Source: Hoyosella altamirensis
Lineage (GTDB): Bacteria > Actinomycetota > Actinomycetes > Mycobacteriales > Mycobacteriaceae
Direction: 5' to 3'
Length of the DNA: 64,000 nt
Assembly (NCBI RefSeq): GCF_014191505.1
Contig: NZ_JACHWS010000001.1
Coordinates: forward strand, 1,116,001 to 1,180,000
Numbering within the stretch: position 1 is the stretch's first letter; each line of letters starts with the position of its first letter. The notes under the pieces were generated by a model that ran no database searches, was not told where the DNA came from, and saw only the letters and a list, made by a program, of their open reading frames with translations. Position numbers and translations under genes: made by a program. Below, piece by piece: positions 1-64,000 of the stretch.

Positions 1-2
1 TC

Positions 3-926
3 CGGAAACTCGATGAGTCCCGCTCGGGCCCAGCGCAGCTGATTGTTCGTTTCCGGATGGGCGAGGCCGAAAGGAAACTCAGCGACGCGCGGTCGGCATT
101 CGTATTGTCGCGGACTCATTATGCGAGCGGCGTCCTCGCCATCCGCCGGGACCGGAAAGCCGGCCTGCACCTCGACCTCGAGCAGCGCAGTGCACTGTTC
201 CGGGCCCTCCAGAGGACTCCCGTGCCGCTGGCTAGGCGCTCAACACCCGGCGATCAATTGCGCAGCGCGGCTCGGGACGCCGCCGCCGAAGGGATGCGCC
301 GACTGTCAGACAAATCGCGTTTCGCAGAATTAGCGCGTGCCGCGAGTGAGCGGATCGCGCTGAGCCCGACTGAATATGCTGAATTCGACGATCAGTATGA
401 AACGCTTCTCTATCTGGCGGGAACACTGTTTGACCGGATCCACGGGTCACTCTCCTGGCATTCCGCATATTTCATGGTGCAACGGGCCCAACTTGATCTC
501 GCAAGTGAACTCGTCCAGATTGCCGTCGACACCGTTGCGCTGCGGGGCATTTCGCGAGAACTCGAAGACGCCCTCGTCTCGGCACGGGATGCTGCCTCGC
601 GCCAGCAGATCCGCGCGCGTCAGGGGGCTCTGGAAAGCGTATGGAGCGAGCTCGTCAACCGCGTGGCAGCGCTGATGCGCATCGACGACGCATTGTCCGA
701 GGTTGAGGAACGCCTGCGATCGTTCGCGGCCGTCCAGCGGGCCGAGAATCTGGATCATCGTATTGACGACCTGCTGTCCCGCTCGGGCACGCGGGAAATG
801 TCAGCTGAGAACATTCACCATGTGTCCGAGCAGGTCGCGGGTGTCGATGAGGTGATTGCCGGCTACCAGGAACTTTTATACGGCGATATCGCGGAACTCA
901 CGGGCCGAGAGACCGATAGTCGATGA
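3..926 (+). CDS. Hypothetical helical protein, 5' end outside window
   Basis: The frame is open from base 3 with no stop, so the first in-frame ATG at 57 is probably internal and the true start lies upstream. What is visible (about 308 residues) is rich in Ala, Arg, Glu and Leu with long heptad-like helical stretches, no membrane segment and no motif I recognise. It ends in TGA at 924-926, immediately against the stop of the convergent lipoprotein gene (927), leaving no room for a terminator. It could be a coiled-coil structural or membrane-associated protein (upstream part unseen); function unknown. Confidence 0.7.
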   Translation, partial: RKLDESRSGPAQLIVRFRMGEAERKLSDARSAFVLSRTHYASGVLAIRRDRKAGLHLDLEQRSALFRALQRTPVPLARRSTPGDQLRSAARDAAAEGMRRLSDKSRFAELARAASERIALSPTEYAEFDDQYETLLYLAGTLFDRIHGSLSWHSAYFMVQRAQLDLASELVQIAVDTVALRGISRELEDALVSARDAASRQQIRARQGALESVWSELVNRVAALMRIDDALSEVEERLRSFAAVQRAENLDHRIDDLLSRSGTREMSAENIHHVSEQVAGVDEVIAGYQELLYGDIAELTGRETDSR

Positions 927-2315
927 TCAGTTCGTCATCAGGGTAAAAGCGCCTCGCGCGAGCGACATCATCTCAGTGATACGGGCCTCGGACTCTTCCA
1001 TTTCAGGTACATCCGTGTCGGGAGCGTTAGTCAGCACTACGACCACGTACTTCTCGTCCGCATCGTTCTCTGCGAGATAGCCGAGTGCGGTCACGCCGGG
1101 CTCGGAGCCGCCCTTGTACCAGACTGAAGTCCACTCCGCGCCCAGGGCGACGCCACCGTCGTTGTCGGACATCGCGGCCGTGACATTTTCGTCGCCGATT
1201 TCGTGGAGAGACCCGAACGCTGCGCACATGTCGCTCGCCGAGCCGAACCAGCCTATCGAGTCGATGTGACGTGAGGATGTCCACGGCTCGGCTGCGGCCA
1301 GTTCGGGCAGCGGTGTGTCGGCAATCGTGGTGTTCAGCAGGTTCCGTCGTTCCGCTTCTCCACCGCCGGTGAACTGGTCCGCGAGCTGCGGATAGTCCAC
1401 GATCTTGAGCTTGAACATCTCTTGCGTGGTCAGCATTGGGCGGTTGGCGTCCGCGTTCGCTGAAGTCTCCGCGACTACCTCTTCGACCGCTTCGCGGCCT
1501 ACAGCCTCGAGCAACATGTCGCTTGCGGTGTTATCGCTGAACGAGATCATCAGACCCGCGGCTTCCGCCACCGTGACTTCGGTGCCTGGCTCTTCATCCT
1601 GGAGGAACCCGGTCGGCCAGCTGCGGTTGTCTTCGGTGACCGCGATGGTGCTCTCCCACGTCAGGTCACCGTCGTCGATTGCACGTTGCACGGCTTCGAG
1701 CACGTACACCTTGAACATGGATGCGATAGGCATGACATCGTCAGCCCGCACGTCGTGAGCAGCTTCGCACGCACCATCATCGCCGAGGCGGGCAGCGATG
1801 AAGCTGGCCTCGGGTGCCAGCGACTCGAGGCGTTCAGTGAGGCTTTCCCACGACTCTGGTGCGTCTGGGATATTCAGCGCCGGAGCGAGATTCAGCGTGT
1901 CAATCATTCCGTCATCGTTTACCCGGAGAGTTAGCGTCAGCTGCCCGTCAGCACTGTTGATGCCGACGACGATCGCGTCGTCAGTAGCGGACTGCACTTC
2001 GGTGGGCTCAAGCGGGCCAACTGCCGTGAGGACCTCGTTGATGACCTCGGGGGAGATCTCAGCCAGGAACTCGGGGGACATGCGTTCGGTGAATTGGTCC
2101 TCAGGGATCGGCGGCTGCGCTGAGGCATCGAGGAACCACGACGCTTGTTGCCCGGCAGGGGTATCAGGCAGGCTGATTCCAGCGGGACTGACTATTTCAC
2201 CGCCACCGTCCGGCGCTTCTGTATCCGATCCGCACCCCGCAACCAGCGAGCCTGCGAGCAGTGATGCGATGACGGCGGTGAGTGCTCGCTGAGTGCCCGA
2301 GCGGCGGCGCTGCAT
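927..2315 (-). CDS. LpqF-like lipoprotein with class A beta-lactamase fold
   Basis: A 462-aa exported lipoprotein: basic N-terminus, hydrophobic segment and lipobox LVAGC with Cys28. An N-terminal domain (about 45-150) resembles the ORF12-type domain, followed by a serine beta-lactamase/DD-peptidase fold with SMFK (Ser199, Lys202), SDN (260-262) and KGG (401-403) in the place of the third KTG box. This matches the mycobacterial LpqF / clavulanate-ORF12 family, which are serine hydrolases not proven to be true beta-lactamases. It is likely anchored on the outer face of the cytoplasmic membrane and may act on cell-wall or small ester/amide substrates. Family call is fairly sure, substrate unknown. 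Confidence 0.8.
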   Translation of the reverse strand: MQRRRSGTQRALTAVIASLLAGSLVAGCGSDTEAPDGGGEIVSPAGISLPDTPAGQQASWFLDASAQPPIPEDQFTERMSPEFLAEISPEVINEVLTAVGPLEPTEVQSATDDAIVVGINSADGQLTLTLRVNDDGMIDTLNLAPALNIPDAPESWESLTERLESLAPEASFIAARLGDDGACEAAHDVRADDVMPIASMFKVYVLEAVQRAIDDGDLTWESTIAVTEDNRSWPTGFLQDEEPGTEVTVAEAAGLMISFSDNTASDMLLEAVGREAVEEVVAETSANADANRPMLTTQEMFKLKIVDYPQLADQFTGGGEAERRNLLNTTIADTPLPELAAAEPWTSSRHIDSIGWFGSASDMCAAFGSLHEIGDENVTAAMSDNDGGVALGAEWTSVWYKGGSEPGVTALGYLAENDADEKYVVVVLTNAPDTDVPEMEESEARITEMMSLARGAFTLMTN

Positions 2316-2321
2316 ACGTGC

Positions 2322-2846
2322 TTACCTGCTTTCCATCTCTTCGTGGGTGAGGAGCCACGTTTTGGTGTCGAGGCCCCATCGAAATCCGCCGAGAGCGCCT
2401 CCCGTGCGCACGACGCGGTGGCAGGGCACAAAGAGTGCTGCAGCATTACGGGCGCACGCCGACGCCGCAGCGCGGGCTGCGCGAGGATTTCCGCTGCGTC
2501 GCGCAAGATCACCGTACGTGACGGGAGCGCCGGGAGCGACGTCGCGGAGCATCTTCCACGTCTCTATGAGGAAATCTCCGGATTGTTGCTCAACCGGCAC
2601 AGCGCTGACCGAGTCCAGTTCCCCGTCGTAATAGGCGGTGACAGCGTCCGCTATCGGCTGCACGGCGGAAGCGGGCACTTCCTCAACTGATGAGGGGCGC
2701 AACTGGGGGTGAATAAGCCCGGTGAGCGCCGACGGATAGCCCGTCCAGCCCGATGCGAGCACCGAATCGATCTCGGAGACCACAACCGTGAACGGGCCGT
2801 TCGGTGTACTGAGGGTCGCTGACCGCCCGCTGATGACTCCAGTCAT
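2322..2846 (-). CDS. ogt: Methylated-DNA--protein-cysteine methyltransferase
   Basis: A 174-aa O6-alkylguanine-DNA alkyltransferase that removes alkyl groups from guanine O6 by suicide transfer to its active-site Cys. The motif PCHRV places the acceptor at Cys142, preceded by the usual winged-helix segment (TYGDLARRSGNPRAARA, 110-126). A longer open frame reaches 3053, but the ATG at 2846 overlaps the ada-alkA stop by four bases (ATGA) and gives the family's normal length. Co-transcribed with ada-alkA as an alkylation-repair operon; only 6 bp separate its stop from the lpqF-like start downstream. Confidence 0.93.
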   Translation of the reverse strand: MTGVISGRSATLSTPNGPFTVVVSEIDSVLASGWTGYPSALTGLIHPQLRPSSVEEVPASAVQPIADAVTAYYDGELDSVSAVPVEQQSGDFLIETWKMLRDVAPGAPVTYGDLARRSGNPRAARAAASACARNAAALFVPCHRVVRTGGALGGFRWGLDTKTWLLTHEEMESR

Positions 2847-4345
2847 GACGCTGCCGTCTCCTTTCGGGTCGCGGTATCGCGCACATAATGCCACCACAAG
2901 TGCATCGTTGCGTAGGAACGCCACGGTGCCCAATGTTGCGCATCGGCGGCAGTTAGCGAAAGGTCGCTCAGCGATTTCGCAACAACATGGTCTCCATGCA
3001 GGAAAATGTCCGGATGCCGGGTTACGCGCATGGCGACGTAGGATGCCGTCCACGGCCCGAAACCATCACACGTGAGCAGCGTGTCATGGAGTTCAGCCGG
3101 ATCAGCGCCGGGGTGGACGCGCAGCGTCCCTGCGTCGAGTGCCTGGGCGGCGGCAATGATTGAACGGATGCGGCGAACCGGGCCGGAAAGCACCGTCCGG
3201 CCGTGCTCCGCGATCGCTGCCGCTGAAGGAAACACCTTGGGTGGCGTCTCACTTCGATCGATGGGAGGCGCTTCCTCGCCGAGCTGCGCCACCAGTCGGG
3301 AGGTGAGAGTGATAGCGGCACGCCGCGAAACCTGCTGGCCGAGCAGCGCCCGGATCACCGTCTCGGTGGGGTCCGCGCACCCCGGGACGCGAATGCCTGG
3401 ACTCTCGCTGACCAGAGGACGCATTGAAGAGTGCCTGCTGAGCGCGCGGTCTACTGCAACGGGATCGGCATCGAGGTCGAGCAGGTGGCGAATACGCGCG
3501 ACAGCGGGCATGAGGTCGCGCAGGTCGTTCAGCGCGAGGGTCGCCCCCACATGATCTTCGGCGAGGCGCAGGCGCACGGATGCGAGACCCCGAGGAAGTC
3601 GCAGACCGCGAGTAAATGATTCGTTGCGCGCGGTTTCCATGCCAGGCACCGCGTGCCCCGATAGGAACCATTGAACCCATGAGGCGTTGAGAGGGGCACG
3701 GAAGGGCAAATGCAAAGTCAGCGCGCCGCCAGCTGACTGGCCCGCAGCATCTTCCCGCCGCAGCTGCGACGGCGTGAGGCCGTAGATCCGGGCGATGGTG
3801 TCGTTGAACTGCCGCACGCTCGAGAACCCGGACGCGAACGCGGTGTCCGCGATAGGCATAGAGGTCGACTGCAGCAAAGCACGCGCTGTGCGGGCACGGA
3901 AGGACCGCGCTAACGCGAGCGGGCCCGCACCGAGCTCCGCGACGAGGATCCGGTTGACGTGGCGGGTGGAGTAGCCGAGTTTGGCCGCGAGGCCCGCGAC
4001 GCCACTACGTTCGATGACCCCCTCAGCGATCAGCGTCAGGGCGCGTGTCGCCAGTTCGGAGGTGACGTTCCAGCCTGGTGTGCCGGGCGCGGCGTCAGGG
4101 CTGCAGCGCCGGCACGCGCGGAAACCGGCCTGCTGAGCGCCGGCCGGGGTGGGGTAGAAGTCAACATTCTCCGCGTGCGGTGTCTGAGCCGGACACGAGG
4201 GACGGCAATATATGCCCGTGGTGCGCACCGCGGTCACGAACTGGCCGTCGAAGCGCTGGTCACGTGCGGAGACAGCCCGATAACACAGCTCGCGATTCTG
4301 CACCAGTGCGGACACTGGCGGCAGAGACGAGTGATCGTTGGGCAC
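2843..4345 (-). CDS. AdaA-AlkA fusion: methyl-phosphotriester regulator / 3-methyladenine glycosylase
   Basis: About 500 aa. The N-terminal Ada domain carries the four zinc cysteines Cys47, Cys51, Cys78 and Cys81 (CRPSC and CRRC); the first is the methyl acceptor that turns Ada into an activator. An AraC-type HTH follows (about 95-180), then an AlkA-type N-terminal domain and a helix-hairpin-helix glycosylase domain with catalytic Asp452 (HGDHVVAKSL). It combines sensing of alkylation damage with excision of 3-alkylated purines. GTG at 4345 is the first plausible start before the Ada domain; GTGs 10-14 codons later are alternatives. The fusion is known in Actinobacteria. Linked to ogt by ATGA overlap; probably autoregulated. 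Confidence 0.9.
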   Translation of the reverse strand: MPNDHSSLPPVSALVQNRELCYRAVSARDQRFDGQFVTAVRTTGIYCRPSCPAQTPHAENVDFYPTPAGAQQAGFRACRRCSPDAAPGTPGWNVTSELATRALTLIAEGVIERSGVAGLAAKLGYSTRHVNRILVAELGAGPLALARSFRARTARALLQSTSMPIADTAFASGFSSVRQFNDTIARIYGLTPSQLRREDAAGQSAGGALTLHLPFRAPLNASWVQWFLSGHAVPGMETARNESFTRGLRLPRGLASVRLRLAEDHVGATLALNDLRDLMPAVARIRHLLDLDADPVAVDRALSRHSSMRPLVSESPGIRVPGCADPTETVIRALLGQQVSRRAAITLTSRLVAQLGEEAPPIDRSETPPKVFPSAAAIAEHGRTVLSGPVRRIRSIIAAAQALDAGTLRVHPGADPAELHDTLLTCDGFGPWTASYVAMRVTRHPDIFLHGDHVVAKSLSDLSLTAADAQHWAPWRSYATMHLWWHYVRDTATRKETAAS

Positions 4346-4415
4346 TACTCGATCGTGACACTCTGAATGAAAGTGTGCTAGCGGGAATCGGACATTGCCC
4401 TGTTTCTTGGTGGTT

Positions 4416-4947
4416 TTATACGAGGCGTCGGCCGCGCCGTTGACGCAACCGCATGTCCCACAAACAGAGTCGGAGCGGTAAGGTCCGGATTCCTGCGGGC
4501 GTCGCACGATGAAGCACGCCGCCGACGCGCATGCTTGCTCTGAAGAGGGCTTCTCGGCGCGGACCCCAAGGCAGCTGCATCTGTCCACGAAAATGATCAG
4601 GCAGGAAGCCTGTTGTGAAGAAGCATCGGACACGCCCGAAGAGACGCGGCAACGGTGCTGGCAGAAAGGTGCCGTAGGCGATGCCGGTGAGGTAATCGCG
4701 AACTGTGTCGTCCACAGTGGCTTTATCACGCCTTGTCTTCGTCGGTACCAAGAATCGCGACCGCGAGATAAGTAATGGTGGTGCGAGCCCGCTTAAAGGG
4801 GTGCTTGTAGAGGTTGCCGCTATCGACCTGGCTCTCAACGACTCCGTAACCCATGCCGGGTCGGCTGAGCTGCATGATGACGTTCGATCCTGCGGCGAGA
4901 AAGCCGAGATGGCTGATACCGCGCACAAGTGGCTGCTTCGCCGTCAT
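4416..4947 (-). pseudogene. Remnant of a DUF2236 (MpaB-like oxygenase) gene
   Basis: Two pieces of one family lie in different frames. From ATG 4947 the frame reads the conserved N-terminal part (residues such as [19 protein letters not shown], then [13 protein letters not shown]) and stops at 4726. A second frame carries the C-terminal part (about 4730 to 4416; FFTTGFLPDHFRGQMQLPW ... LCLWDMR). Together they give roughly 175 residues against about 270-300 for intact DUF2236 proteins, so about 100 central residues, including most candidate catalytic histidines, are missing. The junction is at a GACAAGGC/GATAAAGC near-repeat, consistent with a deletion plus frameshift. It should be non-functional. 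A TGATCAAAT element (4984) lies just upstream. Confidence 0.75.
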
Positions 4948-4983
4948 GGGTCTTGAGCACCATCCTCTGCGTCGAAATATATG

Positions 4984-4992
4984 TGATCAAAT
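4984..4992. promoter_or_regulatory. TGATCAAAT element upstream of DUF2236 remnant
   Basis: The 9-mer TGATCAAAT, core of the putative GntR operator at 17604-17619, occurs about 37 bp upstream of the start of the broken DUF2236 gene. Only four copies of it were noticed in the window. It may be a relic binding site; a chance match cannot be excluded. Confidence 0.3.
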
Positions 4993-5036
4993 CATGCGGG
5001 ATCACTGGAATAATGACAACCGCGTGGCAGTCAGGG

Positions 5037-6278
5037 TCAGTCGATAAGAAGCGCCGCCCGCATCAGACGGCCGAGGAAGGCCCGAACTCCCGGGGACTTC
5101 TCGAAGTTCACCAGCCGTCCGATATCCAGTGCCAGTGCGAGTGACGCGTGAACCAGAAAACGTAGTTCAATAAGCTGGCGGCCGGGCAGTACCTGCTCGA
5201 GGAGCGTTGCCCACTCTTCGATATAGAGCCGCTGCGCAGTATTGAGTTCGCGGCGCTGCGCTGCTGGCAGACTCCCAACTTCGGTGAAGTACACCGACAT
5301 GAGGTCCTGCTGGCCGGACGACAGGCTGACGTAAAGATCGACGAGTCGGCGCAAGCCGTCGAGCGGCGAGGCGGACTCTGCCAGCACCGCTGTCGTGTCC
5401 GCGGTCAACCGTTCGCTGGCACGAGCGAAGGCGGCAGCAAGCAGGTCGCTCTTACTTTCGAAGTAGCGGTATACCCCGGACGCGTTGAGGTCTGCGGCAG
5501 CGCCGATCTCTTCGATGCTCACGTCGTGGTAGCCACGCTCGAAAAACAACTGGATGGCGGCTTTGAGGAGTTGTTCCCGCTTGGATTGTGGCGTGAGTCC
5601 GGCCTGGCGAGGCTGCGATGAGGGCTGCGGGACGATGTGTGCATCGACCCCTAAAACGGACTGGGCGGCTTCCAGGATGATGCGCTGAATCCGCCTCTCA
5701 GAAAGTGGTGTTCGATGGGCGGTGATGCTGCCGATGACACTGAGCGCAGCGCCGCTGAGTAGCGTGTACTCGCGGTCCGAAAGCCCGGGGCGCAATCGCT
5801 TCACCTGAATGCTGACGTTCCGGTTGACAGTCTTGATGCGGTCGCTCACCGCGCGCCGGTCAGCAGGATTGAGGTAGCGATGCTCCCATCGGTACAGCCC
5901 ACCGGTCTTACGGTGTTCGATCGTGACTCTGATCAGTGACAGCAGTACTGCTTGGAGGTCGCCCTCCTCATTCGCGCTTTGTGAACCGTTGTTCTGCGGA
6001 CTGCTCGCCTCGACAAGGACATCAGCGAGGGACAGTGCGACATGCCGGAAGAGTGCGTACTTGTTGGGAAAATGGCGGTACAAAGCGGGACCGGAGACGC
6101 CCACTTCGCGCGCGATGTCGTCAATTCCGACCTGGTTGTAACCCTGGGTGCTGAACATCTCGGCGGCGATCCGGGCGATTTGCGCTTTGCGATCTTTCGG
6201 GCGTCTGCGCGGGGCGGATGCAGGCGGTCGCGTGCCTGCGGCGATCGTGCCCCGATGGGCTCCCGCGGATTCCGGCAC
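5037..6278 (-). CDS. Tandem TetR-family regulator with two HTH domains
   Basis: About 413 aa, twice the usual TetR length. A first TetR DNA-binding domain lies at about 30-80 (GIDDIAREVGVSGPALYRHF), followed by a ligand-type helical region, and a second complete HTH starts near residue 233 (SIEEIGAAADLNASGVYRYF) with its own C-terminal domain. The open frame extends to 6461, but GTG 6278 has an AGGGAG ribosome-binding site six bases upstream, so I use it. It is divergent from the thiolase operon with about 206 bp between them, which holds a perfect inverted repeat (6307-6324). Likely represses the beta-oxidation operon in response to an acyl-CoA (inference). Confidence 0.87.
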   Translation of the reverse strand: MPESAGAHRGTIAAGTRPPASAPRRRPKDRKAQIARIAAEMFSTQGYNQVGIDDIAREVGVSGPALYRHFPNKYALFRHVALSLADVLVEASSPQNNGSQSANEEGDLQAVLLSLIRVTIEHRKTGGLYRWEHRYLNPADRRAVSDRIKTVNRNVSIQVKRLRPGLSDREYTLLSGAALSVIGSITAHRTPLSERRIQRIILEAAQSVLGVDAHIVPQPSSQPRQAGLTPQSKREQLLKAAIQLFFERGYHDVSIEEIGAAADLNASGVYRYFESKSDLLAAAFARASERLTADTTAVLAESASPLDGLRRLVDLYVSLSSGQQDLMSVYFTEVGSLPAAQRRELNTAQRLYIEEWATLLEQVLPGRQLIELRFLVHASLALALDIGRLVNFEKSPGVRAFLGRLMRAALLID

Positions 6279-6306
6279 CGTAACTCCCTGTGATGTGCGT
6301 GTAAAC

Positions 6307-6324
6307 GGCTGTTGGTGAACAGCC
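6307..6324. promoter_or_regulatory. Inverted repeat, probable TetR operator
   Basis: GGCTGTT-GGTG-AACAGCC is a perfect 7-bp inverted repeat with a 4-bp centre, lying between the divergent tandem-TetR gene and the thiolase gene, about 160 bp before the latter. Position and symmetry fit an operator; a leader hairpin on the TetR transcript is the alternative. Confidence 0.5.
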
Positions 6325-6484
6325 CGTCGAGTCGTATCGGCAATTGTTGCACAAACTTCGTGGTTGCGTCGCTTGACTTTCATCGAATCTCGCGCAAAAG
6401 TTAACGCAGATTCTGTGAAGAATGCGCCAGTGGTGGCTGCCTCCAGCGGTAGCTCCAACACTTACGAAACTGCGAAGGACACCG

Positions 6485-7702
6485 ATGGGACACTCTGAAG
6501 CGCTCATCTATGACGCGATCCGTACACCGCGAGGGAAAGGTAAAGCCTCGGGGTCCCTGCATTCCGTGAAACCAATCGACCTCGTCACTGGACTGATCGA
6601 CGCACTCATCGCGCGCAATCCCGCCGCGGACCCAACGACGATCGACGATGTCGTACTGGGCATTGTGTCGCCAGTTGGCGACCAAGGAGCCGTGCTGCCC
6701 CGAACAGCCGCATTGTTATCCGGCCTTTCGGACTCTGTGGCCGGTGTACAAACCAACAGGTTCTGCGCGTCGGGGCTTGAGGCCGTCAATCTCGCTGCCC
6801 AGAAGGTGCGCTCAGGCTGGGAAGACCTCGTACTCGCCGGAGGCGTGGAATCCATGTCGCGGGTGAAGATGGGGTCAGACGGTGGTGCGTGGCCGATGGA
6901 CCCTCACAGCAATTACGTCACATCGTTCGTCCCCCAGGGGATTGGTGCGGACCTCATCGCGACGATGGAGGGGTTCAGCCGTACACAGGTGGATGAATTC
7001 GCTGTGCGCTCACAGGAACGTGCTGCGAAGGCCTGGTCCGACGGCAGGTTCGCGAACTCAGTCATCCCCGTCGCGGATATGCACGGTATGCCCGTACTCG
7101 ATCGGGACGAGCACATGCGCCCAGATGCGACGGTGGAATCCCTCGCGGCGCTGCAGCCCTCTTTCACCGTGATCGGTGACCAGGGCGGGTTCGATGCCGT
7201 TGCACTCCAGAAGTATCACTGGGTGGAAAAGATCGAGCACGTCCACCACGCTGGCAATTCGTCGGGAATTGTCGATGGCGCCTCGCTGGTGCTGATCGGC
7301 AGCGAAGCCGCGGGCGTGCGGAATGGTCTCACCCCGCGCGGCCGCGTCGTGTCAACAGCGGTGGTTGGTACCGAACCCACAATCATGCTGACCGGACCGG
7401 CACCTGCCGCGCAGAAAGCTCTGGACAAGGCGGGGCTCACCTTTGATGACATTGACCTGTTTGAAGTCAATGAGGCGTTCGCGTCCGTCGTCCTGAAGTT
7501 CATCGCCGATACCGGAGTCGATATCGACAAGGTCAACGTGAATGGTGGCTCGATCGCGATGGGGCACCCCCTTGGCGCCACAGGGGCAATGATTCTCGGC
7601 ACATTGCTCGACGAGCTGGAACGCCGCGGTGACCGCTACGGCCTCGCCACGCTGTGCGTGGGCGCAGGCATGGGGATCGCCACCGTCATCGAACGCGTAT
7701 GA
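6485..7702 (+). CDS. fadA: Acetyl-CoA C-acyltransferase (3-ketoacyl-CoA thiolase)
   Basis: A 405-aa thiolase catalysing CoA-dependent cleavage of 3-ketoacyl-CoA, the last beta-oxidation step. The acyl-accepting cysteine is Cys94 ([11 protein letters not shown]); the C-terminal catalytic pair is His361 ([10 protein letters not shown]) and Cys391 (CVGAGMG); NEAFASV and [13 protein letters not shown] motifs are present. ATG 6485 has an AAGGAC ribosome-binding site; an earlier in-frame ATG at 6422 lacks one and would add residues not expected in the family. First gene of an operon with fadB 31 bp downstream, together forming the two subunits of a trifunctional-type complex. Confidence 0.93.
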
Positions 7703-7733
7703 ACCTACATTCTTTTCCAGGGAGACCACGACA

Positions 7734-11674
<3,941 letters not shown>

Positions 11675-11776
11675 ACCGTGATTAACTTTCTATGCCCGAT
11701 TCGGCCCCGGCGGGCGCGGTGGAGCGATTTAATGGCGACCATCGGCGTGAAGTCAATGGGAAGGGACTGAGGACTG

Positions 11777-12139
11777 ATGACCCCAGCAGACGAAAATCAA
11801 GGACGGCAACCCGGGAAGGTGCGGCGGCTCACCCACGTGGTGCTGAGTCTCGATGAGACGATGGATCAGGCGAACGGCCTGATGAAGCAGGCAGACACCC
11901 TGCTGCCGGAGCTGGTGTATCAGCTGCAGTATCTGAATGACACGCTCACCAACATCAACACCACGCTGGAGCGTGCCAACGGGCTTTTGGACAACGCCGA
12001 CTGGATGCTGAGCCCCGCGCAGAGTATCCGGAAGCGTCTAACGCCCCGGCCGAACCGGAGCACGTCGAAAGGCAGCAAGAGGACCGCTTCTCAGCAGGAC
12101 GACCTGCCTGAAGAGGCCGAGCCCGTGGCTGAAGAATAG
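11777..12139 (+). CDS. Small hypothetical helical protein
   Basis: A 120-aa protein with no recognised domain. Residues about 15-85 form an amphipathic helix-rich region with repeated hydrophobic spacing (LDETMDQANGLMKQADTLL, LNDTLTNINTTLERANGLL), suggesting a coiled coil; the C-terminal 35 residues are charged and probably disordered. SD GGGAAGGGAC is about ten bases upstream. Its stop touches the start of the TetR gene, so the two are one transcription unit. The pattern resembles small proteins encoded next to actinobacterial TetR genes, but I cannot assign a function. Confidence 0.7.
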   Translation: MTPADENQGRQPGKVRRLTHVVLSLDETMDQANGLMKQADTLLPELVYQLQYLNDTLTNINTTLERANGLLDNADWMLSPAQSIRKRLTPRPNRSTSKGSKRTASQQDDLPEEAEPVAEE

Positions 12140-12748
12140 TTGGTGAATCGCAGACGTCCCGTCCAGGCCCGCTCACACGACACTGTGCAGCGGATCCTGG
12201 ACGCGGCGCATGACGTCCTAGCTGAACGCGGATATCACGATTGCTCGACGAATCGCATAGCCGATGCTGCTGGCATCAGTAAAGGGTCGTTGTACCAGTA
12301 CTTTTCGGACAAGGATGACGTTCTCGTCCGTCTCGCCGACCGCATCGCGGAGGACATCACCGCACAGATCAGCCAGCAGATTGACAGGAATCTAGGGCCA
12401 GACTGGCAGGTGTTAGCCGCAGCGGTTCTGGACGCTGTTTTCGACGCGGTTGACCAGCACAGCCCGGTGCTGCGCACGATGCTGGCCGATGCTCCACAAC
12501 TGCGTGTGCTCGAACGCATGGAGAGCATTACCGCGAGAGCGGTCGACGTCGGCAGGACATACATCGCGCTGAACAGGGCGCAGTTCCGTGCGGAACTCGA
12601 CGTCGATGCGACGCTGGCCGTCCTCGTTGCTGGGCTGACGGCAATCATGAGTGACTACTTGCAGGGGACTTCGCCCATAGAGCAGTCCAGGCTGAAAAAG
12701 GCGCTGCGGCAATTGACCTTGAACGCCCTGGTGCCTGACGGCCGTTAG
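12140..12748 (+). CDS. TetR-family transcriptional regulator
   Basis: A 202-aa regulator with a standard N-terminal TetR HTH (RILDAAHDVLAERGYHDCSTNRIADAAGISKGSLYQYFSDK split across about 18-60) and a helical ligand domain. The start may be TTG 12140, directly after the previous stop, or GTG 12143; both give the same domain. It is coupled to the preceding 120-aa gene. Targets are unknown; autoregulation of the pair is likely by analogy. Confidence 0.88.
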   Translation: MVNRRRPVQARSHDTVQRILDAAHDVLAERGYHDCSTNRIADAAGISKGSLYQYFSDKDDVLVRLADRIAEDITAQISQQIDRNLGPDWQVLAAAVLDAVFDAVDQHSPVLRTMLADAPQLRVLERMESITARAVDVGRTYIALNRAQFRAELDVDATLAVLVAGLTAIMSDYLQGTSPIEQSRLKKALRQLTLNALVPDGR

Positions 12749-12828
12749 CAGAGATCTGAACTCGCGGCGCCCGCCCGCACCTTATGGTGAAAGGGTTAGC
12801 CACCCGCGTGACCGGGAAGTCCCACTAG

Positions 12829-13524
12829 GTGACCGCAGCAGATCTAATCATCCGTCCAGCCACGGTCGACGATGTCCGTGCGACGTCGTTCGCCCACAGC
12901 GAGATGCTGCCGATGGGGCTGTTCCCTGCCCTCGGGGTGCGTTTCTTGCGGCAGTGGCACAAGACGGTGCTTGCCGCCCCGCATGGCGTTCTCCTCGTAG
13001 CGGTCGATCGTGCTGACGGCGCATATGGCGGATTTCTGCTCGGTTCGACGGACCACCTCACGCACACGGACGCGCTTTTGCGTGCCTGGCGGAGCTTCTT
13101 CGCACTGGCCCTCACGGGTGCGGTAGCGCTGCTTAGGAATCCCTCGCTTGCTGCCGAATTCGCGCGGACACGTGCCGTGCGATGGACGCGCCGCATAGCG
13201 AGGGCGTTCGTCCGTTCCTCGCGCACCGCGCATGGTGGTAGTCCGCAAACTGCAGTCCTCGCGGGGGTCGCAGTCTTTCCCGGGTTCCGCGAGCGCGGTG
13301 TAGGGGCTGCACTCGTCAACGAATTCTTGAAGCAGTGCGCAACCGACGGTGCTGAGGTAGCGGAGCTGATCACTGACCTGCAGAACGAAAATGCCGCCAG
13401 GTTCTACGAGTTGCTTGACTGGGTTCCCGCGGGCGATTCTGTCACACGTGACGGAAATCCTATTCGTCTTTACCGATACTTCTTGAATGGCGGGGGGACA
13501 CTTCCTTATCGTGATCGGCAATGA
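12829..13524 (+). CDS. GNAT-family N-acetyltransferase
   Basis: A 231-aa acyltransferase. The acetyl-CoA pyrophosphate loop is RERGVGAAL (after GVAVFPGF), followed by NENAARFYELLDWV, the usual GNAT C-terminal signature. The central 70-135 region is longer than in minimal GNAT proteins and very basic, with several Arg. GTG 12829 follows an AAGTCCCACTAG stretch with only a weak ribosome site. Overlaps the downstream lipoprotein by four bases (ATGA), so they are co-translated. Acceptor substrate unknown. Confidence 0.82.
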   Translation: MTAADLIIRPATVDDVRATSFAHSEMLPMGLFPALGVRFLRQWHKTVLAAPHGVLLVAVDRADGAYGGFLLGSTDHLTHTDALLRAWRSFFALALTGAVALLRNPSLAAEFARTRAVRWTRRIARAFVRSSRTAHGGSPQTAVLAGVAVFPGFRERGVGAALVNEFLKQCATDGAEVAELITDLQNENAARFYELLDWVPAGDSVTRDGNPIRLYRYFLNGGGTLPYRDRQ

Positions 13525-14564
13525 CATTCACTCGCCGACAAGCTCTCGGTATCCTTGCCGCTCTGCCAGCGGGCATCGTGGTGGGATGCAGCACCGCCAG
13601 CGGGTCACGCGTGGGGGAGCCAACGGACCGGATATCAACGCCACTGTCGGCGACGCCAGAATACCGGCCCGCGCCTGAACCTGAGCCTGAACCAGCCCCT
13701 CCGCATGTGGAACCGCTCTCGCCGGAATCGAGCCACTGGCTGCCAGGCCCACGGGAGATCGCGCCAGAAATCAAGCGCACCGCCGCTGCGTTTCTGGAGA
13801 CTGCGGGAACCTGGTTAGCGGGCACTGGCGCTGTCGGTAGCCTCAACGCTGCCGGTGCGCGCGAATCCGCCGCACAAACTGCAACCGTGCTGGACACACC
13901 TGACGCGATCGCCAGCACCCTGCGCATGGTTTATCCGCAGTATGGCGGTCTCGCGGGGCACCGCGCCGCCGTGATCGCTCTGTTCGACCAGGACACCGAA
14001 CTGGTCACCGGTGATCGTTCAACTCGTCAGATTGCGCTTGATCTCCGGCTTTCGCGTTCGGCTGAGGGCGCATGGGGTGTCGATCGAATCAACCCGCTGA
14101 CCTCGCTTAGCCCACCCGTGGCGCTGAGCTACACAGCACAGTCTGTCCTGGCGGAACCTCGGATCACGCTCTCGGGTCCGGCCGCGCTCGATGTGAGCAC
14201 GGGCCGCATCAGTGATGCACTACTGCATGTCCTGCTCGGTCTCGCGCGTGAGTACACGCTTGCCGTACAGGTGATGCACACCGGCCATATTCAGACCGTT
14301 TTTCCGACGGAGCGCACGTCGAATCATGCAGTAGGCCGCGCGGTCGATATCCGGGAGATCAACGGGATCAATGTGGTCAGCCGTGAGATGCCCAGTGACG
14401 TGGTCGCGGACTTCATGCAACGCGCCGCGTGGCTAGGTGCGACCGAGGTGGGCGGGCCGTTCGACCTCAACGGAGACCGGCCGGGTTTCTTCTCTGACGA
14501 CGTCCATCAGGACCATATCCATGTTGGCATCACCCCCGGACTTGCCCTGGCACACCTCAGGTGA
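13521..14564 (+). CDS. Lipoprotein with VanY/M15-like zinc motif
   Basis: 347 aa. The N-terminus combines a twin-arginine-like TRRQALG with a hydrophobic stretch and lipobox GIVVGC (Cys23), so it is probably an exported, lipid-anchored protein, possibly through Tat. A Pro/Glu-rich linker (about 47-62) follows. The C-terminal domain carries HAVGRAVDI (His269, Asp276) and DHIHVG (331-336), the zinc-ligand pattern of D-Ala-D-Ala carboxypeptidase/M15-fold proteins. A cell-wall peptidase or binding role is inferred. It overlaps the convergent molybdopterin gene by eight bases. Confidence 0.72.
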   Translation: MTFTRRQALGILAALPAGIVVGCSTASGSRVGEPTDRISTPLSATPEYRPAPEPEPEPAPPHVEPLSPESSHWLPGPREIAPEIKRTAAAFLETAGTWLAGTGAVGSLNAAGARESAAQTATVLDTPDAIASTLRMVYPQYGGLAGHRAAVIALFDQDTELVTGDRSTRQIALDLRLSRSAEGAWGVDRINPLTSLSPPVALSYTAQSVLAEPRITLSGPAALDVSTGRISDALLHVLLGLAREYTLAVQVMHTGHIQTVFPTERTSNHAVGRAVDIREINGINVVSREMPSDVVADFMQRAAWLGATEVGGPFDLNGDRPGFFSDDVHQDHIHVGITPGLALAHLR

Positions 14565-16710
14565 CGATTTTCGCTGCGGGTTCGATATGGACGCTGGTGG
14601 AATTGAGTCCGCCGTTGCCGGTGAATGTATCGCCGACCTCAGGATCGTGGAGCAGGTTGACGTTGGCGCCTGGGTGCTGGGCGGCGACTGACCACGTTGA
14701 ACCTTCATGATGTCCCCAGCCATGGGGAATCGCGACTGTGCCGCGAACGATATCGGAACTGACCTCGACGGGCACCGTGATGGTGCCAACCGCTGACGTC
14801 ACGTCGACGCGCTGGCCGGAGGTCAAGCTTCGGGTCGCCGCGTCTGCCGGGTGCATTAGCACGGTGCAGCGATCGCGCCCTTTGACCATGGTGGGAACGT
14901 TGTGCAGCCAGGAGTTGTTGCTGCGCAGGTGGCGGCGGCCTATGAGGCGGAGATCGAACTTCGTGGAGCGCTGCGCAGGTGCATTGACGATGTGTCGAGC
15001 CTCGGCAATCAGATCGGGTGGCGCTAGCTGCACGCGGCGATCCTTGGTCCGGATCAGTTTCGTAAGGCGCGGCTGAAGCGGGCCAAGATCGATTCCGCCG
15101 GGAGTGTTCTTGATCTTTTTGATCGTGATGCCGCGGGTTCCGCGCCGGAGGAGTCCGTGCGGGCCCAGGGCGACGCCTACCGCTGCGATCCGAAGGGGGC
15201 TCACACGAGAGAAGACTCCGTTCAGAAGATCACCGGTGAACTGCCGTAGCGGGAGGGGCGTCACTTCGGTCACGAGCCGTGCGAGGATCTCCCAGTCTTC
15301 CAGGCCTTCGTCGGGAGTGTCGAAAACACGCGCGTTGTACCGGGCGTTGTTACGGACACTGAAAATTGGGAACAAGACATCGAACTCTTCTCGTTCGAGC
15401 GGCGATACAGGCGGGAGGATGATGTCGGCGTGCCGGGTTGTTTCTGTGACATACATGTCTACTGCCACATAGAAATCGAGCGACGCGAGTGCGTCGGCCA
15501 GCTTGCCTCGCTGCGGGGTGGACAGGACTGGATTCCCGGCGTAGGTGATCATCGCGCGGATTCGGCCAGGTCCTTCATTGAGAATGTCTTGCGCTAGCCC
15601 GCTGACGGGCAGTTCGAAGCGGAAGGCCTTGCGTGTCCCGCTGCGGTCGGTCCAGTTTCCGTAGGGGATTGGCAACCACCGCAGCCAACGCATCGCATCG
15701 ACGGGCGGAGTGGTGTACATCTGCCCGCCGGGATGGTCGAAATTGCCGGTCACAGCATTGATGGCGTTAACCAGCCAGTGGGTGATTGTGCCGGTGGTGT
15801 GCTGACAGACTCCGATGCGCGCGTACACCACTGCTGAAGACGCGGCGGCGTGTTCACGGGCGAGCCGCCGGATCACCTCAGCATCGACACCGCAGCGAGC
15901 GGCGGCGAACTCCGGGGTGACTTCACTGGTCAGTCGGCACAACTCGTCCCATCCGGAAAGGTTCCGCCCCACGACCTCTGAGTCGACGAGTTTCTCTTCG
16001 TTGAGCACGTGGAGCATTGCGAGGAGCAAATATGGGTCGCCACCAGGATCGATTGCGACATGTTCGTCGGCGATGCGTGCGGTTTCAGTGCGTCGTGGAT
16101 CGATGACAACGACTTTCCCGCCGCGTCGCCGTACGTCGCGTATCCGCTTCTTGGCGTCCGGCATCGTCGTCACCGAACCATTCGATACGGCGGGGTTGGC
16201 GCCAAGAATAACGAGCCTTTGTGTGCGATCGATATCGGCCACCGGCATGAGGAAACTCGAGCCGAACATGCGCCACGCTGCGAACTCTTGCGGGAACTGA
16301 TCAACCGACGAAGCGGAGTAGAAATTCCGCGTTAGCAAGGCTGCCCGCAGCAGCAGTCCGTACATCACCGACGGGCTGTGCGCCGCAGGATTTCCGAGAT
16401 ACATGGCGATCGAACTTCGGCCGTGCTGTTTGCGGATGGCCCGCAGGCGCTGCCCGATTTCTGCGAAGGCCGCGTCCCAGGTGATCGGTTCGAATGTGTC
16501 GCCGTTTCGGCGCATCGGCGTACGGAGCCGGTCTGGATCGTGGTGCAGGCCAGCGAGCGCGGTGGCTTTAGGGCAAATGTATCCCCGGGACATCACATCT
16601 GCGGGGTCGCCCTCGATGAATGTGACGCGCTGACCTTCCGTGGTCACCTGAATGCCGCAGTGCGCTTCGCAAAGGGTGCATTGGCGGTTGACCGTTCGCT
16701 GATTGGGCAC
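14557..16710 (-). CDS. Molybdopterin-dependent oxidoreductase (formate dehydrogenase/nitrate reductase superfamily)
   Basis: A 717-aa cytoplasmic protein with an N-terminal [4Fe-4S] motif Cys11, Cys14, Cys18 and Cys46 (CTLCEAHC ... YICPK), the molybdopterin-guanine-dinucleotide domains (GANPAVSNGS, YAGNPVLSTP, DIILPP) and a C-terminal molydopterin-binding domain (HGWGHHEGS). The residue in the usual Cys/Sec ligand position is not obvious. GTG 16710 is chosen because it follows a GAGGAG site and overlaps the GntR stop by one base. No small or membrane subunit is adjacent, so it is a soluble single-subunit type; substrate unknown. Part of a GntR-regulated unit divergent from an acyl-CoA dehydrogenase. 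Confidence 0.87.
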   Translation of the reverse strand: MPNQRTVNRQCTLCEAHCGIQVTTEGQRVTFIEGDPADVMSRGYICPKATALAGLHHDPDRLRTPMRRNGDTFEPITWDAAFAEIGQRLRAIRKQHGRSSIAMYLGNPAAHSPSVMYGLLLRAALLTRNFYSASSVDQFPQEFAAWRMFGSSFLMPVADIDRTQRLVILGANPAVSNGSVTTMPDAKKRIRDVRRRGGKVVVIDPRRTETARIADEHVAIDPGGDPYLLLAMLHVLNEEKLVDSEVVGRNLSGWDELCRLTSEVTPEFAAARCGVDAEVIRRLAREHAAASSAVVYARIGVCQHTTGTITHWLVNAINAVTGNFDHPGGQMYTTPPVDAMRWLRWLPIPYGNWTDRSGTRKAFRFELPVSGLAQDILNEGPGRIRAMITYAGNPVLSTPQRGKLADALASLDFYVAVDMYVTETTRHADIILPPVSPLEREEFDVLFPIFSVRNNARYNARVFDTPDEGLEDWEILARLVTEVTPLPLRQFTGDLLNGVFSRVSPLRIAAVGVALGPHGLLRRGTRGITIKKIKNTPGGIDLGPLQPRLTKLIRTKDRRVQLAPPDLIAEARHIVNAPAQRSTKFDLRLIGRRHLRSNNSWLHNVPTMVKGRDRCTVLMHPADAATRSLTSGQRVDVTSAVGTITVPVEVSSDIVRGTVAIPHGWGHHEGSTWSVAAQHPGANVNLLHDPEVGDTFTGNGGLNSTSVHIEPAAKIVT

Positions 16711-17426
16711 TAGCTCTCCTCGTGGTCCCACATTCCGATTTCGTCCAGATGCTGGATAAGCCGATCCGCACCGTCGCTGAATTGCGCGTGAACCAGGTGC
16801 CGGACCGCGTCTAAATCCCTTCCACGCATCGCCGCAACGAGTTGCTCATGGCTGCTGACAGCCTGTTTGCCCCAGTCCGCGCTCGATGCGTAGAGCCGGT
16901 GTGGCGTATAGCGGAGCGCGTTCTGCAGGAACCACGCAAGCTTTGTGCCGCCCGAGATGTGGTTTATCGAGCGGTGGAATTCGAAGACGCTGGTTGTCAC
17001 GGCGTCGCCGTTGCCGCTTTCGACCGCTTCAGCCATTTCGGTGAGCAGTCCTTCGAGCCGTTTGAGGGAGTCCTCGCTGATGCGTTGTGCGGCGCGGACG
17101 GCGAGTTCGACGGCTATCTGTCCTTGTAGCCAGAAGATGTCCGTGATGTCTGTGCGGGTCAATGGTGACACAGCATATCCACGGTGCGGTTCGAGGTGGA
17201 CGAGTCCTTCACCGCGCAACGTGAGCAGTGCTTCCCGGACTGGCGTGATGCTGACGCCAAGTGCCGCAGCTGTTTCATCAAGTCTGATGAACTCACCGGG
17301 TTTCACCTGGCCTGACATGATTGAACCGCGTACATGGTCGGCCACGTCATCGGAGAGCTGAGATCGCCGCCGTAGTGGCGGTACCTTGCCTGCCGCAGTC
17401 GCGGGGCGCTTGCTAGCCGTCGGCAT
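16710..17426 (-). CDS. GntR/FadR-type regulator (FCD domain)
   Basis: 238 aa. A winged-helix HTH at about 25-90 (GEFIRLDETAAALGVSITPV, REALLTLRGEGLVHLEPHRGY) precedes an all-helical FCD ligand domain with candidate metal/acid ligands (EFHRSINHISGG, SSHEQLVAAM). FadR-like members bind carboxylates or acyl-CoAs. The gene is divergent from the acyl-CoA dehydrogenase, and the 214-bp gap contains two TGATCAAAT elements, one in a 16-bp perfect palindrome, the expected shape of a GntR operator. It likely controls both directions, including the downstream molybdopterin enzyme with which it overlaps. Confidence 0.9.
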   Translation of the reverse strand: MPTASKRPATAAGKVPPLRRRSQLSDDVADHVRGSIMSGQVKPGEFIRLDETAAALGVSITPVREALLTLRGEGLVHLEPHRGYAVSPLTRTDITDIFWLQGQIAVELAVRAAQRISEDSLKRLEGLLTEMAEAVESGNGDAVTTSVFEFHRSINHISGGTKLAWFLQNALRYTPHRLYASSADWGKQAVSSHEQLVAAMRGRDLDAVRHLVHAQFSDGADRLIQHLDEIGMWDHEES

Positions 17427-17504
17427 TCGTCGTATCCTCCTGTGGCGCTTCCGCCTCCGCTGCGGGATTGTCTCTCTGGACCCGGCGCTACTCTGTGTCT
17501 AATC

Positions 17505-17518
17505 TGATCAAATATAAC
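17505..17518. promoter_or_regulatory. Second GntR-type half operator
   Basis: TGATCAAATATAAC repeats the right half of the perfect palindrome located 90 bp away and sits about 80 bp upstream of the gntR start. It probably is the site for autoregulation; it is not fully symmetric. Confidence 0.5.
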
Positions 17519-17603
17519 TCTTAGCTGCGAGTGTACGGGTGAACGGCGCAGCTTGCGAGTGATCCCGTCGTCTCGCACTGGCCTTGGGTCGATGTTTCGC
17601 GTT

Positions 17604-17619
17604 ATATTTGATCAAATAT
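17604..17619. promoter_or_regulatory. Perfect 16-bp palindrome, putative GntR operator
   Basis: ATATTTGATCAAATAT is a perfect 16-bp palindrome in otherwise GC-rich DNA, 22 bp before the acyl-CoA dehydrogenase ATG. GntR/FadR proteins bind short palindromes of this kind, and a gntR gene is divergently encoded next to it. A regulator bound here would cover the promoter or transcript start of the dehydrogenase. Confidence 0.75.
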
Positions 17620-17640
17620 CAACACAATGAGAGGTCTCAC

Positions 17641-18795
17641 ATGTCTTCGTCTCTTGACCTCGGTTTTACCGCCGAGCAACGCGATTTCGCTCAGGCGGTC
17701 GCCGATTTCTGCCGTCGCGAATGTGGCACGCGCGAGCAGCGAGATGCGCTAACGCATCACGGGCAGCACAACCACAACCAGGCGCTTTACGAAAAGATGG
17801 CGGAGCTTGGCTGGATCGGCGTGATGGTTCCCGAAGAATACGGGGGTGCCGCGGGAAGCATGGTCGACACATGCATCCTGCTCGAGGAAGCCAGCAGAGG
17901 CATGGCGCCAATCGGCGGCATAGGCCCGACCTTCATAACGGGTGCCGCGTATGCGAAATTCGGTACCGAGGCACAAAAGCAAGAAGTACTCGGCGGCATT
18001 GTCCGCGGCGCCTCTGAGTCGATCTCGATGTCCGAACCGGAAGCAGGGTCCGATGTCGCCAACCTGAGTTGCCGTGCCGAGAAGACCTCGGACGGCTGGT
18101 TGATCAACGGGCAAAAGACGTGGTGCTCGAACGCGCATTTCGCGGAGAACATCTTGCTCGTCGCGCGGACATCACGTACTGGTGCCAAGCATGAGGGCCT
18201 GACCATGTTCCACGTCCCAGCGGGCGTCGACGGACTCAAGATCAGCGGCATCGACACAATGGGCGGCAAAGAAGTCAACGACCTCTACTTCACGGACTGC
18301 CTGCTGCCGGAAGACGCGGTGATCGGTGAGGTCGACAACGGCTGGATGCAACTGATGACGGGTCTGAACATCGAGCGACTCATCCTCGCTGCGATGATGC
18401 TCGGCGTCGCTGAGCGCGCTTTCGCTGACACGCTGAAATTCGTCACTGAGCGTAAACAGTTCGGTCGGCCGGTGGGGACTTTCCAGGCACTGCGCCATCG
18501 GCTTGCCGACCTCGCGACTGAAATCGAGTGCTCTAGGCTGCTCGTCTACAGCGTCGCACGGCTTGTTGACGAGAACCCAACGAAGCTCTTCCCCCGCGAA
18601 GCGTCGATGGCGAAGCTGAAGCTGACTGAGACGGCAAAGAAGGTAGCCCTCGAAGGCATGCAGATGATGGGCGGTTACGGCTACGCCACCGAGTTCGACA
18701 TGGAACAACATGTCCGCACCACGCTGGTGTCGTCGATCTACGGCGGCACAAATGAAATTCAGCGCGACATCATCGGCAAGTCCTACGGCCTCTGA
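17641..18795 (+). CDS. Acyl-CoA dehydrogenase
   Basis: A 384-aa FAD enzyme oxidising acyl-CoA to 2-enoyl-CoA. Typical blocks are ISMSEPEAGSDVANL, WLINGQKTWCSNA and the C-terminal MQMMGGYGYATEFDMEQHVR and SSIYGGTNEIQRDIIGK; the glutamate in YGGTNEIQ is in the catalytic-base position of the short/medium-chain group. The start at 17641 is supported by GAGAGG eight bases upstream; an in-frame ATG at 17584 would run through the palindromic operator. A strong bidirectional terminator follows. Expression is probably repressed by the neighbouring GntR. Confidence 0.92.
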   Translation: MSSSLDLGFTAEQRDFAQAVADFCRRECGTREQRDALTHHGQHNHNQALYEKMAELGWIGVMVPEEYGGAAGSMVDTCILLEEASRGMAPIGGIGPTFITGAAYAKFGTEAQKQEVLGGIVRGASESISMSEPEAGSDVANLSCRAEKTSDGWLINGQKTWCSNAHFAENILLVARTSRTGAKHEGLTMFHVPAGVDGLKISGIDTMGGKEVNDLYFTDCLLPEDAVIGEVDNGWMQLMTGLNIERLILAAMMLGVAERAFADTLKFVTERKQFGRPVGTFQALRHRLADLATEIECSRLLVYSVARLVDENPTKLFPREASMAKLKLTETAKKVALEGMQMMGGYGYATEFDMEQHVRTTLVSSIYGGTNEIQRDIIGKSYGL

Positions 18796-18810
18796 TAACC
18801 GGATCGGCAA

Positions 18811-18847
18811 ACAAAACAGGACCCCGCTAAGCGGGGTCCTGTTTTGT
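18811..18847. terminator. Bidirectional intrinsic terminator
   Basis: A perfect 17-bp stem (ACAAAACAGGACCCCGC and its complement) with a TAA loop, flanked by A-run on one side and T-run on the other, sits between the convergent acyl-CoA dehydrogenase and fadD genes and can end transcription from both sides. Confidence 0.93.
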
Positions 18848-18865
18848 AGTTCTCGAGCGCGGCGG

Positions 18866-20644
18866 CTAGCGGTACAGCGCCTCGATTTCGCCGCTGTACT
18901 TCTTCGCGATGGGCTTGCGCTTCAGCTTCATCGTAGGGGTGAGTTCCTCGCTCCCGGGCTCCCAGAAGGTTGGCAAGATCGTGAACTTCTTGATCTGCTC
19001 CACACGGGAAAGCCTGGCATTCGCCGCGTCGATACCAGCCTGGACTGTGGCGACAAGATCGGGGTGAACGCTGAGTTCAGCCGGGTCCACGTTCGATATC
19101 CCGTGCGCTTCGGCGAACGCAGCCGCCGCGTCCGGATCGAGGGTGATGAGTGCGACGATGTATTTCTGATTATCGCCGACCGCGACCACCGAACCCGCCA
19201 GTGGGCATGCCACCTTCACCATCCCTTCGATGTTCGAGGGGGCCATATTCTTGCCGGCCGCGTTGATGATGATTTCTTTCTTGCGGTCGATGATCGTGAG
19301 GTAGCCGTCGCTATCTAGCTGTCCGAGATCCCCGGTGTGCAGCCAGCCGTCACTATCGATGGCCTCCGCCGTCTTCTCCGGATCTCCGCGGTAGCCGCGC
19401 ATGATTTGAGGTCCCTTGACCAGGACTTCACCATCATCCGCGAGCGCCACCCGCATGCCGCGGATAGTGGTGCCCACCGTTCCGATACGTGGTGCACTGA
19501 GCGGGTTGTAGGTCACGATCAAGGCGGTTTCCGACATGCCCCAGACCTCGCTCACCGGAAGACCGAGTCCGAGTACGAAGGCCATCACATCCGGGGCGAT
19601 GGGCGCTGCACCTGATAGGGCGACGCGCAGATTGTCCATTCCCAAACGCTCACGGAACTTGCTGAGCACGAGCTTGTCGGCAATCCGGTGCTGTACTGCG
19701 AGCAGCGGCGGTATCGATTTGCCGTCAGATTTGAGCGTCGCCACTTTGGTGCCGGTGGCCAGCGCCCACAACGCAAGGGACTTCTTAACCCCGGTTTCGG
19801 CCGCGAGTGCAGCGTCGAGCCGCGCTTTCAGCTTGTACCAGATAGCGGGGACAGCACCGAAGATGGTCGGCCGAAGTGCGATGAGTGCCTCGATGACCTT
19901 CTTCGGATCGTCAACCGTGATGACCTGAGTCCCGGTCGCCACGCTGCGGTAGTGCGCCGCGATCCGGTTCGCGGCATGCGCGTCGGGAAGGTAGGAGATG
20001 ACCGTGTCGTCGTCCTCCGGAGTAATGAGTGTTTCGACCGCGGTGATTTGCGTCATCAGGTTGGCGTGCGTGAGTTCTACGCCCTTCGGTGGACCCGTCG
20101 TGCCAGAGGTGTAGATGATCGTCGCGAGGTCCGAAGGCTGCACCGCGCGCCATGCGGCACCGAAATCGAACGTGGGATCCCCGAGTTCGTCGAGCGCGGA
20201 CAGACTCATAGTTCCAGCAGGGGCAGTGTCTTCACTGTCGACGCACACGATGTGCTCGACGGCCGTTCCTTCGCTCGCTTGCCGAACCGTATCGAGGAAC
20301 TGCGGTTCACAAATTACGACACGGTTATCTGCGTTCCGGAAGATGTACTGGATTTGCTCGGCAGGGGAGGAGTTGTAAACCGAGAACGCGCCCGCACCCA
20401 GGTGAAGAATCGCCGTGTCTGCAACGTGGAACTCGGGACGGTTCGTCAGCATCATTCCGACTGTGTCGCCATGCTTGACACCCAGTGCTGCGAGGCCAGC
20501 GGCCATGCGCTGTACCCGCTTCCCGTAATCCCGCCACGTCAGGCTGACTGATCCGTCAGCCGTCCGAACTGCAGTTTTGCCCGGAATGCGAGCCACCTGC
20601 GCCTGGAACGCGGCGCATAGCGTCTCTGAATTGGTTGTGCCCAT
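18866..20644 (-). CDS. fadD: Long-chain fatty-acid--CoA ligase
   Basis: A 592-aa adenylate-forming enzyme activating fatty acids as acyl-AMP then acyl-CoA. The AMP-binding P-loop is YTSGTTGPPKG, with VWGMSETALIVTYN (A5), GWLHTGDLG (A7), IDRKKEIIINAAGKNMAPSN (A8) and the C-terminal catalytic Lys in TMKLKRKPI (A10). Length and sequence resemble the FadD15-like mycobacterial group. It supplies substrates for the beta-oxidation genes in this window. The gene ends at a strong shared terminator; 132 bp upstream is the broken DUF2236 gene. Confidence 0.92.
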   Translation of the reverse strand: MGTTNSETLCAAFQAQVARIPGKTAVRTADGSVSLTWRDYGKRVQRMAAGLAALGVKHGDTVGMMLTNRPEFHVADTAILHLGAGAFSVYNSSPAEQIQYIFRNADNRVVICEPQFLDTVRQASEGTAVEHIVCVDSEDTAPAGTMSLSALDELGDPTFDFGAAWRAVQPSDLATIIYTSGTTGPPKGVELTHANLMTQITAVETLITPEDDDTVISYLPDAHAANRIAAHYRSVATGTQVITVDDPKKVIEALIALRPTIFGAVPAIWYKLKARLDAALAAETGVKKSLALWALATGTKVATLKSDGKSIPPLLAVQHRIADKLVLSKFRERLGMDNLRVALSGAAPIAPDVMAFVLGLGLPVSEVWGMSETALIVTYNPLSAPRIGTVGTTIRGMRVALADDGEVLVKGPQIMRGYRGDPEKTAEAIDSDGWLHTGDLGQLDSDGYLTIIDRKKEIIINAAGKNMAPSNIEGMVKVACPLAGSVVAVGDNQKYIVALITLDPDAAAAFAEAHGISNVDPAELSVHPDLVATVQAGIDAANARLSRVEQIKKFTILPTFWEPGSEELTPTMKLKRKPIAKKYSGEIEALYR

Positions 20645-20776
20645 CTGTTAGGTTCCTTCGATCATGGTTGCGGTGGCCGCGGTGGTAACAGGAATGCTGT
20701 GTGTGAGAACTCACGTTAACTTATTGGAAGCCTAGAAGCTAGAGATCCCGTCAATTCGGACTGCTCCGGAGTGTTG

Positions 20777-21687
20777 TCACATAGGGCGATGCTCGAGCAT
20801 GCCGACGAGCTTCGAGCGCTCCCGCGCTGCTTTGCGTGCTTGATAAGCGATGGGGAAGTAGCGAAGGCGCTCAGGCAGTGCACTTACCCCGTAGCTGACG
20901 GCGAAACCGAATGCCCTGAGTAGGCGCTCATCGCGGGTGGTCCACTTCAGGCCGAGTTTCTCACGCGCCTTCTCGGGCATCGTGCCGACCGTGACGAAGT
21001 ACAGGAGTTCGCCAGGGAGGAGCGTGAGGACGCGCCATAGAGGGTGCAGTGCCGTTGGCAACTCGATGGAGGGGGCAATCGGCGCACCGTCTCCAGGAAC
21101 TCGTAGGCCGTGGGGTGCGCCACCAGCACCTCATCGATGATCTCGTCGAAGACCTCGACGTATTCCGCATACGTCTTCGGAATCTCACGCTCTTGCACGT
21201 ATAGATTGCGCATGAGCTGCACTACTTCGGCGTAGACCGCTTCCTGGTGTTCTTCGGTACTCGGTTCGGTTGAAAAGTACTTGTCAGCCGTGGCGAAACC
21301 GTGCGGGGCGGTCAGCATGATCCAGGCCCATGGTCCTGCCGAGAGCGCGTGATGCGTGTTTCCGTGTTCGTCGCGGGAATTGAGAGGCTTGTGCATTTGC
21401 CGGAGGCGGTCCGCCTCCGCTAGGGCCTCTTCGCCGCCGTACACCCACGTCATTACGGAGGCGATGCTGCGTTTGGCTCGGCCCAGCGCGTCGGTGCGGA
21501 ATGTTGAGTGCTCACCCACGACGATCCCGACGGTGGGATGCATGGTTTGTAGGGCGAATGCCGAACTGTTTGTCAGCGCGAAGGTAATGAGTCCTGCGCC
21601 GTCCCACAGCTTGCTTCCCTCCGTGAAGGGGACGCGCGGGACGCGGGGCGTACGCTGCGGTGCGGTAGAACGAAGCGAGGTCGTCAT
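20777..21687 (-). pseudogene. DUF2236 (MpaB-like) protein, single frameshift
   Basis: The N-terminal two thirds read from ATG 21687 (KLWDGAGLITFALTNSS, HPTVGIVVGEHS, MHKPLN, AWIMLTAPHGF) with the family's characteristic histidines. After YEFLETVRRLPP the frame degenerates, whereas the next frame continues cleanly as IELPTALHPLWRVLTLLPGE to the expected C-terminus at 20777 (YFPIAYQARKAA). One extra C in the C5 run near 21072 (TTGCCCCCTCC) would give a normal protein of about 303 aa. DUF2236 proteins include latex-clearing-like and MpaB-type haem oxygenases; the substrate here is unknown. It is the second damaged DUF2236 gene in the window. Confidence 0.82.
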
Positions 21688-21866
21688 TGATCCTCCAATG
21701 CAGGGAATTGCTAATGCGTAACGTCAGCAAAGCCCCCCATGAAGGACAGGTTCAAGTCGCGTTCTTACATATCTTTAATGTTCGTCAATAAGGCGCTTTG
21801 GCTAGGAAGAATGGCGGGCCGCGGGGGTTGTGTCCGGGTTGTAATCGACGAGTTTTTGCGAACTGG

Positions 21867-23126
21867 TCAGGTTTTGCGGCCAGGTTCAGCGGTGACGCCA
21901 AGTTTCCTGGCCGCGGCGGGGAGCGTTGGGCCCTGGATCAGGGTGAAGATGACGACGAGCACGAGAACGATGTCGAAGAGGTTCTCGGTGTCTGAAATCC
22001 CCTGTCCCTGGGGGATCGTTGCGAGAACGATGGGGACGGCGCCGCGCAGCCCGGCCCATGAAAGAAAAGCCTGCTCGCGCAGGGGTAGTTGCCACTGCAG
22101 CCTGCGTGTCTTGCTGGACGATGTCTGGTCGTCCGCTTCCGGACTCCGCACGCGGATCATCGCGGCTGAAGTAACCAGCACGGACGCGGGACGGGCGAGC
22201 AGCAGAAGTGCGCCGCCAATGATCAATGCCGGTGCGACCGCTGCTGGGAGATCGTGGGGGGTGGCGAGCAGTCCGAGCATGACGAATAGCGTGATCTGTG
22301 CGATCCATGCGACACCGTGTGCGAAGTTCAGGGTGTGACGCCGGTGGGGGAGTTGCGCGTTGCACAGGAGCAGGCCAGCGACATATGCCGCGAGAAAGCC
22401 GCTCGCGCCGATCGCTCCTGCTGCCCCGAATGCGAGCAACGGCAAACCGAACATGGCTGCCGGATAGAGACCTGGTTCGGGCACGGCGATACGCCGCAGC
22501 AGCCACCCGCCAAGCGTTGCTACCACCAGAGCGATGAGCGCGCCCACAATCAGCTGGTACCCAAACATTGCCGCTGACCCCACCAGTCCGGTATCGGCCC
22601 ATGTGCCGGAGACAACGATGACAACGAGAATGACCACGGGTGGATCATTCAGGCCAGATTCCGCTTCGAGCGCGGACCGAACTCGTGCCTGCAGGGGGAG
22701 ACGCCGCAGGATCGAGAACACGGCAGCGGCGTCGGTCGACGAAACGATTGCACCGATGAGGACTGCGATCTGCCAATCAACTCCGAGCGCGAATCGGATC
22801 ACCACGGCGACGACCGCAACGCTGACGCCAACACCCACCGTAGAGAGGAGGAGTGCGAACGGTAGTGCTGGACGAATCTCTGACCATCTGGTGGAAAGAC
22901 CGCCCTCGGCCAGGATCACGGCTAGCGCGAGAAAACCGAGGACTTGGGCGAGATTCTTGTCGTCAAACTCGATGCCCAGACCGTCTTCCCCGATGATGAG
23001 TCCGAGGCCGAGGAAAGCAAGGAGCGCTGGGAGCCCGATGCGTGTCGCAAACGTCACCGCTATCGCGCCGATCAGCAGAATCAGCATTGCGCCTAGGAGG
23101 GCGATGTTGAGCTGATCGGTTGTCAC
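21867..23126 (-). CDS. Monovalent cation:proton antiporter (CPA1/NhaP2-like)
   Basis: 419 aa with about 12 hydrophobic segments. The signature of CPA antiporters is present: SSTDAAAVFSILRR and the ESGLNDPPVVILV segment with the ion-binding Asp, plus GLRGAVPIVLAT. Full-length NhaP2/CvrA proteins are 500-580 aa with a C-terminal RCK/TrkA-C regulatory domain; this one ends after the last membrane helix, so it lacks that domain. It exchanges K+ or Na+ for H+ across the cytoplasmic membrane. 40 bp separate it from the upstream TetR gene in the same direction, so they may be co-transcribed. Confidence 0.87.
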   Translation of the reverse strand: MTTDQLNIALLGAMLILLIGAIAVTFATRIGLPALLAFLGLGLIIGEDGLGIEFDDKNLAQVLGFLALAVILAEGGLSTRWSEIRPALPFALLLSTVGVGVSVAVVAVVIRFALGVDWQIAVLIGAIVSSTDAAAVFSILRRLPLQARVRSALEAESGLNDPPVVILVVIVVSGTWADTGLVGSAAMFGYQLIVGALIALVVATLGGWLLRRIAVPEPGLYPAAMFGLPLLAFGAAGAIGASGFLAAYVAGLLLCNAQLPHRRHTLNFAHGVAWIAQITLFVMLGLLATPHDLPAAVAPALIIGGALLLLARPASVLVTSAAMIRVRSPEADDQTSSSKTRRLQWQLPLREQAFLSWAGLRGAVPIVLATIPQGQGISDTENLFDIVLVLVVIFTLIQGPTLPAAARKLGVTAEPGRKT

Positions 23127-23166
23127 CGTTTCCGTTTCCTTCCTTCGTCGTCGCTCGCGACTCGCG

Positions 23167-23868
23167 TCAGGCTTCTGGTGGTCCCTCGTTCATCAGTTGA
23201 TCGGCTGCGGCATCGAGTCGCCGGGGCAGATCCGACGACGGGATTCTGGTGGAGTGGGGGATCCGTGAACTTAATGCTGTCCCATAGCCCGCCATCCGGA
23301 TCGCATCCTCGACGATGGCATCGGGCGTATCCGGCCAGGGAAAGTCGGGTTGCGCGATGAGTAGTGACACGCAGCCGTGCAGCGCTGCCCAAAGGGACAG
23401 CGCAAGACGTTCAGAATCGCCTTGCAGGATGCCGGATTCGACGCACTGCGTGACTGTGTCGGCGTGGAACTGGTAGCAAGCCTGAGCGGCCTCCGATACT
23501 CCGGGAGTCATCGAGGGGCGCATCATCAGCACCCGGTACTGGATCGGGTGCGCTAGGGCGAACTGCGCGAATGTACGCCCTTGCTCGGCGAGGGCCGAGA
23601 ACGGGTTGCTGCGTGTCTTTCCGCGTTCTCGCACCTCGGCCCCGAGTTGTGACCAGACCCGTAGGCACACGGCTTCGAGAAGTGCTTCTTTGTCCGCGAA
23701 ATGGAGGTAGACCGCGGGGGTGGTCACGCCAGTCTTCGCGGCGACCGCGCGCATGGTGAGCGCTTCCTCGGTTCCACTCTCCTCTAGGAGGGCTTCGGCT
23801 GCGTCCAGAATGTCGTCACGCAGCCGGGCGCCCTCTCCTGGCCGGGCCCGGTTGCGTGTACGTGTCAT
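23167..23868 (-). CDS. TetR-family regulator
   Basis: 233 aa: HTH at about 20-65 (LTMRAVAAKTGVTTPAVYLH, FADKEALLEAV) and a C-terminal domain of the WHG/TetR_C_33 type. It faces a divergent acyl-CoA thioesterase gene; the 106-bp gap contains a perfect GTTGACA-C-TGTCAAC repeat immediately upstream of its start, plus nearby GTTAAC boxes. It most likely represses itself and the thioesterase, and possibly the antiporter downstream. Confidence 0.9.
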   Translation of the reverse strand: MTRTRNRARPGEGARLRDDILDAAEALLEESGTEEALTMRAVAAKTGVTTPAVYLHFADKEALLEAVCLRVWSQLGAEVRERGKTRSNPFSALAEQGRTFAQFALAHPIQYRVLMMRPSMTPGVSEAAQACYQFHADTVTQCVESGILQGDSERLALSLWAALHGCVSLLIAQPDFPWPDTPDAIVEDAIRMAGYGTALSSRIPHSTRIPSSDLPRRLDAAADQLMNEGPPEA

Positions 23869-23891
23869 AGCCCCAATCCTCCCAGGGTTAA

Positions 23892-23906
23892 GTTGACACT
23901 GTCAAC
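23892..23906. promoter_or_regulatory. 15-bp inverted repeat, probable TetR operator
   Basis: GTTGACA-C-TGTCAAC is perfectly symmetric and lies between the divergent tetR and thioesterase genes, 24 bp upstream of the tetR start. Similar GTTAA and GTTAAC sequences flank it (23886-23920). This is the usual arrangement for a TetR operator. Confidence 0.7.
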
Positions 23907-23974
23907 CTGACGACGTTAACTTGATGGTGCCAAGCAATAGCGGTGACCACCGCGATACCTAGATGGAGCCCGTC

Positions 23975-24811
23975 ATGAGCGAGTTCGCGCGAGCAACCCT
24001 TCCCAAGCGGAACGATAGGGATCGCTATGGGGTCACCCTCGACGGCCAATGGTCGATTGGGGACAAGTTGCACGGCGGATATCTCCTCGCCGTCGTGGCC
24101 CGGGCTGCCGCGGCCCGGGCCGATGAGGCGAAGCCGGACGCGCACCCTGATGTGTCAGCTATCAGCGCGACGTACGTGCAGCCACCGGAGCCTGGCGCAG
24201 CTGAAGTCGTCACCGAACTGCTTCGCAGTGGACGCAGCGCGACGCAGGTCCAGGCGCGACTTGTGCAGGGCGGGGCGACGTGTGTGTCCGCACTCATGAC
24301 TTTCGGCGCGCTCGGTGCTGACGATCCGTACTGGACCTCAAGTGCCCCAGTAGATCTCCCGCCCAGGGAGCGCTGTGTCCGCATTCCCGTCGAGTCGCCC
24401 GGTGTTGATACCCGGCTTTCGCTGATGGGGATGGTCGAACAGTACATCGACCCCGCCGCACTAGGATTCGCCATCGGTGAGCCATCGCGACGCGGCTTCG
24501 TTGGAACGTGGGTGAGTCTGGCTGACGGCACTGCCTGGGACCCCTTCAGCATGCTTATCGCGCTCGACCCGTCGCCGCCCGTGTCCCTCGAGATGGGTAT
24601 ACCAGGGTGGGCGCCTACTCTGCAGCTGACGGCATTCGTTCGGCGTCACCCGGCCCCGGGCCCGCTGCAAGTGCACACTAGTTCGGCGGAAATCAGCGAC
24701 GACCGCATGGATGAGACGACGACCGTGTGGGACAGTGAGGGGCGCGTCGTGGGGCAGGCAGTCCAGCTTGCTGGTGTGCGCATTCCCGTGCCCGCCAAGC
24801 AGCGCCGCTAG
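23975..24811 (+). CDS. Acyl-CoA thioesterase family protein (double hotdog)
   Basis: 278 aa resembling TesB-like/4HBT_3 thioesterases: LHGGYLLAVVARAAA (substrate-binding helix start), SATYVQPPEPG, and a second hotdog half with GTWVSLADG, LQLTAFVRRHPAPGPLQVH and EGRVVGQAVQLAGVR. It should hydrolyse acyl-CoA to the free acid and CoA in the cytoplasm. ATG 23975 is preferred to ATG 23963 because GGAG lies eight bases before it. Divergent from a TetR gene that probably controls it. Confidence 0.82.
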   Translation: MSEFARATLPKRNDRDRYGVTLDGQWSIGDKLHGGYLLAVVARAAAARADEAKPDAHPDVSAISATYVQPPEPGAAEVVTELLRSGRSATQVQARLVQGGATCVSALMTFGALGADDPYWTSSAPVDLPPRERCVRIPVESPGVDTRLSLMGMVEQYIDPAALGFAIGEPSRRGFVGTWVSLADGTAWDPFSMLIALDPSPPVSLEMGIPGWAPTLQLTAFVRRHPAPGPLQVHTSSAEISDDRMDETTTVWDSEGRVVGQAVQLAGVRIPVPAKQRR

Positions 24812-25069
24812 GCCGCCAGGAGCGCTTCGCCGGTGTGACACTGGCGTGTTGCACTAGCGCGGGCACCGCGGATGTGTTCTACTTGAGTCCGGTCGTAGTT
24901 TTCGGTGTTCGTTTCGTACGTGCTCGAGATCGATGTTGCGGTCGCAGGGCGCTCGAACCCGGGACACCCTGGCAGGATTGTCAGGAACCCCCTCGTGTGC
25001 CCCCGACCACAACCGGCTGGATGGGCTGGAACGTCTACCCATCATCTACCGGTAAGAGAAAGAAGTATC

Positions 25070-25273
25070 ATGGCGCAGGGCACAGTCAAGTGGTTCAACT
25101 CGGAAAAAGGCTTCGGCTTTATCGCTCCTGAGGATGGCTCCGCTGACGTTTTCGTCCACTACTCGGAAATCCAGTCAAGCGGTTTCCGCTCGCTCGAAGA
25201 GAACCAGCGAGTTGAGTTCGAGATCGGGCAGAGCCCGAAGGGCCAGCAGGCCATCGCGGTTCGCCCCATCTGA
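25070..25273 (+). CDS. Cold-shock protein, CspA family
   Basis: A 67-aa single cold-shock domain with RNP1 KGFGFIAPE and RNP2 DVFVHYSEI, the single-stranded nucleic acid binding motifs. It acts as an RNA chaperone. AGAAAGAAG is the ribosome-binding site. The 258-bp leader between the thioesterase stop and this gene has no coding potential I can see; long 5' leaders are common in csp genes and may hold the promoter and a structured mRNA leader. A strong terminator follows at 25310-25346. Confidence 0.95.
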
Positions 25274-25309
25274 GGTAAACCGGTCTGAGGTTTTCCCTCG
25301 ACTTTAGTT

Positions 25310-25346
25310 CTATGCCCCCGTATCGCTTGGCGATGCGGGGGCATAG
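25310..25346 (+). terminator. Intrinsic terminator after cold-shock gene
   Basis: CTATGCCCCCGTATCGC pairs over 17 positions (one T-G wobble) with GCGATGCGGGGGCATAG around a TTG loop, 37 bp after the csp stop. No long T-run follows, but the stem is very stable. Confidence 0.85.
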
Positions 25347-25384
25347 GCGTTTCCTGGCGAGGTTCTATGCGCTAGCGTAAATCC

Positions 25385-26323
25385 ATGCCATTTGGTCATG
25401 AAGATTTGAACTCATATGCACTAGTAATTGGTGAATCGCTCATCGATATCGTCAGCCGTCCCGGCCAGGATGTTTCCGCTGCGGAACACGTCGGAGGCAG
25501 CCCCTGCAACGTCGCCGTCGGACTCTCGCGGCTCGGGCGGCAGGTTGAATTTGCCACACAATTCGCCGCTGATCGCCACGGTGAGATGATCCGCAGCCAC
25601 CTCGAAGCCTCAGGGGTGGGAACAACTTTCGTCTCACCGGCCGCCCGGACTTCAACTGCGAAGGCCCTTCTCGATGAGAACGGTGCCGCGCGCTACGAAT
25701 TCGATATCCATTGGGATATCGCTGCGATAGCAACACCCCACGTGCCAGTGCTCATTCACACCGGCTCGATTGCCACGTTTCTGGAGCCGGGAGCAGAGGC
25801 AGTAGCCGCGACGCTCGCGGGGGCGAGTTCGGTCATCAGTTTCGACCCCAACGTCCGGCCCGGCCTGATCACCAACCCCGCACGCGCCCGCGAGCGCATC
25901 GACCTTTTCGTGTCATCGGCTGATGTCGTGAAGGCGAGCGACGAGGATCTCGAATGGTACGCACCCGGAGTGCCGCCAGAAGACGTAGTGCGTGACTGGC
26001 TTTCCCGCGGGCCCTCTGTCGTCGTGGTGACGAAAGGCAAGGAGGGCGCACTTGGTGCGTGCCGTGACGGAGAAGTCGAAATCGCCCCGCACAAGGTCGA
26101 CGTCATCGACACGGTCGGCGCGGGTGATGCATTCATGACCGGCATACTCGACTCGCTCTGGTCACGCGACATGCTCGACGGGCGGCTCGCAGCGATCACA
26201 TGCGATGAACTTGCCGGAGTGCTGAACGATGCGGCGGCGGTTTCTGCACTCACGGTAGCCAGGGCTGGCGCTGATCTCCCAACGCGCGCGGCCCGCGACG
26301 CCTACGTCGCCGCACGAGCCTAA
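25385..26323 (+). CDS. PfkB-family carbohydrate kinase (fructokinase-like)
   Basis: 312 aa ribokinase/PfkB fold: GGSPCNVAVGLSRLG near the N-terminus (substrate lid and sugar site), SFDPNVRPGL, VVVTKGKEGALG and the catalytic/anion-hole motif DTVGAGDAFMTG, where Asp is the base. It phosphorylates a sugar, most like fructokinases by the GGSPCNVA motif. No transport or sugar-metabolism gene is adjacent; the following ABC importer is 88 bp downstream and may or may not be related. ATG 25385 lacks a strong ribosome site. Confidence 0.87.
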   Translation: MPFGHEDLNSYALVIGESLIDIVSRPGQDVSAAEHVGGSPCNVAVGLSRLGRQVEFATQFAADRHGEMIRSHLEASGVGTTFVSPAARTSTAKALLDENGAARYEFDIHWDIAAIATPHVPVLIHTGSIATFLEPGAEAVAATLAGASSVISFDPNVRPGLITNPARARERIDLFVSSADVVKASDEDLEWYAPGVPPEDVVRDWLSRGPSVVVVTKGKEGALGACRDGEVEIAPHKVDVIDTVGAGDAFMTGILDSLWSRDMLDGRLAAITCDELAGVLNDAAAVSALTVARAGADLPTRAARDAYVAARA

Positions 26324-26410
26324 CCCGAATACCTGCAGCCTGATCTTGACCCACCGCACCGCGGAGTTACGATAAACATCTGAACATCTGTACAGATGAG
26401 AGGGTGACCC

Positions 26411-28021
26411 GTGATTGTGAGTACGCCCGTCCGTGCCGCAGGAGCCGCAACCTGCGCACTCACAGTCGTTCTCACTGGATGCGGGACACAAGCAGCTGAA
26501 TCTGCCTCCCAGACAATTGTTCTCGCCGATGGCCACGCACTTGGCGGCTACAACCCAGTTGCGGGCTATGGGCCAGCAGGGGAAGCGAAGATGTACGACG
26601 GACTGCTGCGACTCAGTGGTGGGGAAGGGTTGCCGGGCTTCGAGCCTGCGCTCGCCGCAGAACTCCCCGAACCCAACAGCGACGCCACATCGTGGACTGT
26701 CACCCTTCGCGAGGGCGTGAGTTTCCACGACGGCTCAGCTTTCGGTGCCGAGGATGTCGTCGCAACCTACACCTCGATCCTCGATCCCGCCTCAGCCTCT
26801 GAAGTGCGCTCCTCGTTCGACATGATTGAGGCGGTCGAAGCGCTGGACGAAACGACCGTACGTTTTACGCTTGCGTATTCTTATGCCGCCTTCCCGACGA
26901 AACTGCTCATCGGGATTGTGCCGTCGGAGTCGGTCGCGGAACGGGGGCTCGCCGCTGAATCATCCCTCAACAGCGATCCGATTGGAACGGGTCCTTACCG
27001 GCTGACTGGGCTGTCTCCAGATCGAGCCGTGCTCGAGGCTAACGAGGACTACTGGGGCGGTACGCCGGAGGTGGAACGGATCACGCTCCTGTACGTCCCC
27101 GACGACAACACTCGTGCTCAGCGGATGGCCACCGGCGAGTTCGACGGAACGAGCCTGCCGCCCCAACTGGCCGCGACGTTTGCGGACCGCGAGGACATGT
27201 CCGTCCAAGCCAGCAAGTCTGCTGACTGGCGGGGTGTATCGATGCCGACGGGCGACCTCGTCACCGGCGACCCAGCCTTGCGCCAGGCTCTGAACCACGC
27301 AGTCAACCGAAACATGATGATCGACAACATTTTAGCTGGTCACGGTCGTGCTGCCTATACACCGTTCCCTGAGGTGTACGGGGACGCGCACAACCCTGCG
27401 GCCACGTTTTCCCATGACCCTGAGTTGGCGGGGAGATTGCTTGATGAGGCGGGCTGGGAGCGGGGACCGGACGGGATACGGGTGAAAGACGGTCAGCGGG
27501 CCGAGTTCACAGTGATGTACAACTCTGCTGACACAGTCAGGCGGGATCTGTCCCAGGCCTTCGCATCAGATGCCCTCGCGATCGGTGTGGAGGTCAGCCT
27601 CGAAGCCCTCTCCTGGGACCGGATCACGCCCCGGATCGACACTGATGCGATTCTCATCGGCGGCGGCGATGAACCCTTCGATCCCGATACGCAGGCCTAC
27701 AAGACTCTTCATTCGGCGTACCTCGAGCCTGATGTAGGGAGTGTCTACGACAACGCGAGTCGTCACGCGAACGCGGTAGTCGACGAAGAACTCGACCGGG
27801 CTCGGCGCAGCACTGATCCTGTCGAACGCGCGACCGCGTACCGCGTTGTGCAGGAGGCCTATATCGATGACCCAAGCTACGTATTCCTTGCTTTCCTCGA
27901 CCACGTGTACGTTTCCAGGGACTCGGACTGGGCGAAGCCACCTCCTGTTCTCGAACCGCACTCACATGGCGTGACGTGGGGACCGTGGTGGTCGGTAAAT
28001 ACCTGGACGCGATCGCGATGA
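26411..28021 (+). CDS. ABC transporter solute-binding lipoprotein (peptide/nickel family 5)
   Basis: 536 aa, GTG start. Signal peptide with lipobox VLTGC (Cys24 region) and the SBP_bac_5 fold: WTVTLREGVSFHDGSAFGAEDVV, IGTGPYRL, LRQALNHAVNRNMMI. The tail reads VLEPHSHGVTWGPWW, a His-containing segment that in related proteins lies near the ligand site. Family 5 proteins bind peptides, nickel chelates or opine metallophores. It is the first gene of a complete importer: two permeases and two ATPases follow with overlapping starts. Ligand unknown; metal-chelate uptake is a reasonable alternative to peptides. Confidence 0.88.
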   Translation: MIVSTPVRAAGAATCALTVVLTGCGTQAAESASQTIVLADGHALGGYNPVAGYGPAGEAKMYDGLLRLSGGEGLPGFEPALAAELPEPNSDATSWTVTLREGVSFHDGSAFGAEDVVATYTSILDPASASEVRSSFDMIEAVEALDETTVRFTLAYSYAAFPTKLLIGIVPSESVAERGLAAESSLNSDPIGTGPYRLTGLSPDRAVLEANEDYWGGTPEVERITLLYVPDDNTRAQRMATGEFDGTSLPPQLAATFADREDMSVQASKSADWRGVSMPTGDLVTGDPALRQALNHAVNRNMMIDNILAGHGRAAYTPFPEVYGDAHNPAATFSHDPELAGRLLDEAGWERGPDGIRVKDGQRAEFTVMYNSADTVRRDLSQAFASDALAIGVEVSLEALSWDRITPRIDTDAILIGGGDEPFDPDTQAYKTLHSAYLEPDVGSVYDNASRHANAVVDEELDRARRSTDPVERATAYRVVQEAYIDDPSYVFLAFLDHVYVSRDSDWAKPPPVLEPHSHGVTWGPWWSVNTWTRSR

Positions 28022-29049
28022 CCACCCTTGCCGTCCGTGCGCGTGCGCCGCGGCACCCCCGGAGACGGCGGTACCGCAACCGGGGCCTGCAGACGATGAT
28101 CATGTACCGGCTGCTGTTGTTCGTTCCCGTGCTCGGCGGCGTCTCCGCAGGCCTATTCGCTGCTGCGGCCGCGTCTCCGTTCGATCCACTGGCTGGCTAC
28201 CTGGGTAACCGGTACATGACGACCACCGAAGCGGACAAGGCACTGATCGCGGACCAGTTGGGCCTTCATACGCCGTGGTACGAACTCTATTTCTCGTGGC
28301 TGCACGCCGTAATGACTGGTGACCTGGGAATGTCGCGAAGCTTCAGTCAGCCAGTGGCGCAGGTGCTCACTGAACGGATCCCGTGGACGATTCTTCTGGT
28401 TTCCGTGGGGATGACAGCGTCTGTTCTTATCGCGCTGGCTGTCGGTGTGTGGGCAGGGATGCACCGCGGCGGTGTCATCGATCGGGCGATCGCAGCAGCC
28501 TGCATCGTCATTCAGGGACTGCCGCCGTTCGTCCTCGCGCTCGCAGCGATCGGTATTTTCGCAGTGGGGCTGGGGTGGCTGCCTCCAGCTGGCCTCACCG
28601 ACGCCGGTGCGGACCCCACGTTCGGGCAGGTCGCACGACACCTAGTCTTGCCTGCCGCTGTCCTGGCGGTCTCGCAGCTTCCCTGGGCGCTTCTTGCGGT
28701 GCGCGAATCGGTATCGGTCAACCGCGGCGAGGACTACGTTGCAGGAGCGGTCGCGCGCGGGGTGGACATGCGGACAATCACTCGTCGCCACATCCTGCCG
28801 ACTTCGCTGGCTCCGTTCGTGACCATTATCGGGGTGCGATTGCCTGAGGTCGTTGTCGGTGCGGTGCTTGTTGAGGAGATTTTTTCCTGGCCGGGTGCTG
28901 CGGGGGCGCTCGTCCAGTCCGCCCGGGATCTGGACATGCCGCTACTGGCGATCCTCACAGTGGGCACGACCTGCGCGGTCCTGGTTGGCTCGTTGCTTGC
29001 CGACATCGCCTACGTCCTCCTAGATCCGAGGGTGAAGGCCGATGGCTAA
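28018..29049 (+). CDS. ABC transporter permease (DppB/NikB type)
   Basis: 343 aa with an N-terminal membrane helix, a periplasmic-type loop (NRYMTTTEADKALIADQLGL) and five further hydrophobic segments; the EAA-like loop is DYVAGAVARGVDMRTITRRHILP, which docks to an ATPase. ATG 28018 overlaps the SBP stop (ATGA); the in-frame start at 27976 would overlap it by 46 bases. The N-terminal 25 residues are strongly basic (RHPRRRRYRNRG), longer than usual for DppB. Forms the channel with the next permease. Confidence 0.88.
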   Translation: MTTLAVRARAPRHPRRRRYRNRGLQTMIMYRLLLFVPVLGGVSAGLFAAAAASPFDPLAGYLGNRYMTTTEADKALIADQLGLHTPWYELYFSWLHAVMTGDLGMSRSFSQPVAQVLTERIPWTILLVSVGMTASVLIALAVGVWAGMHRGGVIDRAIAAACIVIQGLPPFVLALAAIGIFAVGLGWLPPAGLTDAGADPTFGQVARHLVLPAAVLAVSQLPWALLAVRESVSVNRGEDYVAGAVARGVDMRTITRRHILPTSLAPFVTIIGVRLPEVVVGAVLVEEIFSWPGAAGALVQSARDLDMPLLAILTVGTTCAVLVGSLLADIAYVLLDPRVKADG

Positions 29050-29863
29050 ACGACGCCTCTACATCTGCCTTGCCATCCTTGGGATGGTCATCGCGTACGC
29101 CGTTCTCGTGCCGTGGGTTAGTGACGTGAACGATCGGGTGACGAACTTCGCGGCCGCGAGGCGAGCACCGTCGGCGGAGTTCTGGTTCGGCACGGATTCC
29201 GCGGGCCGGGATCTTTTCGTGCGCATCGCTTCCGCGATCCGTACGTCACTGCTGGTGGCGCTCGCGTCCGCACTGCTGGCCACCCTGATCGGCGTGCTCG
29301 TCGGGACTGTGTCCGCGCTGGCCGGCGGCTGGATCGATCGCATCGTCATGCGCTTGGCAGATGTAGCAAATGCGCTGCCGCACTTGCTACTCGGTATCGT
29401 GATTGTTGCGCTCTTCCGCGGGAACATCGTCGCGATCGTGCTGTCGATCGCGCTAACTCACTGGGTGCAGGTCGCCCGCATCGTGCGTTCTGAAGCGCTG
29501 AGTCTCCGTGAGCGCGAGTACATCAGCGCGGCAATCCTGGCGGGTGCATCGAAGCTGCACGTATTGCGGACGCACATTGTGCCAGCGGTCGCTCCGCAAG
29601 CGCTGATCGCGGTTGTTCTGCTGCTCCCGCACGCGGTCTGGCACGAGTCGACGCTGTCCTTCCTGGGGTTCGGATTGCCCCCGCACGAGCCGAGCCTGGG
29701 AACTCTTCTGGAGGAGGCACGCAGTTCGCTGCTGCTGGGTGGCTGGTGGACGCTCGTGTTCCCGGCTGGAGTTCTCGTCATCACTACTGTGTCGGTCGCA
29801 GTTGCGGGGTCGGCGCTGCGCACGCTCACTGTCCCACCGAAACCGTCGAAGGTGCCGCGATGA
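29042..29863 (+). CDS. ABC transporter permease (DppC/NikC type)
   Basis: 273 aa, six predicted membrane segments. The family signature FWFGTDSAGRDLFVRI near the N-terminus and the EAA loop REYISAAILAGASKLHVLRTHIVP are clear. It overlaps the upstream permease by eight bases and the downstream ATPase by four, so the complex is translationally coupled. It pairs with the DppB-like protein to form the import pore. Confidence 0.9.
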   Translation: MAKRRLYICLAILGMVIAYAVLVPWVSDVNDRVTNFAAARRAPSAEFWFGTDSAGRDLFVRIASAIRTSLLVALASALLATLIGVLVGTVSALAGGWIDRIVMRLADVANALPHLLLGIVIVALFRGNIVAIVLSIALTHWVQVARIVRSEALSLREREYISAAILAGASKLHVLRTHIVPAVAPQALIAVVLLLPHAVWHESTLSFLGFGLPPHEPSLGTLLEEARSSLLLGGWWTLVFPAGVLVITTVSVAVAGSALRTLTVPPKPSKVPR

Positions 29864-30774
29864 CCCTCACAGATGTTGCAGTTCAGGTCGAGAGCGGTCT
29901 GGTTGTCCAGGATCTCACCGTCCGTATTCCGCTCTCGCAGAACACCACCGTTCATGCGACAACCGGCGTGAGTCTCGATGTCCCGAGCGGCAGCATCACA
30001 GTGCTGGCTGGCGAATCAGGCTGTGGCAAATCGATCGTGGCGAGCGCGGTGATGCGAATGCTGCCGCGCAACGCTGTCGTCACGGGGAAGGTGATGGTGC
30101 GTATCGGCGGCGAGGCTGTGAACGTGCTGACAGGAGCCAGCGCTCACCGCGGCCGCCACACCGCCTTGGTGCCGCAGTCGTCGTCGACACATTTCACCCC
30201 GGTCCGAACCATAAGGTCGCAGCTCGACGAGACGATAGCGGCGCTCCAATCGCCGCACTGCACAGAGGATCTTGCCCAGCGGGTGGGGCTTCCAACTGAA
30301 TCGCTGGATTCGTACCCGCACGAACTTTCGGGTGGCCTGGTGCAGCGGGCGGCAATCGCCGCAGCGCTGGCGGGTGATCCCGCCGTGATCGTTGCCGACG
30401 AACCCACCGCGAGTCTCGACCGGCGCCGAACAGACCAGGTTCTCGATCTGCTGCGCGAGTGCGCAGATGCAGGTGCCGCAGTGTTGCTGATCACACATGA
30501 TCTCGGTGCGCTGCTGCGAAAAGACGTGGCGGACACGCTGGCGATCATGTACGCCTCACGCATCGTCGAGACAGGGCCAGCGCGCGACGTCCTCGTCGAC
30601 CCGTGGCACGAATACACCGGCGGGCTGCTTGCGGCGCTGCCCCAACGTGGACTGAAACCCCTTCCGCGAATGACGCCGGCACTCACGGACCTGCCTGACG
30701 TCTGTGCTTACGCTGGGGCACCAACAACACTCGTCACGCGCGGTAATCGCACGGTCAGGGAGCGGAGCATCTGA
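29860..30774 (+). CDS. ABC transporter ATPase (DppD/NikD type)
   Basis: 304 aa. Walker A GESGCGKS (about 48-55), Q-loop VPQSS, signature LSGGLVQRAAIA (Gln of LSGGQ replaced by Leu), Walker B VIVADEPTASLD and switch His in LLITHDLG. The C-terminal extension (PQRGLKPLPRMTPALTDLP) is the oligopeptide/dipeptide type tail, but without the usual iron-sulphur-like Cys cluster. ATG 29860 overlaps the permease (ATGA). Energises uptake with the next ATPase. Confidence 0.9.
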   Translation: MTLTDVAVQVESGLVVQDLTVRIPLSQNTTVHATTGVSLDVPSGSITVLAGESGCGKSIVASAVMRMLPRNAVVTGKVMVRIGGEAVNVLTGASAHRGRHTALVPQSSSTHFTPVRTIRSQLDETIAALQSPHCTEDLAQRVGLPTESLDSYPHELSGGLVQRAAIAAALAGDPAVIVADEPTASLDRRRTDQVLDLLRECADAGAAVLLITHDLGALLRKDVADTLAIMYASRIVETGPARDVLVDPWHEYTGGLLAALPQRGLKPLPRMTPALTDLPDVCAYAGAPTTLVTRGNRTVRERSI

Positions 30775-31403
30775 TGCTCGCCGCAACGGCAGTAACAGCA
30801 GGCTACAAGCGGGCGGCACCCGTCCTCAACGATGTCGACTTCACGCTCGAACGAACAGAGGTGGTGGGCCTCGCGGGCGAGTCAGGCTCGGGTAAGACGA
30901 CGCTCGCGCGGGTGCTGTCAGGGTTATTGCGGCCGGCCGCGGGCACAGTGACGCTCGACCGGAAACCGTTGGGCCGGCAGCGCGGGGGAGTCGCGATGGT
31001 TTTCCAGTCCCCTCGAGTAGCGACGAACCCGCGGTTCACGCTCGCACAGATCATCGCGGAACCAGCTGTGATCGCAAGACGGCGCGTGGATGTGGCCGAG
31101 CTTGCTTTCGGCGTAGGTCTCACCCGGGACTTGCTGAGCCGCAAGCCCCACGAGGTAAGTGATGGCCAGCTGCAGCGCGCGTGTGTCGGACGGGCGCTCG
31201 CGCAGCAGCCTGCCTACCTGCTGTGTGACGAAGCAACATCCATGCTCGATGCCGCGACGACCGCGCGTATTGTGCGAACACTGGTGAGCTACGCCGCGGA
31301 CAGTGCGGCAGGCGTGCTCCTCATCAGTCACGACGAGGACCTTCTAGCGGTGTGCTGCACTCGGGTCGAACGTCTCGGCGATTCACACCACGCACAGTGG
31401 TGA
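30774..31403 (+). CDS. ABC transporter ATPase (DppF/NikE type), short
   Basis: 209 aa, shorter than the typical 260-330 aa of DppF, because it ends soon after the switch region (VLLISHDEDLL). Walker A GESGSGKTT, Q-loop VFQSP and Walker B AYLLCDEATSMLD are present; the signature is degenerate, VSDGQLQRACVG, with Asp for the second Gly. The combination with its partner may leave asymmetric ATPase sites. ATG 30774 overlaps the previous stop by one base. The stop lies four bases from the convergent XRE gene. Confidence 0.87.
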   Translation: MLAATAVTAGYKRAAPVLNDVDFTLERTEVVGLAGESGSGKTTLARVLSGLLRPAAGTVTLDRKPLGRQRGGVAMVFQSPRVATNPRFTLAQIIAEPAVIARRRVDVAELAFGVGLTRDLLSRKPHEVSDGQLQRACVGRALAQQPAYLLCDEATSMLDAATTARIVRTLVSYAADSAAGVLLISHDEDLLAVCCTRVERLGDSHHAQW

Positions 31404-31407
31404 TGTC

Positions 31408-31632
31408 TTACTGTCCGATGCGCTGGAACGGCTCCGTCGAGAAAACGACCTCTACGGGCACACCGAAGAAAGCAGCGATCCGGAGAGCAAGGTGCAGGCT
31501 CGGACTGTATTCGCCTCTTTCGAGGTATCCAATGGTCTGATAGTGCACACCGAGGGCCTCGGAGAGTTCACGCCGGGAGATGCCGCGCTCCACACGGAGC
31601 ACGGCAATCCGGTTGTAGATGGTGTCGCTCAC
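31408..31632 (-). CDS. XRE-family HTH regulator
   Basis: A 74-aa protein that is almost only a Cro/C1-type HTH: RIAVLRVERGISRRELSEAL, GVHYQTIGYLERGEYSPSL. Such short regulators are frequently encoded with ABC-2 exporters. It is the third gene of the unit ATPase-permease-XRE (19 bp after the permease) and may be autoregulatory through the 33480-33497 repeat, or act elsewhere. Confidence 0.88.
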   Translation of the reverse strand: MSDTIYNRIAVLRVERGISRRELSEALGVHYQTIGYLERGEYSPSLHLALRIAAFFGVPVEVVFSTEPFQRIGQ

Positions 31633-31651
31633 GGCGGTAATCGTCGGCCCC

Positions 31652-32506
31652 TTACTGGTACATTTGCATCGCGCGCTGCTTGCCTGCCTCTACAGCTGAA
31701 CCTGATTGTCTCCGAGCCACTCGGCGCAGTACTACCGGGGTCAACAGCAGCCCGATGACAGCCCAGAGACCGAGTACGCCGATCATTTCGATAGTGCGCC
31801 ACGATTCGCCGATCTCGAGGGCGACAGCGTCACCGGGGAGGAGCGCAGAACGCATACCGAGACCGAGCCAGTACATCGGCAGGAACTGGGCGACAACCTG
31901 AACCCAGCCCCATAGTGCTTGGAGCGGAAAGAAAATGCCGGAGATACCGAACATGATGATCATGGGGAGCATGCCCCACGTGCCGATCTTGTTAGGGCTC
32001 TTGATCAATGAACCGACCACAATGCCAATTGGAAGCACCGCGAGCAGCCCAAGCACGATCAGTCCGAGAACAGCCAGCCAGGACCCCACACCCTGCGCGG
32101 CGAAGCCATCGAACAGGAACAGCCCCGGAATAATGAGGATCGCGAGCATTGGTATCGCACTGACGGACTGGAACAGCACCTGTCCGCTGACGTACCCGGT
32201 CATCCCGTGTGGCGTCGCTTTCGCGCGCAGCAGCGTTCCGTCTTCACGTTCGACCGCGAGAGCGTACATCGGACCGATGTAGGCTCCGAACGCGATAAGC
32301 GCACCCAGGATGCTCGGCAGCGCAACCGCAGGGTAGAGAAGGTCGGTGCCCTCGACCGCGGAGTTGCGGTTGAAGTACAGGTAGACGAGGACGCCCGCTC
32401 CGAAGAACAGGTAATACCCCAGGTCCTGGGGGCTTCGGAGGCTGTTGAGGAACTCTATCCATCCGCGGCCCAGTCCTGCGCGGACGGCATGAAGGTGCGG
32501 GTTCAC
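31652..32506 (-). CDS. ABC-2 type exporter permease
   Basis: 284 aa with six predicted membrane segments (about 29-45, 59-80, 110-135, 146-170, 178-200, 236-258), ABC-2 fold of the DrrB/antibiotic-exporter type. GTG 32506 overlaps the ATPase stop (GTGA). It works with the preceding ATPase to export a lipid, drug or peptide; substrate cannot be told from sequence. Confidence 0.85.
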   Translation of the reverse strand: MNPHLHAVRAGLGRGWIEFLNSLRSPQDLGYYLFFGAGVLVYLYFNRNSAVEGTDLLYPAVALPSILGALIAFGAYIGPMYALAVEREDGTLLRAKATPHGMTGYVSGQVLFQSVSAIPMLAILIIPGLFLFDGFAAQGVGSWLAVLGLIVLGLLAVLPIGIVVGSLIKSPNKIGTWGMLPMIIMFGISGIFFPLQALWGWVQVVAQFLPMYWLGLGMRSALLPGDAVALEIGESWRTIEMIGVLGLWAVIGLLLTPVVLRRVARRQSGSAVEAGKQRAMQMYQ

Positions 32507-33447
32507 AAAGCCTCCTCGGCTATCGGCATGAAGTCGGTTTTCGCGGTTGGTGCGCCGGATTCGTAGCGCTGCACCATGGTCAGGTAGGTGTCTTCGAGGT
32601 TCGTGCGCCGGATTTCAAGATCATCGATGTCGTCGCCCCATTGGGCAAAGAGCTCGCGTGCGAAACGTGTCGGTTCCGACGTTGCGTGCAGGAAATGCTC
32701 GCCCCCACGCGTCCACCGCACTTCCGCGTCACGAGCGACCGATCGAGCGAGTTGTTCGGGTGTCCCATCCGCCACGATCCGTCCTCCGGCGAGGATGAGC
32801 ACTCTGTCCGCCAGCTTCTCAGCCTCAGCAAGATCGTGTGTTGTGAGCAGAATCGTGGTGTCTTCGAAGTCCGTGAGTCGGTGGATCAAGTCGTGGAACT
32901 CGCGCCGCGCCTGCGGGTCGAAACCGGCGGTTGGTTCGTCGAGGAAGAGGACTTCGGGGCGACCGACGATTCCGATCGCAACATCGAGGCGCCGACGCTG
33001 ACCGCCGGAAAGGGTGCCGATCTTTTTGTTCGCGTGCTCGGTGAGTCCGACCATCTCGAGGAGTTCGTCTACCTGGTACGGACGTGCCTTTTCGGGGGTG
33101 GAGTACGGCTCGTAAAAGCGTCCGAGATTCTCCAGCAGCGCCCGGACTCGCCACCGTGCGTGGTCGCGCCATGATTGCAGCACGACACCCGTGCGGGCGC
33201 GCCAATCTTCATCACCTGAGGCGGGGTCGATACCCAAGACAGTGGCGTCGCCGGCTGACCGGATACGGAATCCTTCGAGGATCTCGATTGTGGTTGTCTT
33301 TCCTGCCCCGTTTGGGCCCAGAAGCGCAACAACTTCTCCCCGGTAAGCGGAGAAGGTCACACCGTCAAGAACATCAACTGTCCCGTACCGCATCCGCAGA
33401 TCGCGGACCTCCAGGACTGGTGCAAGCTCGGGTACCCGGTTCGGCAT
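32503..33447 (-). CDS. ABC-2 exporter ATPase (DrrA-like)
   Basis: 314 aa. Walker A GPNGAGKTTTIEIL, Q-loop VLQSWRDH, signature LSGGQRRRLDVAI, Walker B VLFLDEPTAGFD and switch His in LLTTHDLAEAEKLADRV, followed by a C-terminal extension (about 220-314) as in DrrA-type exporters. First gene of the operon; the upstream gap to a divergent SRPBCC gene contains a perfect inverted repeat at 33480-33497. Confidence 0.92.
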   Translation of the reverse strand: MPNRVPELAPVLEVRDLRMRYGTVDVLDGVTFSAYRGEVVALLGPNGAGKTTTIEILEGFRIRSAGDATVLGIDPASGDEDWRARTGVVLQSWRDHARWRVRALLENLGRFYEPYSTPEKARPYQVDELLEMVGLTEHANKKIGTLSGGQRRRLDVAIGIVGRPEVLFLDEPTAGFDPQARREFHDLIHRLTDFEDTTILLTTHDLAEAEKLADRVLILAGGRIVADGTPEQLARSVARDAEVRWTRGGEHFLHATSEPTRFARELFAQWGDDIDDLEIRRTNLEDTYLTMVQRYESGAPTAKTDFMPIAEEAL

Positions 33448-33479
33448 GGAGCCTCTCTCATAGTTGAACTGCTCAAAAT

Positions 33480-33497
33480 GATAGTAGACATACTATC
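33480..33497. promoter_or_regulatory. Perfect inverted repeat, probable operator
   Basis: GATAGTA-GACA-TACTATC has 7-bp arms and lies 33 bp upstream of the ABC exporter operon and 105 bp upstream of the divergent SRPBCC gene. It is AT-rich against the surroundings. The XRE regulator at the end of the operon is a natural candidate to bind it. Confidence 0.6.
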
Positions 33498-33601
33498 TAA
33501 AGTAGCGAGACTCGTACAGTCGAAATTTCTGGATGCTTGAGGTGGAGGGAACCGAGGTATACCGGACTAAGCGCGTCAAACATCCGAGGAAGGAAACCGG
33601 C

Positions 33602-34125
33602 ATGGCACCTACACCCACCGGGCGGCTCGTGAGGGCATCTGACCGCACGGAACTCGTCATCAAGCGGACATTTCCCGCACCGATCAGTGACGTCTGGTCG
33701 AGCATCACGGACAGCGATCGAACTGAGCGGTGGTACGGCCCGTGGAAGACCAGCGACGGTGACGAACCGCGAGCGGGAGCATCCATCAGCGTGCAGATGC
33801 TCTTCGAGGAGGGGCAACCCTGGTGTGACGCCCGGATTGTGCGGTGCGAGCCTCCCCACAGGCTGGATCTGGCACTTCTCATGGGTGAGGATGAATCTGC
33901 CGCGTGGCAAATCAGCCTCACGCTGGGGGAGGAGACCGGCTTCACGACTCTTGCCCTAGCCCACCACATCAAGCCAGGCATTGACGTGGGGGATGTCGGA
34001 GCAGGCTGGGAGTACTACCTCGACATGCTGGTTTCAGCCCGAGAGGGGACCCCCAGCCGAAGTTTGAGGACTACTATCCCGCGCAGCGTGAGCATTTCAG
34101 CAGTCAGGAGATTGCCGAGGACTGA
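33602..34125 (+). pseudogene. SRPBCC (AHSA1-like) protein, frameshifted near C-terminus
   Basis: The frame encodes an AHSA1/START-like domain: TFPAPISDVWSSITDSDRTERWYGPW, then GWEYYLDMLVSAREG. Beyond REGTP the frame gives a low-complexity tail to 34150, whereas the +1-base alternative reads PKFEDYYPAQREHFSSQEIAED, the expected family C-terminus, ending at 34125. One extra C in the C5 run near 34050-34055 would restore it (about 175 aa). START-fold proteins bind hydrophobic ligands or co-regulate; function unknown. It overlaps the convergent AraC gene. Confidence 0.78.
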
Positions 34126-34898
34126 CTGTCCACGAATTGTCGCGGTGTGAGGCCAACGGTCGCGGCGAAATCGCGTGAGAAGTGTGCGTAGTCCGCGTAG
34201 CCGAGTTCCGCGGCCAGTTCGGTGAGGTCCTTGCCGGGCAATGAGTTCAGGAGGTGCGCTGCGTCTTGCAGGCGGCGCCGGTGAAGGAGCCACTTCGGGG
34301 TGACGCCTGTGACGCGAAGTACGAGTCGTTGCAGGGTGCGTTCACTAACGTTGACCGCCACCGATAGGTCGGCGACCCTTGTGGGACCAGACGATTGCTC
34401 GGCCAGGTCGACGATCCGGTTGACGAGTCGGTGTTCTTTCGTCAGGTTGCCGGCAAACGGTGCGATCCACTCCTCGAACGCAGCCACGGCTGCGCCGATG
34501 TCCTGGTGGTGTAACTTCTCCCGCACATCTGCAACAGCGTCGGTCCCGCCACCGGGCAACGGAATCACCGCTTCGCCGAAGTCCGCTGGCGATCGCCCGG
34601 TAAGCAGATGTCCGGCCGACGGTCGTAAGAGAACTCCGAAGGCCGACGAGTTGCCCCTCAGTGTGCGCACCGAGAGACCTTGTGACGGACCGTAGAGCCC
34701 CGCTTCTCCGGCTTCGATCACGATATTGCATGCGGGGTAGGTCAGAACCTGCTGGACGGCTTCCTCCCCAGGCGGCAGCGCCCAGTGGGCAATCCAGTAG
34801 TGACGCACCAGGTCTGCCACAGCTGCTGACGGGGCATGCCGCTCGATCTGGACGCGGCGGTCGAGCTTGACCGGCCCGCGGCTTTGGGGTGCGTTCAT
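34104..34898 (-). CDS. AraC-family regulator
   Basis: 264 aa: N-terminal sensor domain of the DUF6597 type (about 15-130, LVRHYWIAHWALPPG) and a C-terminal AraC HTH (LQRLVLRVTGVTPKWLLHRRRL, LAAELGYADYAHFSRDFAATVG, LTPRQF). Targets likely nearby stress/efflux genes; the divergent PhnB-like gene upstream is a candidate. The 3' end overlaps the SRPBCC reading frame. Confidence 0.9.
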   Translation of the reverse strand: MNAPQSRGPVKLDRRVQIERHAPSAAVADLVRHYWIAHWALPPGEEAVQQVLTYPACNIVIEAGEAGLYGPSQGLSVRTLRGNSSAFGVLLRPSAGHLLTGRSPADFGEAVIPLPGGGTDAVADVREKLHHQDIGAAVAAFEEWIAPFAGNLTKEHRLVNRIVDLAEQSSGPTRVADLSVAVNVSERTLQRLVLRVTGVTPKWLLHRRRLQDAAHLLNSLPGKDLTELAAELGYADYAHFSRDFAATVGLTPRQFVDSQSSAIS

Positions 34899-34938
34899 GG
34901 GAGAAATTTACCGTGCACTGCCGCGCGAGGTCACTCAC

Positions 34939-35008
34939 TGTTTGCCCACCTGCGCGCGACAATCACATCGTGAGACAGCCTGCCGTGTCGCTGCAAGGCG
35001 GGCAAACA
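34939..35008. repeat. Imperfect inverted repeat, copy 1 of a dispersed element
   Basis: Arms 34939-34961 (begins TGTTTGCCCACCT, ends GCGACA) and 34986-35008 pair at 18 of 23 positions around a 24-nt loop. The outer TTGCCCACC and inner GCGACA blocks recur at 56670-56728. It lies between araC and the phnB-like gene and does not code. Looks like a REP/MITE-like palindromic unit. Confidence 0.65.
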
Positions 35009-35092
35009 GCAATCCTCGTGACCGACATCCGGTCCCGCATCTGTCGCAAATATTCAAGCGTCACTACTAAGCGCGCCAATATCGTCGCTCAT

Positions 35093-35599
35093 ATGAGCGA
35101 GCAAACGAAAGCAGCAGACGGCCGGTACACAAAGAATGGTTTACCCCGCGGATTCACGAGTCTGACACCCTTCCTGGCAATCGAAGGAGCAGCCGACGCG
35201 ATCGACTTCTACACCGCGGTGTTCGGCGCGAGGGTTCTCAGCCGGCTCAATGACGGGTCAGGGAAGACCGTGCATGCGGAACTGGACTTCGGCCGAGGGC
35301 GCCTGCAACTCGGCGAACCGTCACCTGACTACGGACTAGCCGCCCAATCGGGCGCCATGGCGACCCATTCAATCGGACTGTATTGCCCGGATGCGGACGA
35401 GGTGGTGGAACGCGCGGTCCAGCACGGCGCGACAGTGCGCGAGCCACTGGCGACCTTCGTCTCGGGTGACCGGTTCGCCTCGATCCTTGACCCGTTCGGG
35501 CAGCGCTGGACGGTGATGACGCGCGTCGAGGACCTCAGTGACGAGGAAAGCGCCCGCCGAGTGGAGGAATGGGCAGCGCAGCAAGCGTTGACTGTGTGA
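35093..35599 (+). CDS. VOC/PhnB-like glyoxalase-fold protein
   Basis: 168 aa with a single glyoxalase/bleomycin-resistance-like fold of the PhnB type: LTPFLAIEGAADAIDFYTAVFGARVLSR, DFGRGRLQLGEPSPDYG, HSIGLYCPDADEVVERAVQHG, and DPFGQRWTVMTR. Metal-ligand residues are not fully obvious. A longer frame reaches upstream to 34889 through the inverted repeat and is unlikely. No strong ribosome site precedes ATG 35093. Function unknown; related proteins bind or detoxify small molecules. Confidence 0.8.
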   Translation: MSEQTKAADGRYTKNGLPRGFTSLTPFLAIEGAADAIDFYTAVFGARVLSRLNDGSGKTVHAELDFGRGRLQLGEPSPDYGLAAQSGAMATHSIGLYCPDADEVVERAVQHGATVREPLATFVSGDRFASILDPFGQRWTVMTRVEDLSDEESARRVEEWAAQQALTV

Positions 35600-35612
35600 C
35601 CGCTCAGCTAGG

Positions 35613-36410
35613 TCACTGGAACAGACTCGTGTTTCGGCGCGCCCACTCCGCAAATGTCATCGCTGGTCTGCCCGTGAGTTCTTCGACGAGCTGATTTGCC
35701 TGCTGGGGTGCGTCGATGAGTTCCGCGTGGATATCGACGTACCACTCAGCCTGGTCGCCCATTGCGGGGATGAGGTTCGCGATTGCTTCCTCGCGGGATA
35801 CTTCGATGAACGGAATCTCCCGGCCGAGTGCCTCGCCGATCTGTCGCACCATCTCGCGTCTCGTGAGTGTTTCAGGCCCGGTCAGCTCGTAGGCCTTGCC
35901 GATGTGCCCGTCTTCGGTCAGTGTGCGGGCGGCCACGGCGGCGATGTCCTCCACGGCGATCGGTGCGTTCGCGGCGTCGGGGAACGCGTCGCGAACCGCG
36001 CCGGTGGTCTTGATCTGATCAGCCCAGATCTCGGTGTTCCACATGAATTCGCCCGGACCGAGGTGCGTCCATGGCACGCCCGAATTTTCCACTGCTTCCT
36101 CGACTGGACGCCACCAGCCGCCGCCAGCTAGGTCGACGATGTGTTCCACACCTGCCTCCCGCGCCATCGCCGTAACGGCACCGGCAGTCTCGACCACTGG
36201 CGCGAGATACATCCGTTCCACACCAGCTAGCGCCCGGGTGAGTGTTTCGGGGCGGCCCACGTAACCCTTCGCGATGTCGACGCCTTCGGGCAGTAGAGCT
36301 TTCGCTGGGTTCGCGGTCAGTGCGCGGATGTCAGTCGCGCCCAGTTCAAGGAGTTCATCGACGACGAGCCGCCCGATGTTCGCTGTGGCACCCGTAACCA
36401 GAATGGTCAT
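35613..36410 (-). CDS. NmrA-like NAD(P)-binding oxidoreductase
   Basis: 265 aa atypical short-chain dehydrogenase: Rossmann motif TGATANIGRLVVDELL at the N-terminus, no YxxxK catalytic pair obvious, and the C-terminal helix set seen in NmrA/QorB-like proteins. It may sense or reduce quinones. Divergent from a TetR gene across an 81-bp gap that contains an inverted repeat, so likely under its control. Confidence 0.85.
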   Translation of the reverse strand: MTILVTGATANIGRLVVDELLELGATDIRALTANPAKALLPEGVDIAKGYVGRPETLTRALAGVERMYLAPVVETAGAVTAMAREAGVEHIVDLAGGGWWRPVEEAVENSGVPWTHLGPGEFMWNTEIWADQIKTTGAVRDAFPDAANAPIAVEDIAAVAARTLTEDGHIGKAYELTGPETLTRREMVRQIGEALGREIPFIEVSREEAIANLIPAMGDQAEWYVDIHAELIDAPQQANQLVEELTGRPAMTFAEWARRNTSLFQ

Positions 36411-36426
36411 AAAGGTTATCGCTTTC

Positions 36427-36467
36427 TCGTATGACGTACGGAAGACCTTTTATCGTATGGTATACGA
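36427..36467. promoter_or_regulatory. TetR operator pair between divergent genes
   Basis: TCGTAT-GGT-ATACGA (36453-36467) is a perfect inverted repeat; a second degenerate copy TCGTAT-GAC-GTACGG lies 26 bp away (36427-36441). They sit between the NmrA-like gene and the divergent TetR gene, about 25 bp before the TetR GTG. Two sites at 26-bp (2.5-turn) spacing fit repression of both promoters. Confidence 0.72.
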
Positions 36468-36491
36468 AAATGGAGTGAAGGAGTACCGACC

Positions 36492-37271
36492 GTGACCATC
36501 TACAGCGGCTCAGCGGACCCCGATCGTGTGCTTCCACTGCTCTGGCGTCATGCGGCGGGGACCGATGCCGCTGCGCCGACGGCAGGGCGCAAGCCGGGTC
36601 TCACGATTGACGCGGTGGTAGCGGCGGGGATAGGTGTGGCCGACGCCCTTGGCCTCGAAGCGCTTTCGATGAGCCGTGTGGCTGGACAGCTCGGAGTCGG
36701 CACGATGACGCTGTACACGTATGTGCCGTCGAAGGGGGAACTTCTCGACTTGATGGTGGACAGCGTGCTCGCCACGGCGGAATGGCCATCGGCGGAAGGG
36801 CCATGGCGCTGTCAGGTGACGAGATACGCAGATGTGGTGCGTGGCATGTACCGGCGGCACGTGTGGCTTGGGCAGGTGTCCACGGTGCGCCCGCCGATCG
36901 GCCCGGGAATGCTCGGCGAGAGTGAATATGTCTTGTCGGCCCTCGCTGACTTGAGTCTCCCACCTCGGGAGCGGACTGCGGCTGCGCACGCCATCACGAT
37001 GCTCGCGCATGCCATCGGGCGCGAGGAAGCTGAGGCTGCATATCTGGAACGAGTCACCGGGCAAAGCAATGATGCCTGGTGGGGTGACCGGATGGAGCTG
37101 TGGGAAAAGTACTTCGAGCCTGAGCGCCACCCCGCAATGACGGCAGCTTGGGAGGGCGGTGGCTACGACGAGACAACCACAAGCCAGACGTCGCACGCCG
37201 CCGAGTTCGCACTGAAGTGCTTGTTGGACGGACTCGGCGGTGCCAGTGATGAGGCCAATCAGTCGTCGTGA
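36492..37271 (+). CDS. TetR-family regulator (TetR_C_1 type)
   Basis: 259 aa, GTG start with GGAGTGAAGGAG upstream. HTH at about 40-85 (LSMSRVAGQLGVGTMTLYTY, VPSKGELLDLMV) and a C-terminal ligand domain similar to tetracycline-repressor-type regulators. It is divergent from the NmrA-like gene with two matching operators between them. The 3' end overlaps the convergent lipoprotein by 13 bases. Confidence 0.9.
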   Translation: MTIYSGSADPDRVLPLLWRHAAGTDAAAPTAGRKPGLTIDAVVAAGIGVADALGLEALSMSRVAGQLGVGTMTLYTYVPSKGELLDLMVDSVLATAEWPSAEGPWRCQVTRYADVVRGMYRRHVWLGQVSTVRPPIGPGMLGESEYVLSALADLSLPPRERTAAAHAITMLAHAIGREEAEAAYLERVTGQSNDAWWGDRMELWEKYFEPERHPAMTAAWEGGGYDETTTSQTSHAAEFALKCLLDGLGGASDEANQSS

Positions 37272-37822
37272 GTGAGTTCAACTCCGGTGAACTCGGTTTG
37301 GGCGCCAGTCGCCAGCGCGGGCGCGCCACCCTCATCGCCATGGCGCAAGAACGTCGGCGGGTCAAGTGTCACTCGCAAGCTGTAGGTGCCCTCGTCGGGA
37401 ACCGTGAAATTGTTCGCGTAGTGGAAGAACTCCGAGTAGAAGAAGTTCAGGCGTTTGCTGTCGACGACATCGCCTGACTCGGTGACGACGTCAACCGTGA
37501 TCGGCACGTAAGGGACGATCCGGCCTGTTGATGCTTCACGCGGAACGATCTCGATATGGTGTGTCTCAGAACCCGTGGGCGGCCGGAACGCTTGCTGGCC
37601 ATCGCGCTCCTCAAACCATGGCTCTGCGTGTTCGACGATGTAAGCAATGTCCCATTCGTCAACAGTGACCTGACCGCCATGCTCCGCGACCTCCTCCGCA
37701 AGAGTCTCATACTGCGCGACGACCCCCTCGGGAACGGTTGCGGCCTCATCACTGCTGCAGCCTGAAATTGTGAAAACCGCTGACATAGCTGTGATTCCTG
37801 TGAGCAAGGTACGACCGCGCAT
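37259..37822 (-). CDS. Lipoprotein, possible P19/Tp34-type iron-associated protein
   Basis: 187 aa. Signal peptide with lipobox FTISGC (Cys22). The mature part has the pattern of the P19/Tp34 family: THHIEIVP, VPYVPITVDVV, EFFHYANNF, GTYSLRVTLDPPTFLRHG, with conserved His positions that bind metal in that family. Those proteins take part in iron uptake with FtrABCD/EfeO-like systems; no such partners lie in this window, so the call is tentative. ATG 37822 has GGAGG eight bases before it; an in-frame ATG at 37948 lacks support. Confidence 0.6.
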   Translation of the reverse strand: MRGRTLLTGITAMSAVFTISGCSSDEAATVPEGVVAQYETLAEEVAEHGGQVTVDEWDIAYIVEHAEPWFEERDGQQAFRPPTGSETHHIEIVPREASTGRIVPYVPITVDVVTESGDVVDSKRLNFFYSEFFHYANNFTVPDEGTYSLRVTLDPPTFLRHGDEGGAPALATGAQTEFTGVELTHDD

Positions 37823-37894
37823 AAGGACGCCTCCATGAAAGTGAATCTCGCGAATGCGGTGATCATGGCAGATTTCCGTGCAGGGTGGGGAACT

Positions 37895-37912
37895 ACCACC
37901 CCTGTGGTGGGT
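37895..37912. promoter_or_regulatory. 18-nt near-palindrome upstream of the 46-codon ORF
   Basis: ACCACCCCTGTGGTGGGT, symmetric around CCTGT. It matches 16 of 18 bases of the element at 43835-43852 and ends 79 bp before the ATG of the small ORF, against 76 bp for the other copy. Likely a binding site for one regulator of both small peptides; position suits an activator at about -60 to -40. Confidence 0.55.
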
Positions 37913-37991
37913 TCTATGGCTGGCCTTTCGCGGCGACGATCGAAGCATGCCCGGAGTTCTGGGCGCGAACGGGTGAGTGAGAGGTCGTTAC

Positions 37992-38132
37992 ATGTCGGTC
38001 GGGCTGCTTGCGGACATTCACGCTGAACTCGAAATAGAAACACAGCGTGGCAATGTCGACGAAGTCACCCTGTTCACTTTCCGTCCTTGGCGGAACGAAT
38101 ACCTGGAACTCGATTCCCGCCCAATCCCTTGA
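37992..38132 (+). CDS. Possible 46-aa small peptide
   Basis: ATG 37992 to TGA 38132 encodes 46 residues: acidic helical start (LLADIHAELEIETQRGNVDE), then TLFTFRPWRNEYLELD and a SRPIP tail. GAGAGG lies about eight bases before the ATG. No homology is recognised. The main support is the 18-nt element upstream, shared with the putative RiPP precursor at 43929 at the same distance. It could be a regulatory or leader peptide, or a chance ORF; it is not Cys-rich. Confidence 0.4.
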   Translation: MSVGLLADIHAELEIETQRGNVDEVTLFTFRPWRNEYLELDSRPIP

Positions 38133-38137
38133 TCAAA

Positions 38138-38153
38138 TGTGACCTGTATCACA
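38138..38153. promoter_or_regulatory. CRP/Rv3676-like binding site
   Basis: TGTGA-CCTGTA-TCACA exactly fits the CRP consensus TGTGA-N6-TCACA. It is 102 bp upstream of the small secreted protein gene, directly behind the 46-aa ORF stop. TGATCAAAT (38130-38138), a copy of the GntR-type core, abuts it. A cAMP receptor protein of the mycobacterial Rv3676 type could act here. Confidence 0.55.
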
Positions 38154-38255
38154 TACAATGTTTGTATGGCTACCTAAGTAGGGTGCCATCAATTCGATTT
38201 GGGAACGGGCCGGGCGCTCGTGTCGCGTACGACGCGCGGCCCGGGAGGAGGCGTC

Positions 38256-38594
38256 ATGAAATCCGCGATCAAGCGGGTCGCGGCGGGCCTGTTCGCTGCT
38301 GCTTTCGTCACGGCAGCCACGGTTGTCGGCGGGACAGCAACCGTGCAGGCTAATCCAGTTCCGGTGGCACATGAAACGTGCAATGCGAACCCGGTATTCG
38401 GAACTGCCGCGTACTCACAATGTTTCGGCCCCAACGTGATGCATCGCGTCAGGGTGACGTGCTGGGCATGGTGGGCACCATGGACCACGTACGACCGGCA
38501 CGGCCCACATGTGTGGGGCTTCCAGCAGTCGTGGACGAGCTGTGATGTGCCATTCACGCTGCGGAGCTGGCACGTCGAAGCGCAACACAGGTGA
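38256..38594 (+). CDS. Small secreted Trp/His-rich protein
   Basis: 112 aa: a Sec signal peptide (MKSAIKRVAAGLFAAAFVTA, cleavage near VQANP about 32) and a mature 80-residue protein with four Cys and clusters of Trp and His (TCWAWWAPWTTYD, HGPHVWGFQQSW, LRSWHVEAQHR). Two disulphides are likely. The ribosome site is GGGAGGAGG. Small secreted proteins of this kind occur in Mycobacteriales but I know no function. The CRP-like site at 38138 suggests regulation by cAMP. Confidence 0.85.
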   Translation: MKSAIKRVAAGLFAAAFVTAATVVGGTATVQANPVPVAHETCNANPVFGTAAYSQCFGPNVMHRVRVTCWAWWAPWTTYDRHGPHVWGFQQSWTSCDVPFTLRSWHVEAQHR

Positions 38595-38599
38595 GCGTT

Positions 38600-39388
38600 C
38601 TATGAGGTAGTGCGGTAGGCGACGCGGCGCAGGTCGGGGTGGCGGTCAAGATACTGCGCAAACGTCACTTCGCCTAACGCATTGCCAGGGCTCAGATGGT
38701 AACCCTCCGAGTATCCGCGGAAGATAGCGCCCGGCAGAGAAAAGGGCACTATTCGGCGTTTTCTGCCAGCGGCAGACACGTACGCATGCGCGAGGTCCGT
38801 AGCCGACTCGACGCGCGGCCCGCCGATTTCAATATCTCCCTCCTCTGGGCTCGATGCCGCGACAAACGCAAGGCGCGCAGCGACGTCACCCGCATCAATA
38901 GGCTGAAAGCGAATGTTCGGTACGAGCATTACTGGTGACTTTGCCGACGCCGCGAAAACCGCACGCAGTAGGTCATGAAACTGTGTGGCGCGAACGATTG
39001 TCACGGGCAAACCGGATTGTTTGAACACCTCCTCGGCGCGCAGCTTCTGTTTGTAGTAGGGCAGCGGAATTCGGTCCACGCCGACAATCGACACGTAGAC
39101 AACGTGTGAAACCGCCGTTCGCTGAGCTGCCTCGGTGAGCGTGTGAGCAAGCTTTTCCTCGGTATGGCGACCAAAACCCGTCGCGCAATGAAGGACCGTT
39201 TTCGCGCCTGCCATCGCGCGATCCAGGCCTGCTCCGGTACGCAGATCTCCCTGAATCCACTCGAAGTGTTTCTGCTGCGAAGACCTTCGCTTCCGGCTGA
39301 CGCCCCGAACGTTGTGTCCCCGGGCAAGGAGCCGGGCGACAACTTCGCGCCCGAGCGTCCCTGAAGCACCGGTGACGAGTACGTCCAT
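38600..39388 (-). CDS. NAD(P)-binding NmrA/atypical SDR protein
   Basis: 262 aa. N-terminal Rossmann motif TGASGTLGREVVARLLARG, and the atypical SDR segments VVYVSIVGVDRIPLPYYKQK and VTIVRATQFHDLL. The Tyr and Lys of YYKQK are consistent with a modified active site. Its start overlaps the M24 gene stop by one base (TAATG), so both are in one operon. It probably reduces or senses an NAD(P)H-linked substrate. Confidence 0.85.
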   Translation of the reverse strand: MDVLVTGASGTLGREVVARLLARGHNVRGVSRKRRSSQQKHFEWIQGDLRTGAGLDRAMAGAKTVLHCATGFGRHTEEKLAHTLTEAAQRTAVSHVVYVSIVGVDRIPLPYYKQKLRAEEVFKQSGLPVTIVRATQFHDLLRAVFAASAKSPVMLVPNIRFQPIDAGDVAARLAFVAASSPEEGDIEIGGPRVESATDLAHAYVSAAGRKRRIVPFSLPGAIFRGYSEGYHLSPGNALGEVTFAQYLDRHPDLRRVAYRTTS

Positions 39389-40611
39389 TAGAGGTACACC
39401 ATCTCGGCTTTGCCGTGCGTCAACGGGCGCGTCCCGTTTTCCTCGATCACGAAAGTCTGGCTCAGACCGACACCCCCCAGCCCGATGGAACGGAAAGACC
39501 CTGGCATGTGGAAAACCATTCCGGCTTCCAATGGCTCAGGGTTATCGATCGTGATGTTGAACGGGGCTCCATCCATCCAGTGGGGTGGATGAGCAAGGCC
39601 GACGGGGTAGCCGTACAGCTCGTGGAACACCACGCCGTCGGGGAGCGGGCCGAGAGCCTTCGTCACCTGCTCAGCAACGTCTCTGCACGCCACGCCTGCG
39701 CGCGCAGTCTCCAGTACAGCGGCGACGCAGGTTTCGGAGAGATTTGCCAGTGTCTTCACCAGGGCGGAAGGCTCGCCACGGCAAACCGAACGCATGATCG
39801 GGGCGTGGTACCGATGGTGAGTTCCCGCGAACTCGAGGAACGTTGAACCATCGACCAGCGGGAGGTTACGCCACGTCGAGTGCGGAATACCGGCCCGCTT
39901 GCCCGTCGCCACGACAACTTGCCATGCGGAACGCGAGGTGGCCCGCTCGACTAGACCGGCACTGATCGCTGCGGCAACCTGCGCGTCCGTGGCTCCGGGC
40001 GCCGCGGCGGCCGCAATGCCAGCCTCCACGCCACGCTGAGTGGATTCCGCTGCCTTTTCCACCGCGCTGATCTCGGCAGGTGACATCACGAGCCGTACTG
40101 TGTCGGTAATGTCCGCTCCCGTCGCCACTGAAACGGATGCGCCACGGAGGCCGTCGACGATAGCAATCGGAGTGCGAGAGTCCGTTCCTACCCGTGCGGT
40201 GGTACCGACCTGATGGGCGACGTGATCCCCGACGTTCGCGTACGCGAGATGGGCGACGGCGTACCTGAAATACCGCACCTCTGGAGCGCACGAGCTTGCG
40301 ACAGCCCGGCCAACTTCGAAATCGGGAACGAACAGTACGAGGTCTGAGCCCGTCACGAGGACTGGCTGCGGAATGGTCTCAGCGGAAAAGTAGCCGCACA
40401 GGTATTCCACCGCGGCGGGCCGTGAGACAACTAATGCGTCAAGCCCCGCGCCGGCCATCGCAGCGCGTACTCGGCTGAGTCGCTGCTCGTACTCGGCCGC
40501 CGGGAAGGAAGGTTCTTCAGCACCGGACACAGCGGACAAACGGTCGGGATCGGATAGCCAAGGGGGAGTCGCACACTCACCCAGGGGCAGCAGGTTTGGA
40601 ACTGGGCTCAT
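39388..40611 (-). CDS. M24 (creatinase/Xaa-Pro peptidase fold) protein without metal ligands
   Basis: 407 aa with a creatinase N-terminal domain (FPAAEYEQRLSRVRAAMAGA) and the pita-bread C-terminal domain. The five metal ligands of true peptidases are replaced: TFLEFAG has Glu for the first Asp, YHAPIMRS has Pro for the second, GYPVGLAH has Tyr for the His, and MVFHMPG and GLSQTFVIEENG lack both Glu. Metal-free members include creatinase and ectoine hydrolase (DoeA/EutD), so a C-N hydrolase is more likely than an aminopeptidase. Substrate unknown. In an operon with the NmrA-like gene. Confidence 0.8.
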   Translation of the reverse strand: MSPVPNLLPLGECATPPWLSDPDRLSAVSGAEEPSFPAAEYEQRLSRVRAAMAGAGLDALVVSRPAAVEYLCGYFSAETIPQPVLVTGSDLVLFVPDFEVGRAVASSCAPEVRYFRYAVAHLAYANVGDHVAHQVGTTARVGTDSRTPIAIVDGLRGASVSVATGADITDTVRLVMSPAEISAVEKAAESTQRGVEAGIAAAAAPGATDAQVAAAISAGLVERATSRSAWQVVVATGKRAGIPHSTWRNLPLVDGSTFLEFAGTHHRYHAPIMRSVCRGEPSALVKTLANLSETCVAAVLETARAGVACRDVAEQVTKALGPLPDGVVFHELYGYPVGLAHPPHWMDGAPFNITIDNPEPLEAGMVFHMPGSFRSIGLGGVGLSQTFVIEENGTRPLTHGKAEMVYL

Positions 40612-40677
40612 GCCCCGACCCTACGCGCACTCAGCCCGCCTGGTTAGCTAACTCTTGACGCGTGAGAGGAGTCATTA

Positions 40678-41496
40678 ATGTCTCAGCCTGATCAGCGCAC
40701 CGTCACCGCGGCGCTCTTCGAACAATGGTCCACACTCGACGCCCTGCTCAGCGAACTCACCGAGGACCAGTGGCTCACACCGACCGCACTTCCTGGCTGG
40801 ACGGTTCACGATGTTGTTTCACACATCATTGGTACGGAGTCGCTGCTACTCGGCGAACGAGCCCCGAAGACCGACACGAACGTCAAGGACCTCGAGCACG
40901 TCCACAACGACATCGGTGCGCTCAACGAAAGATGGGTTTTGCACTTGCGCGCGCATACCCCGCCCGAGATGCTGCAGATATTCCGGGAGGTCACTGGACG
41001 TCGACGCGAGTTCCTCTCGAGCCTGACTGACGCGCAATGGAACGAAGAGACGATCGGTCCGGTAGGTCCCACAACTGTGGGTGGGTTCATGCTTATTCGC
41101 TTGTTTGACTGCTGGGTGCATGAGCTCGATATTCGTGATGCAGTCGGCATTCCCGGCGACGAAGGTGGGGTGCGAGGCGACCTATCAATGCAGGTGATAT
41201 CCGGGGCGATCGGCTTCGCTGTCGGGAAGAGGGCACAAGCACCTGCGGGATCCAGGATTGTGCTCGAGTTGACAGGCCCGCTCGCCCGCACGTTTAAAGT
41301 GGCGGTAGAGGGCCGAGCCCATCTCGTCGAGTCCTTTGACGCGGATCCAACAGTGCATTTGCGGCTTGCTTCTGGCTTGTTCGTTCGGCTTGCGGGCGGA
41401 CGTGTGAATGCCCAGGACAATTGGGAGAACATCGAGTCCACGGGAGACTCCGAGCTCGGGCGCCGTATCGCGGAGAACCTCACCTTCACGATATGA
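40678..41496 (+). CDS. Maleylpyruvate isomerase/DinB-fold mycothiol-dependent protein
   Basis: 272 aa of the actinobacterial TIGR03083-type family: LPGWTVHDVVSHIIGTES with the first metal His, and DCWVHELDIRDAVGIPG with the second and third His/Asp positions, then an SCP2-like C-terminal domain. Members use mycothiol to isomerise or transfer thiols. Many are unassigned. GAGAGGAG precedes the ATG. Downstream MFS and crotonase genes run in the same direction, 129 and 24 bp apart. Confidence 0.82.
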   Translation: MSQPDQRTVTAALFEQWSTLDALLSELTEDQWLTPTALPGWTVHDVVSHIIGTESLLLGERAPKTDTNVKDLEHVHNDIGALNERWVLHLRAHTPPEMLQIFREVTGRRREFLSSLTDAQWNEETIGPVGPTTVGGFMLIRLFDCWVHELDIRDAVGIPGDEGGVRGDLSMQVISGAIGFAVGKRAQAPAGSRIVLELTGPLARTFKVAVEGRAHLVESFDADPTVHLRLASGLFVRLAGGRVNAQDNWENIESTGDSELGRRIAENLTFTI

Positions 41497-41625
41497 GCCG
41501 CCCTGCGCCGAGCCTGGGTGCTTTTCTGCGGGTACGTCCAAAGGGTACGTTTTCGAAGAGATTCTGTACGTTCTGCACCTGCTCGTCTAAAAGCATGTCC
41601 GGCTGAAGAGCCGGAAGGAGCCAGA

Positions 41626-42864
41626 ATGACTAAGCAAGCGCTGGTGCAGCGCCGGACACTGCTCGTCCTGGTCATTGCTCAGGTGCTGAGTGGGGCTGGC
41701 CTCGCTGCCGGGATCACCGTGGGTGCGCTGCTCGCGGAAGATGTTCTGGGCTCGACGAGTCTCGCGGGTGTTCCGGCTGCACTATTCACTGTCGGCGCGG
41801 CCGGGGCTGCGTACGCGGTTGGGCAGATCTCGCAGCGCCGGGGCCGGCGAGCTGGTCTCGCAAGCGGCTATGCGGCGGGTGCGATCGGCAGCGGCGGTGT
41901 CGTCATCGCAGCGGTGGCTGAATCCCTGCCACTGCTCACACTCTCCCTCCTGATTTACGGCTCAGGCCTCGCTACCAATCTGCAGGCGCGGTACGCGGGC
42001 GCTGACCTCGCTGAACCGGCACGGCGGGGGAGCGCGATCAGCATCGTGATGGTCGCTACCACGGCAGGCGCGGTGGCAGGGCCGAACACAGTTACGCTCT
42101 CGGGCGACATCGCGTCGCATTGGGGGATACCGCCGCTTGCGGGCCCGTTCATGCTGGCCACATTGGCGTACGGGCTTGCGTCGCTTGTGCTCTACGTGGG
42201 GCTGCGCCCCGACCCGCTGCTTCTCGCCCGCGAAATAGCGGCCGCTGCGCCTCAGACAGCAGAAACAGGCGCGATGCGCGCACCGCGACTGCTCGCTTCA
42301 GGCGCGGCGGTGATGACGATGACGCAACTCGTCATGATCGCCATCATGACCATGACGCCGATCCACATGCTCCATCACGGCCACAGCCTTGGCGCTGCGG
42401 GGATAGTGATCGCGGTTCATGTCGCGGCGATGTACCTGCCGTCACCTGTCTCGGGAATGCTTGTGGACCGGTTCGGTGCACGCCTTGTCGCCGTGGCTGC
42501 AGGCGTCACCTTGATCGCGGCCGGCGGGACCGCTGCCACGAGCGAGTCGGTACCGGGACTGATCGCGGCACTTGCGCTGCTCGGGCTGGGCTGGAACCTC
42601 GGACTCATCAGCGGCACCACAATGATCACAAACGCGGCGCCGATTCAGCAGCGCGCCCGCATCCAAGGTGGTGTGGATCTCGGAATTGCACTAGCAGGAG
42701 CAGGCGGGGGATTCGCTTCCGGATTCATAGTCGCATCCACGTCGTATTCAGTGCTTGCCCTCACGGGCGCGATTATCGCCGCATGCATCGTTCCACTACT
42801 GGCATTTCGTTCAGTTGCAGACAAGAATCACAGTGAACGAAAAGTGACTAATAGGCACAAGTAG
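41626..42864 (+). CDS. MFS transporter
   Basis: 412 aa with 12 predicted membrane segments (LLVLVIAQVLSGAGLAAGIT, GAAYAVGQISQRRGRRAGLA, etc.) and the loop-2 R/G motif GQISQRRGRR. ATG 41626 has GAAGGAG before it; the 41518 start is upstream of that and less likely. Drug or metabolite exporter; substrate unknown. Confidence 0.86.
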   Translation: MTKQALVQRRTLLVLVIAQVLSGAGLAAGITVGALLAEDVLGSTSLAGVPAALFTVGAAGAAYAVGQISQRRGRRAGLASGYAAGAIGSGGVVIAAVAESLPLLTLSLLIYGSGLATNLQARYAGADLAEPARRGSAISIVMVATTAGAVAGPNTVTLSGDIASHWGIPPLAGPFMLATLAYGLASLVLYVGLRPDPLLLAREIAAAAPQTAETGAMRAPRLLASGAAVMTMTQLVMIAIMTMTPIHMLHHGHSLGAAGIVIAVHVAAMYLPSPVSGMLVDRFGARLVAVAAGVTLIAAGGTAATSESVPGLIAALALLGLGWNLGLISGTTMITNAAPIQQRARIQGGVDLGIALAGAGGGFASGFIVASTSYSVLALTGAIIAACIVPLLAFRSVADKNHSERKVTNRHK

Positions 42865-42888
42865 GTCCGCCTGACAGGAGCTGGGAAA

Positions 42889-43827
42889 ATGTCATTTGTA
42901 CACACAGAACGCCGCGGCCGCGTCCTCACCGTCACGCTGACAAATCCACCGCTGAATTTCCTGACCGGATCGATTATGGATGAGCTCTACGAGCTTTTCC
43001 TTTCCCTAGATAAAGATCACTCCGTTGGTGCGGTGGTTCTGACCAGTGGGGTCAAGGATGTATTCATTTCGCATTACGATGTCGGGGAAATCTTGCACGG
43101 AGTTGAAGCCGCAGGCGTGGAACTACCGGCGGCAGTAGCCGGGAGTGTGCTGCGCGCGCAGTCAGCGATCGAGCACGTTCCAGGAGCACGGCAATTGATG
43201 GGCCGCACACCGGCGCAGGGCACGCAGTCGTTGCTGCGGTATCACCAGACGTGCGCGCTGATGCAGCGGCTCAACAAGGTGTTCATCGCCGCGATCAACG
43301 GCCGTGCGCTTGGCGGTGGATCCGAACTCGCACTCGCCTGCGACATCCGCATCATGGCTGACGGCCCATACCAGATCGGGCAGCCAGAAATCTGTGTCGG
43401 AATCATTCCCGGCGGCGGTGGCACTCAGCGTCTTCCGCGGGCAGTGGGGCACGCACGGGCCCTCGAAATCATGCTGGAAGGCCGTCCGCTCAGCCCCGAT
43501 GAGGCCCGAGAGATCGGATATGTCCACCACCTCGTTGAGCCGGAACGGCTCCTTGAATTCGCCGCCGAGACAGCCGAACGCCTGGCCCGCCGGTCACCGG
43601 CAGCCGTGAAGGCAATCAAACATGCGGTGTACGGGGATCCCTCGCTCGCAAGCGGATTACACCGTGAGCGTGCGGAATTCGTTGCAGCCGGGTCGACGAA
43701 AGAAGCACGCGCGGCCATGCGCGCCTATCTCGAGTTCCTCGACCAACTCGAGGAACGCGGCGAAGACATAAGCGAAGAAAACTTCGCACCCTGGATTGAA
43801 GGAACCGCATTCGACTTCACGGGGTGA
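42889..43827 (+). CDS. Enoyl-CoA hydratase/isomerase
   Basis: 312 aa, longer than the usual 260 because of an insert after DVGEILHGVEAAG (about 65-115). Oxyanion-hole segment INGRALGGGSELALACDIRIM and the acid-containing QPEICVGIIPGGGGTQRLPR are intact. The second catalytic Glu of hydratases lies in the CVGIIPGGGGTQ region (Gly-rich here), so an isomerase is possible. 24 bp after the MFS gene; likely one transcript with it. Confidence 0.86.
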   Translation: MSFVHTERRGRVLTVTLTNPPLNFLTGSIMDELYELFLSLDKDHSVGAVVLTSGVKDVFISHYDVGEILHGVEAAGVELPAAVAGSVLRAQSAIEHVPGARQLMGRTPAQGTQSLLRYHQTCALMQRLNKVFIAAINGRALGGGSELALACDIRIMADGPYQIGQPEICVGIIPGGGGTQRLPRAVGHARALEIMLEGRPLSPDEAREIGYVHHLVEPERLLEFAAETAERLARRSPAAVKAIKHAVYGDPSLASGLHRERAEFVAAGSTKEARAAMRAYLEFLDQLEERGEDISEENFAPWIEGTAFDFTG

Positions 43828-43834
43828 CGGCATG

Positions 43835-43852
43835 ACCACCCCTTGGGTGGGT
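43835..43852. promoter_or_regulatory. 18-nt near-palindrome upstream of RiPP precursor
   Basis: ACCACCCCTTGGGTGGGT contains perfect CCACCC-CTT-GGGTGG arms. It matches 37895-37912 at 16 of 18 positions and ends 76 bp before the precursor ATG. It could be an operator, or a weak terminator of the upstream crotonase gene (ends 43827), but the second copy is not behind a gene, favouring an operator. Confidence 0.55.
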
Positions 43853-43883
43853 ATTTCGTGGCGCAGATCTCTCAGAGGATAAC

Positions 43884-43906
43884 GGTGGGTCCAAAAAGGG
43901 CCCACC
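43884..43906 (+). promoter_or_regulatory. Stem-loop in the 5' leader of the RiPP precursor
   Basis: GGTGGGTCC pairs with GGGCCCACC (one T-G wobble) around an AAAAA loop, 22 bp before the precursor ATG and just upstream of its ribosome site GAAGAGGGAG. It may stabilise the leader of the abundant precursor mRNA or gate translation. Confidence 0.5.
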
Positions 43907-43928
43907 ACACCGGAAGAGGGAGAACACC

Positions 43929-44090
43929 ATGAGCATCGAAGTTATGGCGCGGTCGTTGATCGAGGCGGCAGACACGGACGTAATGGAGCGCGTGATCGTG
44001 GAGGACGCGGCCTTCGAGTCATTCGCCAGCGAGTACGCGACGATGTCGTCGCGACCGCTGTACGGCTGCAAGGGGTGCCACGGCGGCTGA
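43929..44090 (+). CDS. Putative RiPP precursor peptide, 53 aa
   Basis: A 53-residue ORF: acidic helical leader (MSIEVMARSLIEAADTDVME, RVIVEDAAFESFASEYATM) and a short C-terminal core SSRPLYGCKGCHGG with Cys47, Cys50, His51 and terminal Gly-Gly. AGGGAG lies eight bases upstream. The tail contains a CXXCH motif. Codon use is like its neighbours. It is followed within 12 bp by an ATP-grasp, a SagB-type oxidoreductase and a transporter, the classic order of a RiPP cluster. The core is rich in Ser, Cys and Gly, the residues altered in such peptides. Not previously recognised by me as a family. Confidence 0.75.
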   Translation: MSIEVMARSLIEAADTDVMERVIVEDAAFESFASEYATMSSRPLYGCKGCHGG

Positions 44091-44102
44091 GGAACCACAC
44101 CG

Positions 44103-45212
44103 ATGACGACCCCCGCTATGCCGCTTCTGCTCCGCGCGAAGCGCCCTGTCACAGAACTGCACCCACACTCCCGGGACTTCCAGGCGCGTGTGGGCCACCC
44201 ACAGCGACAGTCCTCCCACGCTGGCCACCCGCCAGCATGCGTGCTCACCCTGACGCGAACAGCGGACCAGGAAATAGACGCATTGTCCCTACAGCTTGCT
44301 GCCCAGGGGATCCCACTGGTCCGCATTGACGCGGATCGGTGCACCCAGGCAGAAACGCTCTGGGATCCGGTCACGGGCACGCTGCACTGGGAGGGGAACA
44401 CGTTTCGGCCTGTAGTGTGCTGGCGCAGATATTTCGACGCGCAGGCAATGAGGCTGCAGGGCACCGGCAGGCATAGCGCGGGACGTCTCGAAACGCACTA
44501 CATGCGGGACCAATGGTCCGCATGGGGTCACGCGATGGCGGCGAGCGTAGTGCGGCGCATCAATCATTCAGCGGGGTCCAGCCCGCCCGATCGGATCAGT
44601 CAGCTACGGGCGGCGCGCTCAGCCGGACTGCGTATACCCGCTACCGCCGTAACATCGGTGCCGGCCAGCGCTCTCAAAGCGATTGCTGGTGAGGGTGATC
44701 TCTTAGTCAAGAGTCTGGGGCACCACGCGGTCGAGTCCGCACCGGGACAGCTGCACGGCGTATATCCGGAACGGTTGCGCCGCGACGCGATACGTACGTA
44801 CACCTCGCCGGAGCTGGCGCCGGTCCTGGTTCAGGAATTCGTCGAAGCCGACAGAGAACTCCGTGTCTACATCATCGGGGCTCAGATGGTTGCGTATGCG
44901 GTCACCCGGCCAGCACCAGAGGCGCTGTGGACAACGCCAGATTCCATCTTCGTCGAGGAGTGCACTATCCCCGCCGCCATCGAAGTCGCGCTATGGAGAG
45001 TAGCTAACCAATTCGGTCTCGAAATGGCAGCGTTCGACCTGCTCGACGCTCCAGGCGGACCCGTCTTTCTGGAAGTCAACACCCATTCAGATTGGCTCTG
45101 GGCGGAGCGAAAAGCGAAGTCTGATGCGGTATCCCGCGCTGTCCACACGATGGTTAAAGACCTCTTCGAGGCACACGACACCGCACCCGAGGGGAGCACG
45201 ACACATGCCTGA
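44103..45212 (+). CDS. ATP-grasp ligase of RiPP-maturase type
   Basis: 369 aa, ATP-grasp fold like MvdD/RimK and the RiPP-maturase ATP-grasp families: a Rossmann-like N-lobe (VLTLTRTADQEIDALSLQL, about 47-66), Lys203 in DLLVKSLGH, VQEFVEADRELRVYIIG (242-259), and AFDLLDAPGGPVFLEVNTHSD with metal ligands Asp312, Glu324, Asn326. These enzymes phosphorylate a carboxylate and join it to an amine, hydroxyl or thiol. Start 44103 has GAGG nine bases upstream, but residues 1-45 look poorly conserved, so GTG codons at about residues 30 or 47 are possible. It would act on the adjacent precursor. Confidence 0.85.
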   Translation: MTTPAMPLLLRAKRPVTELHPHSRDFQARVGHPQRQSSHAGHPPACVLTLTRTADQEIDALSLQLAAQGIPLVRIDADRCTQAETLWDPVTGTLHWEGNTFRPVVCWRRYFDAQAMRLQGTGRHSAGRLETHYMRDQWSAWGHAMAASVVRRINHSAGSSPPDRISQLRAARSAGLRIPATAVTSVPASALKAIAGEGDLLVKSLGHHAVESAPGQLHGVYPERLRRDAIRTYTSPELAPVLVQEFVEADRELRVYIIGAQMVAYAVTRPAPEALWTTPDSIFVEECTIPAAIEVALWRVANQFGLEMAAFDLLDAPGGPVFLEVNTHSDWLWAERKAKSDAVSRAVHTMVKDLFEAHDTAPEGSTTHA

Positions 45213-46275
45213 GATCAAAACCGCGGACCACGCCGTGATGTTCACCCAGGATGGGAAAATCGTGTGGGACGACTACGTCAACCACCGACAGTTCGCACTC
45301 ACGGACGAGAGCTTGCGGATCGTCCGCTGGTTTGGGGTGTGGCGTGAACTCGAATCGATCGGTACGCGCGGCTCGCTCGATCATGCGATAGCGTCACGTC
45401 TCCTCGAGGAAGGTGTACTTGTCGAGTACGGTTCAGATCAGCACGTTCGCGAGGAGCAGCTGACCAAGGAATGGGGTCGCTGGGGCAGAGGGCCCGAGTA
45501 CCAGCATTTCTCCGCGCGCACGACAACGGACGCACGCTTTTATAGCGTGATCGAAGACGAGATGATGTCTGTGGACCGCGCGCTGAGCGATCCACCGCCT
45601 TCGCCCTGGCGTACCTTCGACGATGCGCCGGTGGTCCCGGTGGCGCAGCGCCGCCCGGATGATTCAGCTTGGATGCGGCCCCGTTTGGTAGATGCTCTGT
45701 ACGGTCGGCGTTCGGTGCGCCAATTCACTCAAGATGCGGCACCATTGGAGCAGCTAGGCATCGTTGCGCAATTGGCTGTGGGCGCTGTCGAGGTGATTGA
45801 CCATCCCGCGTTAGGTCAAGTCGTGCTGAAAACCAGCCCATCGGCTGGCGCTCGAAGCCCTATCGAGCTTTACCTCTACAGCCGCAACGTCGATGGGCTC
45901 GACGAGGGGCTCTACCATTTCGCCGCGCACCGGGGCGGCTTCGAACGCATTGGCGCCAAAGTTGCTGCCAGCGAAATGCGGGCGGCTGTGGGAGACCAGC
46001 CATGGCTCAGCGAGTGTGCCGCTCTGTTCGTCTACACCGCTGTGCTGGAGCGGACATCATGGAGGTACGCTTCGGCGCGCGCGTACCGCGACATACTCAT
46101 CGAAGTCGGTCACATCAGTCAGACGGTGCTGGTATCCGCATCCGCCCTAGGGCTCGGAGCGGTGACCGCCACCGCAGTCCGTGACGAACTGCTCGAACGG
46201 ATGATCGGGGCTGATCCTGCCGCGGAACCAGTTCTCGGGGTCACCGCACTGGGAATTCCATTGGAGAGCGCTTAA
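45205..46275 (+). CDS. SagB-type nitroreductase-fold oxidoreductase
   Basis: 356 aa, ATG overlapping the ATP-grasp stop by eight bases. The C-terminal half is the SagB/McbC FMN domain: GRRSVRQF (168-174), SPSAGARSPIELYLYSRN (211-228), GLDEGLYHFAA. The N-terminal about 110 residues (AVMFTQDGKIVWDDYVNHRQ ... WGRWGRGPEYQHF) resemble the winged-helix/leader-binding region fused to such dehydrogenases. In azole RiPPs SagB oxidises azolines to azoles after YcaO cyclisation; no YcaO gene is present here, so it may oxidise another bond made on the precursor. Confidence 0.85.
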   Translation: MPEIKTADHAVMFTQDGKIVWDDYVNHRQFALTDESLRIVRWFGVWRELESIGTRGSLDHAIASRLLEEGVLVEYGSDQHVREEQLTKEWGRWGRGPEYQHFSARTTTDARFYSVIEDEMMSVDRALSDPPPSPWRTFDDAPVVPVAQRRPDDSAWMRPRLVDALYGRRSVRQFTQDAAPLEQLGIVAQLAVGAVEVIDHPALGQVVLKTSPSAGARSPIELYLYSRNVDGLDEGLYHFAAHRGGFERIGAKVAASEMRAAVGDQPWLSECAALFVYTAVLERTSWRYASARAYRDILIEVGHISQTVLVSASALGLGAVTATAVRDELLERMIGADPAAEPVLGVTALGIPLESA

Positions 46276-46277
46276 CC

Positions 46278-47525
46278 GTGGCCACACAAACCGGTGCGCG
46301 CGCGGGTTCGCGACGAGACTTCACCCTGCTGTGGACGGGGCAGGCAGTCTCCGAGCTCGGGAGCCGTGGTTACGGAATCGCGATCATGCTGTGGGTACTC
46401 GCTATGACGGGTTCGCCAGCGATCGTGGGGATGACGGCAACTGTCACGATGGCTTCGTTCGCGCTGTTCAATGTGCCCGCGGGATGGATTGTTGACCACG
46501 CGGACCGTAAACGCACGATGGTGGGAGCTGATCTGCTCGGTGCGGGGGCCGCGACAACGCTTGCCGCCACTGTTTCCGCCAACTCGTTTGTTCTCGCCCA
46601 CATCCTTACTGTCGGTGCAGTGCTTGGCGCCGCCTGGTGTGTTCGCGGTTTAGCAGAAGAAGCCGCCCTCCCACACGTTGTTGGTGACGGCGAACTTACG
46701 CGCGCTGTCAGTCTGGTGGAGGGCCGCGGTTATGCGGCAGGGCTGGCCGGCCCGCCCCTCGCCACAGCGCTGTACGCGATGGCGCCGGTGCTGCCGTTCG
46801 CCGCGCATGCCGTCTCATTTGTGACTGCTGCGTCTACGGCGTCAGCGGTGAAATCTCCACTGCGAACGGCAAGCCTCGAAGACTCTCATGTTCAGGCATC
46901 GCTGGGCGACGGGTTCAGGTTCGTGTGGCGGGATCCTTTTCTCCGGCCCGCCGCTTTGATCGGCGCGCTCTCCGTATTGGTCACAAATGGCGCCGGCCTC
47001 GTCCTGATCGTCATCCTGACAAATACGGGGGCGGCGGTGGTGGCGGTGGGGTTCGCTCTTGCCGCAGCCTATGGTGCCGGGATCGGTGGCAGCCTGATGG
47101 TGCCGCGGCTGCAGCGGCACCATTCAGCTCATGTACTGCTCAGTGTCTCGCTTCTCGCTGGTGCCATCGCCCTGGCGATGATGGTGATGGGTGATCCAGT
47201 TGCAGCAACCGTGGGCTACTCGCTCCTGCTGGCCGCCCAGCCGCTATGGCAGGTGACCGTCTCCGCAACAATGCTAGAAGTAACGCCCGATGAGCTTCGC
47301 GGCCGTGCTGGCGGCGCGCTCGGCCTGGTGGCTACCGTACCTGCGGTATTCGCACCGCTTTGTGCGGGCATTCTGGCGGTATCGCTGGGCGTCGCGACTA
47401 CTGTCTCGCTTCTGACTGCCGCACTGCTCGCCGGTTTCCTCTTCACCTTGCGAGCCCGAGGCTTGCGTGCCGTACCGAGCTACTTGCTGGGCCGGGATCG
47501 CAGTTCGTTCAGCACCAGACCGTAA
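46278..47525 (+). CDS. MFS transporter, putative peptide exporter
   Basis: 415 aa, GTG start two bases after the SagB stop. About 12 membrane segments of the MFS 3/ EmrB-like efflux type (DFTLLWTGQAVSELGSRGYG, NVPAGWIVDHADRKRTMVGA, LWQVTVSATMLEVTPDELRG). As last gene of the RiPP cluster it most plausibly exports the finished peptide and gives self-protection. No protease gene is in the cluster, so leader removal must come from elsewhere. Ends overlap the convergent DUF gene by 46 bases. Confidence 0.85.
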   Translation: MATQTGARAGSRRDFTLLWTGQAVSELGSRGYGIAIMLWVLAMTGSPAIVGMTATVTMASFALFNVPAGWIVDHADRKRTMVGADLLGAGAATTLAATVSANSFVLAHILTVGAVLGAAWCVRGLAEEAALPHVVGDGELTRAVSLVEGRGYAAGLAGPPLATALYAMAPVLPFAAHAVSFVTAASTASAVKSPLRTASLEDSHVQASLGDGFRFVWRDPFLRPAALIGALSVLVTNGAGLVLIVILTNTGAAVVAVGFALAAAYGAGIGGSLMVPRLQRHHSAHVLLSVSLLAGAIALAMMVMGDPVAATVGYSLLLAAQPLWQVTVSATMLEVTPDELRGRAGGALGLVATVPAVFAPLCAGILAVSLGVATTVSLLTAALLAGFLFTLRARGLRAVPSYLLGRDRSSFSTRP

Positions 47526-47935
47526 AGGAGGTGGTCGGCAGCGAGCGCCGCCCGTTCGGGTGGCGGGCGCTTCCGGCGTAGCCGGATTCCGAAGACCGGT
47601 TCGAGTATCACCTCGAACGCTGCCCACAGCGCTAAACCGTACGCCGGACCCATCCACCGGGACTGTCGGATCGGCGGAGGCAGTGCACCGAAGAATGCGC
47701 CGCCAGCGGCTCCGTATCCCCAGTGCGCTAAGACGAGAAGCGAGTCAGCTGCCGGGTCGGGCAGCCGGTCCACTAGATGCGGAACCTCCTGGTCGGCGAT
47801 CATTTCCGGTGGAGTTTCCTTGACGATGCCCGCCTTAGTGCTGAGTGCCCGCATCCCGGTCATACTCATAGCCGCGACTACCCCTCGTACGGCCGCGTGT
47901 ACGGAATCGGTGCGATTGAAGGTGAGAACGCGCAT
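47480..47935 (-). CDS. Small membrane protein (DUF1440-like)
   Basis: About 151 aa with hydrophobic segments near 20-40, 75-100 and 105-125 and the pattern GIVKETPPEMIADQ ... AHWGYGAAGGAFFGALPP, similar to DUF1440-type proteins. ATG 47935 is used; a TTG at 47968 would add 11 residues. It lies downstream of (and probably separate from) the desA3 gene, 42 bp upstream, same direction. Function unknown. Confidence 0.7.
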   Translation of the reverse strand: MRVLTFNRTDSVHAAVRGVVAAMSMTGMRALSTKAGIVKETPPEMIADQEVPHLVDRLPDPAADSLLVLAHWGYGAAGGAFFGALPPPIRQSRWMGPAYGLALWAAFEVILEPVFGIRLRRKRPPPERAALAADHLLYGLVLNELRSRPSK

Positions 47936-47977
47936 GGGAATGCGGTACCCCAGCAACCTGGCGGGCAAACGTGACGG

Positions 47978-49303
47978 CTACGCGCTCGAAGCTGGCATCC
48001 GGGCGCGATACCTGGAAGCTTCACTCAGGCGCGCTGGTGGCTTCTCGTCTTCGGTGCGCTTGTACGGTCCGGGCTTGGGGCGGGGCTTCCCGCCCGGGAA
48101 TGCGAGCCGGAAGATAGTGCGATGTACAACGCCCCATTGGTGCCCGAAGCGCCCGGTGTTGTAGGGGAGTTCGTAGCGTTCGCAGATCTCTTTGACCTTC
48201 GGCGCGATCTCGGCGTATCGCGTGCTCGGCATGTCCGGGTACAGATGGTGCTCGACCTGATATCCCAGGTTGCCACTCATGACGTGGAATAGTGGAGTGC
48301 CTTCGATGTTGGCGGCGCCCACGAGCTGGCGCAGGTACCACTCGCCGCGGCTTTCGTTCTCCGTTTCTTCCTGAGTGAAGGTGTATGTCTGGTCAGGGAA
48401 GTGACCGCAGAAGATGATCGCGTGGCTCCACACATTCCGGATCAGGTTTGCTGTCGCATTGGCAGCCAGAGTGGCAACGAACGCGCGCTTCGCCACAGGG
48501 AGGACCGCGTCGGCTGCGCCGATCAGCCTGTTGAGTGTGCGGCGCTTCGACGAACCGGGCAGCAGCTGCCGGATCGGTTCGCTCTTGGGCTTCACCATGC
48601 GGCCCTGCGAGGCGGTCTGAGCGGCGCCGACGGCCAGTGCGGACACGAGCGGCCAGCCAATATAGTCTTTGATGATCTGTGCGCGTGCTTTACCTGAGAT
48701 TCCCTTGAGGTCCTCCCACACTTCGCTCAGAGGCTTCTCGCGCCGCCGAATTGCTTCGATATCCATGTCGTGAACTGCGACGCCCCACTCGAAAAGCGCC
48801 GTCAAGGCGAGGTTGTACAGCGGTTGGAGCAGGTACCCCGGATGCCAGGGCTGTTTCGGGTCTATCCGCATGATCTCGTAACCGAGATCTTTGTCCTTGC
48901 CGATGATGTTGGTATAGGTGTGGTGAATGTAGTTGTGTGAATGCTTCCAGGCGTGAGCGGTCGAGGCCGTGTCCCAGTCCCAGGTCGACGAGTGGATGTC
49001 CGGATCGTTCATCCAGTCCCACTGACCATGCATCACGTTGTGCCCGATCTCCATGTTCTCGAGGATCTTCGCCGTGCCCAGGCAAGCGGTCCCCGCGATC
49101 CAGCTGGTGCGGCTGAGCGAGGCCAGGAGGAGAACCCGCCCTGCTACAGCGAGCTGGCGCTGCGCTGAGATGACAGTCTTGATGTAGCGCCGGTCGCGCT
49201 CACCGAGGTCGTTGTAGACCTCCTCATGGATCCGGTCGAACTCTTTCTCCAGCTCCAGAATCTGATCTTCAGTCAGATGGGCGAATGGTGATTTCGTGTT
49301 CAT
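47978..49303 (-). CDS. desA3: Acyl-CoA delta-9 desaturase (DesA3-like)
   Basis: 441-aa membrane fatty-acyl desaturase. The three histidine boxes are HNVMH (88-92), HSHNYIHH (121-128, HxxxHH) and QVEHHLYPDMP near 370, binding the diiron centre. It resembles mycobacterial DesA3 (Rv3229c). ATG 49303 follows AAAGGAG; a GTG at 49333 overlapping the reductase stop is an alternative. It takes electrons from the upstream reductase, 26 bp away, together forming an unsaturated-fatty-acid (oleate) system. Two or more membrane helices lie around the boxes. Confidence 0.92.
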   Translation of the reverse strand: MNTKSPFAHLTEDQILELEKEFDRIHEEVYNDLGERDRRYIKTVISAQRQLAVAGRVLLLASLSRTSWIAGTACLGTAKILENMEIGHNVMHGQWDWMNDPDIHSSTWDWDTASTAHAWKHSHNYIHHTYTNIIGKDKDLGYEIMRIDPKQPWHPGYLLQPLYNLALTALFEWGVAVHDMDIEAIRRREKPLSEVWEDLKGISGKARAQIIKDYIGWPLVSALAVGAAQTASQGRMVKPKSEPIRQLLPGSSKRRTLNRLIGAADAVLPVAKRAFVATLAANATANLIRNVWSHAIIFCGHFPDQTYTFTQEETENESRGEWYLRQLVGAANIEGTPLFHVMSGNLGYQVEHHLYPDMPSTRYAEIAPKVKEICERYELPYNTGRFGHQWGVVHRTIFRLAFPGGKPRPKPGPYKRTEDEKPPARLSEASRYRARMPASSA

Positions 49304-49329
49304 TGTCGGAATGCTCCTTTCGAGGTGCT

Positions 49330-50433
49330 TCACAGACTGATGGCGATGTCACCTTCAGCGGTGTTGACGCACGTGCGGATCGTTTCGCCTTTGCTGCCGC
49401 CGACTTCGCCGCTCCGCAGGTCACGGATCTGACCGGACAGCAGTGTGCCGACGCATGTATGGCACACCCCGATGCGGCAGCCGTAGGGCATTTTCACTCC
49501 GGCTTCCTCGCCGACCTCCAGAATTGGCGTTTCGCCGTCGCATTCGGCCGTCACTTTGCTATGTGTGAGGTGAACCTTCCCGCCCGCTCCGCCCTTGCCT
49601 TGGCCGCCAATTACCGGCTGGAAACGCTCATAGTGAATGTGGTCTGATAGTCCATTTTCTTCAAAGTGATCGAGAAAGGAATCGGTCATTTCCCCTGGGC
49701 CTGAACAGAAGGTCTCCCGTTCGCGCCAGTCAGGGCAGACGTCGTCCAGCTGGTCAACGGTGAATTGCTGGTCGTGTTCAGTTATCCGGAGGTGCAGTCT
49801 GAATCCGGGATAGCGATCATCGAGATCTTTCAGCACATCCGCGAACATCACTTCGTCCGCTTTGTGCGCCGAATGAACGATCACGACGTCGTTGACCTCT
49901 TCCCGGTGGTCGAGGCTGCGCAACATGCTCATGATGGGCGTGATCCCACTGCCAGCGCTGATAAACAGCATCTTCTCCGGCAGCGGATCTGGAAGCGTGA
50001 ATACGCCCTCGATCTCACCGAGGCGCACGATCGTACCGGGGGTAATCCGACGGACGAGATACGGCGACACGGTTCCGGACTCGACGACCTTGGGTGAGAC
50101 GCTGACCAGGCCATCTTCTGGATCCGGATCGGATGTCAGGGAGTAGGCCCTCCAATGAAACCTGCCATTAATAAGCACACCGAGCCTGATGTACTGCCCT
50201 GGCTTGTGTCCCGGCCAGTTGAAGCCGGGCATGATCGAAACGGTAACTGCCTGACTGCCCTGCCATTCGATCTTTTCCACGCGGCCCCGCAGTTCTTTCG
50301 TCGTCCACAGGGGGTTAATTAGTTCGAGATAGTCGTCAGGCAATAATGGAGTGAAGAGGTGCCGCACTGCCTTGAGTGCGCGGCGGCGGACAGGATGCAC
50401 CTCGGGTTCTGCGCCTCGCTCAGCCATTGCCAC
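49330..50433 (-). CDS. Ferredoxin reductase for acyl desaturase (Rv3230c-like)
   Basis: 367 aa: an FAD-binding beta barrel (RAYSLTSDPD), an NAD(P) domain (FISAGSGITPIMSMLRSL) and a C-terminal plant-type 2Fe-2S domain with PYGCRIGVCHTC (CX4CX2C) and a later Cys. It passes NAD(P)H electrons to the desaturase DesA3, as Rv3230c does for Rv3229c. The gene is upstream in the same direction; an AT-rich 134-bp gap precedes it and holds the operon promoter. Confidence 0.9.
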   Translation of the reverse strand: MAMAERGAEPEVHPVRRRALKAVRHLFTPLLPDDYLELINPLWTTKELRGRVEKIEWQGSQAVTVSIMPGFNWPGHKPGQYIRLGVLINGRFHWRAYSLTSDPDPEDGLVSVSPKVVESGTVSPYLVRRITPGTIVRLGEIEGVFTLPDPLPEKMLFISAGSGITPIMSMLRSLDHREEVNDVVIVHSAHKADEVMFADVLKDLDDRYPGFRLHLRITEHDQQFTVDQLDDVCPDWRERETFCSGPGEMTDSFLDHFEENGLSDHIHYERFQPVIGGQGKGGAGGKVHLTHSKVTAECDGETPILEVGEEAGVKMPYGCRIGVCHTCVGTLLSGQIRDLRSGEVGGSKGETIRTCVNTAEGDIAISL

Positions 50434-50567
50434 ATCATAAAAGCCTTGATTGTCGCAGGCAACATATATCGAGAATCTGTAAGTAATTCTCAGGAAAGTA
50501 AAGAATGGTTACAGCTCACCTAATGATGAATAGTACCCATTTCATCAATAAATTAAACATGCAGTTT

Positions 50568-51812
50568 TCAAGATCTTTTTAGGGCGTCAATTCCGTAGGT
50601 TTCCACACACGCGAGGGCGAGTTCAACCTCAAGGCGGCGCTCAGCAAGTGCGTCCCCGAGTAACGCCTGCGCCTGCTCCACGCGATAGCGAACGGTGTTT
50701 TTGTGCACCTGCAACTGACGCGCTGCCCGCGCGGGACTGCTGCCCGCGAGGAAATAGGCGCGCAGAGTTTCGCGTAAACGAGCCGTAGTGTCATCATCCG
50801 AAGAGAGTTCTCCCAGCTCCCGTTGGACGAATGTACGCAGCGCATCCCGATCGAGCCCCATGAGGTACGGGATCTGAACCTCGTCGTAACGGGTGAACCG
50901 TGCACTCCCGAAACGCGCGGCCGCGACCCGGTTCGCAGCGATCGCCTCACGGTGGCTGGCAACAAACCCCGCGACGCCGCGCATTGGGGTTCCGACCGCC
51001 GCGCTAAGGTGCGCAGGCCACGCGCTGATCAGGGCGAGGGCGTCAAGGTCCGGCGACTCGACAGTTGCGATCCACGCCCACAATCCGCGAGCTCCGGACG
51101 CCACGGTGAGTGCCCGCGCTGCCCCGAGAGCACGAGCGATCGCCTGCGCTGCGGCTTCCAATTGCGGGAGGATGTCAGTTCCAGGGTCATCCTGGTCGGT
51201 CCAGAGCACCGCTGCTGTGTGGTGGCGCCGTAACGGATAGTCGAGCTGGGCGGAGGCGTCGTCGACGGGAAGCTTCTCGCCACGCAAGAGGCCGTGGACA
51301 GTTTCAGCACGGCGGGCGAGCGCGCCGCGCATCAGCGCTTCACGTTCCTTGGTGTACGTGGAGAGCAGCACGTCGGTGGACAGCTCTAGCCAGCGCATCG
51401 CGAGACCCCACAAGTCGACTATGGCGGCGAGTTTCAGCTCTGGATCGACTGGGATCTCTTGCACGATCTCGTTGAGAAGTGTGAGCGCGGTGGTGCGGCC
51501 GGTGCCATATATTTTGAGCAATATCTGCACGTCCATGCCGCGCCGGGCGACAGTGCGGGCTAAGGCAACAGCTTCGGGAGGCGGCTGATACTCGGCGCTC
51601 GGTGTTGTCGCCGTCGCCATGAATGTCCTGAGCTGGGCGACAGTGCTGGCGTGCAAATCGCGGCGAAACTCATCATCGTCAGCGAGTTCGGGCAACCGCA
51701 GCATGATCTCATCGTTGACGCGCTGCGTGAAGTACTCGAGCATGCTCGGCTGCAGGGCGTCGGCGGTCACCCGCGCGATCCACTGGTCGATTTCGCTATC
51801 ACGTTCGGCCAT
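50568..51812 (-). CDS. PucR/CdaR-type transcriptional regulator
   Basis: 414 aa, with a helical N-terminal sensor (about 1-170), a GGDEF-like central region and a C-terminal PucR HTH: FLAGSSPARAARQLQVHKNT, VRYRVEQAQALLGDALAERR. The open frame extends to 52148 but ATG 51812 has GTGAGGG upstream. It is divergent from an SDR gene and aldehyde dehydrogenase, which it may control. Typical PucR regulators respond to amino acids or carbon metabolites. Confidence 0.87.
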   Translation of the reverse strand: MAERDSEIDQWIARVTADALQPSMLEYFTQRVNDEIMLRLPELADDDEFRRDLHASTVAQLRTFMATATTPSAEYQPPPEAVALARTVARRGMDVQILLKIYGTGRTTALTLLNEIVQEIPVDPELKLAAIVDLWGLAMRWLELSTDVLLSTYTKEREALMRGALARRAETVHGLLRGEKLPVDDASAQLDYPLRRHHTAAVLWTDQDDPGTDILPQLEAAAQAIARALGAARALTVASGARGLWAWIATVESPDLDALALISAWPAHLSAAVGTPMRGVAGFVASHREAIAANRVAAARFGSARFTRYDEVQIPYLMGLDRDALRTFVQRELGELSSDDDTTARLRETLRAYFLAGSSPARAARQLQVHKNTVRYRVEQAQALLGDALAERRLEVELALACVETYGIDALKRS

Positions 51813-51980
51813 TTCCCTCACCGTCTCGCGCCGCGACCAATTCCGTTTGTATCCAGAGTACAAAACTTGCCGGAAAGTCCGGCCTCCCAACCCGAGATTC
51901 TGGACGCTGCTAAAGCGCACACTGGAAGGCACCGCGTCTCGCGGTGCCGCAGCACGCTGTACGAACCTGGGAGAGAGTTC

Positions 51981-52808
51981 ATGAGCACACCACTGGCAGG
52001 CCGGGTAGTTGCAATCACCGGAGGCGCGCGTGGGATCGGTTACGCCACCGCGAAACATTTGATCGCGCAGGGCGCAAAGGTCGCGATTGGCGATATCGAC
52101 GAAGCCCAGCTGAAGACCGCGGCGGATGATCTCGGTACTGTCGCCCACAAGCGTCTCGACGTCACCGATGCGGAATCATTCAAAGAATTCTTCGCCTTCG
52201 TTGAAGCTCAGGCTGGCCCTGTGGACGTGCTGATCAACAACGCGGGAATAATGCCGGTTGGCTTAGTGATAGATGAGGACGAAACGATCGTCCGGCGGAT
52301 GTTCGAAATCAACGTCTTCGGTGTGATCACCGGAACCAAGATCGCACTGCGAAGCATGCTTCCGCACGGAGCCGGTCAGATCATCAACATTGCATCTCTG
52401 GCGGGCGAAATGACATTCCCGGGTCTCGCCTCCTACTGCGGGACCAAACATGCAGTTCTCGGCTTCAGTGATTCCGTCCGCAAAGAGGTCCGCGGTTCTG
52501 GCGTGACAGTATCGTGCATCTTGCCGACGATCACCAACACTCAACTCGCATCGGGCGCCAAGGGGATCCGTGGCATCAGGACAGCAGAACCGGAGGAGAT
52601 CGCCGCAGCGATAGCGCGCGTCATCGAGAAGCCGGTCCCGCGTACCCGAGTGACCGGGCTCGCTGGTTCGCTCGTACGCGCGCAGCACTTCTTTCCGCAT
52701 GGGTTTTATGAGCGCATTGGCCGTCTCCTCGGCGCCGACACCCAATTCGTGACGGACCTCGACGTCACAGCGCGTCGCGACTATGAAGACCGCGCCCGCC
52801 ACAGCTGA
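51981..52808 (+). CDS. Short-chain dehydrogenase/reductase
   Basis: 275 aa classical SDR: TGGARGIGYATAKHL (NAD(P) motif), NNAGIMPVG, catalytic Ser in IASLAGEM and YCGTK (Tyr, Lys) of the YxxxK pair. Oxidises or reduces a hydroxy/keto group. ATG 51981 has GGGAGAG upstream; an upstream frame to 51651 is unlikely since it crosses the divergent regulator's start region. 62 bp before the aldehyde dehydrogenase, likely the same operon. Confidence 0.9.
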   Translation: MSTPLAGRVVAITGGARGIGYATAKHLIAQGAKVAIGDIDEAQLKTAADDLGTVAHKRLDVTDAESFKEFFAFVEAQAGPVDVLINNAGIMPVGLVIDEDETIVRRMFEINVFGVITGTKIALRSMLPHGAGQIINIASLAGEMTFPGLASYCGTKHAVLGFSDSVRKEVRGSGVTVSCILPTITNTQLASGAKGIRGIRTAEPEEIAAAIARVIEKPVPRTRVTGLAGSLVRAQHFFPHGFYERIGRLLGADTQFVTDLDVTARRDYEDRARHS

Positions 52809-52870
52809 ACGCCTCAATTTCACTACACGGCGGCAGTATCTGTCGCCAGTACTAAGGGAGTACGCCTGTA

Positions 52871-54424
52871 ATGCCAGCACCAGCCCCACAGACATTTGAG
52901 CGCCTCGCTGATCTCGCTGCGATCCCAGCGGGCAGTGAGCGCGAGACACGTCCGGTCGTCGAAGTCTTCACCGGCCAGACAATGGCGAAAGTCGCGGTCG
53001 CAACCGCGGCTGACGCCCGCGAGGCGATTGACAACGCTCGCGCGGCGCAGTCCGCGTGGGCGCAGAGATCCGTCAAGGAACGGACCGAGATCTTCCACCG
53101 CTACTACAAGCTCGTACTCGATAACCGTGAATCACTCATGGACATGTCCCAGGCTGAGACCGGCAAAGCCAGAGTCTCAGCGCTCGAGGAAGTTCTCGAC
53201 ATTGCGCTCAACGCACGGTATTACGCGCGCACGGCGCGGAAGCTGCTCGAGCCGCGCGCGGCACAAGGCATGCTCCCCGGACTGACAAAGACAGTCGTCC
53301 GGCATCAGCCGAAGGGCGTCGTCGGCGTGATCTCGCCGTGGAACTATCCGATGACACTCGCAGTGTCGGACGCGATTCCCGCGCTGATCGCGGGTAACGC
53401 CGTAGTAGTCAAACCGGATAGCAACACGCCCTATTGCGCGCTGGCATGCGCCGAACTTCTCTACGAAGCGGGTCTTCCGCGTGAACTCTTCGCGGTTGTC
53501 CCAGGTCCGGGCTCCGTGGTGGGAACTGAGATCATCGAGCACACTGACTACATCATGTTCACTGGTTCAACCGCGACCGGCCAGGCGCTCGCCAAGAAGG
53601 CAGCGGCACGCCTCGTCGGTTTCTCCGCTGAACTCGGCGGCAAGAACGCCATGATTGTCGCTGAGGGTGCAGACCTGCTCAAAGTTGCGGAAGGCGCAAC
53701 CCGCGCATGCTTCTCCAACTCGGGACAGTTGTGCGTGTCAATCGAGCGGATCTACGTCGAGAAGTCAATTGCGGCCGATTTCACCGCGGTTTTCCGGGAC
53801 AAAGTTGCAGCCATGGATATCGGCGCGGGATACAAGTTTGGCCCGGCGATGGGAAGTCTCGTTTCGCTCGACCAGCTCGAGACCGTCAGGGCACACGTAG
53901 AAGATGCCGTCGCGAAGGGCGCGACAGTAGTTGCTGGCGGGCAGCCCCGCCCCGACCTGGGGCCGTGCTTCTTCGAGCCCACGGTCCTCACCGATGTGAC
54001 ACCCGATATGCGATGCGCTCAGGAAGAAACCTTCGGGCCTCTTGTGTCGATCTATGCAGTCGATTCTGTGGATGAAGCGATCGAGCGCGCTAACGACACC
54101 GAGTACGGGCTCAACGCCAGCGTGTGGGCGGCCACCACAGCCGAGGGCGAAGCGATCGCCGCTCGTGTACGTGCAGGGACCGTGAACGTGAACGAGGGGT
54201 ACGGTCCGGCATTCGGCAGCACGGATGCCCCGATGGGTGGCATGGGCGCATCAGGAATGGGGCGCCGGCACGGCGCAGAAGGCCTGCTGAAGTACACCGA
54301 ACCGCAGACCATTGCGACGCAGCGGGTGCTCAACCTCGGGGGGCCGTCCTTCCTGCCACTGAAGGTGTGGGCGCCGATTCTGCCCTACGGCATTAAGGCC
54401 CTGAAGTTCTTGCCGGGGCGGTAA
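52871..54424 (+). CDS. gabD2: Succinate-semialdehyde dehydrogenase (NADP+), GabD2-like
   Basis: 517-aa aldehyde dehydrogenase close to the mycobacterial GabD2 group. Catalytic Glu is in AELGGKN and Cys in NSGQLCVSIERIYVE; the FTGSTATGQALA and EETFGPL blocks are present. Oxidises succinate semialdehyde or a related aldehyde to the acid. Operon with the upstream SDR and presumably controlled by the divergent PucR-type regulator. Followed by a hairpin terminator. Confidence 0.88.
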   Translation: MPAPAPQTFERLADLAAIPAGSERETRPVVEVFTGQTMAKVAVATAADAREAIDNARAAQSAWAQRSVKERTEIFHRYYKLVLDNRESLMDMSQAETGKARVSALEEVLDIALNARYYARTARKLLEPRAAQGMLPGLTKTVVRHQPKGVVGVISPWNYPMTLAVSDAIPALIAGNAVVVKPDSNTPYCALACAELLYEAGLPRELFAVVPGPGSVVGTEIIEHTDYIMFTGSTATGQALAKKAAARLVGFSAELGGKNAMIVAEGADLLKVAEGATRACFSNSGQLCVSIERIYVEKSIAADFTAVFRDKVAAMDIGAGYKFGPAMGSLVSLDQLETVRAHVEDAVAKGATVVAGGQPRPDLGPCFFEPTVLTDVTPDMRCAQEETFGPLVSIYAVDSVDEAIERANDTEYGLNASVWAATTAEGEAIAARVRAGTVNVNEGYGPAFGSTDAPMGGMGASGMGRRHGAEGLLKYTEPQTIATQRVLNLGGPSFLPLKVWAPILPYGIKALKFLPGR

Positions 54425-54436
54425 TGACTACTGCGA

Positions 54437-54490
54437 AACACCAGTGGCGACAGCATTCACCGTGAGCTGAGTGAAGTCGTCACTGGTGTT
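54437..54490. terminator. Hairpin between convergent genes
   Basis: AACACCAGTG and CACTGGTGTT are perfect 10-bp arms with a 34-nt loop, between gabD2 and the convergent unknown gene at 54498. Loop is long and no T-run is obvious, so it may be a weak bidirectional terminator. Confidence 0.6.
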
Positions 54491-54497
54491 CTCGCAT

Positions 54498-55163
54498 TCA
54501 GTCCACCTTGTGCAGCGCGTAGAATCCGATCTTCATGTACTTGCCGGCTACGCGGAACAGGATCTTTCCGAGGAAGACGCCGGGTGCGAGTTCAACGAGT
54601 TCATCCCGGATGCTGCGAATCAGCAGCCGCGGGTTGGTTTCGATCGACTTGTAGTCGATGACAAGCACTTTCTGATCTTCTGCATCCTTGTCGCGGCTTT
54701 CCTCAACATGTGTCTTGAACTCGAATGCGAGCGTGCCGTCCTCAGTTTGCGTCATCGAGTACAACGGCCACAGCAACCGCAATGGTGTCGACGCGCGTGA
54801 GGAAATGCGGTTGGAGCCGCCCTCGGGGGCGAAGCGTTTGCCTTCCCATGGCATCCAGAGGTCGGTGACAGCCGTGACGGTTCGGTCCAGAATCGGAAGC
54901 GTCGTGGTCATCACGAGCATGCCCTCGGTTCGACCGTGAAGCTCCGCTGGGGGACGTCCCGCCCGGAACAGCGTCTCGAGTTCGCGGGCCGCCCGATCGT
55001 AATCACGAAGGTCGCTATCGCGGAGCTGACGTAACCACGCCCACACCTCACCGCATGCCGCTGCACGGTCAGTTTTGGCGCGTTCTCGCAGGTCCGTCAG
55101 TCGCTGGACCGGGTCTCCGGAGATAGCGGCTGAGTCGGAACCATTGTCGTCAGCAGGTGACAT
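54498..55163 (-). CDS. Conserved hypothetical protein
   Basis: About 221 aa, no domain I recognise. N-terminal helical segment (QRLTDLRERAKTDRAAACGE) with Trp and Arg-rich parts (VWAWLRQLRDSDLRDYDRAA), then beta-like C-terminal region (FEFKTHVEESRDKDAEDQKV, VLVIDYKSIETNPRLLIRSI, APGVFLGKILFRV). No signal or membrane segment. ATG 55163 with GGGG upstream is preferred to the 55175 ATG. Possibly a lipid- or hydrophobic-ligand protein by the late beta strands, but this is a guess. Confidence 0.62.
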   Translation of the reverse strand: MSPADDNGSDSAAISGDPVQRLTDLRERAKTDRAAACGEVWAWLRQLRDSDLRDYDRAARELETLFRAGRPPAELHGRTEGMLVMTTTLPILDRTVTAVTDLWMPWEGKRFAPEGGSNRISSRASTPLRLLWPLYSMTQTEDGTLAFEFKTHVEESRDKDAEDQKVLVIDYKSIETNPRLLIRSIRDELVELAPGVFLGKILFRVAGKYMKIGFYALHKVD

Positions 55164-55245
55164 TAAATACCCCATCCATAGGTGTCGAACGTGATGGTAA
55201 GTCTACGGCCGACAGCGGGCATCGTGGTGTAGTTCACACCGCCTG

Positions 55246-55707
55246 TCACCACCAGGGAATGGGCCACCGTGAGAAGCACAGTCGCGATAGCAGGACGTCT
55301 TCTTCCAGCGCGATGATCTCCATTGAATGAATGCCCGTGTGATGAAAGGCGAGTTCTTCCGGGATGCGAGGTCCGACCGTCATCGTCTTTCCGAGTAACA
55401 CATGTCCGGCGAAGTTCAGCACCGCGACGTTCGCGGGGCGGCCATGGTGCGTCAGCCGGACTTTGACGTGCTGCATTGTGGAGCCGAAACGAATGTTGGT
55501 CGTTCGGCCGACGTCGAGGCCGGTGACAGTGCCTGCCGTGCGCACATGCGTCTCAGGCAGGGGCACGCCGTCGTGCGCGAGAACTTCGAGCGTGAACCCA
55601 GGGCCTGTCCGGGGATTGCGGCCGGAGTCGTCCGGTGAAAAATTGACTGTCTGGCCGCGCAGATACGAGAGGGGCCGCGTGATCGACAGGGGGGATAGGG
55701 GGGACAC
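55246..55707 (-). CDS. Hypothetical beta-rich protein
   Basis: 153 aa, GTG start after GAGGAG. Mostly beta-strand-like with RHS-type pattern (FTLEVLAHDGVPLPETHVRT, VAVLNFAGHVLLGKTMTVGP) and a Trp-rich end (CFSRWPIPWW). No recognised motif. It lies between the unknown protein and phaZ in the same direction; spacing of 100 bp to phaZ and 82 bp to the unknown gene. Function unknown. Confidence 0.65.
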   Translation of the reverse strand: MSPLSPLSITRPLSYLRGQTVNFSPDDSGRNPRTGPGFTLEVLAHDGVPLPETHVRTAGTVTGLDVGRTTNIRFGSTMQHVKVRLTHHGRPANVAVLNFAGHVLLGKTMTVGPRIPEELAFHHTGIHSMEIIALEEDVLLSRLCFSRWPIPWW

Positions 55708-55807
55708 GGTGACTCCTCCTCATGATCTTCTCCTGCACATTGTGCTCGCCTGCGCGCAACCGTGAGGCCGGTTTGCGTGACCCGTTCAGGATTGCCTCGA
55801 TGGGCCG

Positions 55808-56629
55808 TCACTCGTTCAGAAGAAAATCCAGCATTTGGTCTCGAGTTTCTTCGAGGCTGGTCCGGAAGAAATGATGGCCGTCGTTGATGACGTGTAAGCG
55901 GCTGTTCGGGATCATCCGCGCCATCCAGCGAGCGTTGACCAGTGGGACGATCGGATCGTCGTTGCCCGCAAGTATCAGTGTCCGCTGGCGCAGCAGCGGC
56001 ATGAACCAGTGACTGTTCCATCCGGTGACGGCAAGCTGCTGAAGCAGATAGCCGCGCCGACTGACACGCCCTGCGTGCTGCTCTACAGGAATTTCACGGC
56101 TTCGCAGCGCGCCACCGTAGATGTCACCCGCGACGCGACGGAGGTAATCAGGATCGTTGAAGCGTCGCGGTGTGGACACCCTGTAAAGGGTGGCGGGGCT
56201 TCCGGGAACCATCGGCAGCCCCGGCATAGTGGCCGCGAGTATCAGTTTGCGGCAGCGAAGCGGGTTCTGCAGGGCGAACTGCTGCGCGAGCATCCCGCCC
56301 CAGGACAGCCCGAAAACGTCGACTGTGCTGTAACCGAGTTTCGTGAGCATGCGCCGCACGAGTGAGGCCAGCATCGGGAGTATGTAGGGATGCTTCGGCG
56401 GTGGTGAATCTCCGGCGCCCGGTACGTCGAATGCGATGACCTCAACCCCACGGAGCGATTCGGCGAGAGGCGTGAGCATCGAGATCCGTCCGCCGAGTCC
56501 GTTCATCATGAGAAGCGGCGTGTTTCCTTCTGCACTCTGCGGATTTCCTGGCCAGATCGCGACCCGGATCGCGTAGCCCAGCACCGTCACATCGCGAACT
56601 GAATGGGGTCTGGCTTGCGCGGTGATCAT
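55808..56629 (-). CDS. phaZ: Poly(3-hydroxyalkanoate) depolymerase, intracellular
   Basis: 273-aa alpha/beta hydrolase closely following the medium-chain PHA depolymerase pattern: PLLMMNGLGGRISMLTPLAE, FDVPGAGDSPPPKHPY, nucleophile in GLSWGGMLAQQFA, LILAGNDDPIVPLVNARWMA (Asp) and INDGHHFF (His). ATG 56629 after GAAGGA. It releases hydroxyalkanoate monomers or oligomers from storage granules. In the same direction as the crotonase and PHA synthase, 120 bp after the former, and both neighbours support the role. Confidence 0.85.
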   Translation of the reverse strand: MITAQARPHSVRDVTVLGYAIRVAIWPGNPQSAEGNTPLLMMNGLGGRISMLTPLAESLRGVEVIAFDVPGAGDSPPPKHPYILPMLASLVRRMLTKLGYSTVDVFGLSWGGMLAQQFALQNPLRCRKLILAATMPGLPMVPGSPATLYRVSTPRRFNDPDYLRRVAGDIYGGALRSREIPVEQHAGRVSRRGYLLQQLAVTGWNSHWFMPLLRQRTLILAGNDDPIVPLVNARWMARMIPNSRLHVINDGHHFFRTSLEETRDQMLDFLLNE

Positions 56630-56669
56630 TGACCGTCCTTCGTGACGTGCGCTGTGAGGCAGAACCGAT

Positions 56670-56728
56670 TGCCCACCTCTGAGCGACAAAATCTAGTAAG
56701 GCTGGACGTTGTCGCTCAAAGGTGGGCA
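56670..56728. repeat. Imperfect inverted repeat, copy 2 of a dispersed element
   Basis: 20-nt arms 56670-56689 (TGCCCACCTCTGAGCGACAA) and 56709-56728 pair at 19 of 20 with a 19-nt loop. The same TTGCCCACCT and GCGACA blocks occur at 34939-35008. It lies between crotonase and phaZ. Perhaps a transcription-termination or mRNA-stability element, or a REP-like mobile repeat. Confidence 0.7.
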
Positions 56729-56749
56729 GACGGACACCGGGTAAAACCT

Positions 56750-57517
56750 CTACCGGTGCGAGAACAGCGGTTTCCGCTTCTCGATGAACGCCGCCATCCC
56801 TTCCTTCTGATCATCAGTCGCGAAGGTCGAGTGGAACACGCGCCGTTCGAACCTCACGCCTTCACTCAGAGTCGTCTCGAATGATCGATTGACGGCTTCC
56901 TTCGCCATCATCGCGATGGGCAGAGACATGTCAGCGATCGTCTTCGCCACTTCGAGGGCGACGTCGCGCAACTGATCGACCGGAACAACCCGTGACACAA
57001 GTCCCGCGCGCTCTGCTTCGTCGACGTCCATGAATCGGCCAGTGAGGCAAAGATCCATGGCTTTCGCCTTACCGACCGCGCGGGTCAGGCGCTGCGATCC
57101 ACCTATGCCGGGAATGACACCAAGTTTGATCTCGGGCTGGCCGAACTTCGCGGTATCTGACGCAATCAGGATGTCGCACAGCATCGCGAGCTCACATCCG
57201 CCGCCAAGCGCATATCCAGAAACCGCTGCGATCGTCGGTGTGCGCAGTTGTGCGAGCTGATCCCATGCGGCAAACCAGTCCTCAAGGAACACGTCAGCGA
57301 AGGTTTTCGGGGCCATCTCCTTGATGTCGGCGCCTGCTGCGAACGCCTTCTCAGAACCGGTGATGACAATCGCGCCGACACTGGGGTCACGGTCCAGTTC
57401 CCTCAAAGCTGCGACAGTTTCCTGCATCACTGCCAGGTTGAGCGCATTGAGAGCTTTGGGACGATTCAGCGTCAGAAGCGCTACGCGTCCGGATCGCTCC
57501 ACCATGATCGAAGCCAT
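56750..57517 (-). CDS. Enoyl-CoA hydratase (EchA8-like)
   Basis: 255 aa crotonase with [31 protein letters not shown] and [20 protein letters not shown], including both catalytic glutamate positions (E in ELAML and E in PEIKLG) typical of true hydratases. ATG 57517 is supported by GAGG six bases before it; GTG 57529 overlapping the phaC stop is the other option. Between PHA synthase and depolymerase it may supply 3-hydroxyacyl-CoA precursors or degrade released monomers. Confidence 0.88.
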
Positions 57518-57525
57518 TGTTTTCC

Positions 57526-59136
57526 TCACTTCTCGTGAACGTACGTACCAGGAGCCGCCTCACGAGGCGGATAGGTCGTGCTGCCGAGATTTGTCGGTGC
57601 GGTGATCTCGTCACCTGAGCGGGGCTGGATCCACTCTGTCCAGTGGGTCCACCATGAGCCGGACTTCTGTTCGGCCTTGCCCAGCCACATGAGTGGATCA
57701 GACTCGTCCGCTTTGGCGGTCCAGAACTTCTGGCGAGACTTGGCAACGGGACTGACGATCGTCTGGATGTGGCCTTTGTTCACCAGAACCATCTCGCTGT
57801 CACCACCTAGAGCTTGTGTCGTCATATAGCAGGGCTCCCACGTGGTGATGTGGTCGGTCTGCGCGGCGACGACGAAACTGTCGGCGGTTACCTTCGACAG
57901 ATCTATCGGAGTGTTCTGGACCGTCGCCGTATTCGGCTTGATCAAGTCACCACTCGACATCAGCGCTAGGCTGTCCCTGATGAATGCTGCCGGAATGTTC
58001 ACGACGTCGTCATTCCAGGCGAGCAGGTCGTAAGCGGGAAGATCCTCACCCCTGAGCCAGCTGTTGATGAGGTTTCCGAACACCAGGTCCTTTGGTCGCA
58101 TCCACGCGAAGTTATGCGCGATGGTTTTCGCGTCGATCACGCAATCCTTGTCAGCCCAGCCGCCAACAAGTGATTTGATGCCGCGGGTCGCGAGTGTGGT
58201 CACCAAGTTCGGCTTGCGGGTGTCGATCATCGTGACCAGATACGTTGCCGAGTGAATCGGATTGCGGCCCTCGGCGGCGAGATGCGCCTGGGTGAGCGCA
58301 CTCATGGAACCGCCCGCGCAGAAACCAACGAGGTTCAGATCGTCGGCTCCACTGATCGCACGAACCACCTCGAACGCGCGGGCCAGAGCCGCGACATATT
58401 GGTCGATACCCCAGCCATGTGGAGATGCCTTGCCTTGCTGCGGGTTTTTCCACACGAGCATGAACGTCTGCATGCCCGAATTGACGGCGTGTTCCACCAT
58501 TGACTGGCCAGGCGTGAGGTCAAGGATGTAGTGACGGCCGATCTGGGGCGGAACGAAAAGGAGCGGCCGCTGGCGAACCGTTGCAGTGGTCGGGCTGTAC
58601 TGGAGGATCTCGAACATTTCCTCGCGGTGCACCACCGCGCCCTTGGTGCAGCCAACGTTCTCGCCCACCTTGAAGGGCTCGGTATCGGCCATGCGCGGTA
58701 GTCCACGGTTGGTGATGGCGTCGCGAACGAAGTTGCGTGCGCCCTTAAGCAGCGACAGGCCTGCTGTGTCGATCGCCTTCTTCGTGGCGGCGGGATTCGT
58801 GAACAGGTAGTTCGCAGGTGAGATCGCGCCGGTGAGTATCCGGCTCAGGTAGCGGGCGCGTTCCCGGCGTTCCCAGTCCCAAGTCTCGTCATCAAAGAAA
58901 TCATCGACGTATTCGGCCCACGCGATGTGGCTTTGCGCCAGCCGTCGATAAAAAGGGTTTTCTCGCCATTGGGCGTCGCCATACTGAGCGTCGCGCTGTG
59001 GAATCTCGATTTCGGACATTCCAAGCGCAATCTTCGACCACTCCGTCATCAGCGCGGTGGTGTGTTTCGCGGTGAGATCCGGACGGGCAAATTTGCCCAA
59101 GAGGGTGCGTACCTCTAAAGGGTCGAGGGTCTTCAC
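57526..59136 (-). CDS. phaC: Poly(3-hydroxyalkanoate) synthase
   Basis: 536 aa, GTG start after GGAAGGA. PhaC N-terminal domain (about 20-200, [20 protein letters not shown]) followed by the alpha/beta hydrolase domain with the lipase box GFCAGG, where the Cys is the acyl acceptor, catalytic Asp in [14 protein letters not shown] and His in [12 protein letters not shown]. It polymerises 3-hydroxyacyl-CoA into PHA granules, consistent with class I/II-type synthases of Mycobacteriales. No separate phaE/phaR subunit is seen. First gene of the PHA operon. Confidence 0.9.
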
Positions 59137-59268
59137 GCGCAGTCCTTCCGCTAGGGGTTAGGACAAGCGTGGGCTAGATTACAAATCCAGTGAAGAGGAA
59201 CTTCTGTAAGCCAGCTGTGCAGTTCTGCACATGCCTGGTCGGGAATGGGGACAGAATCGGGTGATCAC

Positions 59269-60162
59269 ATGCGTGCTGACGACCTCGTCGTGCTGCTTGA
59301 GATAGCTCGCTGCGGTTCACTTGTCGGTGCGGCCTCGGCTCTCGGACTGAATCATGCGACGGTGTCGCGGCGCATATCGGCGCTCGAGGCCGAGTTGCGC
59401 ACGCCCGTACTGGTCAGAGGTACACGCGGGTGTGAGCTGACTGAGGTTGGTGAACGGCTTCTCGTGTCGTGTGAACAGATTGAGTCGGCCTTGACCGATG
59501 TTCGTGACCTTGTCAATACGATCCCGCGGGACCGCGCGCTCTCCGGTCTGGTGCGCATCGCCACGACCGAAGCGTTTGGTGCGTACTTCATTGCGCCGCT
59601 TATGGCAGATCTGCACAGGATCAATCCTGAACTGACCGTAGAGATCATCACGCAGACTCGGCTGAGCGCCTATGGAATCGGCGCTGACATCGAGATCGGC
59701 GTGGGTGAGCCCGTGGTGAGCCGGCCGGGCGCGGAGAAGCTCACTGACTACTTGTTGGGCCTTTACGCCTCCGCTGAGTATGAAGAGGAGCGGGGGCTGC
59801 CGGCTAGCACGGCGGAGTTGCGGGCACATTCGCTGATCTACTACATCGAGGGTCTGCTCCGCGTGGAGGACCTGGACGTTTTGAGCCGCCTGATCGGTAG
59901 CCATGCGGTGACGTTCGGCTCAACCAGTGTGCAGGCGCAGGCCGCCGCAACGCTGGCGGGGGCAGGGATCGGGCTGCTGCCCGCTTTTGTTGCCGAGCGA
60001 GAGCCCACGCTGCGTCGCGTTCTCCCGGAGGATGTGGCGATCACACTGGAGTTCACAGGCTGCCTTGCGCCCCGGCGGCTGCGCAGACCAGCTTCGGTGA
60101 CCGTGATGCAGGCGATCAGGGAGATGGTAGCGGAGCGGCGAGCGGACCTGATGCCAGCGTAG
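59269..60162 (+). CDS. LysR-family regulator
   Basis: About 297 aa: an N-terminal LysR HTH (DLVVLLEIARCGSLVGAASA, LGLNHATVSRRISALEAELR) and a periplasmic-binding-fold effector domain. ATG 59269 used, following GGGTGA; 59245 is an alternative. It is divergent from phaC with a 132-bp gap, so a candidate regulator of the PHA operon. Downstream the thioredoxin-like gene starts ten bases after its stop. Confidence 0.88.
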   Translation: MRADDLVVLLEIARCGSLVGAASALGLNHATVSRRISALEAELRTPVLVRGTRGCELTEVGERLLVSCEQIESALTDVRDLVNTIPRDRALSGLVRIATTEAFGAYFIAPLMADLHRINPELTVEIITQTRLSAYGIGADIEIGVGEPVVSRPGAEKLTDYLLGLYASAEYEEERGLPASTAELRAHSLIYYIEGLLRVEDLDVLSRLIGSHAVTFGSTSVQAQAAATLAGAGIGLLPAFVAEREPTLRRVLPEDVAITLEFTGCLAPRRLRRPASVTVMQAIREMVAERRADLMPA

Positions 60163-60171
60163 GCTGGCCGT

Positions 60172-60750
60172 ATGGTTGCCGTAAATTCAGCGATGATCCC
60201 GCTGGGGACCGAGGCGCCACAGTTCTCGCTTCCAGACCCCGCGGGGAAGCTATGGGCCTTCGACGATGTCGCAGGCGAAAAGGGAACGCTCGTCGCGTTT
60301 CTCTGTAATCACTGTCCGTTCGTCAAACACATCGCACAGCCATTCGGCGAAGCAGCGGCGCGATGGTCCGATGCGGGCATCGGCGTCGTCGGAATAAACA
60401 GCAACGACCCCGATGCGTATCCCGACGAAGTGCCCGAACGTATGGCCGAGCAGTCCCGGGCGTGGGGGTGGAACTTCCCCTACCTGAGTGACGCAGAGCA
60501 GTCGGCAGCGCTGGCGTATCACGCCGCGTGTACACCAGACTTGTACCTCTTCGACTCCGGTCGGCGACTCGTCTATCGTGGTCGTTTCGATGCCTCGACA
60601 CCAGGAAACAATGAGGCAGTGACCGGTGAGAATCTCTCGGCCGCAGTCGATGCCGTGCTCAGCGGGCGGCCAGTGCCCGGCGATCAGATTCCGAGCATTG
60701 GGTGCAACGTCAAATGGAAACCGGGTAATGAGCCGCCCTGGTACCGCTGA
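60172..60750 (+). CDS. Thioredoxin-fold redoxin (AhpC/TSA-like)
   Basis: 192 aa with the peroxiredoxin/thioredoxin fold. The active-site motif is CNHCPFVKH (Cys-x-x-Cys, about 45-48), fold residues LPDPAGKLWAFDDVAGEKGT and TPDLYLFD are clear. Possibly a thiol-dependent reductase or peroxidase in the cytoplasm (no signal peptide). Same direction as LysR (ten bases upstream) and the carbonic anhydrase (33 bases downstream). Confidence 0.85.
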   Translation: MVAVNSAMIPLGTEAPQFSLPDPAGKLWAFDDVAGEKGTLVAFLCNHCPFVKHIAQPFGEAAARWSDAGIGVVGINSNDPDAYPDEVPERMAEQSRAWGWNFPYLSDAEQSAALAYHAACTPDLYLFDSGRRLVYRGRFDASTPGNNEAVTGENLSAAVDAVLSGRPVPGDQIPSIGCNVKWKPGNEPPWYR

Positions 60751-60783
60751 TCACAGAGTGCGCCCGCGAGTAATGTCGTCCGC

Positions 60784-61299
60784 ATGATTATTCAGCTCGG
60801 CGAGCACGTACCGCAGATCGACAGTACCGCGTGGATCGCACCGAACGCCGCAGTAATCGGACGCGTGACGATCGCTGCGGACGTCAGCATCTGGTACAAC
60901 GCGGTGCTGCGAGGTGACTTGGAGTCCATTTCGATCGGTGCACAGACAAACATCCAGGATGGCTGTGTGTTGCACGCTGACCCAGGCATGCCGCTGCAGG
61001 TCGGCTCAGGTGTGTCCGTCGGACACAACGCGATCCTGCACGGGTGCACTGTAGAGGACGATGTGCTGGTTGGTATGGGCGCGACCGTGCTGAACGGCGC
61101 AAAGATCGGCGCCGGCACGCTGATTGCCGCAAACGCACTGATTCCCGAGGGCGCGCAGATCCCGCCTGGGTCTCTCGTCGCGGGCGTCCCCGGCAAGGTG
61201 CGGCGTGAACTGGGGGAGCAGGAAAAGGAGCGCATCAAGCTCAATGCCGCCGTTTACTTGCACAACAAATCGCTGCACGTTGATGCGCGGGAGATCTGA
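60784..61299 (+). CDS. Gamma-class carbonic anhydrase-like hexapeptide protein
   Basis: 171 aa left-handed beta-helix of hexapeptide repeats (IGRVTIAADVSIWYNAVLRG, GVSVGHNAILHGCTVED). Zinc ligands are the histidines in VLHADPG, GHNAILHG, as in Cam/YrdA-type proteins. Interconverts CO2 and bicarbonate or acts as a related acyltransferase-fold enzyme. ATG 60784 has no strong ribosome site. Ends three bases before the stop of the convergent acyl-CoA dehydrogenase. Confidence 0.88.
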   Translation: MIIQLGEHVPQIDSTAWIAPNAAVIGRVTIAADVSIWYNAVLRGDLESISIGAQTNIQDGCVLHADPGMPLQVGSGVSVGHNAILHGCTVEDDVLVGMGATVLNGAKIGAGTLIAANALIPEGAQIPPGSLVAGVPGKVRRELGEQEKERIKLNAAVYLHNKSLHVDAREI

Positions 61300-61302
61300 G
61301 GT

Positions 61303-63099
61303 TCAGAACGAGGACGACGCGGCGTCGAGTACTGTCCGGTCGCGATTCTCGAGTAGATCGAACTGGGGTGCGGTTCGGGGGAGTTCCCAGTAGAAAAAGA
61401 ACCGCGCCGCGTTCCGCTTCCCGTCATAGAAGTCCCCGGCCTTACCGTGCGCGGTGAGCGCCTGCTCTAGCCAGATCCACGCGAGGACGACGTGCCCGGC
61501 CGCCTCGAGGTAGACGGTCGCGTTGGCGAGGGCAACGGCGGCATCGCCGTCTGCCCACACCGTGGCGGTGACGGAGGTCAGGCGCTCCGCGGCTCGACGT
61601 AATCGTGTCGCGAAGTCGCGAAGTTCGACGTCCCCAGTCTGGTCGGCCCGGTCGGCTGTTTCGCACATCGTCTGCGCGAGCGCTGACAGCGAAGCGCCCC
61701 CACCAGCGATCGCGCGGCGGCCAAGCAGGTCAAGAGCCTGGATACCATGCGTGCCCTCGTGGATAGGGTTGAGGCGGTTGTCGCGGTAATGCTGCTCGAC
61801 GTCGTAGTCGCGCGTGTACCCAGCGCCGCCATGTATCTGTATGGCCAGATCGTTTGCGACCAGGCACCACTGGCTTGGCCAGCTTTTTGCGATCGGTGTG
61901 AGCACGTCTAGAAGAATCTGCGCGCGGCTGCGTGCTTCCCCGTCGGGCGCGGTCTTGACCTCGTCCACGAGTTTGCCGCAGAAAAGTTCCAGTCCAAGCG
62001 CACCCTCTACGTACGCCTTCTGGGCCAGCAGCATGCGTCGCACGTCGGGATGTTCGATGAGCGGGACCTGGGCGCCTTCGCCGCGGTTAGTAACGGGACG
62101 GCCCTGCGGGCGGGAACGTGCATATTCGAGCGACTTCAGGTACCCCGTGTATCCGATGGCCGTCGCACCCAGTCCCACACCGATGCGTGCTTCGTTCATC
62201 ATGTGAAACATGTAGGCCAGGCCGCGATGTGGTTCTCCCACAAGGTATCCGACAGCTCCCGGCGCGTTCCCTGGTGTGAACGCCCCATCACCGAACACGG
62301 GCGCAGTGTTGACCGTGCCGCGGAAGCCCATCTTGTGGTTGATGCCCGCGAGGATGACATCGTTCCGTTCGCCTAGCTGCCCATCATCGCCGACGAGAAA
62401 CTTCGGGACGATGAACAGGGAGATTCCTTTAGTGCCCGAAGGGGCTCCCGGGATGCGCGCGAGGACGAGATGAATAATGTTGTCGGACAGTTCATGGTCA
62501 CCTCCAGAGATCCACATTTTCCGCCCAAAGATGCGGTATGTGCCATCGCCCTGCAGAACTGCCTTCGTCGTGATGTCGGCGAGACTCGACCCGGCTTGAG
62601 GCTCGGAGAGCGCCATGGTGCCGAGGAATCGCCCGTCAACCATGGGTTTGACATAGCGGGCAACCTGTTCCGGCGAACCGTGCGCGAGGAGAAGATTCGC
62701 TGCCCCGACAGTGAGGAGCTGGTACCCCGTGGTGCTGACGTTAGCGGCGTAGAACCACGCCATGCACGCCTGGAAGACCACGTGCGGAAGCTGGGTACCG
62801 CCGAGTTCATAATCCATTGCGGCGCCAACGAGGTCAGCTTTAGCGAACGCATCGAGCGCTGTTTTCACCTCGGGGATGACATGTACGGACGTGCCGTCAA
62901 ACTCAGGTTCCTCAAGGTCGCTCTTGCGGAAATGCGGGGCGAAATACTCAGCTGCGAGGTCCGCGCTCAAGCGCAGCACATCGTCAAATGACGCGCGTGA
63001 GTGGTCGGCGAACCGGCTCCTCGTGGTGAGTGTCTCCACGTCGAGCCACTCGTACAGAAGAAACTCGATATCGCGTGCTGACATGATGTGGGATCGCAT
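61303..63099 (-). CDS. Acyl-CoA dehydrogenase, large (FadE5-like)
   Basis: 598 aa, larger than the 380-aa acyl-CoA dehydrogenases because of an N-terminal extension and a C-terminal extra domain (about 470-598, RRAIAGGGASLSALAQTMCE and FFFYWELPRTAPQFDLLEN). The core has MALSEPQAGSSLADITTKAV, KMWISGGDHELSDNI, IQIHGGAGYTRDYDVEQHYR and DNRLNPIHEGTHGIQALDLL. ATG 63099 has GAAGGAG four bases upstream. Resembles mycobacterial FadE5-type enzymes for long-chain acyl-CoA. It is next to, in the same direction as, the NRDE gene (9 bp). Confidence 0.9.
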   Translation of the reverse strand: MRSHIMSARDIEFLLYEWLDVETLTTRSRFADHSRASFDDVLRLSADLAAEYFAPHFRKSDLEEPEFDGTSVHVIPEVKTALDAFAKADLVGAAMDYELGGTQLPHVVFQACMAWFYAANVSTTGYQLLTVGAANLLLAHGSPEQVARYVKPMVDGRFLGTMALSEPQAGSSLADITTKAVLQGDGTYRIFGRKMWISGGDHELSDNIIHLVLARIPGAPSGTKGISLFIVPKFLVGDDGQLGERNDVILAGINHKMGFRGTVNTAPVFGDGAFTPGNAPGAVGYLVGEPHRGLAYMFHMMNEARIGVGLGATAIGYTGYLKSLEYARSRPQGRPVTNRGEGAQVPLIEHPDVRRMLLAQKAYVEGALGLELFCGKLVDEVKTAPDGEARSRAQILLDVLTPIAKSWPSQWCLVANDLAIQIHGGAGYTRDYDVEQHYRDNRLNPIHEGTHGIQALDLLGRRAIAGGGASLSALAQTMCETADRADQTGDVELRDFATRLRRAAERLTSVTATVWADGDAAVALANATVYLEAAGHVVLAWIWLEQALTAHGKAGDFYDGKRNAARFFFYWELPRTAPQFDLLENRDRTVLDAASSSF

Positions 63100-63108
63100 G
63101 ACACTCCT

Positions 63109-63879
63109 TCACGTGCTCGACGCAATCCTATGCGTAGTCGTTGACGTCGCTCCGCTCCAGCTGAATTGGCGCTCTGTGAGATCGAGCGATCCGTCAGCGC
63201 GAATACGCAGCACAGTGCTCGCACGCGTGCCGTAGCTGCCCATCCGGATGAATCGGCTCGAGAGAAGCTTCTCGAACAGCCGGGGTACGCCAGTGTCCGG
63301 TAGCGAGCCGCTAGGCGCTTTCGTCGTGTCGGTGAGAACGGCGAGATAGTCTTCCGGATCAGCTGAGCCGTCGTCGGTTGCCGCCACTTCGGCAAATGCG
63401 GCCTTCCCGTCGACGACCTTCGGCCAAGGGGTGTCGAGAAGTGCATTCGAAAGTCCGTGAATCCCGGGCTGGACCATGCTGGGACCAGTATCGCCGCGGT
63501 TTGACGTCCACCAGAGCTCAGAGCCGTCGCTCACGAAGAGACTGAACCCACCAAACTCACCGCCCCGGGCGGTGGCCGCATCGCAGTACTCCCTCGCAGA
63601 CAGGTCGCCGAGCAGGAAGTCCTTCGGCAGATCACCGCGTGACAAGGTTCCCGCAGCTGGTGCGCCGTCGCGAAAGTTCGTCACCGCTGCGAAACGCTTA
63701 CCGGCTGTAACACCCATCCATGTGCCTCCCGACAGTTCGTCACGGCCCGCGAGTACGTCGGGTTCGGTACCCCACCAGTGCACTCCCGTCGTGGGACGAC
63801 GGAAGAACTCGTCGCGATTCGCGGCGACGATCAGCGGCACATCTGGATTGTCCTGCCACGCCAGGAGAATTAGGCACAC
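63109..63879 (-). CDS. NRDE-family protein (TANGO2-like)
   Basis: About 256 aa. The hallmark start MCLILLAWQ follows GTG at 63879 (open frame continues to 63927 but begins with unconserved residues); ANRDEFFRRPT is the NRDE motif, and Cys2 fits the Ntn-hydrolase-like nucleophile position. The family (NRDE/TANGO2) has been linked to haem or lipid handling but its activity is unresolved. In operon with the large acyl-CoA dehydrogenase. The final 120 bases (63880-64000) have no gene I can support. Confidence 0.85.
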   Translation of the reverse strand: MCLILLAWQDNPDVPLIVAANRDEFFRRPTTGVHWWGTEPDVLAGRDELSGGTWMGVTAGKRFAAVTNFRDGAPAAGTLSRGDLPKDFLLGDLSAREYCDAATARGGEFGGFSLFVSDGSELWWTSNRGDTGPSMVQPGIHGLSNALLDTPWPKVVDGKAAFAEVAATDDGSADPEDYLAVLTDTTKAPSGSLPDTGVPRLFEKLLSSRFIRMGSYGTRASTVLRIRADGSLDLTERQFSWSGATSTTTHRIASST

Positions 63880-64000
63880 GTCACGACCGTACGTGCGCGC
63901 TGGATATCGGGCTACTAAGGCGCGCATTCGGGGGTTAGCTTGCCGCCGAGCGGCGTAAAGTTCGGACCGAGCAGTCTCTCGCCGACTGCTTATGAGGGAG

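What the first reader, a model, noticed from the sequence alone, without database searches (positions are those of the whole stretch)
43835..47525. Candidate unannotated RiPP cluster: precursor, ATP-grasp, SagB oxidoreductase, MFS exporter
Seen: a 53-aa ORF with acidic helical leader and a Cys/Ser/Gly core, then ATP-grasp (12 bp gap), SagB-type FMN protein (8-nt overlap), MFS (2-nt gap). Known: ATP-grasps and SagB enzymes act on peptide precursors. Inferred: a ribosomal peptide with a new enzyme pairing, since SagB normally follows YcaO, which is absent. No lanthionine, radical-SAM or YcaO gene is near. The chemistry (ligation then oxidation of a Cys/Ser core) cannot be predicted.
Basis: partly seen in the sequence, partly recalled or inferred. 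Interest (0 to 1): 0.92.

Follow-up and report, generated by a model that had tools for sequence, protein, structure and literature searches.

The report
Cysteine peptide cluster with ATP-grasp, SagB
A four-gene bacterial cluster appears to make a small ribosomal peptide with a conserved cysteine-rich tail, using two tailoring enzymes and an exporter; it belongs to a wider family in which a flavin enzyme seems to work without its usual partner, so its chemistry is an open but testable question.

Summary
The genes are as described: 53-aa ORF, ATP-grasp, SagB, MFS, tightly packed. The small ORF is a real precursor: the genus sister and five genomes outside the genus carry a homologous peptide ending CKGCHGG, CKSCHGG or CGKGCH before the same genes. 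The ATP-grasps of these 7 loci form one clade, 96/95, and are homologous to graspetide ligases. YcaO is found in 0 of the 7 genomes, and SagB has Arg where McbC has Lys201 in 6 of 6 compared, so ordinary azoline oxidation is unlikely. Four of 7 precursors have no acidic residue after the leader's conserved Tyr, so usual graspetide links are unlikely there. The leader is shared with ATP-grasp peptides ending KKDD, with or without SagB (73 of 77 loci), and with Cys-free SagB-only peptides, one in this genome. The ATP-grasp/SagB pairing was reported in 2022 (PMC8939145); my searches found no report of the Cys-core or SagB-only types. Chemistry is inferred. Verdict: new variant of a known kind.

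The parts
43884..43906 (+). strong RNA hairpin (9-bp stem) between the upstream gene and the precursor start; possible attenuator or boundary
   Evidence: z -3.94 for 43828-43928; sister z -2.98, nearly identical DNA; the four other loci folded gave z 0.54, -1.23, -0.26, -1.69, so its role is uncertain
43929..44090 (+). precursor peptide, 53 aa, in no family of the libraries searched; ends YGCKGCHGG
44001..44036 (+). conserved leader motif (E25-Y36, EDAAFESFASEY), related to the KKDD-type and SagB-only leaders
44067..44087 (+). conserved core CKGCHGG (C47-G53); K, C and H of K-[GS]-C-H invariant in 7 of 7
44103..45212 (+). ATP-grasp ligase, homologous to graspetide ligases
45205..46275 (+). 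SagB-type FMN oxidoreductase; Arg287-Tyr288 aligned with McbC Lys201-Tyr202
46278..47525 (+). MFS exporter
   Evidence: next to SagB in all 7 Cys-core loci, only a tail in L178

Best explanation
This is a four-gene ribosomal-peptide cluster of a distinct Cys-core type. Shown by comparison: a 53-aa precursor with a leader motif EDAAFxxFASxY and a short core CKGCHGG, kept with an ATP-grasp ligase, a SagB flavoenzyme and an MFS exporter, in genomes without YcaO. Inferred: both enzymes dock on the shared leader. The ATP-grasp phosphorylates a carboxylate; because the core of most members has none of its own, the likeliest is the C-terminal carboxylate, which would be joined to the invariant Lys side chain or to an outside amine. 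SagB then oxidises the peptide by a route that needs no YcaO and no azoline, and the MFS protein exports the product. Which bonds form is not known.
For: Same gene order and homologous Cys-tailed precursor in 7 loci. ATP-grasp clade 96/95, one origin in 98% of 200 bootstrap trees. ATP-grasp homology to AMdnB, 5ig8/5ig9, CdnC and 7drm, FLEVN and ELR stretches kept. YcaO in 0 of 7 genomes. Arg at the McbC Lys201 position in 6 of 6 Cys-type SagBs compared. No D/E after the conserved Tyr in 4 of 7 precursors, two of them near-copies. SagB-only loci keep a homologous leader, 29.4-36.2 bits against 12.6 for the best of 2000 shuffles, and loci with the ATP-grasp but no SagB keep a related leader.
Against: No leader peptidase among the four genes. 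L169, L170 and L178 carry acidic residues between the conserved Tyr and the core, so ordinary links are not excluded there. Leader links are uneven: the KKDD profile scores W, L180, L035, L170 and L169 at 11.3-17.0 bits but L178 at 9.3 and P. nigra (L057) at 4.2; the SagB-only profile scores L057 at 5.1, below shuffles; the Cys profile exceeds the best shuffle (11.7) for only 6 of 10 KKDD precursors; and the KKDD profile does not find the SagB-only leaders (at most 7.8 against 16.0 for a shuffle), nor the reverse (at most 1.5 against 6.6). The tree program warns that L057 and L180 join as long branches.
Confidence: 0.55

Rival explanations
1. A true graspetide: the ATP-grasp makes ordinary side-chain ester or amide links using acidic residues upstream of the Cys tail, and SagB is an extra tailoring step.
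For: Ligase homology to AMdnB, 5ig8 and CdnC. Acidic residues occur after the conserved Tyr in L169, L170 and L178.
Against: No acidic residue after the conserved Tyr in 4 of 7 precursors, the window's included. The window leader has no Pro, so the 'Phhx(1,2)h' motif named in PMC8939145 is absent.
Confidence: 0.2
2. Azole-type chemistry: the cysteines become thiazolines, formed by the ATP-grasp instead of YcaO, and SagB oxidises them to thiazoles.
For: SagB homology to McbC and CyaGox (that these are azoline oxidases is recalled). Conserved cysteines in the core.
Against: YcaO in 0 of 7 genomes, so the ring-forming step would itself be new. The McbC Lys201 position is Arg in 6 of 6. Related SagBs sit with precursors that have no Cys tail.
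Confidence: 0.1
3. The ATP-grasp adds an outside amino acid to the peptide C-terminus, as RimK-type ligases do, and SagB oxidises the added residue; the ribosomal peptide is mainly a carrier.
For: RimK-family similarity of the ligase. The C-terminal tails are short and nearly fixed: KKDD-like in 73 of 77 loci, K[GS]CH in 7 of 7.
Against: The conserved Cys and Lys would be unexplained. None of the four genes looks like a supply gene for a special amino acid.
Confidence: 0.15

Closest known systems
Branch 6 ATP-grasp loci with SagB-like nitroreductase, precursor clusters 367 and 1115 (PMC8939145, 2022)
   Same: ATP-grasp next to a SagB-like enzyme and a small precursor without the usual leader motif
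   Different: I saw passages and one part of one section, not the figures or tables, so identity with either precursor cluster is unknown. What I read mentions neither a Cys core with MFS nor a SagB-only form.
Graspetides (microviridin and relatives; AMdnB and CdnC ligases)
   Same: Homologous ATP-grasp ligase beside a short precursor
   Different: No conserved acidic donor in the core; SagB and MFS partners; 'Phhx(1,2)h' leader motif absent
Linear azole peptides (microcin B17, streptolysin S)
   Same: SagB/McbC-type flavoenzyme with a peptide precursor
   Different: No YcaO match in any of the 7 genomes; Arg instead of Lys at the McbC Lys201 position
TIGR04511 'putative peptide maturation dehydrogenase'
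   Same: Best-scoring NCBIfam model for the SagB (133 bits)
   Different: Below its cut-off of 240 bits

Membership tests
Graspetides | ATP-grasp ligase homologous to known graspetide ligases | tested here: met
   7m4s AMdnB E 7.2e-34, 5ig8 6.9e-30, 7mgv CdnC 1.8e-29 (that these are graspetide ligases is recalled); below the TIGR04187 cut-off
Graspetides | Acidic donor residues plus Ser/Thr/Lys acceptors in the core | tested here: not met
   no D/E after the conserved Tyr in window, L035, L180, L057; present in L169, L170, L178
Graspetides | Leader motif 'Phhx(1,2)h' (named in PMC8939145) | tested here: not met
   the first Pro of the window precursor is residue 43; the other precursors were not tested for it
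Graspetides | Side-chain ester or amide cross-links in the product | not testable with these tools
   Needs mass spectrometry
Linear azole-containing peptides | YcaO cyclodehydratase | tested here: not met
   0 of 7 genomes at E 0.001; the control search rings in 5 of 14 known genomes
Linear azole-containing peptides | SagB/McbC-type dehydrogenase | tested here: met
   TIGR03605 101.5-101.8 bits against 78.4
Linear azole-containing peptides | Lys-Tyr pair at McbC 201-202 (its catalytic role is recalled) | tested here: not met
   Arg-Tyr in 6 of 6 Cys-type SagBs compared
TIGR04511 dehydrogenases | Score over the curated cut-off | tested here: not met
   133 bits against 240
Branch 6 precursor clusters 367 / 1115 | Sequence match to those precursor clusters | not testable with these tools
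   Consensus is in a figure and in supplements that could not be read

The most novel reading that the evidence does not exclude
One leader family (motif roughly hydrophobic-x-x-[aromatic/His/Leu]-x-x-[E/D]-Y) serves a modular set of peptide systems: ATP-grasp alone, ATP-grasp plus SagB, ATP-grasp plus SagB plus exporter, and SagB alone. In it SagB carries out a new YcaO-free oxidation and the ATP-grasp acts on the peptide C-terminus. The Cys type yields a small CxxCH-like metal- or haem-binding peptide.
Probability: 0.25. Interest if true: 0.85.

Novelty: new variant of a known kind. Interest (0 to 1): 0.6.

Why it matters
SagB enzymes are known as the oxidising partner of YcaO in azole peptides (general knowledge). 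Here SagB appears with a ligase of another class, or alone, and the genomes with the Cys-type cluster have no YcaO match. That makes 'what does SagB do without YcaO?' testable with one short peptide and one or two enzymes. The system also gives natural comparisons (four enzyme combinations on related leaders) for separating leader recognition from chemistry.

Tried and rejected
Rejected: lanthipeptide or radical-SAM cluster; YcaO supplied from elsewhere in the genome; chance ORF. Led nowhere: promoter scan (0 found); the upstream hairpin as a family feature; plasmid search with SagB (9 records, all under 60% identity, not followed); the BTAD/TPR regulator near one SagB-only locus (L181), not pursued; structure prediction (switched off). 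Weak ATP-grasp matches: one search matched 64 of 298 genomes at E 0.001, but besides the window only 11 at E 1e-40 or better; I followed those 11. The 18 weaker loci it also fetched (L013-L030) were only scanned with the precursor profile, without a credible hit; its other weak matches were not looked at. Not all SagB places were fetched (for example G713, G858, G860, G864, G865).

Literature: searches listed PMC8939145 for ATP-grasp with SagB or nitroreductase. One search also listed PMC12710340; the passages I saw name both enzymes only as RiPP markers. One search also listed PMC9928984 and PMC10668837, and PMC13039773 and PMC10452190; these four I did not open. Searches found no paper. Of PMC8939145 I saw passages and section 6 part 2. 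Of PMC3743902 I saw passages.
Full report
Observation. The four genes are present at the stated places with the stated spacing. Best family matches are TIGR04187 for the ATP-grasp (91.6 bits, below the cut-off of 350), TIGR03605 over its cut-off and TIGR04511 below its cut-off for SagB, and MFS_1 for the exporter. The 53-aa ORF has no credible match in Pfam or NCBIfam.

Genome. The sister G679 has a 4,738,809-base contig, the chromosome size given for Amycolicicoccus subflavus DQS3-9A1 in PMC3743902 (passages), so the genus is probably the one now called Hoyosella (name recalled). G679 carries all four genes at 93-94% protein identity. The third genome, G678, has no ATP-grasp match and no match to the upstream enoyl-CoA hydratase.

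Precursor. Between window and sister the precursor has 4 synonymous and 3 non-synonymous codon differences, too few to prove selection alone. Relatives of the ATP-grasp (30-40% identity) in Pseudonocardiaceae and Rubrobacteraceae have a short upstream ORF ending KKDD or similar. A profile of 10 such precursors, both sequences of this genus left out, finds the window precursor first of 1684 frames (E 0.0013) and scores it 17.0 bits against at most 10.3 in 2000 shuffles. The match covers ERVIVEDAAFESFASEYAT, so the leader is related and the core is not.

Cys-core type. Pseudonocardia nigra (L057) came from the named-genome scan. A SagB alignment searched in 390 genomes of the family of G239 and 401 genomes sampled from the window's family, with 20 loci fetched and read, gave G1167, G1176, G1320, G960 and G924; G924 (L179) holds the same locus as L057. 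With window and sister these are 7 loci. All have the order precursor, ATP-grasp, SagB, MFS; in G1320 (L178) the SagB match stops at residue 220 and an MFS tail follows, a remnant or an assembly fault. The precursors end YGCKGCHGG, GCKGCHGG, VCKGCHGG, ICKSCHGG and PCGKGCH; K, C and H of K-[GS]-C-H are invariant in 7 of 7. K[GSA]CH, with or without GG, before a stop was found in these 7 loci and nowhere else in the 1.94 Mb (overlapping loci included) held then. The 7 ATP-grasps form one group (96/95; 98% of bootstrap trees; 28 rows), with a warning that L057 and L180 join as long branches. The type is rare: 2 of 18 genomes of the genus of G1167; in the genus of G1320, 2 of 148 sampled genomes matched the ATP-grasp alignment, and the second, G1397 (L193, E 5.9e-55), showed no precursor by profile.

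Wider family. Of 77 loci from the named genome collection, 73 have a KKD-type precursor: 49 without SagB, 23 with SagB, 1 with SagB and an MFS match; 1 is the Cys type; 3 have none (L113, L115, and L125, which is cut off). The scan used one peptide pattern and 80 stretches, and some species occur twice, so these are not frequencies. G239, which has an ATP-grasp without adjacent SagB, has no SagB match at E 1e-50; G111, G223, G231, G215 and G274, of the same kind, are not among its 66 matching genomes (rows without a match are mostly not printed).

SagB without ATP-grasp. The window's genome has a second SagB at G000:C1:796659-797720, also in G679, G678 and four genomes of genus g351; no ATP-grasp match lies in the 17-18 kb around any of the 7. 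Just upstream of each is an ORF that, read from an internal start codon in some, gives 47 aa, such as MNIDEMARGLFDTVAADDVVLAAFSVEAAAFRAHKSDYIESRPRPLS. The Cys-type profile scores these 7 at 29.4-36.2 bits against 12.6 for the best of 2000 shuffles; their profile scores the window precursor 25.4 bits and 6 of the 7 Cys precursors at 19.7-34.3 against 11.8, but L057 only 5.1. Codon differences, silent to changing: 4:1, 25:2, 11:3 and 22:7 within a genus, 13:19 between genera. Their ends have no Cys. Among SagB loci, I read 31 fetched loci (3 duplicates, 1 with ATP-grasp); of the 27 left, 22 have a small upstream ORF with a similar motif, hydrophobic-x-x-[YFHLW]-x-x-[EDN]-Y, and 5 have none. That motif was written after reading four of them, and most belong to one orthologous group. 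ATP-grasp absence there means within the few kilobases held. In 12 loci the motif ORF stood upstream of SagB in 9, against 0 of 1044 control windows; two misses have ORFs over the length limit, and L188 has none. This is motif-level support only: the profiles did not find these ORFs in the loci scanned.

Enzymes. The ATP-grasp profile matches AMdnB, 5ig8 and 5ig9, CdnC and 7drm, with FLEVN and ELR stretches kept. SagB matches 3eo7, CyaGox and McbC. McbC Lys201-Tyr202 falls on Arg-Tyr in 6 of 6 Cys-type SagBs compared (L178 left out as truncated), Arg-Phe in 7 of 7 second-copy SagBs, and Lys-Tyr or Arg-Tyr elsewhere; that these McbC residues are catalytic is recalled. YcaO has no match in the 7 genomes, LanC none in the window's genome, radical SAM none in the window.

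Mechanism. Shown: conservation of precursor, enzymes and order; a related leader; absence of YcaO. Inferred: leader docking by both enzymes, carboxylate activation by the ATP-grasp, flavin oxidation by SagB, export by MFS. In 4 of 7 Cys precursors (window and its near-copy L035, L180, L057) no acidic residue follows the conserved Tyr, which leaves the C-terminal carboxylate or leader residues. L169, L170 and L178 do have acidic residues there, so the argument is not complete. The C-x-x-C-H tail resembles the haem-attachment motif (recalled); P. nigra has C-x-x-x-C-H. I did not look for haem-handling genes, so this is only a lead.

Known or new. PMC8939145 reports ATP-grasp loci of 'branch 6' with a SagB-like enzyme and precursor clusters 367 and 1115, and says branch 6 products are possibly outside the graspetide class. 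The KKDD type may be one of those clusters; I could not see the sequences. The searches showed me no description of the Cys-core type, the SagB-only type or the shared leader; the library holds only open-licence papers, and four listed papers were not opened. I therefore call it a new variant of a known kind.

Noticed in passing
L171 (G000:C1:788000-806000), SagB at 8660-9715: Second SagB of the window's own genome with an upstream 47-aa leader-homologous ORF and no ATP-grasp in the 18 kb held; the same in 7 genomes.
   Followed up: partly
L036:7397-8719 and cluster 3: An NDH-2-like oxidoreductase gene (Pfam run on L036 only) lies upstream of the KKDD precursor and ATP-grasp in 10 of the 15 loci compared (L036-L045), suggesting an old chromosomal role rather than a mobile metabolite cluster.
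   Followed up: no
L194-L213, for example L194:1857-1979 (- strand): Conserved 40-aa ORF (MHDEDDDEFLYELEAEYKAQ...FRSR) upstream of SagB in many loci of one large genus (unnamed here; probably Amycolatopsis, my inference).
   Followed up: partly
L178 (G1320:C139), 7677-8642: SagB match truncated at residue 220 and followed by an MFS tail: decayed copy of the Cys-type cluster, or an assembly fault.
   Followed up: no
L104:8162-9394: Actinomadura locus with KKDN precursor, ATP-grasp, SagB and MFS has a JmjC/cupin-type gene between SagB and MFS, a possible extra tailoring enzyme.
   Followed up: no
window 43836-43850 and 43884-43906: Terminator-like stem and strong hairpin before the precursor.
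   Followed up: partly
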